64,000 nt of DNA, from positions 303,110 to 367,109 of the forward strand of contig NZ_CP123991.1 in assembly GCF_029919255.1 (NCBI RefSeq). Direction: 5' to 3'. Both the position numbers and the translations under genes were made by a program. The notes below the pieces were generated by a model. That model did no database searches. It had not been told where the DNA came from and worked only from the letters and a program-made list of their open reading frames with translations. This stretch comes from a cyanobacterium endosymbiont of Epithemia clementina EcSB. Its GTDB lineage: Bacteria; Cyanobacteriota; Cyanobacteriia; Cyanobacteriales; Microcystaceae. Numbering within the stretch: the first letter of the stretch is position 1; every line of letters starts with the position of its first letter. Positions 1-64,000 of this stretch are shown piece by piece.

Positions 1-157
1 TGAGATCTACTATATGAAGGCATTGTGCCCCAAGGTCTGCCCATTTGCGGGCTATTTCCACTGGATTTTCACCGTAGACTTGGGATTGTTGATAGTCGCC
101 TTGATAAAGACGTACACAACGTCCATCAAGAAGGTCGATCGCAGGGATAATATCCAT
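1..157 (-). CDS. hisA: HisA, 5' portion of gene cut by window edge
   Basis: Reading leftwards from an ATG at 157, the protein begins [20 protein letters not shown], the canonical N-terminus of phosphoribosylformimino-5-aminoimidazole carboxamide ribotide isomerase. HisA is a TIM barrel that performs the fourth step of histidine synthesis, and the early Asp in PAIDL is the family's catalytic aspartate. About 52 codons are visible, without stops, before the gene runs out of the window. It lies on the same strand as acsF, but a 165-bp gap with a palindrome separates them, so they are probably separate transcription units. Confidence 0.9.
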
Positions 158-281
158 TTTTGATTTATATTTTAGGGTTAATTTGCCTTGATTTTCATTA
201 TCCCCTAGAGTTCCACAATTAGAGATTAAAGACAAAAAACCTAATCACAAAACTAGTTTGATGGTTTTTAGTTTTTTAGTG

Positions 282-301
282 CATTTTCTCTAGAGAAAAT
301 G
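282..301 (-). terminator. 20-nt perfect palindrome downstream of acsF
   Basis: CATTTTCTCTAGAGAAAATG is a perfect palindrome 21 bp past the acsF stop codon. On the acsF strand it is followed by an A-rich rather than U-rich tail, so it is only a tentative terminator or mRNA 3'-end stabiliser. Confidence 0.5.
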
Positions 302-322
302 AAGCCTATTGGATATAGAAAG

Positions 323-1402
323 TTAATGAACTGTTCCTCGTAGGGCTTCTGCATCGATAGGTTTTAGTAAATAAATTCGTAATAAATCACCAAAAATTCC
401 GGCAATTAACGGTAATTGACTTAAAAATTTCACAATTTTCGGGACGTTACTTTCTCCAATTTCTTTTATCTTTAAATTACGCTTAGAACATCGTTGTAAA
501 CGAGGATAAAATTCAGGACTATCTACATCAAGAATACTGGGAAATGCCCTTGCTGATGTTTGATTTGTTTTACGGATTACTTCTTGATCAAATTCTGTAG
601 CGTTTAACCCTAAAGATTCATAAAAACTAGCTCTTTCATGAACGGTTAAAGTGTGGGTAGCAAAGACAGATAAGAGGAAAAAGCGGCTCCATAATCTAGA
701 TTGCCAAGTGTTCCAAAGTTTAGGTTGAGAACGTAATAAGGCAGTAAAAATATCTCCGTGACGATTTTCGTCTTGACACCAGTTTTCAAACTTTTTAAAA
801 ATAGGATAGAATAGCTTTTCTGGATGTTTTTCTAGATGATTAAAAATAATAATATAACGCCAATACCCGATTTTTTCAGAGAGATAGACTGTGTAAATTA
901 CCCATTCTAATGGAAAAAATGTATAGGTACGGGTTTTAGTGATTCTTCCTAGATCCAGAGATAAGTTAAAGTCCGCCATTGCCTTATTCAAAAATCCCGC
1001 ATGACGGGCTTCGTCACGCGCCATCAAGTGGAATATTTCTGATAAAATTGGATTGCGACCTCTCAATTTTCTAGAAAGTTCTTTGAACAAAAGAAACCCG
1101 GAAAATTCTGAAATACAAGACCGTTCAAGATATTCAATAAATCCTTTTTTCACAGTTTCATCTAAATGATCCCAAGAACCTGTATTGAATTCTTCATCAC
1201 GGACAAAGTGGTGGCGATTGTAGTCTTTTCTCATCTCTGTCAACATCGCGTTTAATTCTATCTCTTGTTCGGTCAAAGAAAGATTAGCAGCGGCTTCAAA
1301 ATCTGTTGTGTAAAAACGTGGGGTGAGAAGAGTTTCTTGAATAGGGGCTTTAGTTGTTGATTCGACTTGTGTTGGAGTGACTTGATCTAGTGTGTTAACC
1401 AT
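323..1402 (-). CDS. acsF: AcsF-type aerobic Mg-protoporphyrin IX monomethyl ester cyclase
   Basis: This 359-residue protein has the usual length for the O2-dependent di-iron enzyme that closes the chlorophyll E ring. The two di-iron ligand motifs are intact: EARH at residues 131-134 and ENRH at 212-215. The C-terminus (IDAEALRGTVH) is also typical. From memory, the central region and C-terminus resemble the second, low-oxygen cyanobacterial paralogue (ChlA-II) more than the main aerobic one. That would suit a microaerobic nitrogen fixer, but a phylogeny is needed to decide. The gene looks intact, which is notable if the organism is non-photosynthetic. The ATG start agrees with family N-termini. 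No clear Shine-Dalgarno is visible and the start codon is buried in a 20-bp inverted repeat (1399-1444). Confidence 0.92.
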   Translation of the reverse strand: MVNTLDQVTPTQVESTTKAPIQETLLTPRFYTTDFEAAANLSLTEQEIELNAMLTEMRKDYNRHHFVRDEEFNTGSWDHLDETVKKGFIEYLERSCISEFSGFLLFKELSRKLRGRNPILSEIFHLMARDEARHAGFLNKAMADFNLSLDLGRITKTRTYTFFPLEWVIYTVYLSEKIGYWRYIIIFNHLEKHPEKLFYPIFKKFENWCQDENRHGDIFTALLRSQPKLWNTWQSRLWSRFFLLSVFATHTLTVHERASFYESLGLNATEFDQEVIRKTNQTSARAFPSILDVDSPEFYPRLQRCSKRNLKIKEIGESNVPKIVKFLSQLPLIAGIFGDLLRIYLLKPIDAEALRGTVH

Positions 1403-1444
1403 AGTATTTTTATATAACCGAATAGTTATATAAAAATACTATGG
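1399..1444 (-). promoter_or_regulatory. 20-bp perfect inverted repeat spanning the acsF start codon
   Basis: The arms CCATAGTATTTTTATATAAC (1399-1418) and its exact complement (1425-1444) are separated by only 6 nt. The acsF ATG (1400-1402, read leftwards) lies inside one arm, so in the acsF mRNA the initiation region would pair with leader sequence just upstream. Possible roles are a translational on/off hairpin, an operator for a dimeric repressor, or an accidental palindrome made by template switching. The opposite arm carries a mirrored ATG (1441) that opens only an 18-codon frame. Confidence 0.7.
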
Positions 1445-1537
1445 CTAAGGATACTTCCTTGGCTAGGGGGTGTTCTTCAACTGTTACGGAATGCTGATAT
1501 TTAGATCCATCTTCAATTTTGTAAGCAAATAAAATTG

Positions 1538-1567
1538 ATTCATATTGAGTTTAAACTCAATATGAAT
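1538..1567. repeat. 30-bp perfect loop-less palindrome upstream of acsF
   Basis: ATTCATATTGAGTTT is followed immediately by its exact reverse complement. It lies about 95 bp beyond the acsF start hairpin, in the expected promoter region. It could be an operator or a cruciform-forming repeat. No gene overlaps it. Confidence 0.6.
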
Positions 1568-1822
1568 GACTAGTTAAACCAGAAAACTATTTTTATTTTT
1601 TATTGAATTTAAAAGCATTAATCCATCTATATTGGCCTATCTTAATAAATTAAGAACTAGGTTTGATAAAAGTCACAAAAACCAGTTTAACGTATTCGTT
1701 GATTTCATCCGTTTAGGTGAAGCAGATATTTTGTTGTTTGTTTTATCCTTTTAGGAGTGGAAATAGATTATTTTTAGTGTGAAATTGAGGATGAAATAAC
1801 CCTGTACACCCCTTACATCTTC

Positions 1823-2128
1823 ATGAAAGTTATCTTATTGTTCATTAGTCTAAGTTTTTCTCTAACAGTAACGGTGATCGCCTCTGAAACGGAGCCTTCG
1901 GCTAAAGACTTAGCCGGAGCTGAACCGAGAGCTTTTGACGACTGGGATTGGGCAGTTGGAGGTAAGTATGCAAATCACATACAACCGGAATCTTACAACT
2001 CCAATGGACTAGGTTTGGATGCTTATCAGACTAGAGTTGAAAAACTAAACGATACTTTGGAAATCAATGATCGCCGATTAGGGGATGTTCAGAGGCCGAC
2101 CCGTCGCCTCCCTTTTGCCGAATTTTAA
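1823..2128 (+). CDS. Small putative secreted protein, 101 aa
   Basis: An ATG at 1823 opens a 101-codon frame. The first 20 or so residues (MKVILLFISLSFSLTVTVIA) form a convincing Sec signal peptide with a likely cleavage site after VIA-S. The mature part is polar and acidic, with a tryptophan pair (DDWDWAVGG), no cysteines and no membrane segment. Codon use and GC are clearly more gene-like than the flanking desert, which supports real coding. I do not recognise a family. It is divergent from acsF, 420 bp away. It could be an intact small periplasmic or lumenal protein, or the surviving N-terminal part of a larger exported protein. Confidence 0.55.
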   Translation: MKVILLFISLSFSLTVTVIASETEPSAKDLAGAEPRAFDDWDWAVGGKYANHIQPESYNSNGLGLDAYQTRVEKLNDTLEINDRRLGDVQRPTRRLPFAEF

Positions 2129-4949
2129 CTTAAATAAACAAGATTTCGTGTTTTATCCCTGTTGTTGTCCTTTAATAATATTCAATTCTCTGAATGATGT
2201 TTAATTCTCCAAGTCTCATTGTTCAGAGAAGCACTATAAGTAAACTTACTTCCTATATTGTCATTTAGCTATTTCTTAATGGGACCTTGTCAATCCAGTT
2301 AAGTTGCTTTTATGAAATAAAGCTGGATAATTAAAGGCAGTTTATAGAGTATTTTCCCCTTAAAGTGAACATATGGTGGTTTGCAGCAATTGGTGATTGT
2401 TGGGTAACTTTTAGTTTTAATAGTCAAAAAGAACACTTAACTATCATGACTCAGCAGTGAAAAAACCAAAATATTGAAAACTTAGGTCAAAATAGAGGCT
2501 GAACTTTTGTAGGATTAATGGCTATAGTCTCCTGAAATGAAAGCTTGCCGAATCTTTACTTTTTAAAGCTGGGGGTGATTACCTGTCCTAGAAGAAGATT
2601 TTGTCTCTTAAGGCCGTAGACCGATAACTATCCTAAGTTAAGTTTTAATGTAAATAAATCAGAGAAAAATTTATAGAAATAAAACAGCCTTTATGTTTAA
2701 ACTAAATTAATGGAGTATTAGCAAGCCATTAAAAGTTCTACGAATTTTGTTAGTCACGGACCTAATATTAAGCTATCTCTTAAGAACATTTTGCTGATTA
2801 TGTAAGCTCATTTTCTTGAACAATTGTTAGCAAGTGAAATATACATAAAGTACTGGAATACCTAATAATGAGTAATAGATACCAGAAAAATCGTTAAATA
2901 ACAACTAATCACCTACACTAGCAGGGTTAGGATTAACTGTTTACGATGAGCTAAGGATCATTTTATCGTTATCTGTCATAATAAACTTGATGAATTCACT
3001 TATTTAGATTTATTTCTCTTCTGTAGACTGTCTATAAATAACATTATACTCATTTGATATAAAATATTTTGTTCAGTTAGTAACTCAGTTAATAGACAAA
3101 TAAATCCAAACACAACTAAATAGCCATTCTTAAAAATTTATTGATGAAAAATTATATTAAATAATATAATTAACTTTTCTAAAAGAAATAACATTTATAT
3201 TAAAAACATAAATTTTTTCAAAACGTACTGATACTAAGTTTTTGAGACAAATCATACTGAATATTAATTTTTAAAAAAGCTGAGTTAACTAGAAACTATT
3301 TATCAGAAAAAAATAATTAAATTAAGATAATTTCTCTCATAGCAATCTAAACTAAAACTAAATTCTACTATTGAACACTAATACTAATTTAGTTTTAGCT
3401 ATGTTACGCCGCTCTAACACCCCTGACTACTATCTACTTTATTCAGGAGTTTTTATAGAAAATCTAATTTATCTAGATTTTACTATTGTTTATTTATTAG
3501 TATTTTAAGTATAAAGAGAAGGTTATTTATTGAAAATAGAGCTAATTGCTGGGATTACAATCTAATGGACAGTTCGCATCTTTTAATAAAAAATCTTTAG
3601 TAGAATTTAAACGTTATAAGCAGTTATTTTTTCATAAAAAATTAGTTATAATACTATTTATTCATTCAGAATAAATCCTGGTTGTTCTAGTTGCTTAAAC
3701 CGATAAAATGTGTAGCGATCAATAAATTATTATAATTTCATTGATTAACTGTAAAGCTTATTCTTTAATATTAAATAATTTTAAATATATTGTCGAGATA
3801 AGATTTTATTAGGCAATAATTATTTCTATATTTGCAGAATATAATTATTACTTGTTATTTTTTTATAGCCAATGAATAAAAATCATATTATTCGATCAAA
3901 GTTAACGATTGTTCAATTTATTATTTTTACCAATAAAATATTATGTTTTTATTCACTTTCTCTTCTTTTAAAAGAAAAAAATAAGTTTATCTAAAAACCA
4001 TAAAATAAATCATATCTAATTATTTTAGTCTATTTAAATAGTTTGATCTTAAATTAAGAGATATTAATAGATTCTATAGTAAACTAAGAATAGTTATTCA
4101 TTTAAATTATGTTCAATAATATTGAATTGTCAATAGTCAAGGAGATATGTTCCTATTAATATTCCTAATTTCCCTAAAATTACAATAAGCTTATAAACAG
4201 AAAACATTTTTTTAAAAAAATTTTTCTGTTAGTTTTTCATATTCAATCTCTATATTTGTTCTGATCAAACTAAAATTTATTAGTTCTTTTTAAGAAGAAA
4301 ACAGTTTTTACATCAACTACATAGCTATTATTAATAATATAGCTTTCAAAAGAAATATAAAACATATATTTTCCCCAACCAAGATTAAAGATAATTCTAA
4401 CCGATGTCCAACATATTTTAAAAATATCAAGTTAAAAACTTTTAAAATATTTTTGGTGTTTGTCAAATATCTTGATTAACGCATTTTGGCTATTTAACTT
4501 ACTAAAGTGTATTTTATACTAAAAGTGTCTTTTATCACTTATTTAGTCCTAGACGATTAGGTTCTATATCGTTTGTTCTATTTTTTTTAGATTTATTATT
4601 CTTTAATAGATTAATTATTGCTATATCTCTAAAATAGAATGGTTGATGTTATTAATAAGATGATTTTTAAAATCATCAAAATAACTAAACCTCCAAGATA
4701 ATCAAAATTTTTACAATTATGCTAAATAACTAAACAATAACCCTCCAATAAAAACTTAGTTTACTTTTAATAAAAAACACATATCTTTGCCAAAATTAAT
4801 AGTTTAATTTTCAATTTTTAATCTTTAATCTTTAATCTTACTTAGTTTCCATATTTGCTATAACAAAAATTTATTATCCACTTAGATCAAGTATAATGGT
4901 TTCAAGAAAACGTACAAACAAAACTCAAAAATTATTTTTTTAAAAAATT
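2129..4949. other. 2.8-kb AT-rich gene desert
   Basis: I see no gene, RNA or recognisable pseudogene here. Composition is extremely AT-rich with stops in all frames. Local structure is limited to a 13-bp hairpin (arms 3352-3364 and 3386-3398), a 9-bp nearly loop-less palindrome at 4659-4677, and a heptamer tandem repeat near 4817. This is probably long-decayed coding sequence. Confidence 0.6.
4817..4837. repeat. Three tandem TTTAATC heptamers
   Basis: Three uninterrupted copies of TTTAATC lie 110 bp upstream of ribE. Short tandem heptamers (STRR elements) are common in cyanobacterial intergenic DNA. This array is small and may be slippage in AT-rich sequence. Confidence 0.5.
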
Positions 4950-5639
4950 GTGTTCACTGGATTAATTCAAGGCCTTGGTACGATACGTCCACAGGGATAT
5001 GACCGCTTTATTATTTCCTTAAAAGACGGCAAGACAACCGATATTTGGATAGATCTGGCTCTGGGAGATAGTGTAGCCATTAATGGGGTTTGTTTAACTG
5101 TTGAGGAAATAACCTCTGATGGATTTATAGCCACTGCTTCCCCAGAAACCTTACAAAGAACAACTCTAGGTCAACAAGTCCAAACTGCCAGTTATGTCAA
5201 CGTGGAACTTTCTTTACGAGTTGGTAGCAAACTAGGCGGACATTTTGTTACTGGACATGTTGATGGAGTAGGTTATTTCGTAGAGGCGATCACTACTGAG
5301 AAAGCTTGGGAAATGTTCTTTTCCGCACCCCCTTCCCTTCTGGAACAGTGGCAGGGAAATATTGAAAAGTATCTTTTTCCTAAAGGCAGTGTGGCAGTTA
5401 ATGGCATTAGTTTGACCATCGCTGAATATGATCCTATAGAGCATTGGTTTAAAGTAGCAGTCATTCCCCATACTTATTATCAAACCAATCTCTCTTATCT
5501 TAAAAAAGGGGACTGGGTGAATATTGAAGGGGATATACTAGGTAAACACGTTGCCAAGTTGTTAGGAGAATCTTCAAATGTCTATCGAGCTTCTCAAGAC
5601 ATCAGCTTAGTCTTCCTTTCGGAACATGGATATCTCTAG
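4950..5639 (+). CDS. ribE: Riboflavin synthase alpha chain
   Basis: The 229-residue protein starts MFTGLIQGLG, the hallmark N-terminus of riboflavin synthase, which dismutates two 6,7-dimethyl-8-ribityllumazine molecules to riboflavin. Two tandem lumazine-binding barrels are visible. The first has GDSVAINGVCLTV. The second begins near LGGHFVTGHVDGVG and has the matching KGSVAVNGISLTI. The C-terminal trimerisation helix follows HTYYQTNL. The start is GTG at 4950, since no upstream ATG is in frame and the family N-terminus fits exactly. It is solitary, with a desert upstream and no other rib gene nearby. Confidence 0.95.
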   Translation: MFTGLIQGLGTIRPQGYDRFIISLKDGKTTDIWIDLALGDSVAINGVCLTVEEITSDGFIATASPETLQRTTLGQQVQTASYVNVELSLRVGSKLGGHFVTGHVDGVGYFVEAITTEKAWEMFFSAPPSLLEQWQGNIEKYLFPKGSVAVNGISLTIAEYDPIEHWFKVAVIPHTYYQTNLSYLKKGDWVNIEGDILGKHVAKLLGESSNVYRASQDISLVFLSEHGYL

Positions 5640-6159
5640 TTATCTGAACAATATATTAATTATAGATAGTGAGGTTATAGTTAAGGTCTGATAATTAGTG
5701 CGTTAGTTATGGAGAATATCTTTAAATTAAAAATTAGTTATCTTTTTTTCTCTTAACTTTTTGGGATTACTTTTGTAATTTTTCCACTTCCTCAGAGACC
5801 CCCAGAATACTTCTTTATTCTTTCTAGAAATTTTTTTTCTCATAAGACTATCTAACAATTAGACCCAATTTACAACTTCTTTAACTTTCTATCCCTTTGT
5901 ATTCAAACATGATATTTCCGTTCTCCCAATTCTGTTATTAGCTGGATTTTTAGACGGGATGGAATCTAAAAGATCACTCTTCATCTAAAATCTCTTTATA
6001 CTTGAGTCTTTTGGATTTGTGTTAAGTTTGTCTACTTAGCAATAAATAAATTCTAATGGTGTGTTCTTAGACAATCCGCTTTCAGCCTAGCTCTTTTGAT
6101 TATTTTTCTCAATAAAATCTAACTAAACTGCAAAAAAAATAACAAATTTTTACTGAGAG
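5640..6159. other. Spacer without recognisable genes
   Basis: About 520 bp of AT-rich DNA between ribE and the glutamine-riboswitch transcription unit. I see no open frame, RNA or strong hairpin. Confidence 0.5.
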
Positions 6160-6189
6160 TTGACATTTATGTTAAAAGTTATGTAGCTT
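6160..6189 (+). promoter_or_regulatory. Candidate sigma-70 promoter for the riboswitch RNA
   Basis: A perfect -35 box TTGACA (6160-6165) is followed 18 nt later by TAGCTT (6184-6189), a weak -10. Transcription would start near 6196, just before the aptamer. No NtcA-type GTA-N8-TAC site is evident. Confidence 0.45.
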
Positions 6190-6212
6190 AGTAAGGGGTG
6201 AGATTCGGCACA

Positions 6213-6290
6213 ATATCGTTCATCTCGACATAGCTAACAGAAAGGGTTGTGAAGGGACGGAAGTAAGTAAAGACAACTGAAGGAACGCAA
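6213..6290 (+). ncRNA. Glutamine riboswitch (glnA / Downstream-peptide RNA family)
   Basis: The family's conserved blocks appear in the right order: ATCGTTCATC (6215-6224), GGGACGGAAGTA (6254-6265, the E-loop-like core) and GAAGGAACGC (6279-6288). CGTTC (6217-6221) pairs with GAACG (6283-6287) to form P1. These RNAs bind L-glutamine and are almost confined to cyanobacteria and marine phage; the Downstream-peptide class precedes short ORFs. Here a 76-codon ORF starts 39 nt past the aptamer, matching that arrangement. I see no obvious terminator between aptamer and ORF, so control is probably translational. Recognised from consensus memory; a covariance-model search would confirm it. Confidence 0.85.
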
Positions 6291-6328
6291 GACAACCTAT
6301 AGACTATTAATGAGGTAGAAACACGTAG

Positions 6329-6559
6329 ATGCTTATGTTTTCTTTAATTACTTTAACTATTGCTTCAGTGTCTGTTTTTCTCAGCTTTAATGCTAAAGAG
6401 GATGTGTTCAAGGCAGCCATGGGATGTACCGCTACTTTGTCTACTTTCTTAACTTTAATTGTTGCACCTTGGATTCTTAAGCTTGCTATTTTAGCAATTC
6501 CTATTTTGATTATCGATAGACTTAACAACAAAACTACTGAAGAATCAACTCACGGCTAA
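6329..6559 (+). CDS. Small membrane protein downstream of glutamine riboswitch, 76 aa
   Basis: The ATG at 6329 opens a 76-codon frame with two hydrophobic segments (about residues 1-19 and 35-65) joined by a short stretch containing NAKEDVFKA, with a polar C-terminal tail. Overall it looks like a two-helix inner-membrane protein. It is not GifA/GifB-like, being hydrophobic rather than short, basic and soluble, so it is not simply the known glutamine-synthetase inactivating factor. Its position directly after a glutamine riboswitch implies expression tied to nitrogen status. The frame is intact and its composition stands out from the flanks. Function unknown. MFS two codons later is an alternative start. 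Confidence 0.75.
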   Translation: MLMFSLITLTIASVSVFLSFNAKEDVFKAAMGCTATLSTFLTLIVAPWILKLAILAIPILIIDRLNNKTTEESTHG

Positions 6560-6681
6560 AAGTACCGATTGCGGTGTTATCTTACATTAAGTAGGGGCTG
6601 GGGATAGGATAGCTAAAGGTTTATACCTCTTCTAGACTGAGTGTAATAAGTTGGTAGCTAAGATGATTTTGTTTGGACTAT

Positions 6682-6731
6682 GTTCCATGACTCTGAAAGC
6701 TTAGTTTTGATGACAATTGAGCTTTCGGAAC
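6682..6731 (+). repeat. Bulged stem-loop upstream of the dead oxidoreductase
   Basis: GTTCC (6682-6686) pairs with GGAAC (6727-6731), and inside it GAAAGCT (6695-6701) pairs with AGCTTTC (6720-6726), continuing with weaker pairs. It lies after the 76-aa gene and 225 bp before the FAD oxidoreductase pseudogene. It could be a terminator of the first or a leader remnant of the second. Confidence 0.45.
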
Positions 6732-6956
6732 GCAAAGGGTTAGCAATACAAAACTCTCAGCTTTTGTTTATTATGATTTTGTGATAGCTAGTATAGAAAG
6801 ACTAGATGCATTTAACTAGATTACTATTTTTTTGTTAAAGATCTATTACTTGAATCTAAGTTATCCTTACTCCCTAACTTTTTCTCAAAAAAACTATTCG
6901 AATAACACTAGATAGCTATATTTGGAGATTTTTTACTAGCTAGAATAGTCTAACTT

Positions 6957-8094
6957 ATGAAAAACTAAGATTGGATTGTTGTTGATAGTGGAATTACTGG
7001 ATTAGCATTAAGTTATGAATTAGCAAAAAAAGACTTAAAGGTTTTATTTCTAGACAAGGAAGTCAACCCACTAAATGCTCCCCGCTATAATTATGAGGGC
7101 TTTGGTTATTGGTCGGAAACCAATGAATAATCGGTTTGTTACTAAGGAAGTTAAATTAATCGTAATTAGTCAGAAGAATTGAGGAAAGATACACAATTCC
7201 GAGAACTCTATTTATTATTAACAATTCGGACGGAAGATGATCTAAAGTGGTTGCTCAAAATCACAACAAATTTTCGATCTGTCCTCAATATTTAAATGTT
7301 CAAGAAGCATGCGAATTGGAACCACTTTTAAATACAAGTGCCATTTCTGGGGGACTGAAGCTACCTCATGGACATATTCACCCTCAAAAAACCAATCCAG
7401 CATATTTCCAAGCTTTTGTTCGACTCGAAGGAAAGCTACAAATTGAGCCAGTCGAACAACTATCAACACAAGAAAATCTTACTGTAGAGGTGATTACAGC
7501 AACTTAAAAATATCATAGTCAACATACTGTGGTTTGTGCAGGTGGATTGAGCTGTTATTTACTCAATAAAATTGGTGTAGCGGTTGATCTTTATTTCACT
7601 CATGCACAGTTAATTATGACTCATCGTGTAGATATTAAATTACGAACGTTGGTAATGCCTGCTATTTTAAACAGAAAAATAGCAGAGTCGGAAATCAATA
7701 ATTATCAATGGTATAATCTCAGTTCAGATATTATTGCTGATGTGATGGAGCCTGGAGACATACAATTTCTTGACGGTCATTTTTGTTTAGGATAAATTAG
7801 CCAAATTTGCATTGACCCAATAGTAAAAATTTATCGAATTTTGAGTAAAAAAAACTATTTAGAAAAGAAATTATACAATGTTACCTACTTTAGAAAATAT
7901 GCCGGTAACATTATATAATTTCTTAGTTGCATTTAAGCCTAATTTAAGTGCTAGAGTAGGAGGATTGAAGTACTTACTGGACTTTATTTATTTTCTGAAT
8001 TTACAAATGCTTTAGTTTTTGCTCCTCTTTTAGCCAGAAGGTTTACAAATTAGGGAAAATAGGACAGTGAACAAATACCAGTTATTAATTAATT
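6957..8094 (+). pseudogene. FAD-dependent (DAO-family) oxidoreductase, decayed
   Basis: Pieces of one D-amino-acid-oxidase-type flavoprotein can be read in order on the plus strand. ATG at 6957 is followed by an in-frame TAA at codon 4, then DWIVVDSGITGLALSYELAK, the dinucleotide-binding Rossmann start with the second Gly of GxGxxG replaced, up to a stop after about 50 codons. The next pieces are 7247-7507 (NVQEACELEPLL, PHGHIHP), 7529-7795 (VVCAGGLSCYLLNKIG) and 7880-8094 (LPTLENMP, PNLSARVGGLK, then after a frameshift LYLFSEFTNALVFAPLLA). The last block resembles the C-terminal FAD-contact segment of this family. Frameshifts and stops separate all pieces, so it is certainly non-functional. 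The substrate cannot be assigned. Confidence 0.88.
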
Positions 8095-8349
8095 AGCTTT
8101 TGTATATTTAAATTTGGTATTATTAAAATTGTCTATTGTCTAATCTTTTCCCTTCTTATTAATTATATTCGGTTTACTATTAAAGGTAACCAACGTCTGA
8201 TTCCATCTAGGGTTAGAACAGATAAAAAAAGGAATTAAAGAACTTATAACATTAATTAGTTGGCTTAGTTGATAACTAAAGCAGTTTCCTAAAAGAAAAC
8301 TAGAGAACATTAAATTAACATCAATCATATCCAATCAGTAGTCTAACCT

Positions 8350-8571
8350 ATGAGTGAAAAAGATACAGTGACTTATTCGAGCACAGAAATTATTAAATGT
8401 ATTGAAGAAAAGTTATACAATCAATCGGAATAAATAGGGTGATCAAAATAAATAAATAAACAGTTAAATTTTCAAGAATTTATTAATTTTTCTGTAGCAA
8501 TTATTACAATTGTAGCTATAACTGGTAACATCATTAATTTATTTTTCCCTAAATTTAGATACATGATGTAG
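8350..8571 (+). pseudogene. Remnant of a small membrane protein
   Basis: ATG at 8350 starts MSEKDTVTYSSTEIIKCIEE and runs 27 codons to a stop. After a short gap another frame reads INKQLNFQEFINFSV, followed by a hydrophobic helix (AIITIVAITGNIINLFF) and then a stop at 8571. Together they look like one roughly 70-residue single-span protein split by a frameshift. I do not recognise the family. Confidence 0.45.
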
Positions 8572-9645
8572 TGATAGTTAACATTAAGATTATCAACGCC
8601 TCATAGTATTTAAAATTAAGATATAACCACGGATTAAAAGCTCAATCTGCATTATCTCAAAGTCAGGGTTAATACTTTATCTTTTTCTAACTCTAGAAAG
8701 TTTTTCTAGTGACTTAATTTACTATTTTTATGGTTAATAACTAACCTAAAAATATCTATATAGATCAAACATTTAAAAAATCTAAGTGTTTATATTGATT
8801 TGATCAACCTTTACCACTTCAGGTAATTATCAACTTCCTTGCATTTTGATATGGTGGTAATAATAATAGAACCTTTAATAACTACCATTGAACTTCCAGT
8901 ATTTATATAAAAAAATTCTAGTGCAATAAGTTTTTATCTGATTAATTTCTTTTTAAGAAATACTTAAGTCTTGAATATTTATCTAAAATCAAAAGCAGGT
9001 AGCATGTTTAATAATAACAACAACTAGGAAGGGTATTAATAAGAAATTATACGAAGATATTATTTGAAATTAGATACAGTTATTGACAAAATTAAACGGA
9101 GATAATCTAATGCGACTAGACAATAGTTTGCTCGTTAAACAGTCCGTATTTCCTGGTAATTGTAGTTACAATGTGGACTTTACTTATACGTTTGGTAAGT
9201 TTAAGATCATTTAGCTAAAGTAGCACTCCCTCTTTCAATTAATAAGGTAGTTTTCTTATTAAAATTCTCTCCTAAGAAAAATAATTTATCTCCTCCTAAT
9301 AATAATCTAGACTTATCCTTGCTTTGTTGTTTAGTAGAATTACTAATGTATTTAATTTCCACTATCCTTGGCTAAACAAAAACAGAATTAACAAACATTA
9401 TTTTCTTTAAATTTGATTGCCATATTTGCTGTAGAATAGTGATAAGCAGTTTTCATTATTCCATATAAAACACTAAAAATAGTTGATCGAGTCAATTTCT
9501 TTTTAAAAAAAATAAAAAAATTGGGTGATTTTCTCCTGCTTATTAAGGTTGACTTTCGTCATAAAAAACACAACATCAGCTTTTCCTACGGTTACTTGAG
9601 TTTTCCTTAAACTACCACCAATAATATTATTATTTCTTCTTCTTT
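8572..9645. other. Decayed spacer
   Basis: AT-rich DNA with short protein-like snippets but no assignable gene. Examples are a 35-codon frame from the ATG at 9110 (MRLDNSLLVKQSVFPGNCSY) and a run near 9241-9390 rich in polar then hydrophobic codons. Probably one or more dead genes on the plus strand. Confidence 0.4.
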
Positions 9646-9819
9646 TTAGAGTTTGTTCTTGAATAGAGTAAATTCACTTCTGCTCTTTCTAAACTTACGG
9701 CAACACCTTTACAAATTCCTCTAGAAATAGAAAACCGTGCTATTAATAATAGCCTTCAATTTTTTTTATTACAATTGCTATTTTTTATGATACTTTCTTT
9801 TATTTTTGGTTATCGATAG
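9646..9819 (+). pseudogene. Fragment of unidentified membrane-protein gene
   Basis: A single plus frame reads LEFVLE, then a stop, then SKFTSALSKLTATPLQIPLE and ENRAINNSLQ, then a strongly hydrophobic helix ending FIFGYR before a stop at 9819. The amphipathic-then-hydrophobic pattern and sensible residue usage suggest a real ancestral protein. Family not recognised. It ends 32 bp before the cysS stop codon, in convergent orientation. Confidence 0.4.
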
Positions 9820-9851
9820 TTTTTTCTTCATCCGTTAGCAATATCTTAAGT

Positions 9852-11294
9852 TTAACTATGATACCAATTTGTGACACCTTCAGATTGATCAACTAAAATG
9901 ATACCTTGATTTTTTAACTCATCTCGAATACGGTCAGCTTCAGCATAGTCTTTACTTTTACGGGCTTTTTTTCGTTGTTCTATCAAATCTTCAATTTCTC
10001 CATCACTTAACCTATTACTTAACTCTTTTTCGTTCTCATTTTGCTCAACTTCTAGTCCTAAAACCTGTGCTAATTCCAATAAAGTTTTCCATTGTTCTTC
10101 TAGTACTTTAGGTGAAGTGTCTATATTTCCTTGGTGTAGTAAGACATTGCCTGCCCTACGTAATTCTTTAGCAATTTGAAATATTATCGCTAAACCACCT
10201 GCGAAGTTGAAGTCATCGTCAACTACTTCTTGAAATCTTTGTTTTAAAGTAGAGGAAGACTTTACAACAGAAAAACCTAATTGAGAACCGTATTGATACC
10301 CAAAAAGTAATCCTTCTTTAAGAGTATGCCAACTATTAGTTGCTGCTTTCAACACTTCATCAGTAAAGTCTACTGGTTTGCGATAATGTGCCTGAAGAAT
10401 AAATAGTCGCATAGCCATTGGATGAATTTTATCTAATAAATCCCGAATAGTAATGAAATTTCCCAAAGATTTAGACATCTTTTCTCCTTTTACTTTCACC
10501 ATACCATTGTGCATCCAATAACGAGCTAAAGGTTCTCCTGTCGCTGCTTCTGACTGGGCAATTTCATTTTCATGGTGAGGAAAAATTAGGTCACTTCCCC
10601 CTACATGAAGATCTATAGTTTCCCCTAGGTGTTCTAAAACCATCGCAGAACATTCAATATGCCACCCTGGGCGACCTTTTCCCCACGGAGATTCCCAAGA
10701 GGGTTCCCCTGGTTTTGCACTTTTCCAGACGGCAAAATCACAGGGATCTTTTTTTTTGGCTGTTTCAAGTTCTTCTAAATCTACTCTTCCACTAGCTCCT
10801 ACTTGTAAATCTTCTAATTTTCGACCTGAGAGTTTCCCATAGTCTTGAAAATGCCGTACTGAGAAATAAACATCTCCACCAGATTCATAAACATAGCCTT
10901 TTTGTTTAAGTTGGGACACTAAGTTTTTAATCCCATTAAGAGTATGAGTCGCGCGGGGGTAAGCATCTGCTTGTTTAATGTTAAGACGTTTCATATCCTC
11001 AAAATAAGCTTCAATAAACTGTTGTGAAACCAATTCCATTGATAATCTTTCTTTACTAGCTCGATTGATTATTTTATCGTCAATATCCGTAAAATTTTGA
11101 ATGTAAGTTACATCATAACCACACCATTGTAAGTAACGCCGCACTACATCCCACACCATACAGGTTCTGGCATGACCCAAATGACAATAGTCATAAACAG
11201 TAATACCGCAACAGTACATACGCACTTTATTATCTTCAATCGTTTTAAAAGGTTCTTTTTTACGGGTTAGAGTGTTATAGATGGTTAATGTCAT
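9852..11294 (-). CDS. cysS: Cysteinyl-tRNA synthetase
   Basis: A 480-residue class I synthetase of normal length that charges tRNA-Cys. The HIGH signature appears as HLGH (residues 38-41), just after the zinc-ligand cysteine in MYCCG. The other zinc ligands lie in WHIECS and in FPHHENE, and the KMSKS loop reads EKMSKSLGN. The C-terminal anticodon-binding helical part (EQRKKARKSKDYAEADRIRD) is complete. ATG at 11294 is followed directly by MTLTIYNTLTRKKEPF, as in homologues. No frameshifts; it is flanked by deserts on both sides. Confidence 0.97.
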   Translation of the reverse strand: MTLTIYNTLTRKKEPFKTIEDNKVRMYCCGITVYDYCHLGHARTCMVWDVVRRYLQWCGYDVTYIQNFTDIDDKIINRASKERLSMELVSQQFIEAYFEDMKRLNIKQADAYPRATHTLNGIKNLVSQLKQKGYVYESGGDVYFSVRHFQDYGKLSGRKLEDLQVGASGRVDLEELETAKKKDPCDFAVWKSAKPGEPSWESPWGKGRPGWHIECSAMVLEHLGETIDLHVGGSDLIFPHHENEIAQSEAATGEPLARYWMHNGMVKVKGEKMSKSLGNFITIRDLLDKIHPMAMRLFILQAHYRKPVDFTDEVLKAATNSWHTLKEGLLFGYQYGSQLGFSVVKSSSTLKQRFQEVVDDDFNFAGGLAIIFQIAKELRRAGNVLLHQGNIDTSPKVLEEQWKTLLELAQVLGLEVEQNENEKELSNRLSDGEIEDLIEQRKKARKSKDYAEADRIRDELKNQGIILVDQSEGVTNWYHS

Positions 11295-12756
11295 TGGTGA
11301 GTTTATACTTGACAGTTGACAATTATAGTTGAGAGTATGTAACTATTTACAATGCTATCACTGCACTGAGGATCTTTAAGAAGGTTAAGAGCATGGTCCG
11401 TTTCATAATTATCTAAACAAAGTTTTAACAATTGATAAAATAAAGAAAATGTACTTAATTTAGTGACTTAATGGAAGTTAAACTTATGAAGTTCTAGAGG
11501 TAGAACAATGCAACTCTATGAAACTAACTCTATATAGACAACTCGATAAGCTAATGCCTTAAATAATAATATAAAGAATCTTAATTAGGAGAACTTAAGA
11601 GAGAAGATAGAAGACCTTAAAAGAGAACAGACTTATGCTATTAACGTAGTTAAGTAAAAAGATTAATTGAAGACAAACTAAAATAATTCTGATGAACTAT
11701 AGATATCGATACTTTATTCAAATAAAGCTATATACTTACCTTAATATCTTAGGATTAAGATATTTTTAAAATTTTTTCTCACTATTTAAATAATTTAAAG
11801 ACTAAAAAAATAAAATCAATTACTTAATTATATTTTGGAATATAAACATGAATTAATAATGATTATAATAGAAGCTATTAAATTACGCCCATAAAAAAAT
11901 TATAATTAATTAATTATAAACCAAATAAAATAGTATAAATCTTATTCGATTAGATTAAAAAATAGTATCTAATTTAGATTAAGTAACGCGTCTACTAATT
12001 TTGTTTTATTTAAGCTTATAAGGCGAAGAAACTCTCTAATTCTCTCAGTATAATTCAGTGTTAGTCAACAGATATTTATTTTTTTAAAAAAGTTAGTCAG
12101 ATAGTGTTGTTTATTTATATTCAACTACTTATTTATATAATGGAGCACAATGTAAAAACATTAGGATTGGTTTTTAGTTGGAAAAGAAGTAATTAAATAA
12201 TTGAGTTAACACCATCAGTTATTCTGGCATCTTACAGTTAATTTTTTTGATAAAAAACTATTAAGCTAATACAAAGAAGATATAAAAAATTAAGGTCTAT
12301 CGTTTATCTAAAATTAGTAACAATACTTTATATTCGCAGTTTAAAATAGTAGAAAATAAAAGATTATACTGCAATTACTAATAGATAAAAAATTAGTTAA
12401 ATTAAGAATATATAAAAATTTAAGTTCTCTATAAAGCAAGATATACAACGTGATTTTTAAAAAACAGCTAAATTATGAGAGATTAATTTTAATAAACAAA
12501 AAACGAAATATAAGCTATATATGCAAAAAAAAATTTTTAAAAAAAACACTTATTAATATCAAAAATTAGTAACCTAAACCGAGAACTATTTAGAAATAAA
12601 ACTGAAAAAATTGCCAGAAAAAATAAGAATTTATTTAGACAAAATTTGGTTTTATAATAGAGCAAATTATCTATATAGTTAAAGTTCTAGATGAGAAGGA
12701 TCTTACTCTAATATGTTTGCATAGTGCTATAACTATAGCTCTTTGTAGACTAATAT
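11295..12756. other. 1.5-kb AT-rich desert between cysS and thrS
   Basis: No gene, RNA or assignable remnant seen. There is an AT-only 20-bp palindrome (11900-11919) that may be chance. cysS and thrS share a strand, but this gap makes co-transcription unlikely. Confidence 0.5.
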
Positions 12757-12785
12757 ATTGACAATCAAACCTTATCTTTATATTT
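12757..12785 (+). repeat. Direct repeat copy A flanking thrS
   Basis: The 29-nt stretch beginning ATTGACAATCAAACCTT and ending TCTTTATATTT recurs at 15361-15390 with one substitution and one extra base. The copies flank thrS and lie in otherwise unrelated desert, so shared origin is likely. Possibly the end of a decayed mobile or interspersed repeat. Confidence 0.5.
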
Positions 12786-12849
12786 TTTATGTCTATATAA
12801 CAGTTTTTATAAACTCAATTTTCTTTTAAACTAATTAATAATCTGATAA

Positions 12850-12878
12850 ATTTAGGGTGAGCAATACTCACCCTAAAT
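12850..12878 (-). terminator. Hairpin terminator after thrS
   Basis: ATTTAGGGTGAG (12850-12861) and its exact complement (12867-12878) form a 12-bp stem with a 5-nt loop only 1 nt past the thrS stop codon. A weak T tract follows on the minus strand. GC content is well above the surroundings. Confidence 0.75.
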
Positions 12879-12879
12879 C

Positions 12880-14712
12880 TTAAAAATTAGTATGATTAGC
12901 GATAGCTTCTCTCAACTTTTCTATCACTTCATAAACTCCAATTTGCCCTAATTCACCTGATGTACGAGTCCGAATACTTAAACTGTTAGATTCCATTTCT
13001 TTTGCACCTACAATTGCCATTACAGGTATCTTTTGTTTTTCCCCATTACGAATCATTTTACCCAGTCTTTGTCCAGAAGTATCTGCTTCTGCGCGAATGC
13101 CTAATTTTTGCATTTTGTTTGCTATTTCTATAGCATATTCTAACTGAATATCACTAACAGGTAAAATACGCGCTTGAACAGGAGATAACCACAAGGGAAA
13201 ATCTCCAGCATACTCTTCGATTAGAATACCGATTAATCTCTCTAAAGAACCAAAAGGTGCTCGGTGAATCATCACTGGACGTTGACGAGTTCCATTTTCT
13301 GCTATATATTCTAACCCAAATCGTTGGGGTAAATTATAATCAACTTGAACAGTTCCCAATTGCCATTCTCTTTCTAAAACATCTTGAAAAATAAAGTCTA
13401 ATTTAGGTCCATAAAAAGCTGCTTCTCCCGGAGCTTCAAAATAGTCCATTTTTAGAGTTTGTACCGCGCGAAGAATGGCATTTTGAGATTTCTTCCAAGC
13501 TTCGTCAGACCCAATATATTTACCAGACTCTTCATCTCTAAAACTTAATCTAGCCTTAAAATTATTTAGTTGCAAACTCTTAAAAACTGTAAGAATTAGA
13601 TCAACAACATTAAGAAATTCTGTATCTAATTGATCAGGAGTAACGAATAAATGAGAGTCATCAACAGTAAACCCACGAACACGGGTTAATCCTCCTAACT
13701 CTCCTGACTGTTCATGTCGGTAAACTGTGCCAAATTCTGCTAACCGAACCGGTAAGTCGCGGTAGGAACGTAACTCACTTTTATAAATTTGGATATGAAA
13801 AGGACAGTTCATTGGTTTAAGAACAAACCCTATTTCTTCTGCTGCTTCCTCAGCATTTTCTGCCATCATAGGGAACATGTCCTTTTTATAATTTTGCCAA
13901 TGACCTGAAATTTTAAAGAGATCGATTCGACCAATATGAGGGGTTACTACCCCAAGATAACCCCGTTTGATTTGTTCGTTCTTGAGAAAATTTTCCAGGG
14001 TAAACCGAATAATAGTTCCTTTGGGAGTCCACAGAGGTAACCCCGGTCCTACGAGGTCAGAAAAGATAAATAATCCTAGTTCTTTACCTAATTTACGGTG
14101 ATCTCGTTTTAATGCTTCTTCCTTCCGTCGTTTATATTCTGCCAGTTGTTCAGGAGTTTCCCACGCAGTCCCATAAATACGTTGCAGTTGCGCTTTTGTT
14201 TCATCCCCTCTCCAATAAGCTCCAGCTACATTTTCGAGATCAAATGCTTGGGGGTGAATATCTCCGGTAGTTTCCACATGGGGACCAGCGCAAAGATCCC
14301 ACCATTGATCTCCTAAATGATAAAAGGTAATAGGGGGTTCAAGTCCCTCGAGTATTTCGAGTTTATAAGGTTCTCCGAGGTCGATAATACGTTTTTTCGC
14401 CTCCTCTGGGGTTACTTCTTCGCGGATAATGGGAAGTTTACGTTTAATAATTTTAACCATTTCTTTTTTGATGGCCTTGAGATTCTGTTCAGTAAAGGGT
14501 TCAGGAATATCAAAGTCATAGTAAAACCCCGTTTCAGTCCAAGGTCCAATGGTTACTTGCGCTTTAGGGAAAAGTTTCTGAACCGCCATAGCCATAATAT
14601 GGGAGGTTGTATGGCGAATGCGCTTCACTGTATCAGACTCACTGGTACGGGGAAGTTTAATGGGTGTTACTTCTTGGGATACTTTAAGTTCAGCAGTTGA
14701 CTGGTCAAGCAT
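12880..14712 (-). CDS. thrS: Threonyl-tRNA synthetase
   Basis: A 610-residue class II synthetase. It lacks the N-terminal TGS domain and begins close to the second-site editing domain (HTTSHIMAMA, with the conserved His pair; later the Cys/His of WDLCAGPH). This short form is, as I recall, usual for cyanobacteria. The catalytic core shows the zinc-ligand MNCPFH and motif 2 RHEQSGELGGLTRVRGF. The C-terminal anticodon-binding domain begins near LSPVQARILPV. It charges tRNA-Thr and clears Ser-tRNA-Thr. Start ATG at 14712 (MLDQ). The gene looks intact, with its own terminator hairpin. Confidence 0.97.
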   Translation of the reverse strand: MLDQSTAELKVSQEVTPIKLPRTSESDTVKRIRHTTSHIMAMAVQKLFPKAQVTIGPWTETGFYYDFDIPEPFTEQNLKAIKKEMVKIIKRKLPIIREEVTPEEAKKRIIDLGEPYKLEILEGLEPPITFYHLGDQWWDLCAGPHVETTGDIHPQAFDLENVAGAYWRGDETKAQLQRIYGTAWETPEQLAEYKRRKEEALKRDHRKLGKELGLFIFSDLVGPGLPLWTPKGTIIRFTLENFLKNEQIKRGYLGVVTPHIGRIDLFKISGHWQNYKKDMFPMMAENAEEAAEEIGFVLKPMNCPFHIQIYKSELRSYRDLPVRLAEFGTVYRHEQSGELGGLTRVRGFTVDDSHLFVTPDQLDTEFLNVVDLILTVFKSLQLNNFKARLSFRDEESGKYIGSDEAWKKSQNAILRAVQTLKMDYFEAPGEAAFYGPKLDFIFQDVLEREWQLGTVQVDYNLPQRFGLEYIAENGTRQRPVMIHRAPFGSLERLIGILIEEYAGDFPLWLSPVQARILPVSDIQLEYAIEIANKMQKLGIRAEADTSGQRLGKMIRNGEKQKIPVMAIVGAKEMESNSLSIRTRTSGELGQIGVYEVIEKLREAIANHTNF

Positions 14713-15186
14713 TTACTTCATACTCTTTCTATAATTCTTTATCTAGTTTATTGTGTGTTAGGGAATAGAGAACGCGGAATAGTCTTAAGTTAATTATCTT
14801 AATAATATTGTGATAATGTGGATTTAACTGGTTAAATGTCAAATTGATGGGTTTTTAAGTTAAAGACTGACAAAAGTTCTTAATCCATAAGCTTTCCTTT
14901 TAATCAATCTCGATTTATTGTTAATACTTTCTGCTGTTAATTGGATTGTTTTCCGATAAAAACAGATAGTAATTTTCCCAATTCAAGACTTAATTACTAC
15001 ATAGTTTTTAGATACAGTGAGTTAGCTTTCTGATACCAGTAAGTGAGTTTCAATAGTATTGATACCAAGTCTGAGTTGTTCCTGAAATTTGATAAAATTT
15101 TATGATAGTCTAACTATTATAAATAGAAGTTATTATTTAATTTATTTTTTTTGATGAATCGAACTATTCCTACGTGAGGTCTGATT

Positions 15187-15226
15187 AATGAGTAATAAAT
15201 AATAAGTTTTTTATTTATTACTCATT
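15187..15226. repeat. 16-bp perfect hairpin
   Basis: AATGAGTAATAAATAA (15187-15202) and its exact complement (15211-15226) are separated by 8 nt. It is AT-rich and not adjacent to any gene end (460 bp upstream of the thrS start), so a terminator role is unclear. Confidence 0.55.
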
Positions 15227-15360
15227 TCTTTAATTAGGCTGAGCATTTAATGCCATCAGTGTAAAACACATACAAATATTTGATTTAGCAAAATTTAATT
15301 CGAATAAAAAATCTACCAGAAGGTACTTCCATTATAGAAATACCTTTTAGTAAGTCTGTA

Positions 15361-15390
15361 ATTGACAATCAAACCTTTGTCTTTATATTT
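15361..15390 (+). repeat. Direct repeat copy B flanking thrS
   Basis: A near-identical copy of the 12757-12785 element, 2.6 kb away in the same orientation. Confidence 0.5.
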
Positions 15391-15631
15391 ACGATTTTTA
15401 CATACTAGGTCTAGTATAATCATTGTTATTTAACAGGACTTAGATCAATCACTTAAAATTTTATTAGCTGGAATATGGATGGATTTCAAAAAATAAGACG
15501 AGACGAGCCAGAGTAGTTTTATGATGTAAATATTTTACATAACTATTTAAATCCAAGGTAACTCTCCTATCAAACAAATTTATCTGATACAATCAATTTA
15601 TTTGATAAAGTCAGAAAGACATATCAATCTA

Positions 15632-15671
15632 AACTGATACTCTACTCTCAATTGAGAGTAGAGTATCAGTT
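15632..15671. repeat. 40-nt perfect loop-less palindrome
   Basis: AACTGATACTCTACTCTCAA is followed at once by its exact reverse complement. It lies 230 bp past the stop of the minus-strand ABC ATPase gene and is unusually GC-balanced for this desert. Perfect symmetry without a loop is not the usual form of an intrinsic terminator. It could be a protein-binding dyad or a recent palindromic duplication. Confidence 0.7.
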
Positions 15672-15901
15672 GGCTCCACCTCCTACTGTCCTTTAAAAAT
15701 CATGATAGTCTTCATTGTTGGTATTTATTTAAGTTAATCATTAACCTCGTTATATCTAAAATCTAAATGTTGGCAATAACAAACGTGTTCTTAAATCTAG
15801 CAGAAGTTACGTTTACATGTACAAGAATTTACTCAGTTTTTTAGGTTTATAATTGAATAATTATTCTGCTAGTTATTAGACCAAAACAATGGTATCAAAA
15901 A

Positions 15902-16681
15902 TTATAAAATCTGAGATAAAAATTGTTTAGATCTTTCTGCTTGAGGGTTATTAAAAAATTCTTCAGGAGTCGCAACTTCAACAATTTTTCCTCCATCCAT
16001 AAAGACCACACGATCAGCTACTTCTCTTGCAAACCCTACTTCATGAGTGACACATATCATGGTCATCCCGGACTCAGCTAAACTCCGCATGGTGTCTAAC
16101 ACTTCTTTGATCATCTCTGGATCTAAAGCAGAGGTAGGTTCATCAAACAACATAATCTTGGGTTGCATGGCTAATGCGCGGGCAATCGCCACTCGCTGCT
16201 GTTGTCCTCCCGATAATTGACCTGGATATTTATGAGCTTGTTCAAGAATACCAACTTTTTCGAGTAATTGCATGCCTGTTACTTCCGCTTTTTCTTTCTT
16301 TTGGTGGCGAACCCAGATGGGAGCTAAAGTAACATTATTAAGAACTGTTAGATGAGGGAATAGATTAAATTGCTGAAATACCATCCCCACTTCTCTACGA
16401 ATAGTTTCAATATTTTTAAGGTCATGGGAAAGTTTCACACCATCAACGATAACATTACCCTTTTGATAAGATTCTAGAGCATTAAAAGTGCGAATAAAAG
16501 TAGATTTTCCTGACCCTGACGGTCCCATAATGACCACAACCTCTTGGGGGTTGACTCGAAGACTGACCCCGCGTAACACATGAAAGTTATTGTCGTACCA
16601 TTTCTCTACATCTTGAGCAATGATGATAGGGGTCTCTTCAGAACAAGAATATAAATTGTTATTTTTGACAGATTGAGTCAT
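15902..16681 (-). CDS. Polar amino-acid ABC transporter ATP-binding protein (GlnQ-type)
   Basis: A 259-residue ABC ATPase with Walker [10 protein letters not shown] (about residues 53-61), Q-loop in [10 protein letters not shown], signature LSGGQQQR, Walker [13 protein letters not shown] and the switch His in VTHEVGF. The sequence type is that of polar amino-acid importers (GlnQ/HisP/BztD). ATG at 16681 is preferred to the overlapping TTG one codon earlier. Its normal partners, a permease and a substrate-binding protein, are absent here. The upstream minus-strand gene (16740-16976) is a small unknown membrane protein, not a permease. It may serve a permease encoded elsewhere or be a survivor of a broken operon. 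Confidence 0.9.
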
Positions 16682-16739
16682 CAATTTTGATCAGTGATTA
16701 TTTAGCCTTTTACCACTGTATTGCAAAATTCTCAAACTT

Positions 16740-16976
16740 TCACTGTGAACTATAACTTAAAGCCGTTTGGGGAGAAAGAACAATACAAAGTGCTGGAGCC
16801 AAAAAAAGAATATAAATTGTAGATAAAAACAAAAGCCGACGATCTACCTCTAATTGTTTCATCTCATCTCCCAAGAGTGTAAGTAACAAAATAGTCAATA
16901 GGTAAAAACTCTGATTCATCACATGCAATGAAACTTCTTGTTTATCTATTTTTGTAAAAATTCTGATCAATCCCAT
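16740..16976 (-). CDS. Small hypothetical membrane protein, 78 or 59 aa
   Basis: The frame opens at ATG 16976; a better start may be ATG 16919 (MNQSFYLLTILLLTLLGDEM), giving 59 residues. Two hydrophobic segments (residues about 20-36 and 48-66 of the long form) flank a charged linker, KQLEVDRR. It ends 58 bp before the ABC ATPase start on the same strand, so the two are probably co-transcribed. It does not have the EAA motif of ABC permeases. Family unknown. Confidence 0.5.
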   Translation of the reverse strand: MGLIRIFTKIDKQEVSLHVMNQSFYLLTILLLTLLGDEMKQLEVDRRLLFLSTIYILFLAPALCIVLSPQTALSYSSQ

Positions 16977-17600
16977 TCCCCAAAACTATAGATCTGTAAG
17001 ACCATAATCGCAATTAGGACTCCAATTCTGACTCAACAAGACTCTAAAATCTGTAACCATTTACTTTTAAATTTTAAAATATTAACTTCTTTGAAGTTAA
17101 GTTAAATCATGTTATGTATGCAATGAGTTCTCGGAAAACAAGATAGTGATAAAAGCGCAAACGTATACAAGGTGAAAAATATTGCAGTAAAAGGCCGAGC
17201 TGGAATTTTCTGTCTTTTCTTATTATTAAATAATAATACACGGTAGACAACCAGTTAAATTACCATAAGGTTAAATAAAATAAAAATAAAGATATTAATA
17301 TCATCCTATTTTCAAACAGAAAATAACTTATTCAAATATAAATTTTGGGGTTAATTACAGGGAGCAACAATAAAATTTTGTCTAATAAAAAATAGTTCCA
17401 AAAACGTAGGTATAATCATTTAATAGTTGCCTATCTTAATATTTTGTGGATTTCTTTATTAAGACATTTTATTTAAAAATAAAAATAAAATTACCACATC
17501 ACATTTAAAAAAATATATTGAATAATAATAACTTTTTTTATTAAGTTGCCGCTAACATTAGATAATAGAGAAGATAACCGGTATCTAACTCATACTTCTC
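16977..17600. other. Divergent spacer, no genes seen
   Basis: About 620 bp between a minus-strand and a plus-strand gene. It presumably carries both promoters, but I cannot assign boxes with confidence. Confidence 0.4.
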
Positions 17601-17963
17601 ATGAACACTCCCTTCCTTCCCCCCGAAGACTTACCTCTACAAAGTACGACGGACTTCGGACTGCGACGGAAACTTGATGAAATCATCGGTCAATATTTCT
17701 ACGAATCTTGTGATCGCTCACTCCAAACCTTATTGTCTCAATGTGGCTGGTATTTTACCAGTTCCCCTAATGTCTTAACTTTGGTGATCACCTGTCCCGA
17801 TCATTTAACTAATTTACGCATCCTTAAACATGTTGCAGCCCTGGGACATTATTTACAAAATTTTACTGAGAACGGAAGAATCGAGATCTATCCTCCTGCT
17901 GGCGAAGGAACTTCCTTAAAAATTCCCGTCAAAAAACGACGAATCTATCAAGACTCTCTTTAA
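17601..17963 (+). CDS. Conserved cyanobacterial-type protein of unknown function, 120 aa
   Basis: A soluble 120-residue protein with good cyanobacterial codon use and no stops. Visible features are a helical N-terminal half (LRRKLDEIIGQYFYESCDRS), a beta-strand pair around WYFTSSPNVLTLVITCPD, a helix and a basic C-terminus (KIPVKKRRIY). No signal peptide or membrane segment. The fold looks like a small alpha/beta domain. I cannot name it. A weak hairpin follows 12 bp past the stop, so it is probably a single-gene unit. Confidence 0.75.
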   Translation: MNTPFLPPEDLPLQSTTDFGLRRKLDEIIGQYFYESCDRSLQTLLSQCGWYFTSSPNVLTLVITCPDHLTNLRILKHVAALGHYLQNFTENGRIEIYPPAGEGTSLKIPVKKRRIYQDSL

Positions 17964-17974
17964 AGAGAACCTCA

Positions 17975-17999
17975 GTAAGGTGGGCATTGTCCATCTTAC
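17975..17999 (+). terminator. Short hairpin after the 120-aa gene
   Basis: GTAAGGTGG pairs with CCATCTTAC (one G-U pair) across a 7-nt loop, 12 bp downstream of the stop codon. The following tail is only moderately T-rich. Confidence 0.5.
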
Positions 18000-18218
18000 A
18001 TTTAATTCAATTAATTTTTATAGTTTACAAGAAAAATTCGGGCTATTGGTGAAGGGAATTAAATTACAATTATTAACACCACTACTTTGACGAGTAGTTT
18101 GTGATAATATGGTTAAAGCCGACTATAAAGTCAAGGTTAAATCTAAGCTAAAATCAATAGACGATTATATTTTATTCTCCTCCGCCAATAATTTTCTCTT
18201 CTGGTAACATCCATCTTG

Positions 18219-18305
18219 TCAATGTACCAAAAGCTCTCCTTCTAATACTTGGAAGACGTCAATACTCTGCTCGTCTGTAGTTCCTGCAATAATTGTATAC
18301 TTCCA
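18219..18305 (-). pseudogene. Fragment of unidentified decayed gene
   Basis: Read leftwards, 28 codons without a stop give WKYTIIAGTTDEQSIDVFQV and then LEGELLVH, a convincing alternation of strands and turns. Protein-like snippets continue on both sides in other frames. No family recognised. The surrounding 17964-18478 holds nothing else except the terminator hairpins. Confidence 0.35.
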
Positions 18306-18395
18306 GCCTCAGTAAAAGTTTTTGCCAGAATGTCGCTAATCCTTACCTCTTAGTTGATAGTTTTTCTCGTAGAGATGACGTTTGAAGTCGCCCTA

Positions 18396-18439
18396 AAAAA
18401 CAACCATTGATCATTAATCAATGATCAATGGTTGTTTTT
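18396..18439. terminator. 20-bp perfect bidirectional terminator hairpin
   Basis: Arms 18396-18415 and 18420-18439 are exact complements around a 4-nt loop. The stem core AACAACCATTGATCATT is bounded by an A run on the left and a T run on the right, so it could end transcripts from either side. It sits between the convergent 120-aa gene and the 90-aa membrane protein gene. Confidence 0.8.
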
Positions 18440-18478
18440 ATGGATATTAATTGGGAACCCTGATCTACTTAGTTAAAC

Positions 18479-18751
18479 CTAGTCAATAATTATTGTTACA
18501 GCTGGAATTAATAAATTATCATTGTAATTGTGCATAGCAGCTACTACATTCAATTCTAGAGATAAATATCTATCTTTATTTGCTGGAATCTTTTCCAAAG
18601 AGCTATAGCGAGTGGTAATAATAGTTTCTGAGGGAATAACCACAGAATTAGAATTAGTAAAATAGTCTAGGTTGGAGAGGTATGAATGAGCAAAAAATAA
18701 AGTAACACCTAATAAAAAAAACTGCGATATAACTCCAATAAAAGTCACCAT
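18479..18751 (-). CDS. Hypothetical membrane-anchored protein, 90 aa
   Basis: ATG at 18751 (MVTFIGVISQ) is preferred to a TTG three codons upstream. One N-terminal hydrophobic helix (about residues 3-23) is followed by a soluble region of roughly 60 residues with SETIITTRYSSLEKIP and the strand-like ending LLIPAVTIIID. It looks like an anchored protein with a short extracytoplasmic domain, or the N-terminal remnant of a larger one. No family recognised. A bidirectional hairpin lies 40 bp beyond its stop. Confidence 0.5.
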   Translation of the reverse strand: MVTFIGVISQFFLLGVTLFFAHSYLSNLDYFTNSNSVVIPSETIITTRYSSLEKIPANKDRYLSLELNVVAAMHNYNDNLLIPAVTIIID

Positions 18752-19371
18752 TAAACCCAAAAAACAGCCTAAAAAAACTTCGACTTTTACATAGAATTAT
18801 ACTACTTGTAGGCTAGTTTTTTTGATCAAAAATGTTAACTGTAAAATACAGATAGTATCTAAGATTAATTCTTTTTACTTAAAATCTTAAACCAATAAAA
18901 AATATAATTCTTGGAAAGCAGAAAATAAGTGAAGAAAAGGAGAGTTGTTTTGGTGGAATACTTCTCATTTTTTCTTGATGATAATTAAGGTAATATAATG
19001 AACAAAGTTGGCGAAGATTATGAATAGCAGAATTTGCTGGGTTATCATCACTATAATGGACTTATAAGGTTATGGCTTTTCTCTTTTTAATACTCAGCTT
19101 TGAAAATTTTTTTTTCTGGGTTAAGACACTGTACTCCACATCTAGTGCATTTACACTCCGCAGTTTGCTTAATTGTGTGTACAATTACTTCTCAGTTCTT
19201 GGGATATCGAGATATCATATTCATCAAACCAGACTGAAATAAGAAATATTATCAATTTATTTTTCCGTACCTTCTACACCTCTGATACTCATATAATATG
19301 GCACAATAGAAGAAGTTGACTACATAATAGTCATTTCAAACTGCATTAACCAAAATTTTTAGATAATTCTA
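18752..19371. other. Divergent upstream region of chlI
   Basis: About 620 bp. A TATAAT sequence at 19292-19297 lies 75 bp before the chlI start and is a candidate -10 box, without a matching -35. A 56-codon open frame at 19072-19242 looks like chance. Confidence 0.4.
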
Positions 19372-20448
19372 ATGACTGCAACCCTTGAGGCACCTACAAA
19401 AACTCGTCGCGTTGTTTTTCCCTTCACTGCTATTGTCGGCCAAGAAGAGATGAAATTGGCTTTGCTGCTCAACATCATTGACCCTAAAATTGGTGGTGTA
19501 ATGATTATGGGCGATCGCGGAACTGGAAAATCTACCACTATTCGTGCGTTAGCAGACTTGCTTCCTGAAATCGACGTGGTAGCTAATGATCCATTCAACT
19601 CTGACCCGAATGATCCTGACTTAATGAGTGATCGCGTTCGTCAACAACTCAGAGAAAATATTCCTCTCCAAGTCGTTAGTAAAAAAGTTACCATGGTAGA
19701 TCTTCCTCTAGGAGCTACTGAAGATAGGGTCTGTGGTTCAATAGATATTGAAAAGGCCCTATCAGAAGGAGTAAAAGCTTTTGAACCTGGACTCTTGGCT
19801 AAAGCAAACCGTGGTATCATCTACGTGGATGAGGTTAACCTACTCGATGATCATCTTGTAGATGTTCTTCTTGACTCAGCAGCCAGTGGTTGGAATACAG
19901 TAGAACGCGAAGGGGTTTCTGTTCGCCATCCCGCGCGGTTTGTTCTAGTGGGCTCAGGAAACCCAGAAGAAGGGGAATTACGACCTCAGTTGCTGGATCG
20001 TTTCGGGATGCACGCAGAAATTCATACCATAAAGGAGCCGGTTTTGAGGGTAAAAATTGTAGAACAACGCTCGGAATTTGACCAAGATCCTCAGAAATTC
20101 CATGAGGAATATCAATCCCAACAAGAAGAACTGCAAAATCACTTAGTTAAAGCTCGAGAACTTCTCAAACAGGTTCATATCGACTATGAATTGCGGATTA
20201 AAATTTCTGAAGTTTGCTCGGAACTCGATGTGGATGGACTTAGAGGGGACATTGTTACCAACCGCGCTGCTAAAGCGTTGGCTGCTTTTGAGGGACGGAC
20301 AGATGTCACTGTAAATGATGTCGGTCGTACTATCGTCTTGTGTTTACGTCACCGACTTCGCAAAGATCCTCTTGAAACCATCGATTCTGGTTATAAAGTT
20401 AATAAAGCGTTTAACCGAGTGTTTGGTTTAGAAATGGAAGAACATTAA
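19372..20448 (+). CDS. chlI: Magnesium chelatase ATPase subunit I
   Basis: A 358-residue AAA+ protein of family length. Walker A is GDRGTGKST (residues 47-55), Walker B lies in [13 protein letters not shown], the insert [12 protein letters not shown] and the sensor segment [23 protein letters not shown] are intact, and the C-terminal helical domain is complete ([15 protein letters not shown]). With ChlD and ChlH it inserts Mg2+ into protoporphyrin IX, the first committed step to chlorophyll. ATG at 19372 fits homologous N-termini ([20 protein letters not shown]). One intact HIP1 octamer (GCGATCGC) lies at 19511-19518. No decay visible. Confidence 0.97.
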
Positions 20449-20688
20449 GAAGAGAGGAGAAAGTTTAAATTGAGCTCACTGAAAGGGGTTTAAATATTTT
20501 TAACGCATGTTCTCTACTGCGATAGAATTAGGGAAATTGGCGGTTAACAAGTTTTTTGTTTTAGTCATAAATTATTTGTGTTATTTCTCATTGTCTTTCT
20601 AAGATTTTAGTTGAGCTAAACCAGAAAAAATTCGTTAAGATGAAAGTTAATTAGGGAATTGCCTGACCATTGATCTGCTCAAAGTCCT

Positions 20689-21252
20689 ATGACTTCTGTA
20701 ATCGCTGTAGAAAAAGAAAAGTTAGAAAATCCTCCGTTAGATATTCACTATTTAGGTGACCGCATTTTACGTCAACCCGCCAAACGTATTGCGAAGGTAG
20801 ATGACTCCGTACGCGAGCTAGTCAAAGAAATGCTGCAAACTATGTATAGTTCCCATGGAATCGGTTTAGCCGCACCTCAAGTGGGGATTCATAAACAATT
20901 AATTGTTATAGACTGTGCTCCTGATGACTCTGCCAATCAACCTGTTGTCTTAATTAATCCTAAAATTACCAGTGTTTCTAAAGAATTATCCCTGTTTGAA
21001 GAAGGTTGTTTAAGTATTCCAGGGGTTTATTTGAATGTGACTCGTCCTGAAGTGATTGAAGTATCCTTTAAAGATGAACAAGGAAAACCCTGCAAGCGAC
21101 AAGCAACTAATTTATTAGCGCGGGTTATTCAGCATGAAATAGATCACCTCAATGGGGTGATGTTTGTTGATCGAGTTGAGAATGGTTTAGCCTTAACTGA
21201 AGCTTTACAAAAAAATGGATTTTCTCCACAAGCTGTCAAACCGGTAAAATAA
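20689..21252 (+). CDS. def: Peptide deformylase
   Basis: A 187-residue metalloenzyme that removes the N-formyl group from new proteins. All three motifs are present: GIGLAAPQVG, EGCLS (metal-ligand Cys) and QHEIDHL (HExxH with two His ligands and catalytic Glu). N-terminal IHYLGDRILRQPAKRI is typical. ATG at 20689. The gene stands alone, converges on crcB, and is followed 19 bp past its stop by a very long hairpin. Confidence 0.97.
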   Translation: MTSVIAVEKEKLENPPLDIHYLGDRILRQPAKRIAKVDDSVRELVKEMLQTMYSSHGIGLAAPQVGIHKQLIVIDCAPDDSANQPVVLINPKITSVSKELSLFEEGCLSIPGVYLNVTRPEVIEVSFKDEQGKPCKRQATNLLARVIQHEIDHLNGVMFVDRVENGLALTEALQKNGFSPQAVKPVK

Positions 21253-21270
21253 TCAATTTTAGCCACTAGT

Positions 21271-21328
21271 ATTTCATGTCAGCTTTTTTTGTGCGCCGTG
21301 CGAGACACAAAAAAAGCTGACATGAAAT
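21271..21328. terminator. 23-bp perfect bidirectional terminator hairpin
   Basis: Arms 21271-21293 and 21306-21328 are exact complements around a 12-nt GC-rich loop. The stem contains seven consecutive A-T pairs giving a T tract on either strand. It lies between convergent def and crcB, nearer def. Confidence 0.85.
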
Positions 21329-21447
21329 GATCGACACTTTTCCGTTAGAGCTAGGCTTAACCATGAAAGTTTCGATTTACAACAACTTCTGTTTTATCTT
21401 TTACATGAGTAACTTTTATCTTATACGTAGTGATTAGAAATTAATTT

Positions 21448-21831
21448 TTAAACCCTTCTTATGAGAGAGATAGCAAAAAAAGTTGCAGCAACTCCCCAAA
21501 GCAAACTGGCTAATATATAGCTTAATCCTAATAAATATTTATTGTTTCTTAACAAAAGATGGTTTTCATAAGAGAAAGAAGAAAAAGTAGTAAATCCCCC
21601 ACAAAATCCAGTTGCTAACAATAATGTCCAATTCGAGTGGAATTGAAATCTTTCAATTAGTCCGATAGAAATCCCAATAATGAAACACCCCACAATGTTA
21701 ACTGTGAATGTCGCCACGGGAAAAGTATGTTTTAGTCCCAATCCACTATTAACAGCTTGGCTTACAAAATATCGAGAGCAACTACCTAAGCCACCCCCTA
21801 AAAATACTATCAAAAACTGCAGCAGTTTCAT
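21448..21831 (-). CDS. crcB: Fluoride channel CrcB/Fluc
   Basis: A 127-residue, four-helix membrane protein. Family signatures are GGGLGSCSRYFVSQ near the N-terminus, the conserved Asn in FTVNIVGCFIIG, and GFCGGFTTFSSFS, which carries the Phe/Ser residues lining the pore. CrcB dimers expel fluoride passively. No fluoride riboswitch is visible in the 46-bp gap to the upstream (p)ppGpp gene, so it is probably the distal gene of that operon. Confidence 0.93.
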   Translation of the reverse strand: MKLLQFLIVFLGGGLGSCSRYFVSQAVNSGLGLKHTFPVATFTVNIVGCFIIGISIGLIERFQFHSNWTLLLATGFCGGFTTFSSFSYENHLLLRNNKYLLGLSYILASLLWGVAATFFAISLIRRV

Positions 21832-21877
21832 TTTTTGTTGTTAAGCTATAAAGCTATCTTTTATTAAAGTACTCGTA

Positions 21878-24118
21878 TCAAGATTCCACACTATTGACAC
21901 GGTGAATATTGACGATATCACTCAAATTCCGAATTTGAGTGATAACACATTCTAATTGTTGACGATCACGAATATCAATTCGTAAGTTAATCATTGCAGG
22001 CCGACTACGACTGGTTTTTACCCCAGCATTCCGAACGTTAATGTTATTGTCACTGAGACGAGATAAAATATCTTTAAGGATTCCTACACGATCAAGAGCT
22101 TCAATAAAAATATCCACGGGATAGGTTTGGATATGTCCACTGTCTTCTGTGGGATTCCAACGCACTGGAATCAGGCGGTCACCGAGTATATCATCTATGT
22201 TAGAACACCCTTGACAGTGAATTGAAATCCCTCTAGCTCCACTTGTCACTATACCGATAATGGGTTCTCCAGGCAGGGGATGACAGCAGCCAGCAATATT
22301 ATAAACTAACCCTTCAACGCCCATAATCGGGGATTTATTTTGTTTTACTTGACAAAAAGCAAGAGGAAAAGAATTAGAAGATCGAGTTTGATCATCGGGA
22401 ATTTCTTCTTCTTGAGTCTTAACTGTAATTTCTCTAAGTCGATTGACGACTTGATTTAGAGTAATTTCCCCATACCCCAAAGCCGCTAGTAAGTCCTCAA
22501 CAGAATGATAATTACAGCGTTCAGCCACACTTTGCATGGGATCAGATTTAAGCAAAGCATCTAAGCCACTTTTACCTAATTCCTTTTCTAACATCTCGCG
22601 TCCTCGGGCAAAATTTTCATCTCGGTGTGATCGCTTATACCATTGACGAATACGATTTCGCGCACTGGGAGTCACTACAAAATTAAGCCAGTCTAAACTA
22701 GGATGAGCGTTTTTTTGTGTAATAATCTCTACAATATCTCCATTATTAAGAGGAATATCCAAAACTGACCATTTTTCATTTACTCTTGCTCCTTTCATGT
22801 GGTTTCCTACTTCTGTATGGATACTATAGGCAAAATCAACTGGCGTAGCCCCTCGCGCTAGGGCAACCACATCTCCTTGAGGAGTAAAGACATAAACATC
22901 ATCATCAAAAAGATTATCTTTAAGAGTATCCACATATTCCTGAGCATCTTGAAGATCCTTTTGCCATTCGAGAAGTTGACGCAACCAGGTAAATTTTTCG
23001 TCCTCTTCAGAAAGAGTGATATAATGAGATCCCCCTGTCTCTTTATATTTCCAGTGAGCAGCGATCCCATATTCAGCGATATGGTGCATCTCTAAGGTAC
23101 GAATTTGTACTTCTAGGGGACGACCTGTTAACCCTACCACCGTTGTATGAAGAGATTGATAACGATTGGGTTTTGGCAGTCCAATATAATCTTTAAAACG
23201 CCCAGGAATTGGTTTAAACGCATCATGAACTACCGCTAAGGCACGATAACATTCCTCATTATTTTCGACAATAATTCTCAGGGCAGCAATGTCGTAAATT
23301 TGATGAAATCCTTTTTGTTGTCGCTGCATTTTATGATAAATCCCGTAAAGATGTTTGGGGCGAGCTTGTAAGTCCAACACTCGAATCCCAATACTTTCTA
23401 AGCGTTGCCGTAGGGTTTCTTTTAGTTTTTCTAAACGGGTTTCGCGATCACTACGTTTTTCAGCCACTAGGGACTGAATTTTTTGATAGGCTTCTGGTTC
23501 TAAATATTTAAAGGATAGATCTTCTAACTCCCACTTTAACCGCCAAATTCCTAAACGATTGGCTAAGGGAGCAAAAATTTCTCTAGTTTCCAGCGCGATA
23601 CGTTTTTGCTTTTCTGGTTTAAGGTGTTCTAGGGTTCGCATGTTGTGTAGACGATCAGCTAGTTTAACCACAATCACCCGAATATCTTTAGCCATTGCTA
23701 AGAACATCCGACGAAAATTTTCAGCCTGGTGTTCTGTTTTACTCGAAAAATTGAATTTAGACAGCTTAGTCACCCCTTCCACTAAATTTCGTATTTCTTT
23801 CCCAAACTGTTCCTCAATTTGTTCTAGGGTGACATCTGTGTCTTCTACTACGTCATGGAGAAATCCGGCTGCAATCATGGCTTTATCTCCACCTAAATCT
23901 CGCAATAACTCTGCTACAGCGATGGGATGGGCAATGTATGGTTCTCCCGATTTACGATATTGGCCTTCATGCAGTTGATAGGCAAAATTGAATGCCCGAC
24001 AGATTAGACCAATATCTTCACTATCTTGATCGGATTGACAGGCGATAAGACATTGATTCAGCCAGTCAGGAAGAGACAGTTCAATAAGTTTGGGTTCAAG
24101 ATAGGGAACTAGGTTCAT
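21878..24118 (-). CDS. Bifunctional (p)ppGpp synthetase/hydrolase (RelA/SpoT)
   Basis: A 746-residue stringent-response enzyme. The N-terminal HD hydrolase domain has His50, His64 and the HD pair at 88-89 (FLHDVVEDTD), so hydrolase activity is expected. The synthetase domain shows YDIAALRIIV and GRFKDYIGLPKPNRYQSLHT. The TGS domain begins VYVFTPQGDVVALARGATPV, a zinc-finger-like region contains IAGCCHPLPG and IHCQGC, and the ACT domain closes the protein. It degrades and makes the starvation alarmone. A 53-codon membrane ORF ends 7 bp upstream and crcB starts 46 bp downstream, suggesting a three-gene minus-strand operon. No lesions seen. Confidence 0.96.
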   Translation of the reverse strand: MNLVPYLEPKLIELSLPDWLNQCLIACQSDQDSEDIGLICRAFNFAYQLHEGQYRKSGEPYIAHPIAVAELLRDLGGDKAMIAAGFLHDVVEDTDVTLEQIEEQFGKEIRNLVEGVTKLSKFNFSSKTEHQAENFRRMFLAMAKDIRVIVVKLADRLHNMRTLEHLKPEKQKRIALETREIFAPLANRLGIWRLKWELEDLSFKYLEPEAYQKIQSLVAEKRSDRETRLEKLKETLRQRLESIGIRVLDLQARPKHLYGIYHKMQRQQKGFHQIYDIAALRIIVENNEECYRALAVVHDAFKPIPGRFKDYIGLPKPNRYQSLHTTVVGLTGRPLEVQIRTLEMHHIAEYGIAAHWKYKETGGSHYITLSEEDEKFTWLRQLLEWQKDLQDAQEYVDTLKDNLFDDDVYVFTPQGDVVALARGATPVDFAYSIHTEVGNHMKGARVNEKWSVLDIPLNNGDIVEIITQKNAHPSLDWLNFVVTPSARNRIRQWYKRSHRDENFARGREMLEKELGKSGLDALLKSDPMQSVAERCNYHSVEDLLAALGYGEITLNQVVNRLREITVKTQEEEIPDDQTRSSNSFPLAFCQVKQNKSPIMGVEGLVYNIAGCCHPLPGEPIIGIVTSGARGISIHCQGCSNIDDILGDRLIPVRWNPTEDSGHIQTYPVDIFIEALDRVGILKDILSRLSDNNINVRNAGVKTSRSRPAMINLRIDIRDRQQLECVITQIRNLSDIVNIHRVNSVES

Positions 24119-24125
24119 AAAAGGG

Positions 24126-24287
24126 TTAACAGGGCGATAGGATACAAAATAAAATAACTATAGTAGCCCAAAGCAAAATTATCGTACCAATTAGTACTGT
24201 ATAAATTAACGATTGACTGCCGTTCAACGAAAAAATTAACCAAAAAAACGCCCAGGATACCAAATTTGTATTTTTTCTTTGTATCAT
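24126..24287 (-). CDS. Small membrane ORF, 53 aa, directly upstream of the (p)ppGpp gene
   Basis: ATG at 24287 begins MIQRKNTNLVSWAFFWLIFS and the frame runs 53 codons to a TAA at 24126, leaving 7 bp before the (p)ppGpp synthetase start. Two hydrophobic segments are separated by a short polar turn (LNGSQS), which predicts a two-helix hairpin in the membrane. Tight spacing implies co-transcription and perhaps translational coupling. It is too short for common ORF cut-offs. No family recognised, and chance openness in AT-rich DNA cannot be excluded. Confidence 0.5.
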   Translation of the reverse strand: MIQRKNTNLVSWAFFWLIFSLNGSQSLIYTVLIGTIILLWATIVILFCILSPC

Positions 24288-24419
24288 CTGCAGAAAGACT
24301 AACTCGAAGAAATCAATGCTTGCTTGAACAGTTTTAGTCTAAGAAAAAGTTTAAGACCAATGCAATTAACCGCTATGGTTTATTATTATTTAATATATCT
24401 TGTCCATATCTTGTAGTCT

Positions 24420-24779
24420 ATGTTACCGAAATCTCATCAAAAATTCTATCAACAATTCTTCGCTTCCTTGATCACGCTCAGAGATCAGGTCATGATGAAG
24501 AACATAGACTCGAGGCTACTATCCCAATATTTTCAGGTGGCACAAGAAATTTTTCAAGATAAGATTTTAGAATTAACAACTGAAAGTTTAGAGAATTCTG
24601 TTGTCTCTTCTTGGCAATCGACCCAGACTGAAATTTATCGGACGTTGCGCTTGTTAAGAACTGATCTCCTCTTTTTACATTCTTCCTACAAGCAAAAGAC
24701 AGAAGAACAACGATTAGAGAGCGTACTTAATCACATTGAAAAACTTATAGGTTATTGTCAAGTTGTTCTAACTAAGTAA
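24420..24779 (+). CDS. PatD-like protein
   Basis: A 119-residue, almost entirely helical soluble protein. The pattern QTEIYRTLRLLRTDLLFLHS followed by RLESVLNHIEKLIGYCQVVL recalls the cyanobacterial PatD family, named for heterocyst frequency control in filamentous strains and, as I recall, linked to FtsZ, but also present in unicellular relatives. Identification is from memory of the family pattern and should be checked with a profile search. ATG at 24420 is divergent from the small ORF and (p)ppGpp gene. A bidirectional terminator follows 19 bp past its stop. Confidence 0.5.
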   Translation: MLPKSHQKFYQQFFASLITLRDQVMMKNIDSRLLSQYFQVAQEIFQDKILELTTESLENSVVSSWQSTQTEIYRTLRLLRTDLLFLHSSYKQKTEEQRLESVLNHIEKLIGYCQVVLTK

Positions 24780-24798
24780 CTTTTTTAAAAAAATTATC

Positions 24799-24825
24799 GG
24801 GGAATAAATGCTATTTTTATTCCCC
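24799..24825. terminator. Bidirectional terminator between patD-like gene and peptidase
   Basis: GGGGAATAAA and TTTATTCCCC are exact complements with a 7-nt loop, placed between convergent genes that end at 24779 and 24836. The GC-clamped base and T-rich loop side suit an intrinsic terminator in either direction. Confidence 0.75.
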
Positions 24826-24835
24826 ATCATGAACA

Positions 24836-26416
24836 TTATTTAGTTTTGGATAAAATACGACCAATAGTTCGATTTTCAGGAATAAACGTTTTTTCAGCTA
24901 CCCGTTTAATATCTGCTGCACTCACCGCTTCAATAGCTGTTAATTGATCAAAAAGGTTGCGCCAACTTCCAGTTTTAACTTCATATTCAATCAATGATCG
25001 AGCCATACCTAAATTAGAGTCGAGTGATCGCACTAAGGCTGCCCTAAGTTGAGTTTTTACCCTTTGCAATTCTTGATTAGTAACAAATTCTTTCTTTAAT
25101 CGTTCAATTTCTTGTTCTAAGGCTTTACCAACCTGGTTAACTGTACCATTAGGGGCAGTCTGAGCATAAAACAACATTAAATTAGGATATTTGTCCCCTG
25201 GAAATCCATTAAAACCCTGAGCAACTAAAGCCACTTTTTTCTCTTCGACCAGGGACTTATAAAGACGAGAGGTCCGTCCTGAACTTAATAAAGTTGCCAT
25301 CACTTCATAGACAGCATGATCCGGGTGAGTAATTGCCGGACGGTGATATCCTTCAAGATACCAAGGTTGGGATAGTAGTTCCAGAGTAACTTCTTTGGTT
25401 TCAGTTTGTTGAGGTTCTACTTTAGTCACTTTTGGCGGTTTAGGTTTAGCCGAATAACGACCAAAATAAACTTGAGCTAATTGTTTAACTTGTTCGGGAC
25501 TCACATCTCCTACAATGGCGAAAGTTAAATTGTTAGGGCCATAGTAAGTCTCAAAAAATCGCCGTACATCTTCACGGGTCAGTCCAAGAATATCTTGGTT
25601 ATAACCGATAACAGGGCGTTTATAAGGATGTTTAGTGAAGGCGATATCGAGAAATGCTTCCACCATTTTACCAATAGGACTATTATCAGTTCTGAGGCGA
25701 CGCTCTTCCAGAATAACGTCCTGTTCTTTATAAAATTCTCGGAAAACAGGTTCTAAAAATCGTTCTGATTCCAACGACATCCAAAGTTCTAATTTATTCG
25801 ACGGAAAACTATAAAAATAGGTCGTCCAATCACTCGAAGTCGCTGCATTCATCCCAACTCCTCCAGCCGTTTCCACAATTTGACCAAAAGCATTTTGTTG
25901 AACGTATTGGTTAGCTTCTGTTTGAACTTTTTGGAATTCTTGAGCTAATTTTTCGGCTTCTTTTATCTTTCCCGCAGCTTGAGCGGCTTTCATTTGGGAA
26001 AATAGAGTATCCAGTTGATCTAAAAGAGGTTTTTCTGCTGCATAATTGGTAGTTCCAATGTCTTTCGTCCCTTTAAACGCTAAATGTTCTAAAAAATGGG
26101 CAACCCCTGTCTGTCCATCAGGTTCATCTACCGCTCCCACATCAGCATAGGTGACGAAAGACACCACAGGTGCGTCATGATTTTCCATGACGATGAACTT
26201 CATGCCATTATCGAGTTTGAATTCCGTTATTTGTTCAATTGCCTTATTAAGATAAGGTGTAATTGATTGGCTGGCTATTAGAGTGGAAGAAGTATGAAGA
26301 AGTGGTTGAGCAATAACTGGAACACTACTCCAAATAAAAAATAGCAAACTGAGAGTTGCAAAAGAATAGCGCACAGGAAGCGATCGAGTTGAAGAGTTTA
26401 TTAGCATTGATGCCAT
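24836..26416 (-). CDS. M16-family zinc peptidase, exported
   Basis: A 526-residue protein with an N-terminal signal peptide (hydrophobic core SFATLSLLFFIWSSVPVIA) and one M16 peptidase unit. The inverted zinc motif is intact in HFLEHLAFKG, and the distal Glu ligand lies in ILEERRLRTDN. The second, inactive-type half follows from about RFFETYYGPNNLT onward. Processing-peptidase-like enzymes of this kind degrade or mature peptides in the periplasm. Cyanobacteria often have two adjacent M16 genes; only one is here. ATG at 26416 is chosen over a TTG one codon upstream. No frameshift. Confidence 0.9.
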   Translation of the reverse strand: MASMLINSSTRSLPVRYSFATLSLLFFIWSSVPVIAQPLLHTSSTLIASQSITPYLNKAIEQITEFKLDNGMKFIVMENHDAPVVSFVTYADVGAVDEPDGQTGVAHFLEHLAFKGTKDIGTTNYAAEKPLLDQLDTLFSQMKAAQAAGKIKEAEKLAQEFQKVQTEANQYVQQNAFGQIVETAGGVGMNAATSSDWTTYFYSFPSNKLELWMSLESERFLEPVFREFYKEQDVILEERRLRTDNSPIGKMVEAFLDIAFTKHPYKRPVIGYNQDILGLTREDVRRFFETYYGPNNLTFAIVGDVSPEQVKQLAQVYFGRYSAKPKPPKVTKVEPQQTETKEVTLELLSQPWYLEGYHRPAITHPDHAVYEVMATLLSSGRTSRLYKSLVEEKKVALVAQGFNGFPGDKYPNLMLFYAQTAPNGTVNQVGKALEQEIERLKKEFVTNQELQRVKTQLRAALVRSLDSNLGMARSLIEYEVKTGSWRNLFDQLTAIEAVSAADIKRVAEKTFIPENRTIGRILSKTK

Positions 26417-26896
26417 CAAAAAAAACGACGTTTAGAATCTCCTTTCTAGGATATCGGGATTTAGAAGTGATAGCAGAAAGTCATAGGGTGATTGAGTTGT
26501 CTTTATAAAAAAAGATTATTTCTTATAATGTGAGTTCGGTGGTATTTAAAAACACTTTTATTATCATCTACATCACAAAATACTTCTGTAAGATCAAGAC
26601 GAGACTTTAATTTTATATCTACATCATCAGACTTTAATAAAATATTACGTCTAGGATAAATATCCTACCTCCTATTTTCTCAAATTTCTGTTGAACTCAC
26701 GTTTTTAGAAAGTCTTTTTTGTCGCTACCTAAGATGCTTGTTTTATCTACCAAGTAAAAGTCAAACCTGAACTTTTCGCTTCTTCTAGGCTTCTCTCGAA
26801 CACTCTCCAAACTTAAGCTATTTTTCAAGTTTACTGGGTAAGTCTTAAAGAAGCAAGATATAATTTGTTACAAAATAGATTAGAGAAGATTTTGTA
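26417..26896. other. Divergent promoter region
   Basis: About 480 bp between the M16 gene and the plus-strand DUF6825-like cluster. No gene, RNA or strong hairpin seen. Confidence 0.4.
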
Positions 26897-27211
26897 ATGA
26901 GTAACCCGATCCTTCATGCCTTTTTCTTAGGCCGAGCTTTTGCTGAAGTCCTCAGTGAGAAAATAGAAGAAAACTTTACCAATGCCCTCGGCGAATTGAG
27001 CAAATTTGACGCAGAACAACGCGAACAGCTACGGCAATTTATCGAACAAGTACAAGTAAGGGCTCAAGTCGATGTTGCTCAAGAAGATACTGTTAACACT
27101 ACTCCCAGTGAGGATTCCCCCATCGATTTACAAGAGACGATAGACAATTTACGTGCTGAGATTGCTCGTCTTAAAGCGGAGTTAAAAATTTATCGTGCCC
27201 AAAAAACATAA
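26897..27211 (+). CDS. DUF6825-like cyanobacterial/plastid protein, 104 aa
   Basis: The N-terminus [20 protein letters not shown] and the helix [19 protein letters not shown] match, from memory, a small family shared by cyanobacteria and chloroplasts (DUF6825). A low-complexity linker ([16 protein letters not shown]) leads to a C-terminal coiled coil ([20 protein letters not shown]). The family's job is not established; thylakoid association has been suggested. ATG at 26897. It starts a same-strand cluster with the AarF kinase, 67 bp downstream, and the PP2C gene. Confidence 0.75.
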
Positions 27212-27278
27212 TTATTTTTTTATTACTCTTAATTTTCTGCCCCTATTAACCTAAGTTACTCTCAGCCCCAAAAATCGA

Positions 27279-29030
27279 GTGTCTCCCCTGTTCTTCAATG
27301 TCAATCATTCTTATTCCCTAAAAACTACTTTAGTCTCTAATCGCGTGACCAAACTAGAAAATACCCAGAAATTCCGTTGGAATCAGGAAAAATATTCTAT
27401 TAATAGCCGCCGCCTGGACATTTGGTGTTTTGTGTTGGTCTTAATCACCAAATTTTGGCTCAGTGGTAAACAATGGAGCTATCGAGGGGGCTATAGCGAA
27501 GAAAAAAGGACCACCCGACGGCAAAAACAGGCGGTGTGGATTAGAGAAAATTTACTCAATCTTGGACCAACCTTTATTAAGGTAGGTCAATTGTTCTCTA
27601 CTCGTGCTGATTTATTTCCCACCGAATATGTTGCGGAACTATTGAAACTTCAAGATGAAGTTCCGGCTTTCACCTACGAACAAGTTACAACTATTATTGA
27701 AAGGGATTTTGGGAAACCCCTTCCCAAACTGTTCCATAATTTTGCTCCAATCCCTATTGCAGCAGCTAGTTTAGGTCAAGTCCATAAAGCTCAACTTCAT
27801 TCAGGGGAAGAGGTAGTCGTTAAAGTTCAACGGCCAGGGTTAAAACAACTTTTTACTATTGACCTAGCGATTCTCAAACGCATTACCCACTATTTTCAAA
27901 ACCATCCCCGTTGGGGCAAAGGACGAGATTGGACCGGAATCTATGAAGAGTGCTGCCGTATTCTTTGGCTAGAAACTGATTACCTTAACGAAGGACAAAA
28001 TGCCGATACCTTTCGTCGTAATTTTCGTGATGAAGATTGGGTTAAAGTACCCCGAATTTACTGGCGTTATACTTCTCCCCGTGTCTTAACTCTTGAATAT
28101 ATGCCGGGGATTAAGATTAGCCATTATGAAGGACTAGAAGCAGCAGGATTAAATCGTAAAATCTTGGCTAGACTAGGAGCGAAAGCTTATTTGTACCAAT
28201 TGCTTAACAGTGGATTTTTCCATGCCGATCCTCATCCTGGAAATATTGCTGTAAGTACGGATGGAGCCTTGATTTTTTATGATTTTGGCATGATGGGATG
28301 TATTAACGCCAACGTCCGTGAGAAGTTAATCGATGCCTTGTTTGGCATTGTTCAAAAAGATGCTGCTCGAGTAGTCTCGTCTTTAGTAGCTCTCGATACC
28401 TTAAGTCCTGCAGAAGATATGGGTCCAGTGCGTCGTTCCATTCAATTCATGCTTGATAATTTTATGGACAAACCCTTTAAAGAACAGTCAATTAGTCAAA
28501 TTAGTGATGATTTATATGAACTTGTCTATGATCAACCTTTCCGCTTCCCAGCAACTTTTACCTTTGTTATGCGTGCATTTTTAACCATAGAAGGGATAGG
28601 AAAAGGGTTAGACCCAGACTTTAATTTTATGGAGGTGGCACAACCGTTTGCTATGAAGCTTATGACTGATATAAATGGAAATAGCGAAACTAGCATTCTC
28701 AATGAATTAGGACGACAAGTAGTTCAAGTTAGCAATACAGCGTTAGGATTACCGCGACGAATTGACGATACAATAGAAAAGTTGGATCGTGGTGATATTC
28801 GCGTGAGAGTACGCTCAGTTGAATCTGATCGTCTATTGCGTCGCTTAGGTATGATACAGATGGGGACTAACTATACTATTCTCACCAGTGCTTTAGTCAT
28901 ATCTGCAGCCCTTTTATTTGTCAACGGTTCGCTTCTTTTGGCAATAGCCACTATCATAATGGCATTAGTTCCAGCGTGGGCTTTATTTCGCTTGCTGCGT
29001 CGTCTTGATAGTCTAGATATTATGTTCTAG
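27279..29030 (+). CDS. AarF/UbiB/ABC1-family atypical kinase
   Basis: A 583-residue ADCK/UbiB-type protein. The family KxGQ motif appears in GPTFIKVGQLFSTRADLFP (about residues 94-112), the alanine-rich loop replacing the glycine loop in AAASLGQVHKA (about 161-171), the catalytic and metal segments in HADPHPGNIAVS and YDFGMMG (near 335), and a hydrophobic C-terminal pair anchors it to membrane. These proteins support prenylquinone and tocopherol metabolism, probably through ATPase activity. The frame opens with GTG at 27279; no in-frame ATG lies near, so the start is tentative. Likely co-transcribed with its neighbours. Confidence 0.92.
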   Translation: MSPLFFNVNHSYSLKTTLVSNRVTKLENTQKFRWNQEKYSINSRRLDIWCFVLVLITKFWLSGKQWSYRGGYSEEKRTTRRQKQAVWIRENLLNLGPTFIKVGQLFSTRADLFPTEYVAELLKLQDEVPAFTYEQVTTIIERDFGKPLPKLFHNFAPIPIAAASLGQVHKAQLHSGEEVVVKVQRPGLKQLFTIDLAILKRITHYFQNHPRWGKGRDWTGIYEECCRILWLETDYLNEGQNADTFRRNFRDEDWVKVPRIYWRYTSPRVLTLEYMPGIKISHYEGLEAAGLNRKILARLGAKAYLYQLLNSGFFHADPHPGNIAVSTDGALIFYDFGMMGCINANVREKLIDALFGIVQKDAARVVSSLVALDTLSPAEDMGPVRRSIQFMLDNFMDKPFKEQSISQISDDLYELVYDQPFRFPATFTFVMRAFLTIEGIGKGLDPDFNFMEVAQPFAMKLMTDINGNSETSILNELGRQVVQVSNTALGLPRRIDDTIEKLDRGDIRVRVRSVESDRLLRRLGMIQMGTNYTILTSALVISAALLFVNGSLLLAIATIIMALVPAWALFRLLRRLDSLDIMF

Positions 29031-29074
29031 TTTATGTTTATCACTATTGTAAATTGTTAGTAGCTAACTCACCA

Positions 29075-29860
29075 ATGATGAATCGTAGCTTCACGGGTCT
29101 AACTGATACAGGCGTCGTGCGATCAGTTAACCAAGATAATTTTTATATCGACCCTGGAGGGCGGTTTTTTATCGTAGCTGATGGCATGGGAGGCCATGCT
29201 GGAGGAGAAGAAGCAAGCCTAATTGCTACTCGAGAGATTCAAGCCTATCTTGAGACTCACTGGAAATCTGATATTCCTTCTCATATCCTCCTTGAAAAGG
29301 CTTTTTTACAAGCTAATCAGGGAATTCTTACTGATCAACAAGATCATCCTGAACGGGGAGATATGGGGACAACAGCTTTAGTAGTCATTTTCCGAGATAA
29401 TAAGCCTTGGCGAGCTCATATCGGAGATTCTCGCCTTTATCGCTTCCGTGACCTTTATCTTGAGCAAATCACAGAGGATCATACTTTGGTAGCACGAGCA
29501 TTGAAAATGGGTGAGATTACCCGAGAGCAGGCTAAAACTCATCCTTGGCGACATGTTCTTTTCCAATGTTTAGGGCGTAAGGACGTTAATCTCATTGAGA
29601 TTGCCCATCTGGATGTTCGAGCTGGCGATCGTTTGTTATTATGCAGTGATGGGTTAACTGAAGAAGTCTCTGATAAAACCATTCAGCAGATTTTTGAACA
29701 ACAAAAATCTTGCAAAATAGTAGCTCAAAATCTCGTGGAAACAGCTAAAGAAGCTGGGGGATCGGATAATATCACAGTGGTTATTGTTGTTGAAGGGGAA
29801 AAAACTGAAAGAATTGAAGAGGACAATCTTGATACCAGAGTTGACAAGATAGGTAATTAA
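29075..29860 (+). CDS. PP2C-family serine/threonine phosphatase (Stp/PrpC-like)
   Basis: A 261-residue metal-dependent protein phosphatase. Motifs in order are GLTDTGVVRSVNQDNFY, VADGMGGHAGGEEAS (metal Asp), DMGTTALVV, GDSRLYRF, LCSDGLTEEV and GGSDNITVVIV, a complete PP2C core with all metal aspartates. The frame is open back to a TTG at 29054, but ATG at 29075 gives the usual family N-terminus. It lies 44 bp past the AarF-type kinase on the same strand. It probably reverses Ser/Thr phosphorylation, but no Hanks-type kinase gene is in the window. The acidic C-terminal tail is variable in the family. Confidence 0.93.
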   Translation: MMNRSFTGLTDTGVVRSVNQDNFYIDPGGRFFIVADGMGGHAGGEEASLIATREIQAYLETHWKSDIPSHILLEKAFLQANQGILTDQQDHPERGDMGTTALVVIFRDNKPWRAHIGDSRLYRFRDLYLEQITEDHTLVARALKMGEITREQAKTHPWRHVLFQCLGRKDVNLIEIAHLDVRAGDRLLLCSDGLTEEVSDKTIQQIFEQQKSCKIVAQNLVETAKEAGGSDNITVVIVVEGEKTERIEEDNLDTRVDKIGN

Positions 29861-30525
29861 AATAGACTATTTTTAGTAGAAATTACTGTTTCATAATTTT
29901 TTAAAACAAGATCAGGTCAGTAATTATCAATTGTTTATGCTGTTAGTTGTTAACCTTATTTCCAAAAGTCGACATAGGCGTAACCTGTTTATTGAAAGGT
30001 TGAATAGTTTTTTACTCTGGGTAGATTTAGATTTATAGTTCTTGAATTTCTTGTTTGAAGTCTTTGGATTGTCTATGACCTTTATCTAGATATCATTTAT
30101 AAATTCTAGTGAGTAGATAGCTCTATATGAACATTAAAATTTTTTACCTCTATATTTAAGTCGAATTAGAGTTCGACCTACATTGCTCCAATTGGTATCT
30201 TTCGGAATAACTTCTTTTATTGAAACTTTGTTTGATTGCCTTAGTTAAATCGTATTCAAATACCCCCCGAAATTTCATAAGCTTTTATTTAAAACTATTC
30301 CCTTCTATATTTTTTCTTCGACTTCTCGGAAAATCCCTTAATTTTTCTCTATAGTTTAACTTGTCCAATCTGCAATCTTGATAGTTTTTGTTCTTCTAAT
30401 TCTGTTGGCTAAATTTTTAAGCGGGTTTATATTTCGTTATCACTACTTTTTTAAGTTCACTTACTAAATTTTCAGACAAAAAGTCATCAATTGCTATCTT
30501 TAATTGGTTAATTTTAATATTTTTT
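29861..30525. other. Spacer between convergent genes
   Basis: About 660 bp, AT-rich, without a recognisable gene or a strong terminator hairpin, unlike most other convergent gaps in this window. Possibly decayed coding DNA. Confidence 0.4.
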
Positions 30526-31029
30526 TTATTTACTATGATTTTGATCATCATTAACCAACTTAGATAAATTTCTCTCAGTTACTCGACATATACGCCAATC
30601 AGGTAATATATCAACACCCATTTTTTTGTAAAATTCAATAGCGAGACTATTCCAATCCAAAACCATCCACTCTAACCTTCCTACCCCTCGTTTCACAGCT
30701 AATTGAGCTAAATAAATTAATAAAGATTTTCCAACTCCTTTACGACGATAATCAGGTAAAACAAATAAATCTTCGACATAAATTCCTGGCTTTGTTAAAA
30801 AGGTAGAATAATTGAAAAAAAAGAGAGAAAATCCTACAGATTTAGTTCCCCATTGCGCCAAAATAGCCTCCACATAGGGTCTTTTGCCAAATAAATGTTC
30901 ATGCAACATCTCTGTATCTCCTGTTACTTGATGAGAGAGTTTTTCATACTCAGCTAAGGATTGAATTAGCGAAAATAAGTCTACAACATCTGATGGTTCA
31001 GCAAAACGTATTCTGAGATCTTTGTTCAT
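30526..31029 (-). CDS. GNAT-family N-acetyltransferase
   Basis: A 167-residue acetyltransferase. The acetyl-CoA loop is seen in DLFVLPDYRRKGVGKSLLIY, preceded by the strand GIYVEDLF and followed by LEWMVLDWNSLAIEFYKKMG, the usual C-terminal GNAT fingerprint. The overall sequence resembles the diamine/spermidine acetyltransferase subgroup, but the substrate cannot be told from sequence alone. ATG at 31029. It lies 115 bp upstream of the end of the sigma-factor gene on the other side of the gap, both on the minus strand. Confidence 0.88.
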   Translation of the reverse strand: MNKDLRIRFAEPSDVVDLFSLIQSLAEYEKLSHQVTGDTEMLHEHLFGKRPYVEAILAQWGTKSVGFSLFFFNYSTFLTKPGIYVEDLFVLPDYRRKGVGKSLLIYLAQLAVKRGVGRLEWMVLDWNSLAIEFYKKMGVDILPDWRICRVTERNLSKLVNDDQNHSK

Positions 31030-31143
31030 AAATTTTATTTAAGGTAACAGTGAACAGTAGCGTTTCGAGACCTTTTTTTAGGTTAGCCTTAATTGCTACT
31101 TTGACCACGACAATCTACCAATTCACTGTCAACTATTTAACAA

Positions 31144-32277
31144 TTAATGTAACCATCCTTTTAAACGACGAGCAACCTGAGGACGACGCAATTTCCGCAT
31201 GGCTTTACTTTGAATTTGACGGACTCGTTCGCGGGAGAGATTGAACATTCCACCTACCTCTTCCAAGGTGTGGGGCTGACTAGTGGATAATCCATAGCGC
31301 AGGGAAATTACATCTTTTTCTCGTTCGGTAAGGACATCACTTAACACCGCTGATATTTCATGGCGTAACATTCCTTCACTCATTTGTTCCTCAGGAAGTT
31401 GTAGCTCTTGATCTTCAAGTAAGTCCACTAATTCTGTATCTTCTCCCTTCCCAACGCGATGGTTCAACGAAAGGGATTGTCTGCGCAATTGAAGTAACTG
31501 GCGCAGTTGAGGCGGGGTCATTTCCAACTCCATGGCTAGTTCCTTTTCGTTAGGGTTGCGCTGCAAATTCTGCTTTAAAACGCGCTGTGCTTTTTTGAGT
31601 TTGTTAAGCTTCTCAACAATGTGAATCGGTAAGCGAATCGTCCGTGCATCATTGGCAATAGTACGAGTAATGGCTTGACGAATCCACCAATAGGCATAGG
31701 TAGAAAATTTATAACCTTTATTGGGATCAAATTTTTCAGCTGCACGATTTAAGCCAATAGCTCCTTCTTGAATCAAATCTAGAAAAGGAACTCCCCGATT
31801 AAGGTATCGTTTTGCAATAGAAACCACTAACCTTAAATTCGAGCGAATCATTTTTCGTTTGGCAGTACGTCCTCGATAAAGACGACTTTCAAACTGCCGT
31901 TGGCTATCAAATCCCATTGCTCCGGCTAATTCTCCTTTGGTCGGAAAACGCTGTAGTTCTTCTTTAAGTTGTTGACGTTTTTCTTCTGTTTTTACTAAAA
32001 ACTGAACATTCTTTGCTAATTCAACCTCTTCTTCTGGTTCTAGTAGAGGATAACGTGACATTTCTTTGAAAAATGCTCCAACCGTGTCATCTGAAATGGC
32101 CTTACGGTATTCATCAGAGTGGTGATTGCCCAATTCCTTAGATAAGGAAGAAAACTCTACTTCAACCGCGTGAAAATCGGTATCAACTTGGTCAATACTG
32201 TCTGGCTCAAAGACTTCTTCATCTAATGGAGCAGTCAAGGAATGGTCTTGGATCATTTTAGTCATGTTCATATTCAT
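31144..32277 (-). CDS. RNA polymerase sigma factor, group 2 sigma-70 (SigC-like)
   Basis: A 377-residue sigma factor. Region 1.2 is [20 protein letters not shown], region 2 carries [20 protein letters not shown] and [15 protein letters not shown] (-10 recognition and melting), region 3 follows, and region 4.2 is [20 protein letters not shown] (-35 recognition). There is no long acidic region 1.1, so it is a group 2 rather than the primary factor. The N-terminal spacing and the ending [14 protein letters not shown] fit, from memory, the SigC branch of cyanobacteria. Its retention implies some transcriptional switching survives. ATG at 32277. A phylogeny would settle the subgroup. Confidence 0.85.
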
Positions 32278-33080
32278 AAACAGATGAGAATAGGGTGTAA
32301 AAAGATCAATAAATTTGGGAACAATAGAGCTAGGTACAATGTCAAGTATTCTGTGAAGCTGATCGTGTCTTTTAATGAAATTTGGAGAAAATAGTTAAGA
32401 TTTTCTTAAGTAATTGCCCCAGATAAACAGCTATCAAGATAAGAAAAAGTTATGACACCTTAATAATGAGGAAGAGAATGAACTTAGTAATCATATTTAC
32501 CAGTGGACTCCCATCTTAAATTTGTTCAAGATTGTTCCTTGGTGAATAGTCATGTCTACTAAGCTACCAGAATTATTTGAGGTTTCTGTTTGTCTAATTA
32601 CAAAATGACAAACGGATAAATAAAATCTTACTATTGTTCTCTAGAGATAAAACCTCTAATTAGAGGGAATTTAGTGTCTTTAAACCCAGTAATAATCCGG
32701 AATATCAGGAAAATTAGTAATGACTAACTAGCCTGATTTTTAAGATGTTTATTTTTTTGAGGCTGTAATAAAGTTTTATTACAAAAAATCTATATCAGCT
32801 ATAGTTGAACTTTAAAAAAAAATAACAATGGTATATTTTTATACTTTAAATATATCGAGAAAGTATTGGCATCAGTTGAAATAAGTTTTCGATAGAACTC
32901 TGGTCTTTGAAAGAAAAGAGGAAAAGACAAAGATTCAAGAAGTGAATTGCGGTTTACTAGCTAATTTGATTAGCGAATTCAGCTTTACTAGCACACCTAG
33001 TACTATGAAAAAATAGGTTAATTTTTTTATACAATTCTATTAGGATCGCTATAGTTTACTTTTTAAAATCCTCAAGGACT
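32278..33080. other. Divergent sigma/priA promoter region
   Basis: About 800 bp, AT-rich, no gene or RNA recognised. It must hold the promoters of both flanking genes. Confidence 0.4.
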
Positions 33081-35603
33081 ATGGCTGATAGCACGAGAAC
33101 GTTTATTGCAGCTGAACTGAGATCCCCCTATAATGAAAGATTTTCTCCCGAACAATGGATTGAAGTGTTGGTTGATTGTCCAGGGGTACAAGGATTATAT
33201 ACTTACCATATTCCTCCAGAATTAAGTATAAAGCCAGGATATATCCTAAATGTTCCCTTTGGTTCTCAAATGGTGGGGGGGATTGCTATCCGTCAGGTGA
33301 CTTCCCTTCCTCATGATCTTGATCTACAACGAGTTCGAAATGTGGAGGATGTAATTACAGCAGAGTTTTTTCCCTCTGGATATTGGGAATTACTTAATCG
33401 AGTTGCCCAATATTATTGTACGGATTTGACAACGGTGATTCGAGGAGCGTTACCACCAGGGTTATTGGGGCGATCACAACGTCGTGTTCGTTTAAAGTCT
33501 GAAATTCTACCTTCTAAGGCTGAAACTTTTTGTAGTCCAGTGGCTGGACAAATTTTAAACTTATTGCTCTCGCAAAAAGACGGAGACTATAGTAGTCAAT
33601 ATTTACACCGGGAAGTTAGAGGAGCAAGTCGGGGAATACGAGAATTAATCAAACGGGGTTGGATCGAAAGTTATCTCGAACCCCCAAAAATAAATCAACC
33701 CAAACGGCAAAAGGCTGTTACTTTAGTGGTTGATAGCTTTCCCACTAACTTGACTAAGCAACAGTTAGAAGTGTTACAGGTATTGCGTCAGGAAGGTGGG
33801 GAGTGTTGGTTGACGGAATTAGTTAAACTTTCTAACAGAAGTGTTCAAGTAGTTAAAAAGTTAGAAGAAAAAGGGTGTGTTGTCATTCAATCTAAAGAAA
33901 GATTAAGGTTATTAGAACAGCCTCAAGTAAATAGCGATCACCCGAAACTATTAACCATATTTCAAAAAAAAGCCTTAGACATTATTAAAAACCTAGAAAG
34001 TTATGCAGAAGTTTTATTGCATGGGGTAACGGGTTCAGGAAAAACAGAAGTCTATTTACAAGCAATTGCCCCTTTATTAGAGCAAGAAAAATCCGCCTTA
34101 GTTTTAGTTCCCGAAATTGGTTTAACTCCTCAATTAACTGATCGGTTTCGGTCTCGTTTTGGGAATAAAGTTTGTGTTTACCACAGTGATTTATCAAGGG
34201 GGGAAAGATATGATACTTGGCGACAAATGTTAACAGGAGAACCTCAAGTTGTCATTGGAACCAGATCAGCAATTTTTTCACCATTACCTAATTTAGGATT
34301 AATTATTCTTGACGAAGAACATGATTCTAGTTACAAACAAACCCAAATTTCACCTACCTATCACGCCCGTAATGTTGCCTTATGGCGAGGAGAAATAGAT
34401 AATTGTCCAATAATTTTAGGATCAGCCACTCCCTCATTAGAAACTTGGATAAAAATAGCCAATACGGATAAAGAGAACTATCCCCCTTTATCTGTCTATT
34501 CCCCTCCTAATTCTTACTATTTATCTTTGCCAGAAAGGACTCAATCTCGTCCCTTACCTCCGGTAGAAATTATAGACATGAGACGAGAATTAAAATTAGG
34601 AAATCGTTCTATTTTTAGTCGTTCTTTACAAGACGCTTTAGCTGAATTAGAAATCTCAAAAAAACAGGGCATTCTGTTTATTAACCGTCGGGGTCATAGT
34701 ACTTTTGTTTCTTGTAGGAGTTGCGGTTATGTTTTAGAATGTCCCCACTGTGATGTGTCTTTGTCCTACCATTATGCTTATGAAGGAGCAAAGGAACTAC
34801 TGAAATGTCATTATTGTAATTATAGTCAAAGTCAACCGAGTCAATGTCCTCAATGTAGTTCTCCTTATTTAAAATTTTTCGGCAGTGGAACCCAAAAAGT
34901 AACTCAAGAATTAACTAAACTGTTTCCTTCCCTACGTCCTTTACGTTTTGATAGTGATACAACAAGAACTAAAGGATCGCATCGCAGTTTATTAACTAAA
35001 TTTTCTCAAGGAAAAGCAGATTTATTAGTAGGAACTCAAATGCTAACAAAAGGGTTAGATCTAGCCCAAATAACGTTAGTAGGGGTAGTAACGGCAGATG
35101 AACTATTACACTTATCTGATTACACAGCAGCAGAACGGACTTTTCAAACTTTAACTCAAGTAGCAGGAAGGACAGGCAGAGGAAATGATCCTGGCCGAGT
35201 AATTATCCAAACTTATTCACCGGAACATCCTGTTATTCAATCAGTCAGTTCCCATGATTATCAGGGCTTTATTAAAACTGAGTTACCCCAAAGAGAAGTA
35301 TTAAGTTATCCGCCCTATGGGCGATTAATTTTAATTAGATTGAGTGGAATTAATAGAATAGAAGTTCAGAAAACTTCTCAAGTATTAGGGGATGTTTGTC
35401 GGGATAAAGTAGGAGAAGGTTGTGAGATTTTAGGTCCTGCTCCAGCGAGTATCGTGCGAATAGCTAAACGTTATCGCTGGCATATTTTATTAAAGTTTAG
35501 ACCTAATGCTCAGGTAATTATTCCAGATATTAATGACTTAAAAAAGGTTTGCCCTCAATCAGTTAACTTAACTTTTGATATTGATCCATTAAGAATTGAT
35601 TAA
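33081..35603 (+). CDS. priA: Primosomal protein N' (replication restart helicase PriA)
   Basis: An 840-residue superfamily 2 helicase, complete. The N-terminal 3'-DNA-end-binding domain begins WIEVLVDCPGVQGLYTYHIP. Walker A is GVTGSGKT (near residue 315), the DEEH box is IILDEEHDSSYKQ (near 412), and the paired zinc-binding cysteines lie in CRSCGYVLECPHC and CHYCNYSQSQPSQCPQC (about 545-593). Motif VI is QVAGRTGRG. PriA reloads the replisome at stalled forks. ATG at 33081 has an AAGG ribosome-binding site 6-9 nt upstream. It has lost nothing, even though the genome around it has decayed. Confidence 0.96.
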   Translation: MADSTRTFIAAELRSPYNERFSPEQWIEVLVDCPGVQGLYTYHIPPELSIKPGYILNVPFGSQMVGGIAIRQVTSLPHDLDLQRVRNVEDVITAEFFPSGYWELLNRVAQYYCTDLTTVIRGALPPGLLGRSQRRVRLKSEILPSKAETFCSPVAGQILNLLLSQKDGDYSSQYLHREVRGASRGIRELIKRGWIESYLEPPKINQPKRQKAVTLVVDSFPTNLTKQQLEVLQVLRQEGGECWLTELVKLSNRSVQVVKKLEEKGCVVIQSKERLRLLEQPQVNSDHPKLLTIFQKKALDIIKNLESYAEVLLHGVTGSGKTEVYLQAIAPLLEQEKSALVLVPEIGLTPQLTDRFRSRFGNKVCVYHSDLSRGERYDTWRQMLTGEPQVVIGTRSAIFSPLPNLGLIILDEEHDSSYKQTQISPTYHARNVALWRGEIDNCPIILGSATPSLETWIKIANTDKENYPPLSVYSPPNSYYLSLPERTQSRPLPPVEIIDMRRELKLGNRSIFSRSLQDALAELEISKKQGILFINRRGHSTFVSCRSCGYVLECPHCDVSLSYHYAYEGAKELLKCHYCNYSQSQPSQCPQCSSPYLKFFGSGTQKVTQELTKLFPSLRPLRFDSDTTRTKGSHRSLLTKFSQGKADLLVGTQMLTKGLDLAQITLVGVVTADELLHLSDYTAAERTFQTLTQVAGRTGRGNDPGRVIIQTYSPEHPVIQSVSSHDYQGFIKTELPQREVLSYPPYGRLILIRLSGINRIEVQKTSQVLGDVCRDKVGEGCEILGPAPASIVRIAKRYRWHILLKFRPNAQVIIPDINDLKKVCPQSVNLTFDIDPLRID

Positions 35604-35715
35604 ATAACTAAATCTATAAATAATTTTAAATATTAAAGAAAAAATTAACTATGGCAACTATAAAGTTTAATAAAATTTACTCTACTTTTTGTTAACTTTT
35701 TATCAAAAATTTTAC

Positions 35716-35758
35716 CTATTACACCTATTTTTTATGTCCTAGAAAATAGGTGTAATAG
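35716..35758 (+). terminator. 16-bp hairpin downstream of priA
   Basis: CTATTACACCTATTTT (35716-35731) and its exact complement (35743-35758) with an 11-nt loop, 112 bp past the priA stop. No T run follows, so it may stabilise an mRNA end rather than terminate. Confidence 0.6.
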
Positions 35759-35854
35759 TGTTTGACTAAATGTTTTAAGTTTATTTGGAGAATACGATAA
35801 ACTTGTCAGTTTTATGGATCATCTAGTCTTATTATCATCTGATAGTAAAAATTT

Positions 35855-35915
35855 TAAACCTACTGATAATTAAAAAGTAATTACTATCATTACTTTTTAA
35901 TTATCAGTAGGTTTA
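35855..35915. repeat. 26-bp perfect hairpin, the longest in the window
   Basis: Arms 35855-35880 and 35890-35915 are exact complements around a 9-nt loop. It is 250 bp past priA and more than 1.4 kb before the next gene, so it is not an ordinary terminator of any intact gene. It may be the terminator of a gene that has vanished. Confidence 0.75.
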
Positions 35916-36342
35916 TTTTACTGACAGAATATAGTCTCAATGCTGATCAAAATACTTGCCGTAAATAATATTTATAAAATAATTGTATTAATTATGTTGA
36001 TAATGTAACTTTAGTTCCTAAAGCTAAATTGTAGCTATTTAGCTACAATTACTATTTTTATTAAAATCACCTTGTTACCATCTAATTTTTTTGAAATTTA
36101 ATCTTGATGTTTATAAATATTATTTAAGTAATGCTACATGATATTTTTTACAAAAAAAATACACCCTATTAATATTTGTAGTAAAACTCTATTATTATAG
36201 ACTTTATTAGAATTTTCAAAATGCCATTTTAGTAATTTGTTTAACTTCAAAAGTGAGACTTATAACCTGGAATGTGTTTCACCATAGAATCATTTACAAG
36301 TTTGGAATAAGATTAAATATCCAAGATGGAATTTTCTCATTG

Positions 36343-36379
36343 ATTACTCTAGTAAATATGACTATTTTACTAGAGTAAT
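36343..36379 (+). terminator. Stand-alone terminator-like hairpin
   Basis: ATTACTCTAGTAAA (36343-36356) and its exact complement (36366-36379) are followed by AATTTTTT. The layout is that of an intrinsic terminator, yet no intact gene precedes it within 740 bp. Confidence 0.6.
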
Positions 36380-37388
36380 AATTTTTTAAAAAATAAAGAC
36401 TAAAAGTCTTATTCTGTCTGATTAATAAGTAAAAAAATAAGATTAAATCTATTTTTTTATGCTTACAAAACATATCTATAGCTATTTTTTAAGAAAAAAA
36501 TTACTGATTTCAATGACGAATCAGACAATAAAAAATATACCAGCGAACAGTTAAATAAGAAAAAGTGATTTTGAAATTAATTGTGTGATTGTTAAGTACT
36601 CTAATATATAGATTAAAAAATAAATTAAGTCTAGACAACAATTAGCTAAAATTGCTGTTAATATTTAGCAAATCTACTTTTAAAACTATTATTACTGAGA
36701 GTTAATCTATCTATTAAATAGATAGATAGATTTGCTACCATCTTCTAAACCTTAGCATGTGCAATTATGATAGTAGTCTTGAGTAATTATTTATCATCCA
36801 AAGCTTACACACACTACAAAATAATAAAAAAAGTTAACTGAAAGTTAATTTATCTGATTACAGTGTAATTTATATAAATAAGTATTATGACTGATGATAT
36901 GAGAAGATAAATCTAGTATAGATAGATATTTTGCCTAAAATTTTGCATCAACTTGACTCGATAAAATTCCTAATTTTTAGATTAAGTAACTAGGAATTCT
37001 TTGCTTGGTTAAAAATTTTAATTGTGCTAAACTAATTGAAGTTACAAGAATAGATAGAGGAGTCTTCAAAGCTTTTAAGTTAAGAAGTAATGGCTAATTA
37101 TGAAATCAAAATAAAAGGAATAGAACTAGAAAGGGTCAAGAGAAGATAAACCACTAATAATTAGACTTTTTACTATTGCTGACTCCAAATTCAATGAGTG
37201 CTTTTCAATTTTTCTTAATGACTCTTAATTATGAAAGAGCAGACTAAAGACTTAATCAATAGTTTATTGATTAAATCTAAATTAATTAAGATCTCAGGGA
37301 ACTTAATTAATTTAGTCAAATTATCGAGCAAGTCTATCGACGAAAAAAAATAATTGACTATTCAATTTTACCAAAAATTTGTTAGAAA

Positions 37389-38345
37389 ATGGAAATAGAG
37401 TTAACTGTAGTAGAAAAAAGTGATCGTCTTGATCGTTGGTTGTCCCAAAATTTAAAAGATATCTCCCGATCACACCTCCAAAAACTCATTGAACAGGGGA
37501 ATGTTCAGGTTAACCGTCAAATTTGTACTAATAAAAAAACTAAAGTCAATTTAGGAGATCATCTTCTTATCTCTTTTCCTCCTCCTCAACCATTGAATCT
37601 TAAACCAGAACCAATTCCCCTCGATATTCTCTACGAAGATGATTCCCTCATTATCATTAACAAACCTGCAGGGTTAGTGGTTCATCCAGCCCCTGGCCAT
37701 CCCAGTAGAACATTAGTTAACGGACTATTGTATCATTTTCCTAAATTAGCAGGAATTGCAGGAGTACAACGACCGGGCATTGTCCATCGTCTTGACAAAG
37801 ATACAACAGGGGCCTTGATGGTGGCAAAAACTGATTATGCCCACCAGCACCTACAAAGTCAACTGAAAACAAAAACAGCGCGACGAGAATATTTAGGGGT
37901 TGTTTATGGTGTTCCTCATTTTCAGTCAAAGGGGAATGTTTCTACTCACAAGTACAAGGAAAACGGAACAATTAATTTACCTATTGGCCGTCATCGAGTT
38001 GATCGCAAAAAAATGGCAGTGGTTCCCATGGAAAAAGGAGGACGCGAGGCAGTCACTCATTGGGAAGTGTTAGAAAGGTTAGGAAACTATACTTTAGTTA
38101 AATTTCTCCTAGAAACCGGACGCACCCATCAAATACGAGTTCATAGTAGTTATGTTGGTCATCCTATTGTGGGTGATCCACTATATTCTTCTAAAGGATC
38201 AGTCGGAGTAAATTTACCAGGTCAGGCTTTACACGCTCATAGGTTGACTTTAGAACATCCAGTTACAGGAGAGCAACTTGAGGTGGTCGCCCCTCTTCGA
38301 GAGGCTTTTACTAAACTTTTGACCACATTGCGTAAACGATGTTAA
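37389..38345 (+). CDS. RluA/RluD-family 23S rRNA pseudouridine synthase
   Basis: A 318-residue protein with an N-terminal S4 RNA-binding domain (about residues 1-60; SRSHLQKLIEQGNVQVN) and a pseudouridine synthase core. The catalytic aspartate lies in GIVHRLDKDTTGALMVAK (about residues 128-145). Later motifs are LETGRTHQIRVH and GHPIVGDPLY. Length and S4 domain place it with RluD-type enzymes that modify helix 69 of 23S rRNA, though RluC is hard to exclude by eye. ATG at 37389 is preceded by desert. Intact. Confidence 0.9.
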   Translation: MEIELTVVEKSDRLDRWLSQNLKDISRSHLQKLIEQGNVQVNRQICTNKKTKVNLGDHLLISFPPPQPLNLKPEPIPLDILYEDDSLIIINKPAGLVVHPAPGHPSRTLVNGLLYHFPKLAGIAGVQRPGIVHRLDKDTTGALMVAKTDYAHQHLQSQLKTKTARREYLGVVYGVPHFQSKGNVSTHKYKENGTINLPIGRHRVDRKKMAVVPMEKGGREAVTHWEVLERLGNYTLVKFLLETGRTHQIRVHSSYVGHPIVGDPLYSSKGSVGVNLPGQALHAHRLTLEHPVTGEQLEVVAPLREAFTKLLTTLRKRC

Positions 38346-38884
38346 AACGCTTTATAAAAAAAAGCAAAAAGTTAAATCATTTAAATAAACACAAACTATA
38401 TTGTCAATCATAACTTTTGTCTAATACATTTATGAAAATACTTTTTTATATCCTAATTTTATAGCCTAATTTTTTTCACTTTAGCCTAAGACCTAAAAAA
38501 TAAAGTTGTTTTTGGAATTAGATGTGAATAAGGAGTAATTAAATGGGTTAGTAAGTCCATTGAATTACCCCTCTCGTGTAGCTCGTCTAGAGACTCATCA
38601 TTATGTTAGAATTTTAGAAAATGCAGTGTTTCAGAGATAAGCTGTTTATCTCTTAATTGAGCAACTTAAATTACAAAATTTACTTTATCTTTATTCAAGA
38701 TAGTAAGTTACTTGATTCATTAATTGTCTCTTTTCTAAAGTAAAATTTTTATTTTTTAAAATAAGTCAATATTGCCCATAAACGATGTATACGTCGACTT
38801 TAAATATCACTTGATATGGAAAATTAAGTCAGATTAATAATCAATAATTTCACTATTTTAATAGATTTATGTACTTGTGATTTT
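38346..38884. other. Spacer before glycosyltransferase remnant
   Basis: About 540 bp, AT-rich. It may include the fully eroded 5' half of the glycosyltransferase gene that becomes readable near 38885. No other content recognised. Confidence 0.4.
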
Positions 38885-39636
38885 GTTTTATATACTACCT
38901 ATTGGCAACGGTAACAATTTAGACTAAAACTTTGACAAAAAATTACCATCTGTCATGATGTAATTGATACTAACTTTTTTAGATTTAAACCTGGAACTAA
39001 ATTAAATTTTAAAAGTCAAGATATAAATATAGATTCATCAAAAGCAGATAAAATTATTACTTATGTGGCTAGAGGAATAAAACCCTATCCAGTGGTTCCT
39101 CAATTTATGGAAACTATCGTCATTTTACAAAAGCGACGACCCAATTATCATGTGGTTGTTGTAGGATTAAATCTAGTGGCGTATGGGCGATAACTCCCAG
39201 ATGGAAAAACCTATAAACAATGAATTTTATAAACTCTTTCTTTAGACTAATCGCGTCTTCATTGTTACGGGACTGCTTCCCTATTCTTGCTGTTTTTAAG
39301 TGCTCCAAGTATCCTCCGTTGAACCTTTTCTTTTGTTCTGTATTGATCAAGGTTAGAAGCTATCTCTACCGAATGTTTAACGATCGGGTCAGATAATACT
39401 CCTATTAAAGAAATAATTGAGGATAACGTTAATGGATTATTAGTTTATTTTTTTTACCTTTAACCATTGCTGATCGTGTAGAAGAAGTATTAGATTATCC
39501 CAATAAAATGACGTGTGCACAAGTTAAAACTAGAGAAACTATTTTAGAAAAATATGATTTAGTTAAACTACTTCCCAAACATATTAAGTGGTTCAAAATC
39601 ATTGACTACTTTCCAGTAAGCTCCTGCAATTACTGA
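38885..39636 (+). pseudogene. GT4-family glycosyltransferase, C-terminal part, decayed
   Basis: One plus-strand frame, interrupted by at least eight in-frame stops, reads through the second half of a family 4 glycosyltransferase. It gives TTYWQR, then KITICHDVIDTNFFRFKPG, IITYVARGIKPYPVVPQFME, RRPNYHVVVVG, LPDGKTYKQ, SRLEAISTECLTIGSDNTPI and KEIIEDNVNGLLVYFF. The last two correspond to the nucleotide-sugar-binding ExGxxxxEAxA-like region and the following helix. The acceptor-binding N-terminal half is not readable. The ancestral enzyme probably built a surface or extracellular glycan. Mostly point mutations, few frameshifts. Confidence 0.85.
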
Positions 39637-39859
39637 CTAATGAGGTTAAAGTTTTAAATAATAATCCTGAATAAAATAATGTCTGTAGTGTATCAAAACA
39701 TTAAAAATTTAAACCATAAAGCTAGACACGGAAGGTTTCTTAAGAACGTAGAGGTTAAAAATTCACAAAGAATACCGTTTGAGTCAACAGATAAACAGCA
39801 CACTGAATCAAGGACATAAAGTCAAAGTTACTCCAATCAATAGGGGTAGAGAAAATATT

Positions 39860-41227
39860 ATGAGTATAGCCACAATCAACCCAACCACGGGAAAAACTTT
39901 AAAAACCTTTGAATCGCTGACAGACTCAGAAATAGAAGCCAAACTTACCTTAGCGGATAAAACCTTTAAAGAGTATCGTAAAACGACAATTGCACAACGA
40001 AGTCGATGGTTAAACAACGCTGCTGACATTCTAGAAAAGGACTATCGCAAATTTGCCAAACTGATAACTATAGAAATGGGCAAACCGATCAAAGAAGCAA
40101 TAGCTGAAATTCAAAAATGTACCCTTATTTGTCGTTTTTATGCGGAAAACACCCATAAATTTCTTAGGGATGTTCCAGTAGCCACTGATGCCAGTCGTAG
40201 CTTTGTTCGTTATCAACCTCTTGGTATAATTTTAGCAGTTATGCCCTGGAATTTTCCTTTCTGGCAAGTCTTTCGCTTTGCGGCACCCGCTTTAATGTCC
40301 GGTAATGTAGGCATACTTAAACATGCTTCCAACGTCCCTCAATGTGCCCTAACCATTGAAGTAATTTTGAAAGCTGCCGAATTTCCTGCCGGGGCATTTC
40401 AAACCTTTCTAATAGGGGCTTCGCAGGTCGAGGCTGTGATGGCTGATGAGCGCGTCAAAGCGGGAACCTTAACTGGAAGTGAACCAGCCGGAGCTAGTTT
40501 TGTATCTACAGCAGGGAAAAATATAAAAAAAACCGTATTGGAACTGGGTGGAAGTGATCCCTTCATTGTCTTAGACAGTGCCAATATTGAAGCTGCTACT
40601 ACTGCTGCGGTTACCGCCCGAATGCTTAATAATGGACAATCATGTATTGCCGCAAAACGGTTGATCGTAGTCGAGTCAGTGGCTGGTCGTTTTGAAAAAC
40701 TTTTGGTAGAAAAATTTCAAGCCCTGAAAATGGGTGATCCCATGTCAGAAGAAGTAGACATTGGTCCTTTAGCCACCCCTAGAATTCTTCAAGATATTGA
40801 TCAACAAGTTCAAGAAACCGTAACAAAAGGGGCTAAAATTCTGATTGGTGGACAACCCACTCGCGATACTCCTGGAAATTTTTATCCTCCAACCATTTTA
40901 AAAGATATTCCTGTAGATTCTCCTGGTTATAGCGATGAATTCTTTGGTCCTGTTGCATTGCTCTTTCGGGTTGAAGATATCGACAAAGCTATCGAATTAG
41001 CTAACAGCACTATCTTTGGGTTAGGAGCTAGTGGTTGGACTAACGATCCTGCAGAACAAGAAAGATTAGTCGAAGAGATCGAGGCTGGATGCGTCTTTAT
41101 CAATAGCATTGTCAAATCTGACCCCCGCTTACCCTTTGGAGGAATCAAGCGATCAGGTTACGGACGAGAATTAAGTATCCAGGGTATTCGAGAATTTGTT
41201 AACGTAAAGACTATTTGGATTAACTGA
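39860..41227 (+). CDS. Succinate-semialdehyde dehydrogenase (NAD(P)+)
   Basis: A 455-residue aldehyde dehydrogenase. Key elements are the Asn of the oxyanion hole in MPWNFPFWQV, the general-base segment LELGGSDPFIVLD, the catalytic cysteine in NNGQSCIAAKR, and the C-terminal PFGGIKRSGYGRE. ATG at 39860 (MSIATINPTTGK) is chosen; the frame extends 27 codons further to a TTG but the extension is unlike the family. It oxidises succinic semialdehyde to succinate. The 2-oxoglutarate decarboxylase gene follows 171 bp later on the same strand, which fixes its likely role in the cyanobacterial bypass that joins 2-oxoglutarate to succinate. Confidence 0.92.
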   Translation: MSIATINPTTGKTLKTFESLTDSEIEAKLTLADKTFKEYRKTTIAQRSRWLNNAADILEKDYRKFAKLITIEMGKPIKEAIAEIQKCTLICRFYAENTHKFLRDVPVATDASRSFVRYQPLGIILAVMPWNFPFWQVFRFAAPALMSGNVGILKHASNVPQCALTIEVILKAAEFPAGAFQTFLIGASQVEAVMADERVKAGTLTGSEPAGASFVSTAGKNIKKTVLELGGSDPFIVLDSANIEAATTAAVTARMLNNGQSCIAAKRLIVVESVAGRFEKLLVEKFQALKMGDPMSEEVDIGPLATPRILQDIDQQVQETVTKGAKILIGGQPTRDTPGNFYPPTILKDIPVDSPGYSDEFFGPVALLFRVEDIDKAIELANSTIFGLGASGWTNDPAEQERLVEEIEAGCVFINSIVKSDPRLPFGGIKRSGYGRELSIQGIREFVNVKTIWIN

Positions 41228-41324
41228 TTAATGTGATTACACTGAGCAGTTTACGTCAAGCATCTTTAGCTAGTTTGGATAAACATTCCACTATTATAAA
41301 GTACGAAGAAAGTTATCAAAAAAT

Positions 41325-41345
41325 ATCTTTCCCGAAGGGAAAGAT
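41325..41345 (+). promoter_or_regulatory. Hairpin between the two bypass genes
   Basis: ATCTTTCCC and GGGAAAGAT pair perfectly around a GAA triloop, followed by TCTCT. It lies 98 bp past the dehydrogenase stop and 54 bp before the decarboxylase start. It could attenuate or terminate read-through, or stabilise a processed mRNA end. Confidence 0.6.
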
Positions 41346-41398
41346 TCTCTAAAGATCACTCATATGAAAATGATTTATTAATCTTGAGGATAGAAATT

Positions 41399-43069
41399 AT
41401 GGGGGAACCAACAACAGCTCAATTACTGGTTGAATGTCTAGAAAATGAGGGAGTAGAATACATATTCGGACTTCCTGGGGAAGAAAATCTTCATGTTCTC
41501 GAAGCATTAAAGCATTCTTCGATCAAATTTATCACCACTCGTCACGAACAAGGAGCAGCCTTCATGGCCGACGTCTATGGACGACTGACGGGAAACCCAG
41601 GGGTGTGTTTATCCACTCTTGGTCCAGGAGCAACTAATTTGATGACAGGAGTAGCTGATGCTAATCTTGATGGCGCGCCATTAGTTGCTATCACGGGACA
41701 GGTGGGAACTGATCGTATGCACATTGAGTCCCATCAGTACCTAGATCTAGTAGCAATGTTTGCTCCAGTAACCAAATGGAATAAACAGATTGTTCGTCCT
41801 AGTATTACGCCTGAAATTACTAGAAAAGCATTTAAAATTGCTAAAAGTGAAAAGCCGGGGGCAGTTCACATTGATTTACCGGAAAATATTGCCGCGATGC
41901 CCGCTTTTGGTCATCCACTTAAGCGGGACTGTCAGGAAAAAACTTACGCTTCATATCGTAGTTTAAATGCAGCAGCCATGGCCATTTCTAAAGCCAAAAA
42001 CCCCTTAATTTTGGTTGGGAATGGAACTATTCGCGCTCAGGCCAGTAAAGCCTTAACGGAATTTGCCACTACCTTGAATATTCCAGTGGTCAATACCTTT
42101 ATGGGCAAAGGGGCAGTTCCTTATACCCATCCCTTAGCCTTATGGACTTTAGGGTTACAACAACGGGATTTAATTAGCTATGCCTTTGAAAAGTGCAGCT
42201 TAGTGATCGCGGTGGGGTACGATCTAATTGAATATTCTCCTAAAAAATGGAACCCTGAAGGGACAACTCCCATTATCCATATTGGCATGGAAGCGGCTGA
42301 AATTGATAGCAGTTATATTCCTTTAGTAGAAGTGGTCGGTGATATTTCTGATTCCTTGATGGATATTCTCAAACGGGCTGACCGCCAAGGAAAATCAACA
42401 GAAGTTGTGACAGATTTACGAAGAGAAATTGTCGCTGATTATAGACGGTACGCCTATGATGAAGGGTATCCTGTTAAACCACAAAAGATTATTTATGATC
42501 TACGTCAGGTGATGGGGCCAGAAGATATTGTTATTTCTGATGTGGGAGCGCATAAAATGTGGATTGCCCGCCATTATCACTGTAATACTCCAAATACTTG
42601 TTTGATTTCTAACGGATTTGCTGCCATGGGAATTGCTATCCCGGGGGCGATAGCTGCTAAATTGGTTCATCCTGATAAGAAGGTGGTAGCCGTCACAGGA
42701 GACGGCGGGTTTATGATGAATTGTCAGGAATTAGAAACTGCTTTACGAGTCGGAACTCCTTTTGTTACGTTAATTTTTAACGACAATGGTTATGGGTTGA
42801 TTGAATGGAAACAACTTAACCAATTCGGAGAATCAGCCTTTATTAGATTTAGCAATCCTGACTTTGTTAAGTTTGCTGAAAGTATGGGATTAAAGGGATA
42901 TCGGGTTGAGTCGGCAACTGACTTAATTCCTATTTTAAAGACTGCTTTAGAACAAGATGTTCCCGCAGTCATTGATTGTCCTGTTGATTATGGTGAAAAT
43001 ATCCGTTTCTCCCAAAAGTCAGGAGATTTAAAAGGTAGGTTGGGTATAGCCAACTCAAAAGAAGGTTAA
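41399..43069 (+). CDS. ThDP-dependent 2-oxoglutarate decarboxylase (acetolactate-synthase-like)
   Basis: A 556-residue thiamine-diphosphate enzyme. The N-terminal catalytic Glu region reads THHEQGAAFMADVYGRLTG-like (TRHEQGAAFMADVYGRL), then LGPGATNLMTGVADA. The ThDP/Mg motif begins TGDGGFMMNCQELETA and ends FNDNGYG. By sequence alone it resembles acetolactate synthase large subunit. Its location beside succinate-semialdehyde dehydrogenase matches the gene pair characterised in Synechococcus sp. PCC 7002 (Zhang and Bryant) that decarboxylates 2-oxoglutarate to succinic semialdehyde, closing the TCA cycle without 2-oxoglutarate dehydrogenase. ATG at 41399 has a GAGGA site 10-14 nt upstream; the open frame extends five codons to a TTG. 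Confidence 0.85.
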   Translation: MGEPTTAQLLVECLENEGVEYIFGLPGEENLHVLEALKHSSIKFITTRHEQGAAFMADVYGRLTGNPGVCLSTLGPGATNLMTGVADANLDGAPLVAITGQVGTDRMHIESHQYLDLVAMFAPVTKWNKQIVRPSITPEITRKAFKIAKSEKPGAVHIDLPENIAAMPAFGHPLKRDCQEKTYASYRSLNAAAMAISKAKNPLILVGNGTIRAQASKALTEFATTLNIPVVNTFMGKGAVPYTHPLALWTLGLQQRDLISYAFEKCSLVIAVGYDLIEYSPKKWNPEGTTPIIHIGMEAAEIDSSYIPLVEVVGDISDSLMDILKRADRQGKSTEVVTDLRREIVADYRRYAYDEGYPVKPQKIIYDLRQVMGPEDIVISDVGAHKMWIARHYHCNTPNTCLISNGFAAMGIAIPGAIAAKLVHPDKKVVAVTGDGGFMMNCQELETALRVGTPFVTLIFNDNGYGLIEWKQLNQFGESAFIRFSNPDFVKFAESMGLKGYRVESATDLIPILKTALEQDVPAVIDCPVDYGENIRFSQKSGDLKGRLGIANSKEG

Positions 43070-43136
43070 AAACTGCGATTTTTCCGGTAAGAAACACCAA
43101 GCCATCATTATAAAAATCGATTAACCTACCCGATAT

Positions 43137-43490
43137 GACAAACAATCACCTTATTTTTTATCAAGGAATTTTAAGTCTTGCCACTTCAGTAATATTTGGT
43201 GGGTGATAACAGCCTAAATATGAGTAATTAGTTCTATTTTAGCTGGAATATCGAGCTATTTCAGAATTAATTTCCTTGTTGTTAGCGATACGAGCGAACT
43301 TCAATTTATTCCTCAAAGCATAGCTCTTCTATTCTATGAAAATGTGGGTTTGGCTTATAGACTCTCTTTCTGGTTGACAATTATTTTAAACATCGGAGGA
43401 GTCTATGATGAATTCAATAAGGAAGGAGACGGGAAAATTAACTATGTTTCGCTGGGGGTTTCCTATAAACAACCATCATATCGAATTTAA
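43137..43490 (+). pseudogene. Remnant of an outer-membrane beta-barrel-like protein
   Basis: From 43284 an open plus frame of 68 codons reads SDTSELQFIPQSIALLFYEN, GLAYRLSFWLTIILNIGGVY and GKINYVSLGVSYKQPSYRI before a stop at 43490. Alternating hydrophobic residues, aromatic girdles and short polar turns suggest antiparallel beta strands at the C-terminal end of a porin-like protein. Upstream, from ATG 43137, snippets in other frames (VIFGG; LVGDNSLNM) may belong to the same gene. No start, signal peptide or continuous frame remains. Family not identified. Confidence 0.5.
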
Positions 43491-43710
43491 AGATGTCCAA
43501 GCTATTAAGAACTGATCTTCAATAAGGGTTAAATTCCAAACGTAAACTCTATATACGGCTAGAAGCAATACAGAAAAATTTCCCCGACTAGCACAGGACG
43601 CTCCATCTCTCTTGCAAGACTAAAAAACCAGGAGGCTCAATTAGCTTGTTTTTTGGGGGTTCCCCTCTAGGGCTTATAATAATTGCCAACCCTAGCATTG
43701 GAGGATTGAA

Positions 43711-44454
43711 ATGAAAAAATTACTACAGCGTTGGTCAACTATCTTGGCTTGTTTAGTTTTAGTTAGTGGTTTAATCTTAACGGGATGTTCTAGCCCGTCG
43801 GCAACTTCTTCTGATGTCAATACTAGTGAGAACTTAACTCGATCAATGCTGACTGACCAAGGGAATCAATTGGATATAGATAATTATGTTCCTAGACTCG
43901 AAGGTAAAGCAATAGTGGAAATGATTATTAAAGGCTCTCCCGTTACGATTGAAGTAAATGGACAAGATGCCCCCGTTACTGCCGGAAACTTCGTTGATTT
44001 GGTTAACCGCGGCTTTTACAATGGATTAACTTTTCATCGGGTAGTTAAAGAACCCCAACCTTTTGTGGCCCAAGGAGGAGATCCCCAAGGGACCGGGACC
44101 GGCAGTTTTATTGATCCTGATACAAAGAAAACTCGTTATGTTCCCCTTGAGATAAAGTTAGAAGGAGATGAAAAACCTTTCTATAGTAAGGCTTTAGGTC
44201 GACAAGGAGCTTCTATCAAAAAACCTGTAGTTCTACCCCATACCCGTGGCGCAGTGGCCATGGCTCGTTCTCAAATGCCTGATACTGCCTCCTCCCAATT
44301 CTATTTTGCTCTGTCAGATTTAACTTTTCTTGATGGAGACTATGCTGTATTTGCTTATGTAACTCAAGGAATGGATACTGTAGATAGTATTAAACAGGGC
44401 GATCATATTGATTCAGCTAAAGTGATTGTTGGATTAGAAAACTTGAAACAATAA
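43711..44454 (+). CDS. Cyclophilin-type peptidyl-prolyl isomerase, lipoprotein
   Basis: A 247-residue protein with a lipoprotein signal: [15 protein letters not shown], hydrophobic core, lipobox LTGC with acylated Cys26. The mature cyclophilin domain shows [54 protein letters not shown] and [16 protein letters not shown]. The catalytic Arg is in FHRVV. It would assist folding in the periplasm or thylakoid lumen, anchored to membrane. A strong ribosome-binding site (GGAGG) lies 7-11 nt before the ATG at 43711. The insert between the PQGTG and AMARS blocks ([20 protein letters not shown]) is typical of the cyanobacterial versions. Confidence 0.93.
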
Positions 44455-44707
44455 TTACTAGAAGCTTAAAACTAAAATGCTGATTTGAATGACTCGTTGA
44501 TGATGGCTTTAATGAGACTTAGTGTCAGATAGTTCTGAGGTTTAAGCCCGTTAGCTTATTCAATATACCGTAGTTGCTAAAAGCCCGCGACTACGCTATC
44601 GCTAGTTCGCATGGCTCTTGCGTACGTTTTAAAGTAGCGGAAAATTATAGACGGAAAGGGAGACAGTAAATCTCTGGTAAAAACAGCATTTGTTGAAGTC
44701 TAGTGCT

Positions 44708-45240
44708 ATGCCAATAAAATTTCATCCTAATCCTACCGGAGTATTTCGCGATTTAGATTACTTCTATTAGAAATTTGAACAGCATTGTCATTACTATTTC
44801 TCAATTGACAGCATTGATTTAGAGAGAAAAAATGACGTTCTTCTTTTAAAAGAGGTGAATTAACAAACATTAAAATTACTTTTCCTAAGTCAGGATATTA
44901 AACTGTTCAAACATTTTATACATTAAAAATTCTGCCCGATTGTAAAAAAGTATTGCTTAATTTAATCAGCTATAATCGTTTTCTGAACTTATGCCCTGAA
45001 CAATGACGTTGCTGTGCTGTTTTTGTGTGTTTGCAAAGGTTAAATTACACGAATAAGGTCAATTTTGCTCCGATAGAAGTCTTTCATTAGGTTCTCAAGA
45101 ATAGAGCAAACTTTGTTCTTGAGGTACTAGAAGGTTCTGCGGAGCATATAGTTGTTCAAAAATCCTTTGAAAAGCTATGTTAAACAGGACTTCTCGGGAC
45201 TATTTACCATCTACACAAAGATGAAGTAAAAGTTAGTTTA
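44708..45240 (+). pseudogene. Unidentified decayed gene between cyclophilin and ppk
   Basis: From ATG 44708 a frame reads MPIKFHPNPTGVFRDLDYFY, stop, KFEQHCHYYFSIDSIDLERK and NDVLLLKEVN, stop. Later frames give ILPDCKKVLLNLISYNRFLN, then NFVLEVLEGSAEHIVVQKSF. The snippets are in order, on one strand and protein-like, so a single broken gene of about 180 codons is plausible. I recognise no family. The rest of 44455-45646 has no other visible content except a short GC-rich patch at about 44585-44640. Confidence 0.4.
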
Positions 45241-45646
45241 ACTGATTAGTTAAATTTTATTTAATAGGCATTTTAAAATTAAAACGGTTAACGACAAGCT
45301 TAAAATATCTCTCGGATTGAACACTCAAGATACTGAAATGTTCAGAGTTGTTTTGTTTACTTTTTTGCTCGACTGATTATTTATACTTATTTATCAAAAA
45401 AATTTCTTTAGGAGAACAAGATAAGCTAGTTTGATCTACCACTATGTTGAAACAACCATTGTAGTTTTAATTGTTGGCAGTTATCATTTCAGATGATCGT
45501 TAACCTTGTTGTTTTTTAACTTAAGTTGAATTTACGTCGTCTTGATCATAGATATGACGCCGAGAGGACAGGTTCAATATAAAATCAAAGGCAACAACTT
45601 CTATACCGAAATTAGTTTGTGTGCCTTTTGTGTGCTTTCGAAAATC

Positions 45647-47809
45647 ATGTCCCAAGTCAATGTAGTCAATAGTACCTTTAACCTTAAAGATCCTCAATAC
45701 TATTTCAATCGAGAATTAAGCTGGTTAGAATTCAACTACCGAGTCTTACACGAAGCATTAGACGAACGAACTCCACTTCTAGAACGCCTAAAATTTATCG
45801 CAATTTTTAGCTCTAACCTCGATGAATTCTTTATGGTTCGCGTAGCAGGGTTAAAACAACAAGTAGCTGCTGATGTAAGTAAATTAACTCCTGATGGTCG
45901 TACTCCTTCTCAACAGTTAATAGATATTGGTGATCGTCTCCGTCCCCTAGTTAAACAGCAGGATCATCTGTTTGAATACACCCTCAAAAACCTCCTAATT
46001 GCTCAAGGAATTTACTTAATTAACTACGTCGATCTCGATCAAGAACAACGTACTTACCTCCATCAATATTTTGATGATTATATTTTTCCAGTACTAACAC
46101 CATTAGCAGTTGATCCGAGTCATCCTTTCCCTTATATCTCTAACCTAAGTCTAAATTTGGCGGTTGTAGTTCGTGAACCTAACACCGCAAAAGAACATTT
46201 TGCAAGAGTGAAAGTTCCTCAAGTGCTTCCCCGTTTTGTCGCATTACCCAAGGAATTACGCCATCAAGAAGACGAGCAGACTGCTATCTGGACAGGAATT
46301 CCTCTTGAACAAGTGATTGCGCATAACTTGGAGGCTTTATTTCCAGGGATGATTGTACAAGAATGTCATCCTTTTCGTTTAACTCGCAATGCGGATTTAT
46401 CGGTGGAAGAAGATGAAGCTGATGATCTTCTATTAGCCATAGAACAAGAACTCCGCAAACGTCATGTAGGTAAATCGGCAGTTCGTTTAGAAATCCACGC
46501 TTCTACTCCCAGTAACATTAGGGAACGACTGATGAAAGATTTAGTTTTAGATGAGATTGACGTTTACCATATCGACGGATTATTAGGACTCAAAGACTTA
46601 TTTTATTTTATGTTCATTCCTCGTCCTGATCTTAAAGAGAAACCTTGGAGTGCAGTTATTCCTGGTCCTTTACAACGAATCAAACAAGTTGTTAATAACA
46701 ATGAAGATAATATAATCCAACAGGAAGGAGAAAATATTTTTTCCTTAATTCGCAATTCCGATTTGTTAGTTCATCATCCCTATGATTCTTTTAGTGCTTC
46801 TGTTGAAGAATTTATTACCCAAGCTGCTTATGACCCTAATGTTTTAACAATTAAGATAACTCTATATCGTACTTCTGGCGATTCTCCTATTGTCAATGCT
46901 TTAATTGCGGCAGCAGAAAATGGTAAGCAAGTAGCAGCCTTGGTGGAATTAAAAGCCAGATTTGATGAAGAAAATAATATTCTTTGGGCGCGACGCTTAG
47001 AACAATCCGGAGTCCATGTTGTTTATGGGTTAGCTGGACTCAAAACCCATACTAAAGTAGTCTTAGTCGTACGACAGGAAGATAACAAAATTCGACGTTA
47101 TGTCCATATTGGAACAGGAAATTACAATCATAAAACCGCTAGATTGTACACCGATCTAGGCCTATTAAGTTGTCGAGAAGAACTGGGGGCTGATTTAACA
47201 GATCTATTTAATTTTCTCACAGGATATTCTCGTCAGAAATCCTACAGAAAACTGTTAGTTGCTCCCGTCAATATGCGTGATCGTATGATAGAAATGATTT
47301 ATCGAGAAGCAGAACATTGTAAGAATGGAGAAAGTGGTCGCATTGTAGCTAAAATGAACGCCCTAGTCGATTCCCAAATGATTAGAACCCTCTATGAAGC
47401 TTCCCAAGTAGGAGTTAGAATCGATTTGATTGTACGGGGAATTTGTTGTCTACGTCCAGGAGTGAAAGGTATCAGTGACAATATTAATGTTATTAGCATT
47501 GTGGGTCGTTTTTTAGAACATTCACGAATTTTTTATTTTCACAATGGTGGAAAAGAAAAAATCTATATCGGGAGTGCAGACTGGATGACTCGTAACCTTT
47601 CTCGTCGAGTTGAAGCTATAACTCCTATCGAGGAGCCATCAATTATGCAGGAGTTACAAGAAATCTTGGGAATTATGCTAGCTGACAATCGTCAAGCTTG
47701 GGAATTACAGTCTGATGGTAGTTATGTTCAAAGACATCCTGGGGAAAATTGTCGAGAACAGGGTGCGCACAAGATTTTCATGAAAATGGCATTAGATAGT
47801 CAACAATGA
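45647..47809 (+). CDS. ppk: Polyphosphate kinase 1
   Basis: A 720-residue PPK1 from ATG 45647 (MSQVNVVNSTFNLKDPQYYF). The N domain shows NRELSWLEFNYRVLHEALD and SSNLDEFFMVRVAGLK. The catalytic histidine regions KARFDEENNILWARRLEQ and RRYVHIGTGNYNHKTARLYTD are intact, as is the C-terminal GSADWMTRNLSRRVE. It reversibly polymerises phosphate from ATP. The frame extends 35 codons upstream to a TTG, but that stretch (cysteine-rich CAFCVLSKI) is unlike the family and is rejected. It converges on murF with a 101-bp gap that, unusually here, has no strong hairpin. Confidence 0.96.
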   Translation: MSQVNVVNSTFNLKDPQYYFNRELSWLEFNYRVLHEALDERTPLLERLKFIAIFSSNLDEFFMVRVAGLKQQVAADVSKLTPDGRTPSQQLIDIGDRLRPLVKQQDHLFEYTLKNLLIAQGIYLINYVDLDQEQRTYLHQYFDDYIFPVLTPLAVDPSHPFPYISNLSLNLAVVVREPNTAKEHFARVKVPQVLPRFVALPKELRHQEDEQTAIWTGIPLEQVIAHNLEALFPGMIVQECHPFRLTRNADLSVEEDEADDLLLAIEQELRKRHVGKSAVRLEIHASTPSNIRERLMKDLVLDEIDVYHIDGLLGLKDLFYFMFIPRPDLKEKPWSAVIPGPLQRIKQVVNNNEDNIIQQEGENIFSLIRNSDLLVHHPYDSFSASVEEFITQAAYDPNVLTIKITLYRTSGDSPIVNALIAAAENGKQVAALVELKARFDEENNILWARRLEQSGVHVVYGLAGLKTHTKVVLVVRQEDNKIRRYVHIGTGNYNHKTARLYTDLGLLSCREELGADLTDLFNFLTGYSRQKSYRKLLVAPVNMRDRMIEMIYREAEHCKNGESGRIVAKMNALVDSQMIRTLYEASQVGVRIDLIVRGICCLRPGVKGISDNINVISIVGRFLEHSRIFYFHNGGKEKIYIGSADWMTRNLSRRVEAITPIEEPSIMQELQEILGIMLADNRQAWELQSDGSYVQRHPGENCREQGAHKIFMKMALDSQQ

Positions 47810-47910
47810 ACTAAAAAAATAACTGAATATAGGGAGGGGTTAACACTCATCTTCCTTTCTTGGTATGAAGTGCAGCAAAACCCGTCGGCAGTATATTAGG
47901 CAGTCTCTGA

Positions 47911-49275
47911 TTAAACTTTTAACTGTTCCCGAAATTTTTCTACGACTAAGTTTAAGCCGACAGAATTAGAGGCTTTAAAAAGTAAGCGATCACCCGGTTT
48001 GACAATTTCTTTTAATCGTTCAATGAGTTCCTGATGGGTAGAGATGCAATCAGTGATTACACCTAGTGCGCCTTGGATGATTACCTCTGCTTCAGGATCA
48101 TTAACCAACACTAACAAATGATCTACTCCCACCTTCTTTACCATTTTTCCAACTTCATAATGAGATTGGGCCGATTTTTCTCCTAATTCCTTCATAGTGC
48201 CTAAAATCGCTAGATGTCGTTTGCCAGGAATTTCTTTCAACAAATTTAGAGCCGCTTTCATAGACTCTAATCCAGCATTATAGGTCTCATCGAGAATGAT
48301 AATATCGCCTGATAATTGGTATTGCCGGGAACGTCCTTCAGGTAAATGAACCTCAACTCCTTGAGTTAAAGGAGTCCAATCGAAATTTAGACATTTGGCT
48401 ACAGCCAAAGCCCCTAAATAGTTTAAAGCATTGTGACGACCTGGTAACGGCAGAGGGAAATTTATCCCCTCTACCTGTAAAGTTTGAGAATCAATTAATT
48501 TTCCAGTTATATCTCCTCCTTCAAGCCCATAAGTAATGGTTTTTCCTGACCAAACTTTTTTTGCCGTTTGAATTAAAAGAGTATTATCGTGATTGAGAAT
48601 GGCAATTCCCTCTTGAGGCATTTGAGCGAGCAACTCACATTTAGCTTGGGCGATCGCTTCTTTTGAGCCTAGTAGCCCAATATGGGCTGTTCCCACATTT
48701 GTAATCAGTCCAATAGTGGGACGGGCTATTTGAGTGAGTAAAGCAATCTCTCCTAAAGCTCGCATTCCCATTTCAATTACCATATAATTTTGATCAGTTG
48801 TTAGCTCTAATAAAGTTTTAGGAACACCTATTTCATTGTTATAATTACTTTGAGTTTTGTGAACTTTCCCCTGTGTTTTCAATACAGCTGCAATTAACTC
48901 TTTTGTAGTTGTTTTACCGACTGAGCCCGTGACAGCTATCACAGGAATATCAACTTGATTACGCCACCAATGAGCAATTTGTTGATAAGCAACTAAAGTA
49001 TCTTTCACTTTAAACTGTGGTATTTTTTTACTTAAATTCACTGGTAAATAGTGATCTACAATCAGAGCTACTGCTCCCTTTGCTATTGCATCTTCTGCAA
49101 ATTTATGTCCATCAAAATTGCGGCCTCTTAATGCTAAGAATACTTCTCCTTTGGCGATTGAACGGCTATCTGTATTGATTCCTTTAGCCTTTTCATAAGG
49201 AGTAAAGTCAAAAACTTCGTCTAAATTACTTTTAAATAAATCAAAAAAAATACTGAGAGAAATTTGGAATAACAT
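47911..49275 (-). CDS. murF: UDP-N-acetylmuramoyl-tripeptide--D-alanyl-D-alanine ligase
   Basis: A 454-residue Mur ligase. The N-terminal UDP-sugar domain has GINTDSRSIAKGEVFLALRG, the ATP-binding loop is VTGSVGKTTTKE, the central domain includes NNEIGVPKTLLEL and IGLITNVGTAHIGLLGS, and the C-terminal domain begins near LPEGRSRQYQLSGDIIILDE. It adds D-Ala-D-Ala to the muramyl tripeptide in the cytoplasm, completing the peptidoglycan stem. Retention implies the cell still makes a wall. ATG at 49275; a HIP1 octamer lies at 48650-48657. No lesions. Confidence 0.95.
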   Translation of the reverse strand: MLFQISLSIFFDLFKSNLDEVFDFTPYEKAKGINTDSRSIAKGEVFLALRGRNFDGHKFAEDAIAKGAVALIVDHYLPVNLSKKIPQFKVKDTLVAYQQIAHWWRNQVDIPVIAVTGSVGKTTTKELIAAVLKTQGKVHKTQSNYNNEIGVPKTLLELTTDQNYMVIEMGMRALGEIALLTQIARPTIGLITNVGTAHIGLLGSKEAIAQAKCELLAQMPQEGIAILNHDNTLLIQTAKKVWSGKTITYGLEGGDITGKLIDSQTLQVEGINFPLPLPGRHNALNYLGALAVAKCLNFDWTPLTQGVEVHLPEGRSRQYQLSGDIIILDETYNAGLESMKAALNLLKEIPGKRHLAILGTMKELGEKSAQSHYEVGKMVKKVGVDHLLVLVNDPEAEVIIQGALGVITDCISTHQELIERLKEIVKPGDRLLFKASNSVGLNLVVEKFREQLKV

Positions 49276-50570
49276 AATATTTTGATTAAACTATACTGTC
49301 AAAATTAATGATCTGAGATTTAGTAATTTTTTGGTAAAAATACAGTTACAGAAATCACGTTAAAAATTTATCTTGTTTTAACTACAGTCATGATACTATA
49401 GTAGTAAATTTAATAAACATAGTTGGCATCTAAATCATGCTAAAAAACTCAACATCATAACTAATGATTATCTAATTTCCAAAGTTCTCAATCAATGGTG
49501 AGGATCATTGTCAATATTAGATTATGTGGAAATTAAGTCTCCTAAGCGGTTATTTGACTATGTACTGAATTGTTACTGTCATATTTTAATCAGCCGTTAG
49601 TAAATGAAGCCTCAACTACAAGATTATATTCCTAACCTAATCAGTCTGTTTAAAAATTTAGCGGAACCTTGTAGTGGTTTTTACCATACCACCAATTGAA
49701 CTCACCATTTGGTCAAAAACCTCGGTAAATTTATTAAACTTACTAGACTTCAGCGGTTAGAGAGGATAATTAAGTCTAAAATTACCAGTAACTAATCCAT
49801 CGACAATCTCATCCATTATTTATAGGCAGACGATAGTAGCGCTTAATATGAACAAACCGTTGTACTTATTAAGCAATACACAGAACTTTGCTTATAAGGT
49901 TGGGATGGCTCAACTAATACTACTTCCGAGAGTTAGGTCAATGACACTGGAATGTTTATTCGTCAAGTTCAAAATTTTACGTTTTCAATGGGGTTAAATC
50001 TTGCTGTGCCTATACTTTATGAAAGTATGTCCCATAACTTTTCTAACTCAAATTGTTCACGCCTGAGCTCTTAAAAAATTTCAAGGGGATTTGTTATGAG
50101 TATTTAATCATATCTCTATAACCTCCAATATATACAAAGATTAATTCAAAAAAACTCTCTATAACGTCTTCCAAAATACCTACCTGAATAAAATCATCAC
50201 AAGCTAAATAAATTTTTAATGATGTGAATATAGAGTCAATTATTAAATTTTCTCGTCATTAAAAGTAGTCAGCAGCCGGAACACTATGTTTTTGCTGATA
50301 TGATATCTGAATTTAGGAACCACTAGAACCATTGGTACTTTGTTTAAAGGCAGTAGTGTTCATGGTAGAAAAGTGGATTAAACTGCCTTAACTCAAATAA
50401 AATTGTATTCAAATAAAATCGACTTAGATTATGGCAAAGTTCGAGAACATAATCGACTTTGACGATACTTCTAAGCCTTTCTTCTAAATAGAAAAAGGAA
50501 AAGTTTGCTATGATTTTAAAGTTTTCTATTTAGGAACGTCTAACTGACCATCAATCCTACATAATCAAGA
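49276..50570. other. 1.3-kb decayed region
   Basis: No assignable gene, but protein-like snippets on the plus strand suggest at least one dead gene. From ATG 49603 a frame reads MKPQLQDYIPNLISLFKNLA. Around 49770-50000 about 75 codons lack stops (LPVTNPSTISSIIYRQTIVA...), and an overlapping frame gives FIRQVQNFTFSMGLNLAVPI. Near 50330 another reads GTLFKGSSVHGRKVD. Family unknown. Confidence 0.4.
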
Positions 50571-51362
50571 ATGAGGTTAATTTGTTCAAAATCCTCAATA
50601 TCACCAGAAATACCTCTATTTATCTATTTACCGGGAATGGATGGAACGGGGAAGTTGCTACATCGACAAGTTAAAAAATTGAGTCAATTTTTTAAAGTTT
50701 GTTGTTTATCAATTCCCCAAAATGATTGTAGCAACTGGAATACTTTAGTTTCTAAAACCATTAGCTTAATTGAAAAAGAACTAAACCATCATCCTCAATG
50801 TTCCTCCGTTTATTTGTGTGGAGAATCTTTTGGAGGATGTTTAGCAATAAAACTTGCTCTAAAATCTCCTGAGTTAATCAAAAAAATGATTTTAATCAAT
50901 CCTGCTTCATCTTTTACAAAACGTCCTTTATTAAGTTGGGGAGGTGAATTAATTCAATGGGTACCGGACATTTTACATCAAACTTCAACCCTAGGATTTT
51001 TACCTTTTTTGGCAGCTTTAGGAAGAATGGAAACAAAGGATTATTACGCTTTATTAAAAGCGATGCAATCAGTTCCTCCATTAGTGATTAGTTATCGACT
51101 GAGGTTATTACGGGATTTCAACGTCGATGACGCACAATTAAAACAGTTAACTCAACCTATTTTAACCGTCGCTAGTGATAGCGATTACCTATTACCCTCC
51201 GTCGCTGAGGGAAAACGATTAGTCAACTGTTTACCTAATAGTAACTTAGTAATCCTACCTGATAGTGGACATGCTTGTTTATTAGAAACTGAAGTTGATT
51301 TGACTAAACTACTTCAAAAGTATAATTTTTTACCCCTCAAAATCACAGCCCATGAACACTGA
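50571..51362 (+). CDS. Alpha/beta hydrolase, 263 aa
   Basis: A 263-residue alpha/beta hydrolase. The oxyanion segment is YLPGMDGTGKLLHRQ, the nucleophile elbow is CGESFGG (Ser in GxSxG), the acid is probably in ASDSDYLLPS and the catalytic His in DSGHACLLE. All triad members are present, so it should be active. The type resembles esterases or acyltransferases that cyanobacteria and plastids use on lipids or phytyl esters, but the substrate is unknown. ATG at 50571. It stands alone between two decayed regions. Confidence 0.85.
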   Translation: MRLICSKSSISPEIPLFIYLPGMDGTGKLLHRQVKKLSQFFKVCCLSIPQNDCSNWNTLVSKTISLIEKELNHHPQCSSVYLCGESFGGCLAIKLALKSPELIKKMILINPASSFTKRPLLSWGGELIQWVPDILHQTSTLGFLPFLAALGRMETKDYYALLKAMQSVPPLVISYRLRLLRDFNVDDAQLKQLTQPILTVASDSDYLLPSVAEGKRLVNCLPNSNLVILPDSGHACLLETEVDLTKLLQKYNFLPLKITAHEH

Positions 51363-51420
51363 AGCCGATAATACTGGTTAATTTCTAGTCATTATTGAAT
51401 ATCTTAATAGCGAGAGAATA

Positions 51421-51618
51421 TTAGGAAGAAGAGATATCCAAGGATTCAACAATAATTTGAGCACTTTTAGGTTTATGAGATAGCCTTGTAAGGTATGCAA
51501 CTGCTACGATCGCTATTAACTCTGAAACCATTACCGACAGTAACAGGATAATAGGCGGTGATACCAAACCAGATGTTAATGCAAAGATCTGGTTGTTCAA
51601 GAGCGAAAGTTCTCTGTA
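51421..51618 (-). pseudogene. 65-codon membrane ORF lacking a normal start
   Basis: Read leftwards, the frame after a TAG at 51619-51621 is open for 65 codons to a TAA at 51421. It starts YRELSLLNNQIFALTSGLVS, has a long hydrophobic segment (PPIILLLSVMVSELIAIVAV) and ends LSHKPKSAQIIVESLDISSS. It is very protein-like and cleaner than anything nearby. There is no ATG or GTG near the 5' end; a TTG six codons in (before NNQ) could serve. Either a small gene with a TTG start or the C-terminal remnant of a larger membrane protein. It converges on the hydrolase at 51362. Confidence 0.45.
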
Positions 51619-54199
51619 CTAGGCATTTATTTTTTTGTACCAGATATTTATGTTGAAAAAATTTTTATTTTGATACGTTCACTCCTCCGCTATCATCATA
51701 TAGGTTTTTCCTCGCACAATAGAACAAATTTTGCTATTTCAGTACTGCTCAACGCGAACATAATCACTTAATCCATCGGAATATAACAAAAAAATATAAT
51801 TCTTATCAAGAATTAACCTATCCAAACCAGGATACGACAATCTAGCATCACTCATCCCTGATACTTGTCTTCAATCTCCCACCTCGGGATAGTCAATAGC
51901 TTCTCAGCAAATTATAGATAAGCAAACTTTACGCGAAACTAGTTCATCATCAAATAGCTGGCTACTTGGTGATAACTGGTGGGAACAATTTGGTAAATTT
52001 ACGAGAGCCTACCATATTAGCCAAATACATTTCATAACCTGAGACAAGACTCATCATGATAGAGTTCTTCATATGTTGACATTGTTCAGAGTCTTTGCTG
52101 TGACCGATGTGAATTAACAAAGTTAACAACTTGTATAAATTCCTCAAGAAACTGTTTTTTGTTCTTTTATTAGTTTTCCATGGAGAGCATAACAACTATC
52201 TCCATTTTGATAACGCTTTGTCTCAAGCTCAGTGCTAGTAAAAATGTGATATACAATATTTGTACTATTATTTATATTGATTGCTGGTGCTAAATAGTTA
52301 AGAAGATATTTTCCGTGAAGAATTTTATATTCTTGTGGTTTATTACAGACTTCTCATGAGGTATTTACAATTTTAAAAAGGCTGTTTCTAATAAAAATAA
52401 CCAAGGGTCTCTTAGTTGTTTAATTGTGTAATAGTAGTGTGCATCTTTATTAAGTTCTATAACTTAAACGCTCTCCTCACTGACCATGAGTAAATTAAGA
52501 GTGAGAAAACTCGATACTATACTCTTTAATGTTTAAAACTTACCACAGGTTAACGATTTACTAATGTTAATTTAATCGTCTGATGGAGCTAGTATTAAGT
52601 CACACTCTCTTGAGTTCCAATAAAAAATGATATCAACAAATTAGCCATGACTATCGAGATGAACGTCACTATGAGCTAATTAACAAACTTCTTTTCGACT
52701 CTTTTAGGTTTTAGAGTTTTTAATTCTTCATTATCTAGTTTATTGTTATCTGGTTCTACGATTTATTAGTTTTCTCTTGTATAGTTTTAGAGTTTGATAT
52801 TTATTTTAGTCTCATTTTCTTATGATAAGAAAAAATATCTATAAAATTAGAAAATATAAAGACAATAGAAAAAATAGGTAATTACGTACACAATTTTTAT
52901 TTTTTGTGATTTTATGATAAGTTTTTAGTTGTGTATTGAATTACTTTTTAATAAGTGAAGGTTATCAATAAATTATGTAACTATATAGAATTTAGTCCAG
53001 CCTCCTAATGCTATTAGGTAATACTATTCTACATGAGAACTGCAAACATAACCGTGAAAAGCTTTTTTTACTAAAATTGTACTTGGTACAATTTTGTATG
53101 AGAGCGATATTTTTTTGGGATTTTTAAAGATAAAAAACACCTTTTTACAGGATAATTTTATCAGTATAAAATACTGAAGTTAATCTCAAGCTGAATGGGA
53201 AATTACGAAATTTAGAAATAACAATGGGCTCAAAAAGCAGTAAAGTTATAATCTATTTGATTTCATGTTTATTAAGGTTAACCCAAAAATGTCGGACAAC
53301 TAAACTATAACACAATGCCCCAACGGTTGCTTGAATGCAATCATCAGCATGAGTTTAAAATATTACAAACATAAATTTTAGGCATTACTACAGTAATGTA
53401 AAGTCGTTGAGAAATAAACGCATCGATATGACCATCAATAAAACTATAGAACTTGTAATTCCGTTTTAGTCAAATGGTGATGTCAAAATAATTTTTGAGA
53501 TGATTTTTATTAATGAGAATTGCTAGGAAAAACTAAACAAAAAGGGGTGTTTACTTGGTATTACATATTCGTAATACGCACAATAACTATATCAAGCCAT
53601 ATACTACTCTGATGAGTTGTGTTGAAAGTTTAAAGCTGCCAACACCTTTCACTTTTTATAATAAAAAGTTGGGATAAGTTTTTTATCTTTTATGACTACT
53701 TCTGAGCTATTTTATATAATTTTGCAATTTTAATGCCATCGATATATCTTAACCACAAATCAAAAATAGCAATCTTTAGACTCTGTTTTGTATCACAAAA
53801 CAAGTTATTCTCTATCATTGGATACTCATCATCTAAAGATAATTTTTTCATACTATATTTAGTAATATACGTAAATTCATGAGAATTCATTCATCTTTAT
53901 CAATAGATAAAATATTAATTTCATTAAATCTTAAATTTAAACTTTAGTTCATAAAATAACTTATGTAATTTAATTTTTAATACTATTGGTTAATAGTATT
54001 TTTATTGTTAATTACTTACTTTTAGACCAAAAAATACAGCCTTAAATAGTAAGATAAATACTTACAGGTTTCATGAACATAAAAGATTACCACTGAAAAG
54101 TAAAAAAATGAAACCACATAAATACTTAAATAACTTACATAAATTGTACCTACCCTCTATTTAATTAGATTTAAATATAATTAACAATACTAAATTAAG
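51619..54199. other. 2.6-kb decayed region
   Basis: Mostly AT-rich with no assignable gene. Protein-like snippets on the plus strand include SSSNSWLLGDNWWEQFGKF (about 51940-52000) and SHDYRDERHYELINKLLFDS (about 52640-52700). A 10-bp hairpin with a 3-nt loop lies at 53073-53095 (AAAATTGTAC). A 64-codon minus-strand open frame at 53696-53890 has no supporting feature. Probably several dead genes. Confidence 0.45.
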
Positions 54200-55207
54200 T
54201 TAATTTTTATTGAAAAATTCAATAGCTTTATCTAATAATTGATTACCCTGATCAATAGTTTCAATACGAGAGACTAGATCGCGCAACTCAGGTGCTCCTG
54301 GAAATGCCTTACAATACCAAGCTAGATGCTTTCGTGATTGATAAATTCCTCGTCGTCCCTTATATTCCCATAGATTATTAAGATGTTCTTTTGCACATTC
54401 CAGCCGTTGTTTTGGAGTCGGAGAAATTTTCATAATTCCTGTTCGTAAAAAGTAATCAATTTCTCCGACGAGAAAAGGATAACCTAATGTTCCTCGTGAA
54501 CACATCACTCCATCTGCTCCCGTAATTTCCAAACACTTAATAGCTGATTCCACTGAAAAAATATCCCCATTAGCAATAACAGGAATACCTAATATTTTTT
54601 TGACTTTAGTAATCCATTCCCATTTTGCTTTTCCATTATATCCTTGAGCACGAGTCCTACCATGAATGGTAATCATTGCTGCCCCTGAATCTTCCATCCT
54701 TTTTGCAAAATCAAGGATGTTAATTTCTTGATCACTCCAGCCAATGCGAGTTTTAATAGTAACAGGGACTTCAACAGATTTCACTACTTTTTCTACAATT
54801 GCTTGAGCAATATCTGGTTGACGAAGTAGAGAAGATCCTCCCCCTTTTTTAGTGATTTTATTTACGGGACAACCCATATTTATATCAATAGTTTGAGCTC
54901 CTTCTTGCACAGATTTTTGAGCGGCTTCCGCTATAAAATCAGGACGAGAGTCAAATAATTGAATACTAATTGGCTGTTCATCCTTATCAATTTCCATCAG
55001 TTTTGGAAGTTGTTTTAAATAATGAATTTCTGTAGCATTAATCATCTCAGTATACATCATAGATTGAGGCGCATATCGTCTAACTAAACGACGAAATACT
55101 AAATCTGTAACTCCAGATAGGGGAGACTGAAATACGCGACTTTTTACTTTCAATGATCCAATTTTCAAAGGAGATGATAATTTTTGTTTAAGATAATTAG
55201 ACAACAT
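54200..55207 (-). CDS. tRNA-dihydrouridine synthase (DusB/NifR3-like)
   Basis: A 335-residue FMN enzyme with a TIM barrel that reduces uridines in the tRNA D-loop. FMN-binding start SRVFQSPLSGVTDLVFRRLV, catalytic cysteine in INMGCPVNKITKKGGGSSLL, ITIHGRTRAQGYNGKAKWEW, IANGDIFS and GADGVMCSRGTLGYPFL are all present. The C-terminal helical tRNA-binding domain follows (RKHLAWYCKAFPGAPELRDL). ATG at 55207. Intact, with about 1 kb or more of decayed DNA on both sides. Confidence 0.94.
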   Translation of the reverse strand: MLSNYLKQKLSSPLKIGSLKVKSRVFQSPLSGVTDLVFRRLVRRYAPQSMMYTEMINATEIHYLKQLPKLMEIDKDEQPISIQLFDSRPDFIAEAAQKSVQEGAQTIDINMGCPVNKITKKGGGSSLLRQPDIAQAIVEKVVKSVEVPVTIKTRIGWSDQEINILDFAKRMEDSGAAMITIHGRTRAQGYNGKAKWEWITKVKKILGIPVIANGDIFSVESAIKCLEITGADGVMCSRGTLGYPFLVGEIDYFLRTGIMKISPTPKQRLECAKEHLNNLWEYKGRRGIYQSRKHLAWYCKAFPGAPELRDLVSRIETIDQGNQLLDKAIEFFNKN

Positions 55208-55669
55208 TTGATACTTGAATAAGTTTCAACAATAACACCATTTTAGGCTGAGTATAATAAATGAGTAGTTTATAACTATCAAAACTGTTATCTTGAAATT
55301 ACATAGTATAGTTACGATAATAGTTTTGAGATTAATTAAGTCACTATAATTTTGAATACCTCATAAAGTAATACTTTTCAGTTCTGTTTATTATAAAATT
55401 GTTATAGCTAGTTTAGGAGGCTCGTAAATAATAATTGTAGATATATCTTGTATATTATTTTATTGAACATATCTTTGTCTTAAATATTATTGAAGATAAT
55501 TCATATCTAGTAAATCTCAATAAATTTTAATTTATTTAAAATAAAAAAATCTATTATCAATCAATAAACATCTTAAATTTGTCAAAAACCTAGTAGGGTA
55601 ATTGCGGCTAAATATTACAAAATTATTGAGTCTGATAAGTTTTTTAAAAATTAGAAATAAATACTTTTA

Positions 55670-56532
55670 ATGCAGCAATTGCTACTGTCTTAGCTTTCTG
55701 CGTGGTAGTGTCTAAACACACCTGCGAGGAGATTTTGATTAGCCTGTACTCAAGATCATCAAGAAATTCTATTTAATTTTTTTCTTAAACACTTTATCCA
55801 ACACTTGCTCTCAATGCCATTGATTTCTATCTCGTTGAGATTAACTTTAGTCAAGTAATTAAGAAGCTTAATATTGGCTTAGGTTTGATTGTTGCTCCAG
55901 GAACATTAATCGTAATTTTTTAGGTACACTAACAGGTTTAAAAATTTTCTTTAACTCTAATCGGGAAAGATAATCCTAGGTTATTTATAACATAGGAATT
56001 ATATTGGATAATATGCTTGGGGAAGCAAACTTAAATTTCTTAGGGGTTCACCTATGATTTTCTAATCACCGTACTTCCTCAATTAGGTCTCACACCATTA
56101 TCGTTAGACAAGGAAAACCTGAAAGTGTTCAAGAATAATGAAAAAAATCGTGTTATTACCGCTAATTTACAAGTCATTCCCAATTTAATCTACTTTGGGT
56201 ATTTCCTGGATGAAGCTATAACCCATCCACACTTTGACCCGAGAACTTAGAACAATTAGTCCTGCCAAAGGCGACACAAATTATTCAATCAACACAACCA
56301 AATATTTTTTAGGGGAGTTCGTGCGTTTCAATACACTGCTTGTGACACAATGGCAACCATTGGGCAGGATCCTCGGCGGACTTATTTGTGATTGAACTCA
56401 CTGTCCATTTAACCAACAATAAATCGTGATACTCAACTTAGGTTGAAAACTCCTGCCGACATTTTTGTTAGACTACTCTGGAACAGTAATAAGAGATTTT
56501 CTTCGCCCTCGGACGATTTTCTCTTCTATTGA
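55670..56532 (+). pseudogene. Unidentified conserved membrane-anchored protein, decayed
   Basis: Successive plus-strand pieces in order: ATVLAFCVVVSKHTCEEI; TLALNAIDFYLVEINFSQVI then IGLGLIVAPGTLIVIF; FLGTLTGLKIFFNSNRER; DFLITVLPQLGLTPLSLDKE, NNEKNRVITANLQVIPNLIY and FLDEAITHPHFDPRT; EQLVLPKATQIIQSTQPNIF; RGVRAFQYTACDTMATIGQD; IELTVHLTNNKS; LKTPADIFVRLLWNSNKRFS. At least five frameshifts or stops separate them. N-terminal hydrophobic segments are followed by a soluble domain. Such ordered fragments prove a former gene of about 280 codons. I cannot name the family. Confidence 0.7.
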
Positions 56533-56576
56533 AAATAATGTAACTTATATAGCTAAAGAGTCAAGATCAAAAAAAC

Positions 56577-56618
56577 ATGATGATTCTCTTAGTGTAATTT
56601 AGCTGAGAGAATCATCAT
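56577..56618. terminator. Long hairpin between the pseudogene and tolC-like gene
   Basis: ATGATGATTCTCT (56577-56589) pairs exactly with 56606-56618, extendable to 16 bp with one G-U pair. It is 45 bp past the dead gene and 30 bp before the next ATG. Likely the surviving terminator of the dead gene, now in the leader of the TolC-family gene. Confidence 0.65.
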
Positions 56619-56647
56619 CGGTCCTACTCAAATTTTCGATAAATCCT

Positions 56648-58336
56648 ATGTTTGTTTTACGTTTGTGTGTGAGTATGAGTGCAGGTATTTTTCTAGCCTT
56701 AATCTGGAAAGTATCGGTGGCGACACAAGTACCGTCATCTTCTGTAAAAACTCACGATGGAACTTCGGGAACCTCTCAAGGAACTTCTTTGTTATCCCCC
56801 AATAGGCGAGTCTGGGTAAAGAAAGCGAACCTCCATATGGCAGATATCAAGCAGATGAAACAATCCATTTCAAAACAAACATCATCAACCATCAGGAAAT
56901 TTTCTACTCAGGTTAGTGTTGAACCAATAGACTCGTTAAATGTCTCCAACGCCATTAATCGCTCTCCAGCTATCTTGAAAAACCTGCTACCAAAAAAACT
57001 TAACCCCGGTGGCAACCCCTTATTATTTCCCACCAAACCCTCAGAGGTGGAGACCGCTATTAGTCAGCCAATTACCTTAGACCAAGCTATTTCCCTGGCT
57101 TTGCATAACAATAGAGAACTTCAAGCCTCTCGTATCAAACTAGAAGAGCGTCAGGCTCGTTTAAAAGTCGAACAAGCTGACTTGTTTCCTACAATAGACA
57201 TTGGAGCTAGTGCTGTAAGGTTTAGAAATGATCGGGTATTCGGTGGTGGTACGAATCAACTCGGAAATTTAATTCCTGAAGAAACCAGTGCTGAAACTTT
57301 TACGGATCTTCGCGCTTTAGCAACCCTTAATTACATTATTTACAGTGGGGGTGAACGGTCAGCTCAAATTACACGGGCTCAAAGAGAAGTCCGTAACCAA
57401 GAGCTAGAAGTAGAGCGAATTTCTGAACAAACCCGCTTTGAATCCACTGATCGTTATTATCGGTTACAAAATGCCGACGCTCAGGTTGCCATTGCCCAAG
57501 CGGCGGTAGAAGATGCAAATCAAAGTTTACGGGATGCTCGATTATTAGAACAAGCAGGATTGGGAACACGATTTGATGTTTTGCGGGCCGAAGGAGACTT
57601 AGCTACGGCTAATCAAGGGTTAACTCGTGCAATCGCCGAACAGCGAACGGCAAGACGTAGTTTAGCTGAATTTTTGAGTGTCGGACAGCACGTTCAATTA
57701 ACAGCAGTAGACGAGATATCCGAAGCAGGGACTTGGGCAATGACCCTTGATGAAACAATTGTCCGTGCCTATAAAAATCGTGCTGAGTTAGAACAACAAT
57801 TAGTACAACGAGAAATTAGTCAACAAGATCGTGACATTGCTCTGTCAGAAATTAGACCTCAAATTAGTTTTCTCGCAGAATATGATGCACGGGATAACTT
57901 AGACGATGGCGTTCCTATTCTCATGGACTGGACATTTGAAGCACGGGTTCGCTGGCGAATTTTTGATGGGGGGAGAGCCTTTGCCGGAGCCAGACGAGCT
58001 GAACAGAATATAAATTTAGCCAATACCAACTTTGCTAAACAACGTAATGCCATTCGTCTTGAGGTAGAAGAAGCTTATTATAACCTTATTGCAAATCGGG
58101 AAAATATCACCAGTACCCGCAAGAACGTTGAAATTTTTACAGAGGCTCTCAGACTAGCTCGACTACGATTTCAGGCTGGGGTTGGAACTCAAACTGATGT
58201 CATTGATGCCCAACGAGATCTCACAGATGCACGGGGGCGTTTTCTACAGGCAGTTATTGGCTACAATCAATCTCTCAATGCTTTACAACGCTCAGTTAGT
58301 AATTTACCTGACAATGGGTTGTTTAAGACACGTTGA
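56648..58336 (+). CDS. TolC-family outer-membrane efflux protein
   Basis: A 562-residue protein. A signal-like N-terminus (VLRLCVSMSAGIFLALIWKV) is followed by about 110 low-complexity Ser/Thr-rich residues. Two outer-membrane-efflux repeats come next: the first from LDQAISLALHNNRELQASRI with its long coiled coil, the second from LDETIVRAYKNRAELEQQLV to the ending RFQAGVGTQTDVIDAQRDLT. Trimers form the outer-membrane channel of tripartite pumps and type I secretion. No inner-membrane partner or adaptor gene is adjacent. ATG at 56648. It is well preserved among ruined neighbours, implying continued export of something. Confidence 0.9.
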   Translation: MFVLRLCVSMSAGIFLALIWKVSVATQVPSSSVKTHDGTSGTSQGTSLLSPNRRVWVKKANLHMADIKQMKQSISKQTSSTIRKFSTQVSVEPIDSLNVSNAINRSPAILKNLLPKKLNPGGNPLLFPTKPSEVETAISQPITLDQAISLALHNNRELQASRIKLEERQARLKVEQADLFPTIDIGASAVRFRNDRVFGGGTNQLGNLIPEETSAETFTDLRALATLNYIIYSGGERSAQITRAQREVRNQELEVERISEQTRFESTDRYYRLQNADAQVAIAQAAVEDANQSLRDARLLEQAGLGTRFDVLRAEGDLATANQGLTRAIAEQRTARRSLAEFLSVGQHVQLTAVDEISEAGTWAMTLDETIVRAYKNRAELEQQLVQREISQQDRDIALSEIRPQISFLAEYDARDNLDDGVPILMDWTFEARVRWRIFDGGRAFAGARRAEQNINLANTNFAKQRNAIRLEVEEAYYNLIANRENITSTRKNVEIFTEALRLARLRFQAGVGTQTDVIDAQRDLTDARGRFLQAVIGYNQSLNALQRSVSNLPDNGLFKTR

Positions 58337-58389
58337 TCCCAGGCAATTCCCTGTTTTCTGTTGCTTGAAACGTTGTAGGAACAATTTAC

Positions 58390-59881
58390 GTGTCTCTACA
58401 CTTCATTTGTATCTACATTAAGTTAGGCTCTTTCACAGAAAAATTAATTCTTGAAATTGTGAATCATTTTTTTGATCTAGTTGATCAATTCTTTTCTCGT
58501 TTTGTTTATATTATCGAACAGATACTTTTCCTTGAGCTTGGAGGAGTTCCCCTAATTGTTCTCTGGGTGTTGGTCGGGGGAATTTTTTGTACTCTACGAA
58601 CGGGATTTATTAATATTCGGGGGTTTAAACACGCTGTTGATATCGCCCTAGGTCGATATGATTGCCTTCAAGAGAACTCAAAAGGAGAACTAACTTCCTT
58701 TCAAGCTTTGGCTACTGCTCTATCTGCGAGTGTAGGACTAGGAAATATTCCTGGGGTGGCCATTGCGATTCAACTCGGAGGGCCAGGGGCAGTATTTTGG
58801 ATGACTATAACGGCAATTTTGGGAATGTCAACTAAATTCATCGAATGTACCCTAGGGCTTAAATATCGCATTTTTTATCCTGATGGCACGGTAGTTGGTG
58901 GACCGATGTATTATTTGCGTGACGGGTTAAATACATTAGGTCAAGCTCAATTGGGTAAGGTTTTAGCAATCATTTATGGGGTTGCTGGAATTGGGTCAGC
59001 TATGGGCGCAGGGAATATGTTCCAGTCTAATCAATCGTTTGCAGTATTAGTCACCATCATTCCACGGTTACAATCATATAATTGGGCTTATAGTCTGAGT
59101 TTGGCGTTTTTGGTGGGATTAGTGATTGTTGGCGGTGTTAGCCGTATTAGCATTGTCACTAGTAAGTTAGTCCCAGTAATGGTTGTAGTTTACATTTTTA
59201 GCTGTTTGTGGGTTTTAAAAGCAAATTTTGCAGTGATTCCCAGGGCATTTTTATGATCCAAGAGGCTTTTTCTCCTCAGGCTATTGAGGGGGACTAGTAG
59301 GAGTTTTGGTTCAAAGGGTCCGACGCAGTGCCTTTTCTAATGGGGCTGGAATGGGCTCAGCGACGATCGCCCATTCGGTTGCCAAGACTCAAGAACCTAT
59401 TCAAGAAGGAATTATTTCTATCTTAGAGCCGTTTGTTGATACGGTAATCATCTGTAATTTAACGGCATTGGTCATCATAACGACAGGAATTTATAGCGAT
59501 GTAGTGGGAGTAACCATTAGTGGTTCAGCTCTAGTTGCGCTAGCTTTTGGTCAAGTCATTAATTGGCTCCCTTTTGTTTTAGCTGGAGTTATGAGTTTGT
59601 TTGCCTTTTCAACTATGATCACTTGGTGTTATTACGGAGAAAGATGTTGAGCCTATGTTTTCGGAGAATCTAGTCGTCATATCTTCAAAATTATGTTTCT
59701 AATTTTTATCTTTCTGGGATCTATTATTAATCTAGAAGCTATAGTAAATTTTGGTTATATGATGTTATTTACCTTAGCTATTGCTAATATTTTAGGTTGT
59801 ATTTTATTATCGGAACAAGTGGCCGAAAATTTAAAAAAATTTTGGCAAAAGTTGAAGTTTAAAGAGATTAAAGGTAGATAA
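58390..59881 (+). pseudogene. Na+/alanine symporter (AGCS family), recently broken
   Basis: Three consecutive open pieces encode one sodium:alanine/glycine symporter. Piece one (58390-59256) carries the N-terminal helices, ALATALSASVGLGNIPGVAI, GGPGAVFWM and VVGGPMYYLRDGL, and ends IPRAFL at a frameshift. A short stretch in a second frame ([13 protein letters not shown]) bridges to piece two (59306-59650, [26 protein letters not shown]), which ends at TGA where the family has Trp. The same frame continues AYVFGESSRHIFK into piece three (59693-59881). So two frameshifts and one Trp-to-stop change are enough to explain the break. Everything else is near-intact, which marks a recent loss of amino-acid uptake. 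Sequencing error at the two shifts should be excluded. Confidence 0.9.
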
Positions 59882-59901
59882 TTTTTATCAAGAGAAAATA
59901 T

Positions 59902-60750
59902 TTACGCTATACTTCGTTGCTCGTCTAGTAAAAATGCTTTAATCGCTTGATTAAAAGGTTCTGGTTCCACTAAAAAGGCCCAATGATTTCCCGGGACTTC
60001 TTTTACATTTAAGTTATTTAAATAAGTTTGATAATGCTTAATTTGCCATGAAGTTCTGTTAAGTCCTTTTTTGGGTTTAATAAACAATGTAGGAATCTCA
60101 ATAGATTCAGTCAACCCTGCACATTTTATTACATCTTCAAAAATTTCGTTGCGGGCCTGTACTACAAATTTACTGCCCCACTTCCCCTCGTCTTTTTCTT
60201 CTATTCCTAGTTGAAAAACTTTTTGTTGTAAAGGAGTCCATCCCTGATATTGTTTTAAACTTCGAGCTAAGATTTCAGCTTTCTCATAACTCTCAAAAGG
60301 TCCCATCGCTTTGAGGAAAGGTAAAAATTTATATAATATCGGAAAAGTTACTTTTAGAATGGATGGCATTCGATAAATAAAAAAAGGATCAATTAACATT
60401 AAACTCTTGAACTTTTTAGGATTTTCTGTCGCCCAAATAACAGCTAATTTAGCGGACCAAGAATGAGATAAAATATTAGCCGCAGTCCATCCTAAATAGT
60501 TCATCAACTTTTCTAAATCATTAATATAGTCAGCAATTTTATAGCCACTTTGAGGTTTACTGCTATCACCATGACCGCGTAAATCAGGCGCGACAATATG
60601 ATAATCCATCGATAAATAGTCTCCTAAACTTGACCAAACTAAGCTATGGTCAGCCAAACCATGTAACAGTAAAAGTGGGGGGTTTCCTCGTTTCCACTCT
60701 AAATAAGATAGACAAATATCTGATAAATTTACAGTTTTACGAACAAACAT
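59902..60750 (-). CDS. Alpha/beta hydrolase with altered nucleophile elbow, 282 aa
   Basis: A 282-residue alpha/beta hydrolase: PPLLLLHGLADHSLVWSSLG (oxyanion HG), HIVAPDLRGHGDSSKP and the catalytic His in VPGNHWAFLVEP are classic. The nucleophile elbow reads SHSWSAK where GHSWGG is usual, so the Ser is kept but both small Gly positions are Ser. The acid residue is less clear. Substrate unknown. ATG at 60750 lies 33 bp after the inositol-monophosphatase-family gene stop, same strand, so they are probably co-transcribed. Its end is 20 bp from the convergent symporter pseudogene. Confidence 0.85.
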   Translation of the reverse strand: MFVRKTVNLSDICLSYLEWKRGNPPLLLLHGLADHSLVWSSLGDYLSMDYHIVAPDLRGHGDSSKPQSGYKIADYINDLEKLMNYLGWTAANILSHSWSAKLAVIWATENPKKFKSLMLIDPFFIYRMPSILKVTFPILYKFLPFLKAMGPFESYEKAEILARSLKQYQGWTPLQQKVFQLGIEEKDEGKWGSKFVVQARNEIFEDVIKCAGLTESIEIPTLFIKPKKGLNRTSWQIKHYQTYLNNLNVKEVPGNHWAFLVEPEPFNQAIKAFLLDEQRSIA

Positions 60751-60783
60751 TTTTTACTATAAACAGAGTTATTAGATCAAAAT

Positions 60784-61593
60784 TTAGGATACGATACACT
60801 GCACGATGGGCTTAAAAAAAGAAACTAGTTCAGGTTGACTAGTCACTAAACAAGGAAAAGGTTTTTTCCCATAATCCTGACCAATTTTAAGTGGAAAAAT
60901 GGGATCATCATTCAAAGATACAAAAACTCCACCTGCACCTTTGAGAATAGCCCAAACCGCCGCAATATCCCAAATTTTGGGAGTTGCCTCTACCCCCCCT
61001 AATGCTGCTCCACAAGCCACTAATGAAATGTTATAACTAGCGACTCCAATCATACGAATTTTACACGGAAAAGGTTGTCTAAGAATTTTAATACTACGGG
61101 TACACAAATTGAAAAGATGACTTTTACTAGGCTGGTCGGAACCAGTGTAAATTTTTACCCCGTTTAAATAAGACCCTTTAGGTCCAGTTATTCCAGTTTC
61201 CCCATACCAGTATCCATGAAAAGATTGCTGAAGTTGGGGAAAATAAACAAAGCCAAACACAGGGGTTCCTCGATACAACAATCCCAGAGAAATGCCCCAA
61301 ATTGGGATACCTCGCGTGAAGTTAGTAGTTCCATCAATTGGGTCAACGATCCAACACCAGTCTGTTTCAGGGAAGATATGGCTGGTTTCTTCAGTAAGAA
61401 CTCCATGTTCAGGAAATTTAGCAGCAATCGCCATCCGAATGGTTTGATCAACCCAATAATCAGCTTTGGTAACTAAAGAACCATCGTCCTTCTGTGTCGG
61501 GGATATTCGACCTACATCAGCTACTAAATGATGTCCTAGTTTTTGCGTTGTCGTTCGACAAAAAGTTAAGATATCGTGCCAAAATTGTTCCAT
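60784..61593 (-). CDS. Inositol monophosphatase family protein
   Basis: A 269-residue Mg2+-dependent phosphatase. Metal-binding motifs are VLTEETSH, the signature WIVDPIDGTTNFTRGIP, and WDIAAVWAILKGAGG near the C-terminus, all complete. It may hydrolyse inositol phosphate, histidinol phosphate or related sugar phosphates; cyanobacteria use one family member as histidinol phosphatase, so a role in histidine synthesis is possible but unproven. ATG at 61593 (MEQFWHDILTFCRTTTQ) is preferred; the open frame continues 25 codons upstream into a hydrophobic stretch unlike the family. Confidence 0.9.
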   Translation of the reverse strand: MEQFWHDILTFCRTTTQKLGHHLVADVGRISPTQKDDGSLVTKADYWVDQTIRMAIAAKFPEHGVLTEETSHIFPETDWCWIVDPIDGTTNFTRGIPIWGISLGLLYRGTPVFGFVYFPQLQQSFHGYWYGETGITGPKGSYLNGVKIYTGSDQPSKSHLFNLCTRSIKILRQPFPCKIRMIGVASYNISLVACGAALGGVEATPKIWDIAAVWAILKGAGGVFVSLNDDPIFPLKIGQDYGKKPFPCLVTSQPELVSFFKPIVQCIVS

Positions 61594-61914
61594 GTTCAAC
61601 TGAAGGATGAGAGAGTAACAATAGGATCTCACCCTTAAAAGATATAGGAACATAACTCGATAAAGCAAGTTTTTTTATTTCTTGTTCTCCAAGATCAAAG
61701 TTAGAAAAATTTAATGAGTTGTCCTCGGATAGGATTTTGACAAAAGTGTTATGCTAGTTGGCGATTCAGATCTTTTTAGATATTTCTTCTATATAAGGAC
61801 AAGGCAAAGAATTTAAATTCATTTGAACTCAAAATTATCAAGACTTTTGGGGCCGATACCGCTTATAAAATCTGCGTCATAGATGAAACTTTAAGAGATT
61901 AGTGAGATAAGAAA

Positions 61915-62112
61915 ATGTTATCAACCTCAACTAACAAAGCTGCCATTATCCGTAATTATATTCTTCTTTCTCTAGTCGTTATGATTTTGGGGGTGGGATT
62001 AACGGATATTTTTAAAAATCCTGGTCGAGTTGGCCAAAAAGATCGTATTGATAATTATGTTCGCTACATTAATGCCGGTTTTGTTGCTCAAACACAAAAA
62101 TTAGGGCGTTGA
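61915..62112 (+). CDS. Small single-span membrane protein, 65 aa
   Basis: ATG at 61915 begins MLSTSTNKAAIIRNYILLSL. One hydrophobic helix (about residues 14-30) is followed by a conserved-looking polar tail: DIFKNPGRVGQKDRIDNYVR and YINAGFVAQTQ. The composition is clearly coding and I believe similar short proteins occur in related cyanobacteria, but no function is known to me. It is divergent from the inositol-monophosphatase-family gene. Confidence 0.7.
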   Translation: MLSTSTNKAAIIRNYILLSLVVMILGVGLTDIFKNPGRVGQKDRIDNYVRYINAGFVAQTQKLGR

Positions 62113-63069
62113 CACTCTGCTGTTAATCTCGTGTTGACAATACTTTTGGCTCAATGTGTTCGGAGAACTGATATCTATAGGTTTTTCCACTGAGCTTTTT
62201 CTTATAAGTATGAGAACTACAACTAGGACACTCTTATCTGGAATTGCCTTCTATTTGTCGAGTCATTATATTAGGAAATATGCAGCATTCCCTAACCTGC
62301 TTTTTAGCTTTTTTTATTGAAGGTATGAATCAATTCTCGCACTTACTTTTTTTTCCCATCTATAATTTTTTTATAGACTTAGATAAATATTAGTTATCAA
62401 TAAATGATCAAATTATTTTTTGAGAGATTTTAAATGTATTTAACATCTTTTTTCGCTCAGGTTATCTGTCTTAAGTTTTTAAGATAATTCCGCTATCTTT
62501 GTCCTACTTGAATAATCTATCTAGAAATTTTTTAAAATTGTATTTTCTGATGGCTTCACCTAACCTAGGATCTCTTTAAGTTGCTATACTCTTGTATTTT
62601 ACAGATAATGTTTATACTTTTTTCCGTTATGGAGTTAATTCTTAGTCGAGAGTCAACTTTGATCACACTTGTCCTTATAATTACGTCAGCCGAATTTTTC
62701 ATTAGGCCACCATCTAATAATCGACTTCTTCAAACTACTTTTTTATTCAATAGCGATTTTGGTTTTGGTAGTTTTTAATAAAAGTAATGAGCAAATTAGC
62801 ATAATATATCGTTATTAACGACTAAATAAATAACTTTATCAATAGCTAGACTGATATATCTATAATTTCAATATTTTTGATTTTACAAAGATTATTTAAA
62901 TTTTAAAATAACAGTTTTTTTGATCGTGCCTAAATCAAATTTAATTTTGATATATTCGATATTTATAAGTCAATAGAATATCCAAAATAATATAGAATTT
63001 TAACTTTATTTATAAAATAAAACTTTTATCCTATTGTCAATAATTTTTCTTTATTTGTATTTTTTCTAA
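62113..63069. other. Desert with possible transposase N-terminus
   Basis: No intact gene. On the minus strand near 62160-62270 a frame gives ECPSCSSHTYKKKLSGKTYR, after a stop. The CxxC pair and basic run recall the zinc-finger start of IS1-like transposases, but this is weak. A 65-codon frame at 62581-62778 starting with TTG has no support. Confidence 0.35.
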
Positions 63070-63310
63070 AAGTAAAAGAGACAAAAAAACGATGTAGCAA
63101 GCGTTCCAATTAAAGTAATATTTATTTCTTGATTATTGGGATATTTTCCATAATCTCGTTTCCTTTTAGTTGCCCTGGAATACTGATAAGTCATAGCTAG
63201 CTCAACTCTGGTTTCATCAACTAGAATTAAGGATGAAAGTTTGAGTTGTCTAAATATCGTTAAATACTCCCGTCTCAGAGTTTAAACCATATCCTTGTAA
63301 GCTGCCAAGG
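63070..63310 (-). mobile_element. IS630-type transposase remnant
   Basis: Read leftwards, one frame gives AAYKDMV, stop, TLRREYLTIFRQLKLSSLIL, VDETRVELAMTYQYSRATKR and KYPNNQEINITLIGTLATS. The block VDETRVELAMTYQYSRA corresponds to the second DDE aspartate region (VDE-G-L-Y-RA pattern) of IS630/Tc1-mariner transposases, and NITLIGTL to the strand after it. No inverted repeats or TA duplications are recognisable. It is an old, inactive copy. Confidence 0.75.
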
Positions 63311-64000
63311 TATAAAGTGTTTGTTTTTGAATTAGGTTTAAGTTTCTGGACAAAATTACACATACTAATAATACTAACTTTAACATTTATTTTGCCGTTC
63401 GAGTGAGTACTTAGTTCTTGTAGAGTAGTATAGTAATTTTATTATAGCAATTGTTTTACAATGTTTAAGTTATTCTGCTTCCATTAAAGGTAAAAAGAAT
63501 TTGTCCCATTCATGAAGAAATAGTTCTATACTTTTTGTCATTTCATAATATCCAAGGAGATAATCGATAAAACTATAACTGACTTAAAAATACTCTGCTA
63601 GTTATAAAATTAATTCATTAGTATTAATATTAGTTTCTATGACCTTAGTGGGAATATCTGTGGAGTATAACTTATTTGAATTAACCTTTTTGAAAGAAAG
63701 TATTTGATTGGAAATTTATCCGACTAATTTTTAAAGAAATCAAGCAATAACTACCATTTTTTTGAAAATATAGGTAATTTAACCTAAGAGTCTGCTGGAT
63801 ATCATCTAGATTATTTTGTTTTTACTTATTCCAATTAAGACAATCTAATTCTACTTACTCCTAAATATCTTTTAAACATCAGTATAAACACAAAAAAACT
63901 CTTAATTGATTAAATAAATATTTTTATATTAAATTCTATTTGCAATAAAAGTTTTTTAAAAAAAATAGCAAAAAAATATTAATATAAGGATTATATTTAA
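63311..64000. other. AT-rich end of window
   Basis: Nothing assignable. A minus-strand 23-codon frame around 63466-63540 (MTKSIELFLHEWDKFFLPLM) may be a further remnant. The last 100 bp are almost pure A+T. Confidence 0.4.

Follow-up and report, generated by a model that had tools for sequence, protein, structure and literature searches.

A type-1 glutamine (glnA) riboswitch very probably controls, in our judgement, the gene of a 76-residue hydrophobic and predicted membrane protein in the cyanobacterial endosymbiont of Epithemia clementina. The riboswitch class is an established one, and its recurrent target is apparently unreported: no report of such a small-membrane-protein target was found in the literature searched, and the tables of Klahn et al. 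2018 (doi 10.1093/nar/gky709) may already list the gene as hypothetical. The target adds a new output to the glutamine-aptamer regulon, linked to DUF4278 by fusion, and the recurrence of the pair suggests that cyanobacteria respond to nitrogen surplus not only through glutamine synthetase but also at the membrane.

Aptamer, promoter and leader

The aptamer occupies positions 6215-6291 of the forward strand of the window, that is, of the whole 64-kb stretch of DNA that was analysed. A cmscan search of the window matches it to RF01739 with 50.0 bits against a cut-off of 35 (E 5.6e-8) and over the full length of the model (1-53 of 53). This is the sole Rfam match above gathering score in the window, and the Downstream-peptide model, RF01704, gave no match at gathering score there. 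The original prediction had spoken of a glnA/Downstream-peptide aptamer, to be checked with a covariance model; the score lies above the threshold, the glnA part of the name is retained as type 1, and the Downstream-peptide part is dropped. Among 24 aptamers (19 distinct) that precede genes of the same membrane-protein family, the core is conserved and P3 pairs have changed on both sides, from A-U to G-C and from U-A to C-G. P1 is invariant in the 14 aligned aptamers and is thus uninformative on pair-preserving change.

Upstream on the same strand lies a likely promoter (6160-6189), formed by TTGACA (6160-6165), an 18-nt spacer and TAGCTT (6184-6189) preceded by TG. TAGCTT agrees with the -10 consensus at just three of six positions, and the element is absent from the listing of a generic promoter scan; the case for it is therefore one of conservation. 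A box made up of TTGACA with at most one mismatch, a spacing of 17-19 nt and TA...T stands upstream of the gene in 21 of 34 relatives, compared with a mean of 4.3 (maximum 8) in dinucleotide shuffles, and TTGACA is exact in 18 of them, compared with a mean of 0.4 (maximum 2). The relatives speak for the earlier proposal that the unit has a TTGACA promoter of its own.

Between the aptamer and the start codon there is a 37-nt leader (6292-6328, forward strand) with GAGG at 6312-6315, which we presume to be the expression platform, and no terminator-like hairpin was found in it. A local hairpin masking the Shine-Dalgarno (SD) sequence gave no significant signal as the platform: 3 of 17 leaders fall within the best 20 of 100 shuffles, which is about chance, and the hairpin looks convincing only in leaders L051 and L052; 53 of 102 gif-type leaders pass the same mark. 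Pairing between the 5' strand of the aptamer and the SD region gave no significant signal either, since in none of the 17 did it rank among the top 50 of 500 shuffles; 20 of 95 gif-type leaders pass.

The predicted membrane protein and fusions of its domain to DUF4278

The open reading frame (6329-6559, forward strand) starts with ATG 37 nt after the end of the aptamer, is intact and is under purifying selection. The protein of the Rhopalodia gibberula endosymbiont is identical, with seven synonymous and no non-synonymous codon changes between the two genes, while dN and dS are 0.017 and 0.241 for the Epithemia turgida endosymbiont and 0.066 and 0.877 for SU2, a unicellular relative whose genome measures 5.2 Mb. 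The mean hydropathy over 19 residues is at least 1.3 at residues 1-15 and 33-58, a profile that suggests two or three membrane segments; an AlphaFold2 model places helices at residues 2-20 and 24-74 with low confidence (pLDDT 69.7, pTM 0.35). Two features are conserved across the 27 aligned members: an acidic pair that follows the first hydrophobic stretch, and the motif TLxxAPWxLKL in the second. No fitting family was found in Pfam, NCBIfam, PHROG or PDB, where matches were weak and scattered (best E 0.0026), and a Pfam scan of the protein together with 26 aligned relatives gave no DUF4278 match. A phage origin was also considered and rejected, as 50,697 phage records gave no tblastn match at E 0.01.

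In other strains, proteins occur in which the same membrane domain makes up the N-terminal part and DUF4278 the C-terminal part. Twenty candidate regions, taken as weak profile matches or as DUF4278 ORFs of fitting length, gave 15 ORFs with both domains, and Pfam PF14105 (DUF4278) scored above cut-off in all five fusion ORFs scanned. A profile of the fused membrane domain found 22 ORFs of at least 140 aa, 17 of them with PF14105 in the same ORF; since the 12 ORFs from which the profile was built had been picked for carrying both domains, the independent count is that of the ten non-seed ORFs, of which seven carry PF14105. Homology between the stand-alone and fused domains was found in both search directions: hhalign relates them at 97.1% (E 6.7e-11), and the fused-domain profile, run against the whole of our own genome, returned one match at E <=0.001, the 76-aa ORF. 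The motif (S/T)LxxAPWxx(K/Q)L is common to both. By homology, then, the 76-aa protein is the stand-alone form of the membrane domain of these fusions. The hydrophobic ORF had originally been set against the glutamine synthetase inactivating factors; it is indeed uncharacterised and hydrophobic, but the contrast is a partial one, the same membrane domain being fused elsewhere to DUF4278, a domain of IF17. No aptamer was found at the 20 candidate fusion regions.

Recurrence and evolution of the pair

RF01739 scores above cut-off 43 times in 39 genomes (our own included), and 13 of these 43 aptamers directly precede a gene of the membrane-protein family. In all, the pair of aptamer and membrane-protein gene is seen in 17 genomes (our own included) from six families of one order, so that the homologues behind the same RNA, whose lack in other cyanobacteria the original prediction had named as its refutation, do exist. 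A protein search gave matches in 43 of 59 genomes (our own included) at E <=0.01, with weak and fused matches counted, and in a scan of named genomes nine of ten membrane-protein loci carry an aptamer, the exception being Hydrococcus rivularis. The symbiotic setting in which the pair was first interpreted is too narrow, as the pair is not specific to symbionts and is found as well in far larger genomes, presumably those of free-living cells; it seems to predate the symbiosis.

In a tree (72 columns, few well supported forks) built from 35 stand-alone and 12 fused sequences, with the identical protein of the R. gibberula endosymbiont (G005) and some second copies left out, the two forms fall cleanly apart. 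Genomes G018 and G040 each have both forms. Aptamers stand in front of 16 of the 35 stand-alone rows, and the other 19 have no recognisable one. The aptamer-bearing rows of G031, G234, G026, G036 and G038 take near-basal positions in the stand-alone clade, with weak support, and this placement is consistent with an ancestral aptamer-gene unit from which the aptamer was lost repeatedly while the gene was retained. By eye, G006 and G016 carry degraded remnants of the aptamer, and in the UCYN-A-like genomes SD-like and promoter-like sequence is kept, the aptamer is gone and the gene persists. On contig 32 of G052 (locus L051), two copies of the membrane gene lie in one place, one of which alone has an aptamer.

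Place in the glutamine-aptamer regulon

We sorted 169 distinct aptamers by the ORF behind them, a non-random sample composed of the search of 39 genomes, of some of the best-scoring matches listed from 291 genomes and of loci chosen for their membrane-protein gene. From the 291-genome listing 97 further places were drawn, along with 3 from the 39-genome search. Among the 169, the first-listed match of L218 rests on a loose pattern and could be spurious. DUF4278 proteins follow 122 (53 with an IF7-like part), IF7-like proteins without DUF4278 follow 13, the membrane family follows 17 and other ORFs follow 17, which makes the membrane family the largest single target class after DUF4278 in this non-random sample. 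In the available text of a review (PMC6316151), cyanobacterial glutamine aptamers are associated mainly with DUF4278/gifB genes, and the part of PMC8400943 available to us names a second aptamer in Limnospira with the following gene unstated.

The sample holds further ORF types. Aptamers at L157, L179, L214, L217 and L119 precede another uncharacterised and apparently soluble family with a W..Y..LELIPN-like start (the first 70 aa of one member have no Pfam match), those at L076 and L087 precede an ORF of 49-51 aa (SKTYRVS.DTVAFMLSSGFSTDGSWYQWVKKNRQQ) and those at L156 and L193 a hydrophobic ORF of 53 aa, with one member of each of the latter two tested and giving no Pfam match. A second small ORF (LEHRLE.AR..G...LI.QLEAE) lies behind the aptamer and IF7-like ORF at L010, L029 and L065, and at L022 an aptamer seems to stand directly before the tail of an ORF of this type.

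Our own genome (G000, a 3.07-Mb chromosome) has two aptamers above cut-off. The second precedes a 53-aa IF7-like ORF, and this ORF is all that the search for IF7-like genes found in the genome; the search used one query sequence, so that an IF7-like gene not found is weak evidence of its absence. PF14105 has no match in our own genome. In the E. turgida endosymbiont (G002), the membrane gene's aptamer is the sole one found, and neither an IF7-like nor a DUF4278 gene was found. The search for DUF4278 found none in four diatom endosymbionts (G000, G002, G003, G005) or in the aptamer-bearing G008 and G052, so the membrane protein must work without it there.

Gene neighbourhood

The neighbouring gene had been described as dead, and this is borne out: a 385-aa oxidase-like protein of SU2 matches 6957-7247 and 7244-8089 on the forward strand, in two different frames. 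The region 6957-8089 is thus a remnant of a gene that in SU2 is intact downstream of the aptamer-membrane gene unit (L221). GGGITG near the start of the oxidase-like gene presumably points to FAD binding. Across 31 loci we found no operon partner, in that no neighbouring gene stays conserved outside the Crocosphaera-like clade and none points to a target. Riboflavin synthase, which is upstream in 14 of the 31 loci and in the Crocosphaera-like clade only, was discarded as a functional clue. At 9 of the 31 loci a gene of 77-151 aa (mostly 132-138) is upstream of the unit, in most cases with riboflavin synthase on its far side. In the window, where its place would be about 5640-6160, no member of this family was found.

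Proposed function and alternatives

Our best explanation is that the unit is a stand-alone glutamine-response element, in which the riboswitch induces a small membrane effector, and this effector holds down some membrane activity in nitrogen surplus, and we give this chain, taken as a whole, about an even chance of being right. Plentiful glutamine would turn on the protein through the type-1 riboswitch and would do so at translation, both the direction and the level of control being taken over from gifB, where glutamine activates the expression of IF17 through the same aptamer class at translation, according to the available text of PMC6316151 and PMC11288750. The 76-aa protein would then be a direct-acting effector that corresponds, at the membrane, to the inactivating factors of glutamine synthetase, its inhibitory action being suggested by analogy. 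The parallel is one of architecture: the IF7-like inhibitor of glutamine synthetase occurs alone or joined to DUF4278, as in IF17, and the membrane domain also occurs alone or joined to DUF4278. It is because the protein shares this pattern with IF7/IF17 that a small direct membrane effector is our best guess. IF17 can inhibit glutamine synthetase without its DUF4278 part, which stabilises the protein, as stated in the available parts of the same two papers (PMC6316151, PMC11288750). The target would be something retained by both the diatom endosymbionts and the UCYN-A-like genomes, and thus not the ammonium transporter Amt alone.

That last restriction bears on the reading closest to the original prediction, in which the protein shuts a nitrogen transporter (Amt1, or a permease for amino acids or glutamine) or aids the exit of ammonium or glutamine when glutamine is high. 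A hydrophobic protein behind a glutamine switch would suit such a role. Amt is found in our own genome and in 57 of the 59 genomes searched, environmental glnA aptamers have been reported before ammonium transporter genes (PMC6316151 and PMC2864571, in the text available), and the accessible part of a 2026 paper (PMC12903740) suggests that closing its own Amt1 would be all that the diatom endosymbiont has to do, provided that the rest comes from the host. However, Amt is near-universal and the membrane family patchy, so that their occurrence gives no link between the two, and the UCYN-A-like genomes G013 and G021 (1.4-1.5 Mb) keep the protein, in G013 beside ribE as in its relatives, yet have no Amt that we could find. 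The name UCYN-A-like is given to these two on account of their size, their family and the absence of an Amt match. No gif gene (with one query for the IF7-like search) or aptamer was found in them either, and UCYN-A is described in the available part of PMC12903740 as having no ammonium transporter at all. Amt has thus been set aside as the general partner and is unlikely as the general target, which weakens the ammonium-transporter link first proposed, and we consider regulation of transport, broadly taken, distinctly less probable than a damping effector of the kind outlined above.

Two further readings follow from the fusions and from the losses of the aptamer. The protein could be a membrane anchor that recruits IF17-like or other DUF4278 proteins, both of which would be glutamine-induced, with the fused form doing so in one chain; the fusion itself and the presence of both families in the same riboswitch target set speak for this, but no DUF4278 was found in G000, G002, G003, G005, G013 or G021, all of which keep the membrane protein, and we hold an anchor to be unlikely. 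Less probable still is that the aptamer is irrelevant, an optional ancestral leftover before a housekeeping membrane protein. The 19 stand-alone rows without an aptamer would fit, as would the degraded and vanished aptamers before genes that persist. On the other hand, diatom endosymbionts with shrinking genomes (G000, G002, G003 and G005) have retained an aptamer that scores above cut-off, and in G002 it is the sole aptamer found in a genome where no IF7-like or DUF4278 gene turned up.

The damping effector can be placed in a wider and more tentative frame, to which we give well under an even chance: small membrane "inactivating factors", built on the modular plan of IF7/IF17, may give the glutamine riboswitch response a second arm, bound to the membrane, that throttles a membrane process in nitrogen surplus and that nitrogen-fixing endosymbionts kept after the loss of DUF4278. 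In one such endosymbiont the searches found, besides no DUF4278, no gif gene. If the endosymbionts did keep this arm after DUF4278 was lost, it may help to determine the share of fixed nitrogen that the symbiont retains or the host receives. The available part of PMC12903740 leaves open the form in which fixed nitrogen passes to the diatom host; a direct candidate for a part in nitrogen transfer is this putatively glutamine-controlled membrane protein, which the diatom endosymbionts keep and whose relative in UCYN-A-like genomes has no aptamer. Furthermore, a small and deletable gene offers a handle on the nitrogen-surplus response at the membrane.

Comparison with known systems

The closest known system is gifB/IF17 of Synechocystis and others, with which the unit shares the type-1 aptamer class, a similarly short leader and a small protein expected in nitrogen surplus; furthermore, the DUF4278 of IF17 occurs in other strains fused to a relative of the 76-aa protein. 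IF17, on the other hand, carries DUF4278 and an IF7-like part and inhibits glutamine synthetase, whereas the 76-aa protein is hydrophobic and has neither part. The gifA/IF7-like ORFs behind aptamers in the same clade have the same aptamer, as the second aptamer of our own genome illustrates, but they lack a long hydrophobic stretch, and we saw no resemblance between them and the 76-aa protein. The type-2 (Downstream-peptide, RF01704) elements of marine picocyanobacteria also place a glutamine aptamer before a short ORF; theirs is a different aptamer family, however, and its ORFs are DUF4278 proteins, according to the available text of PMC6316151.
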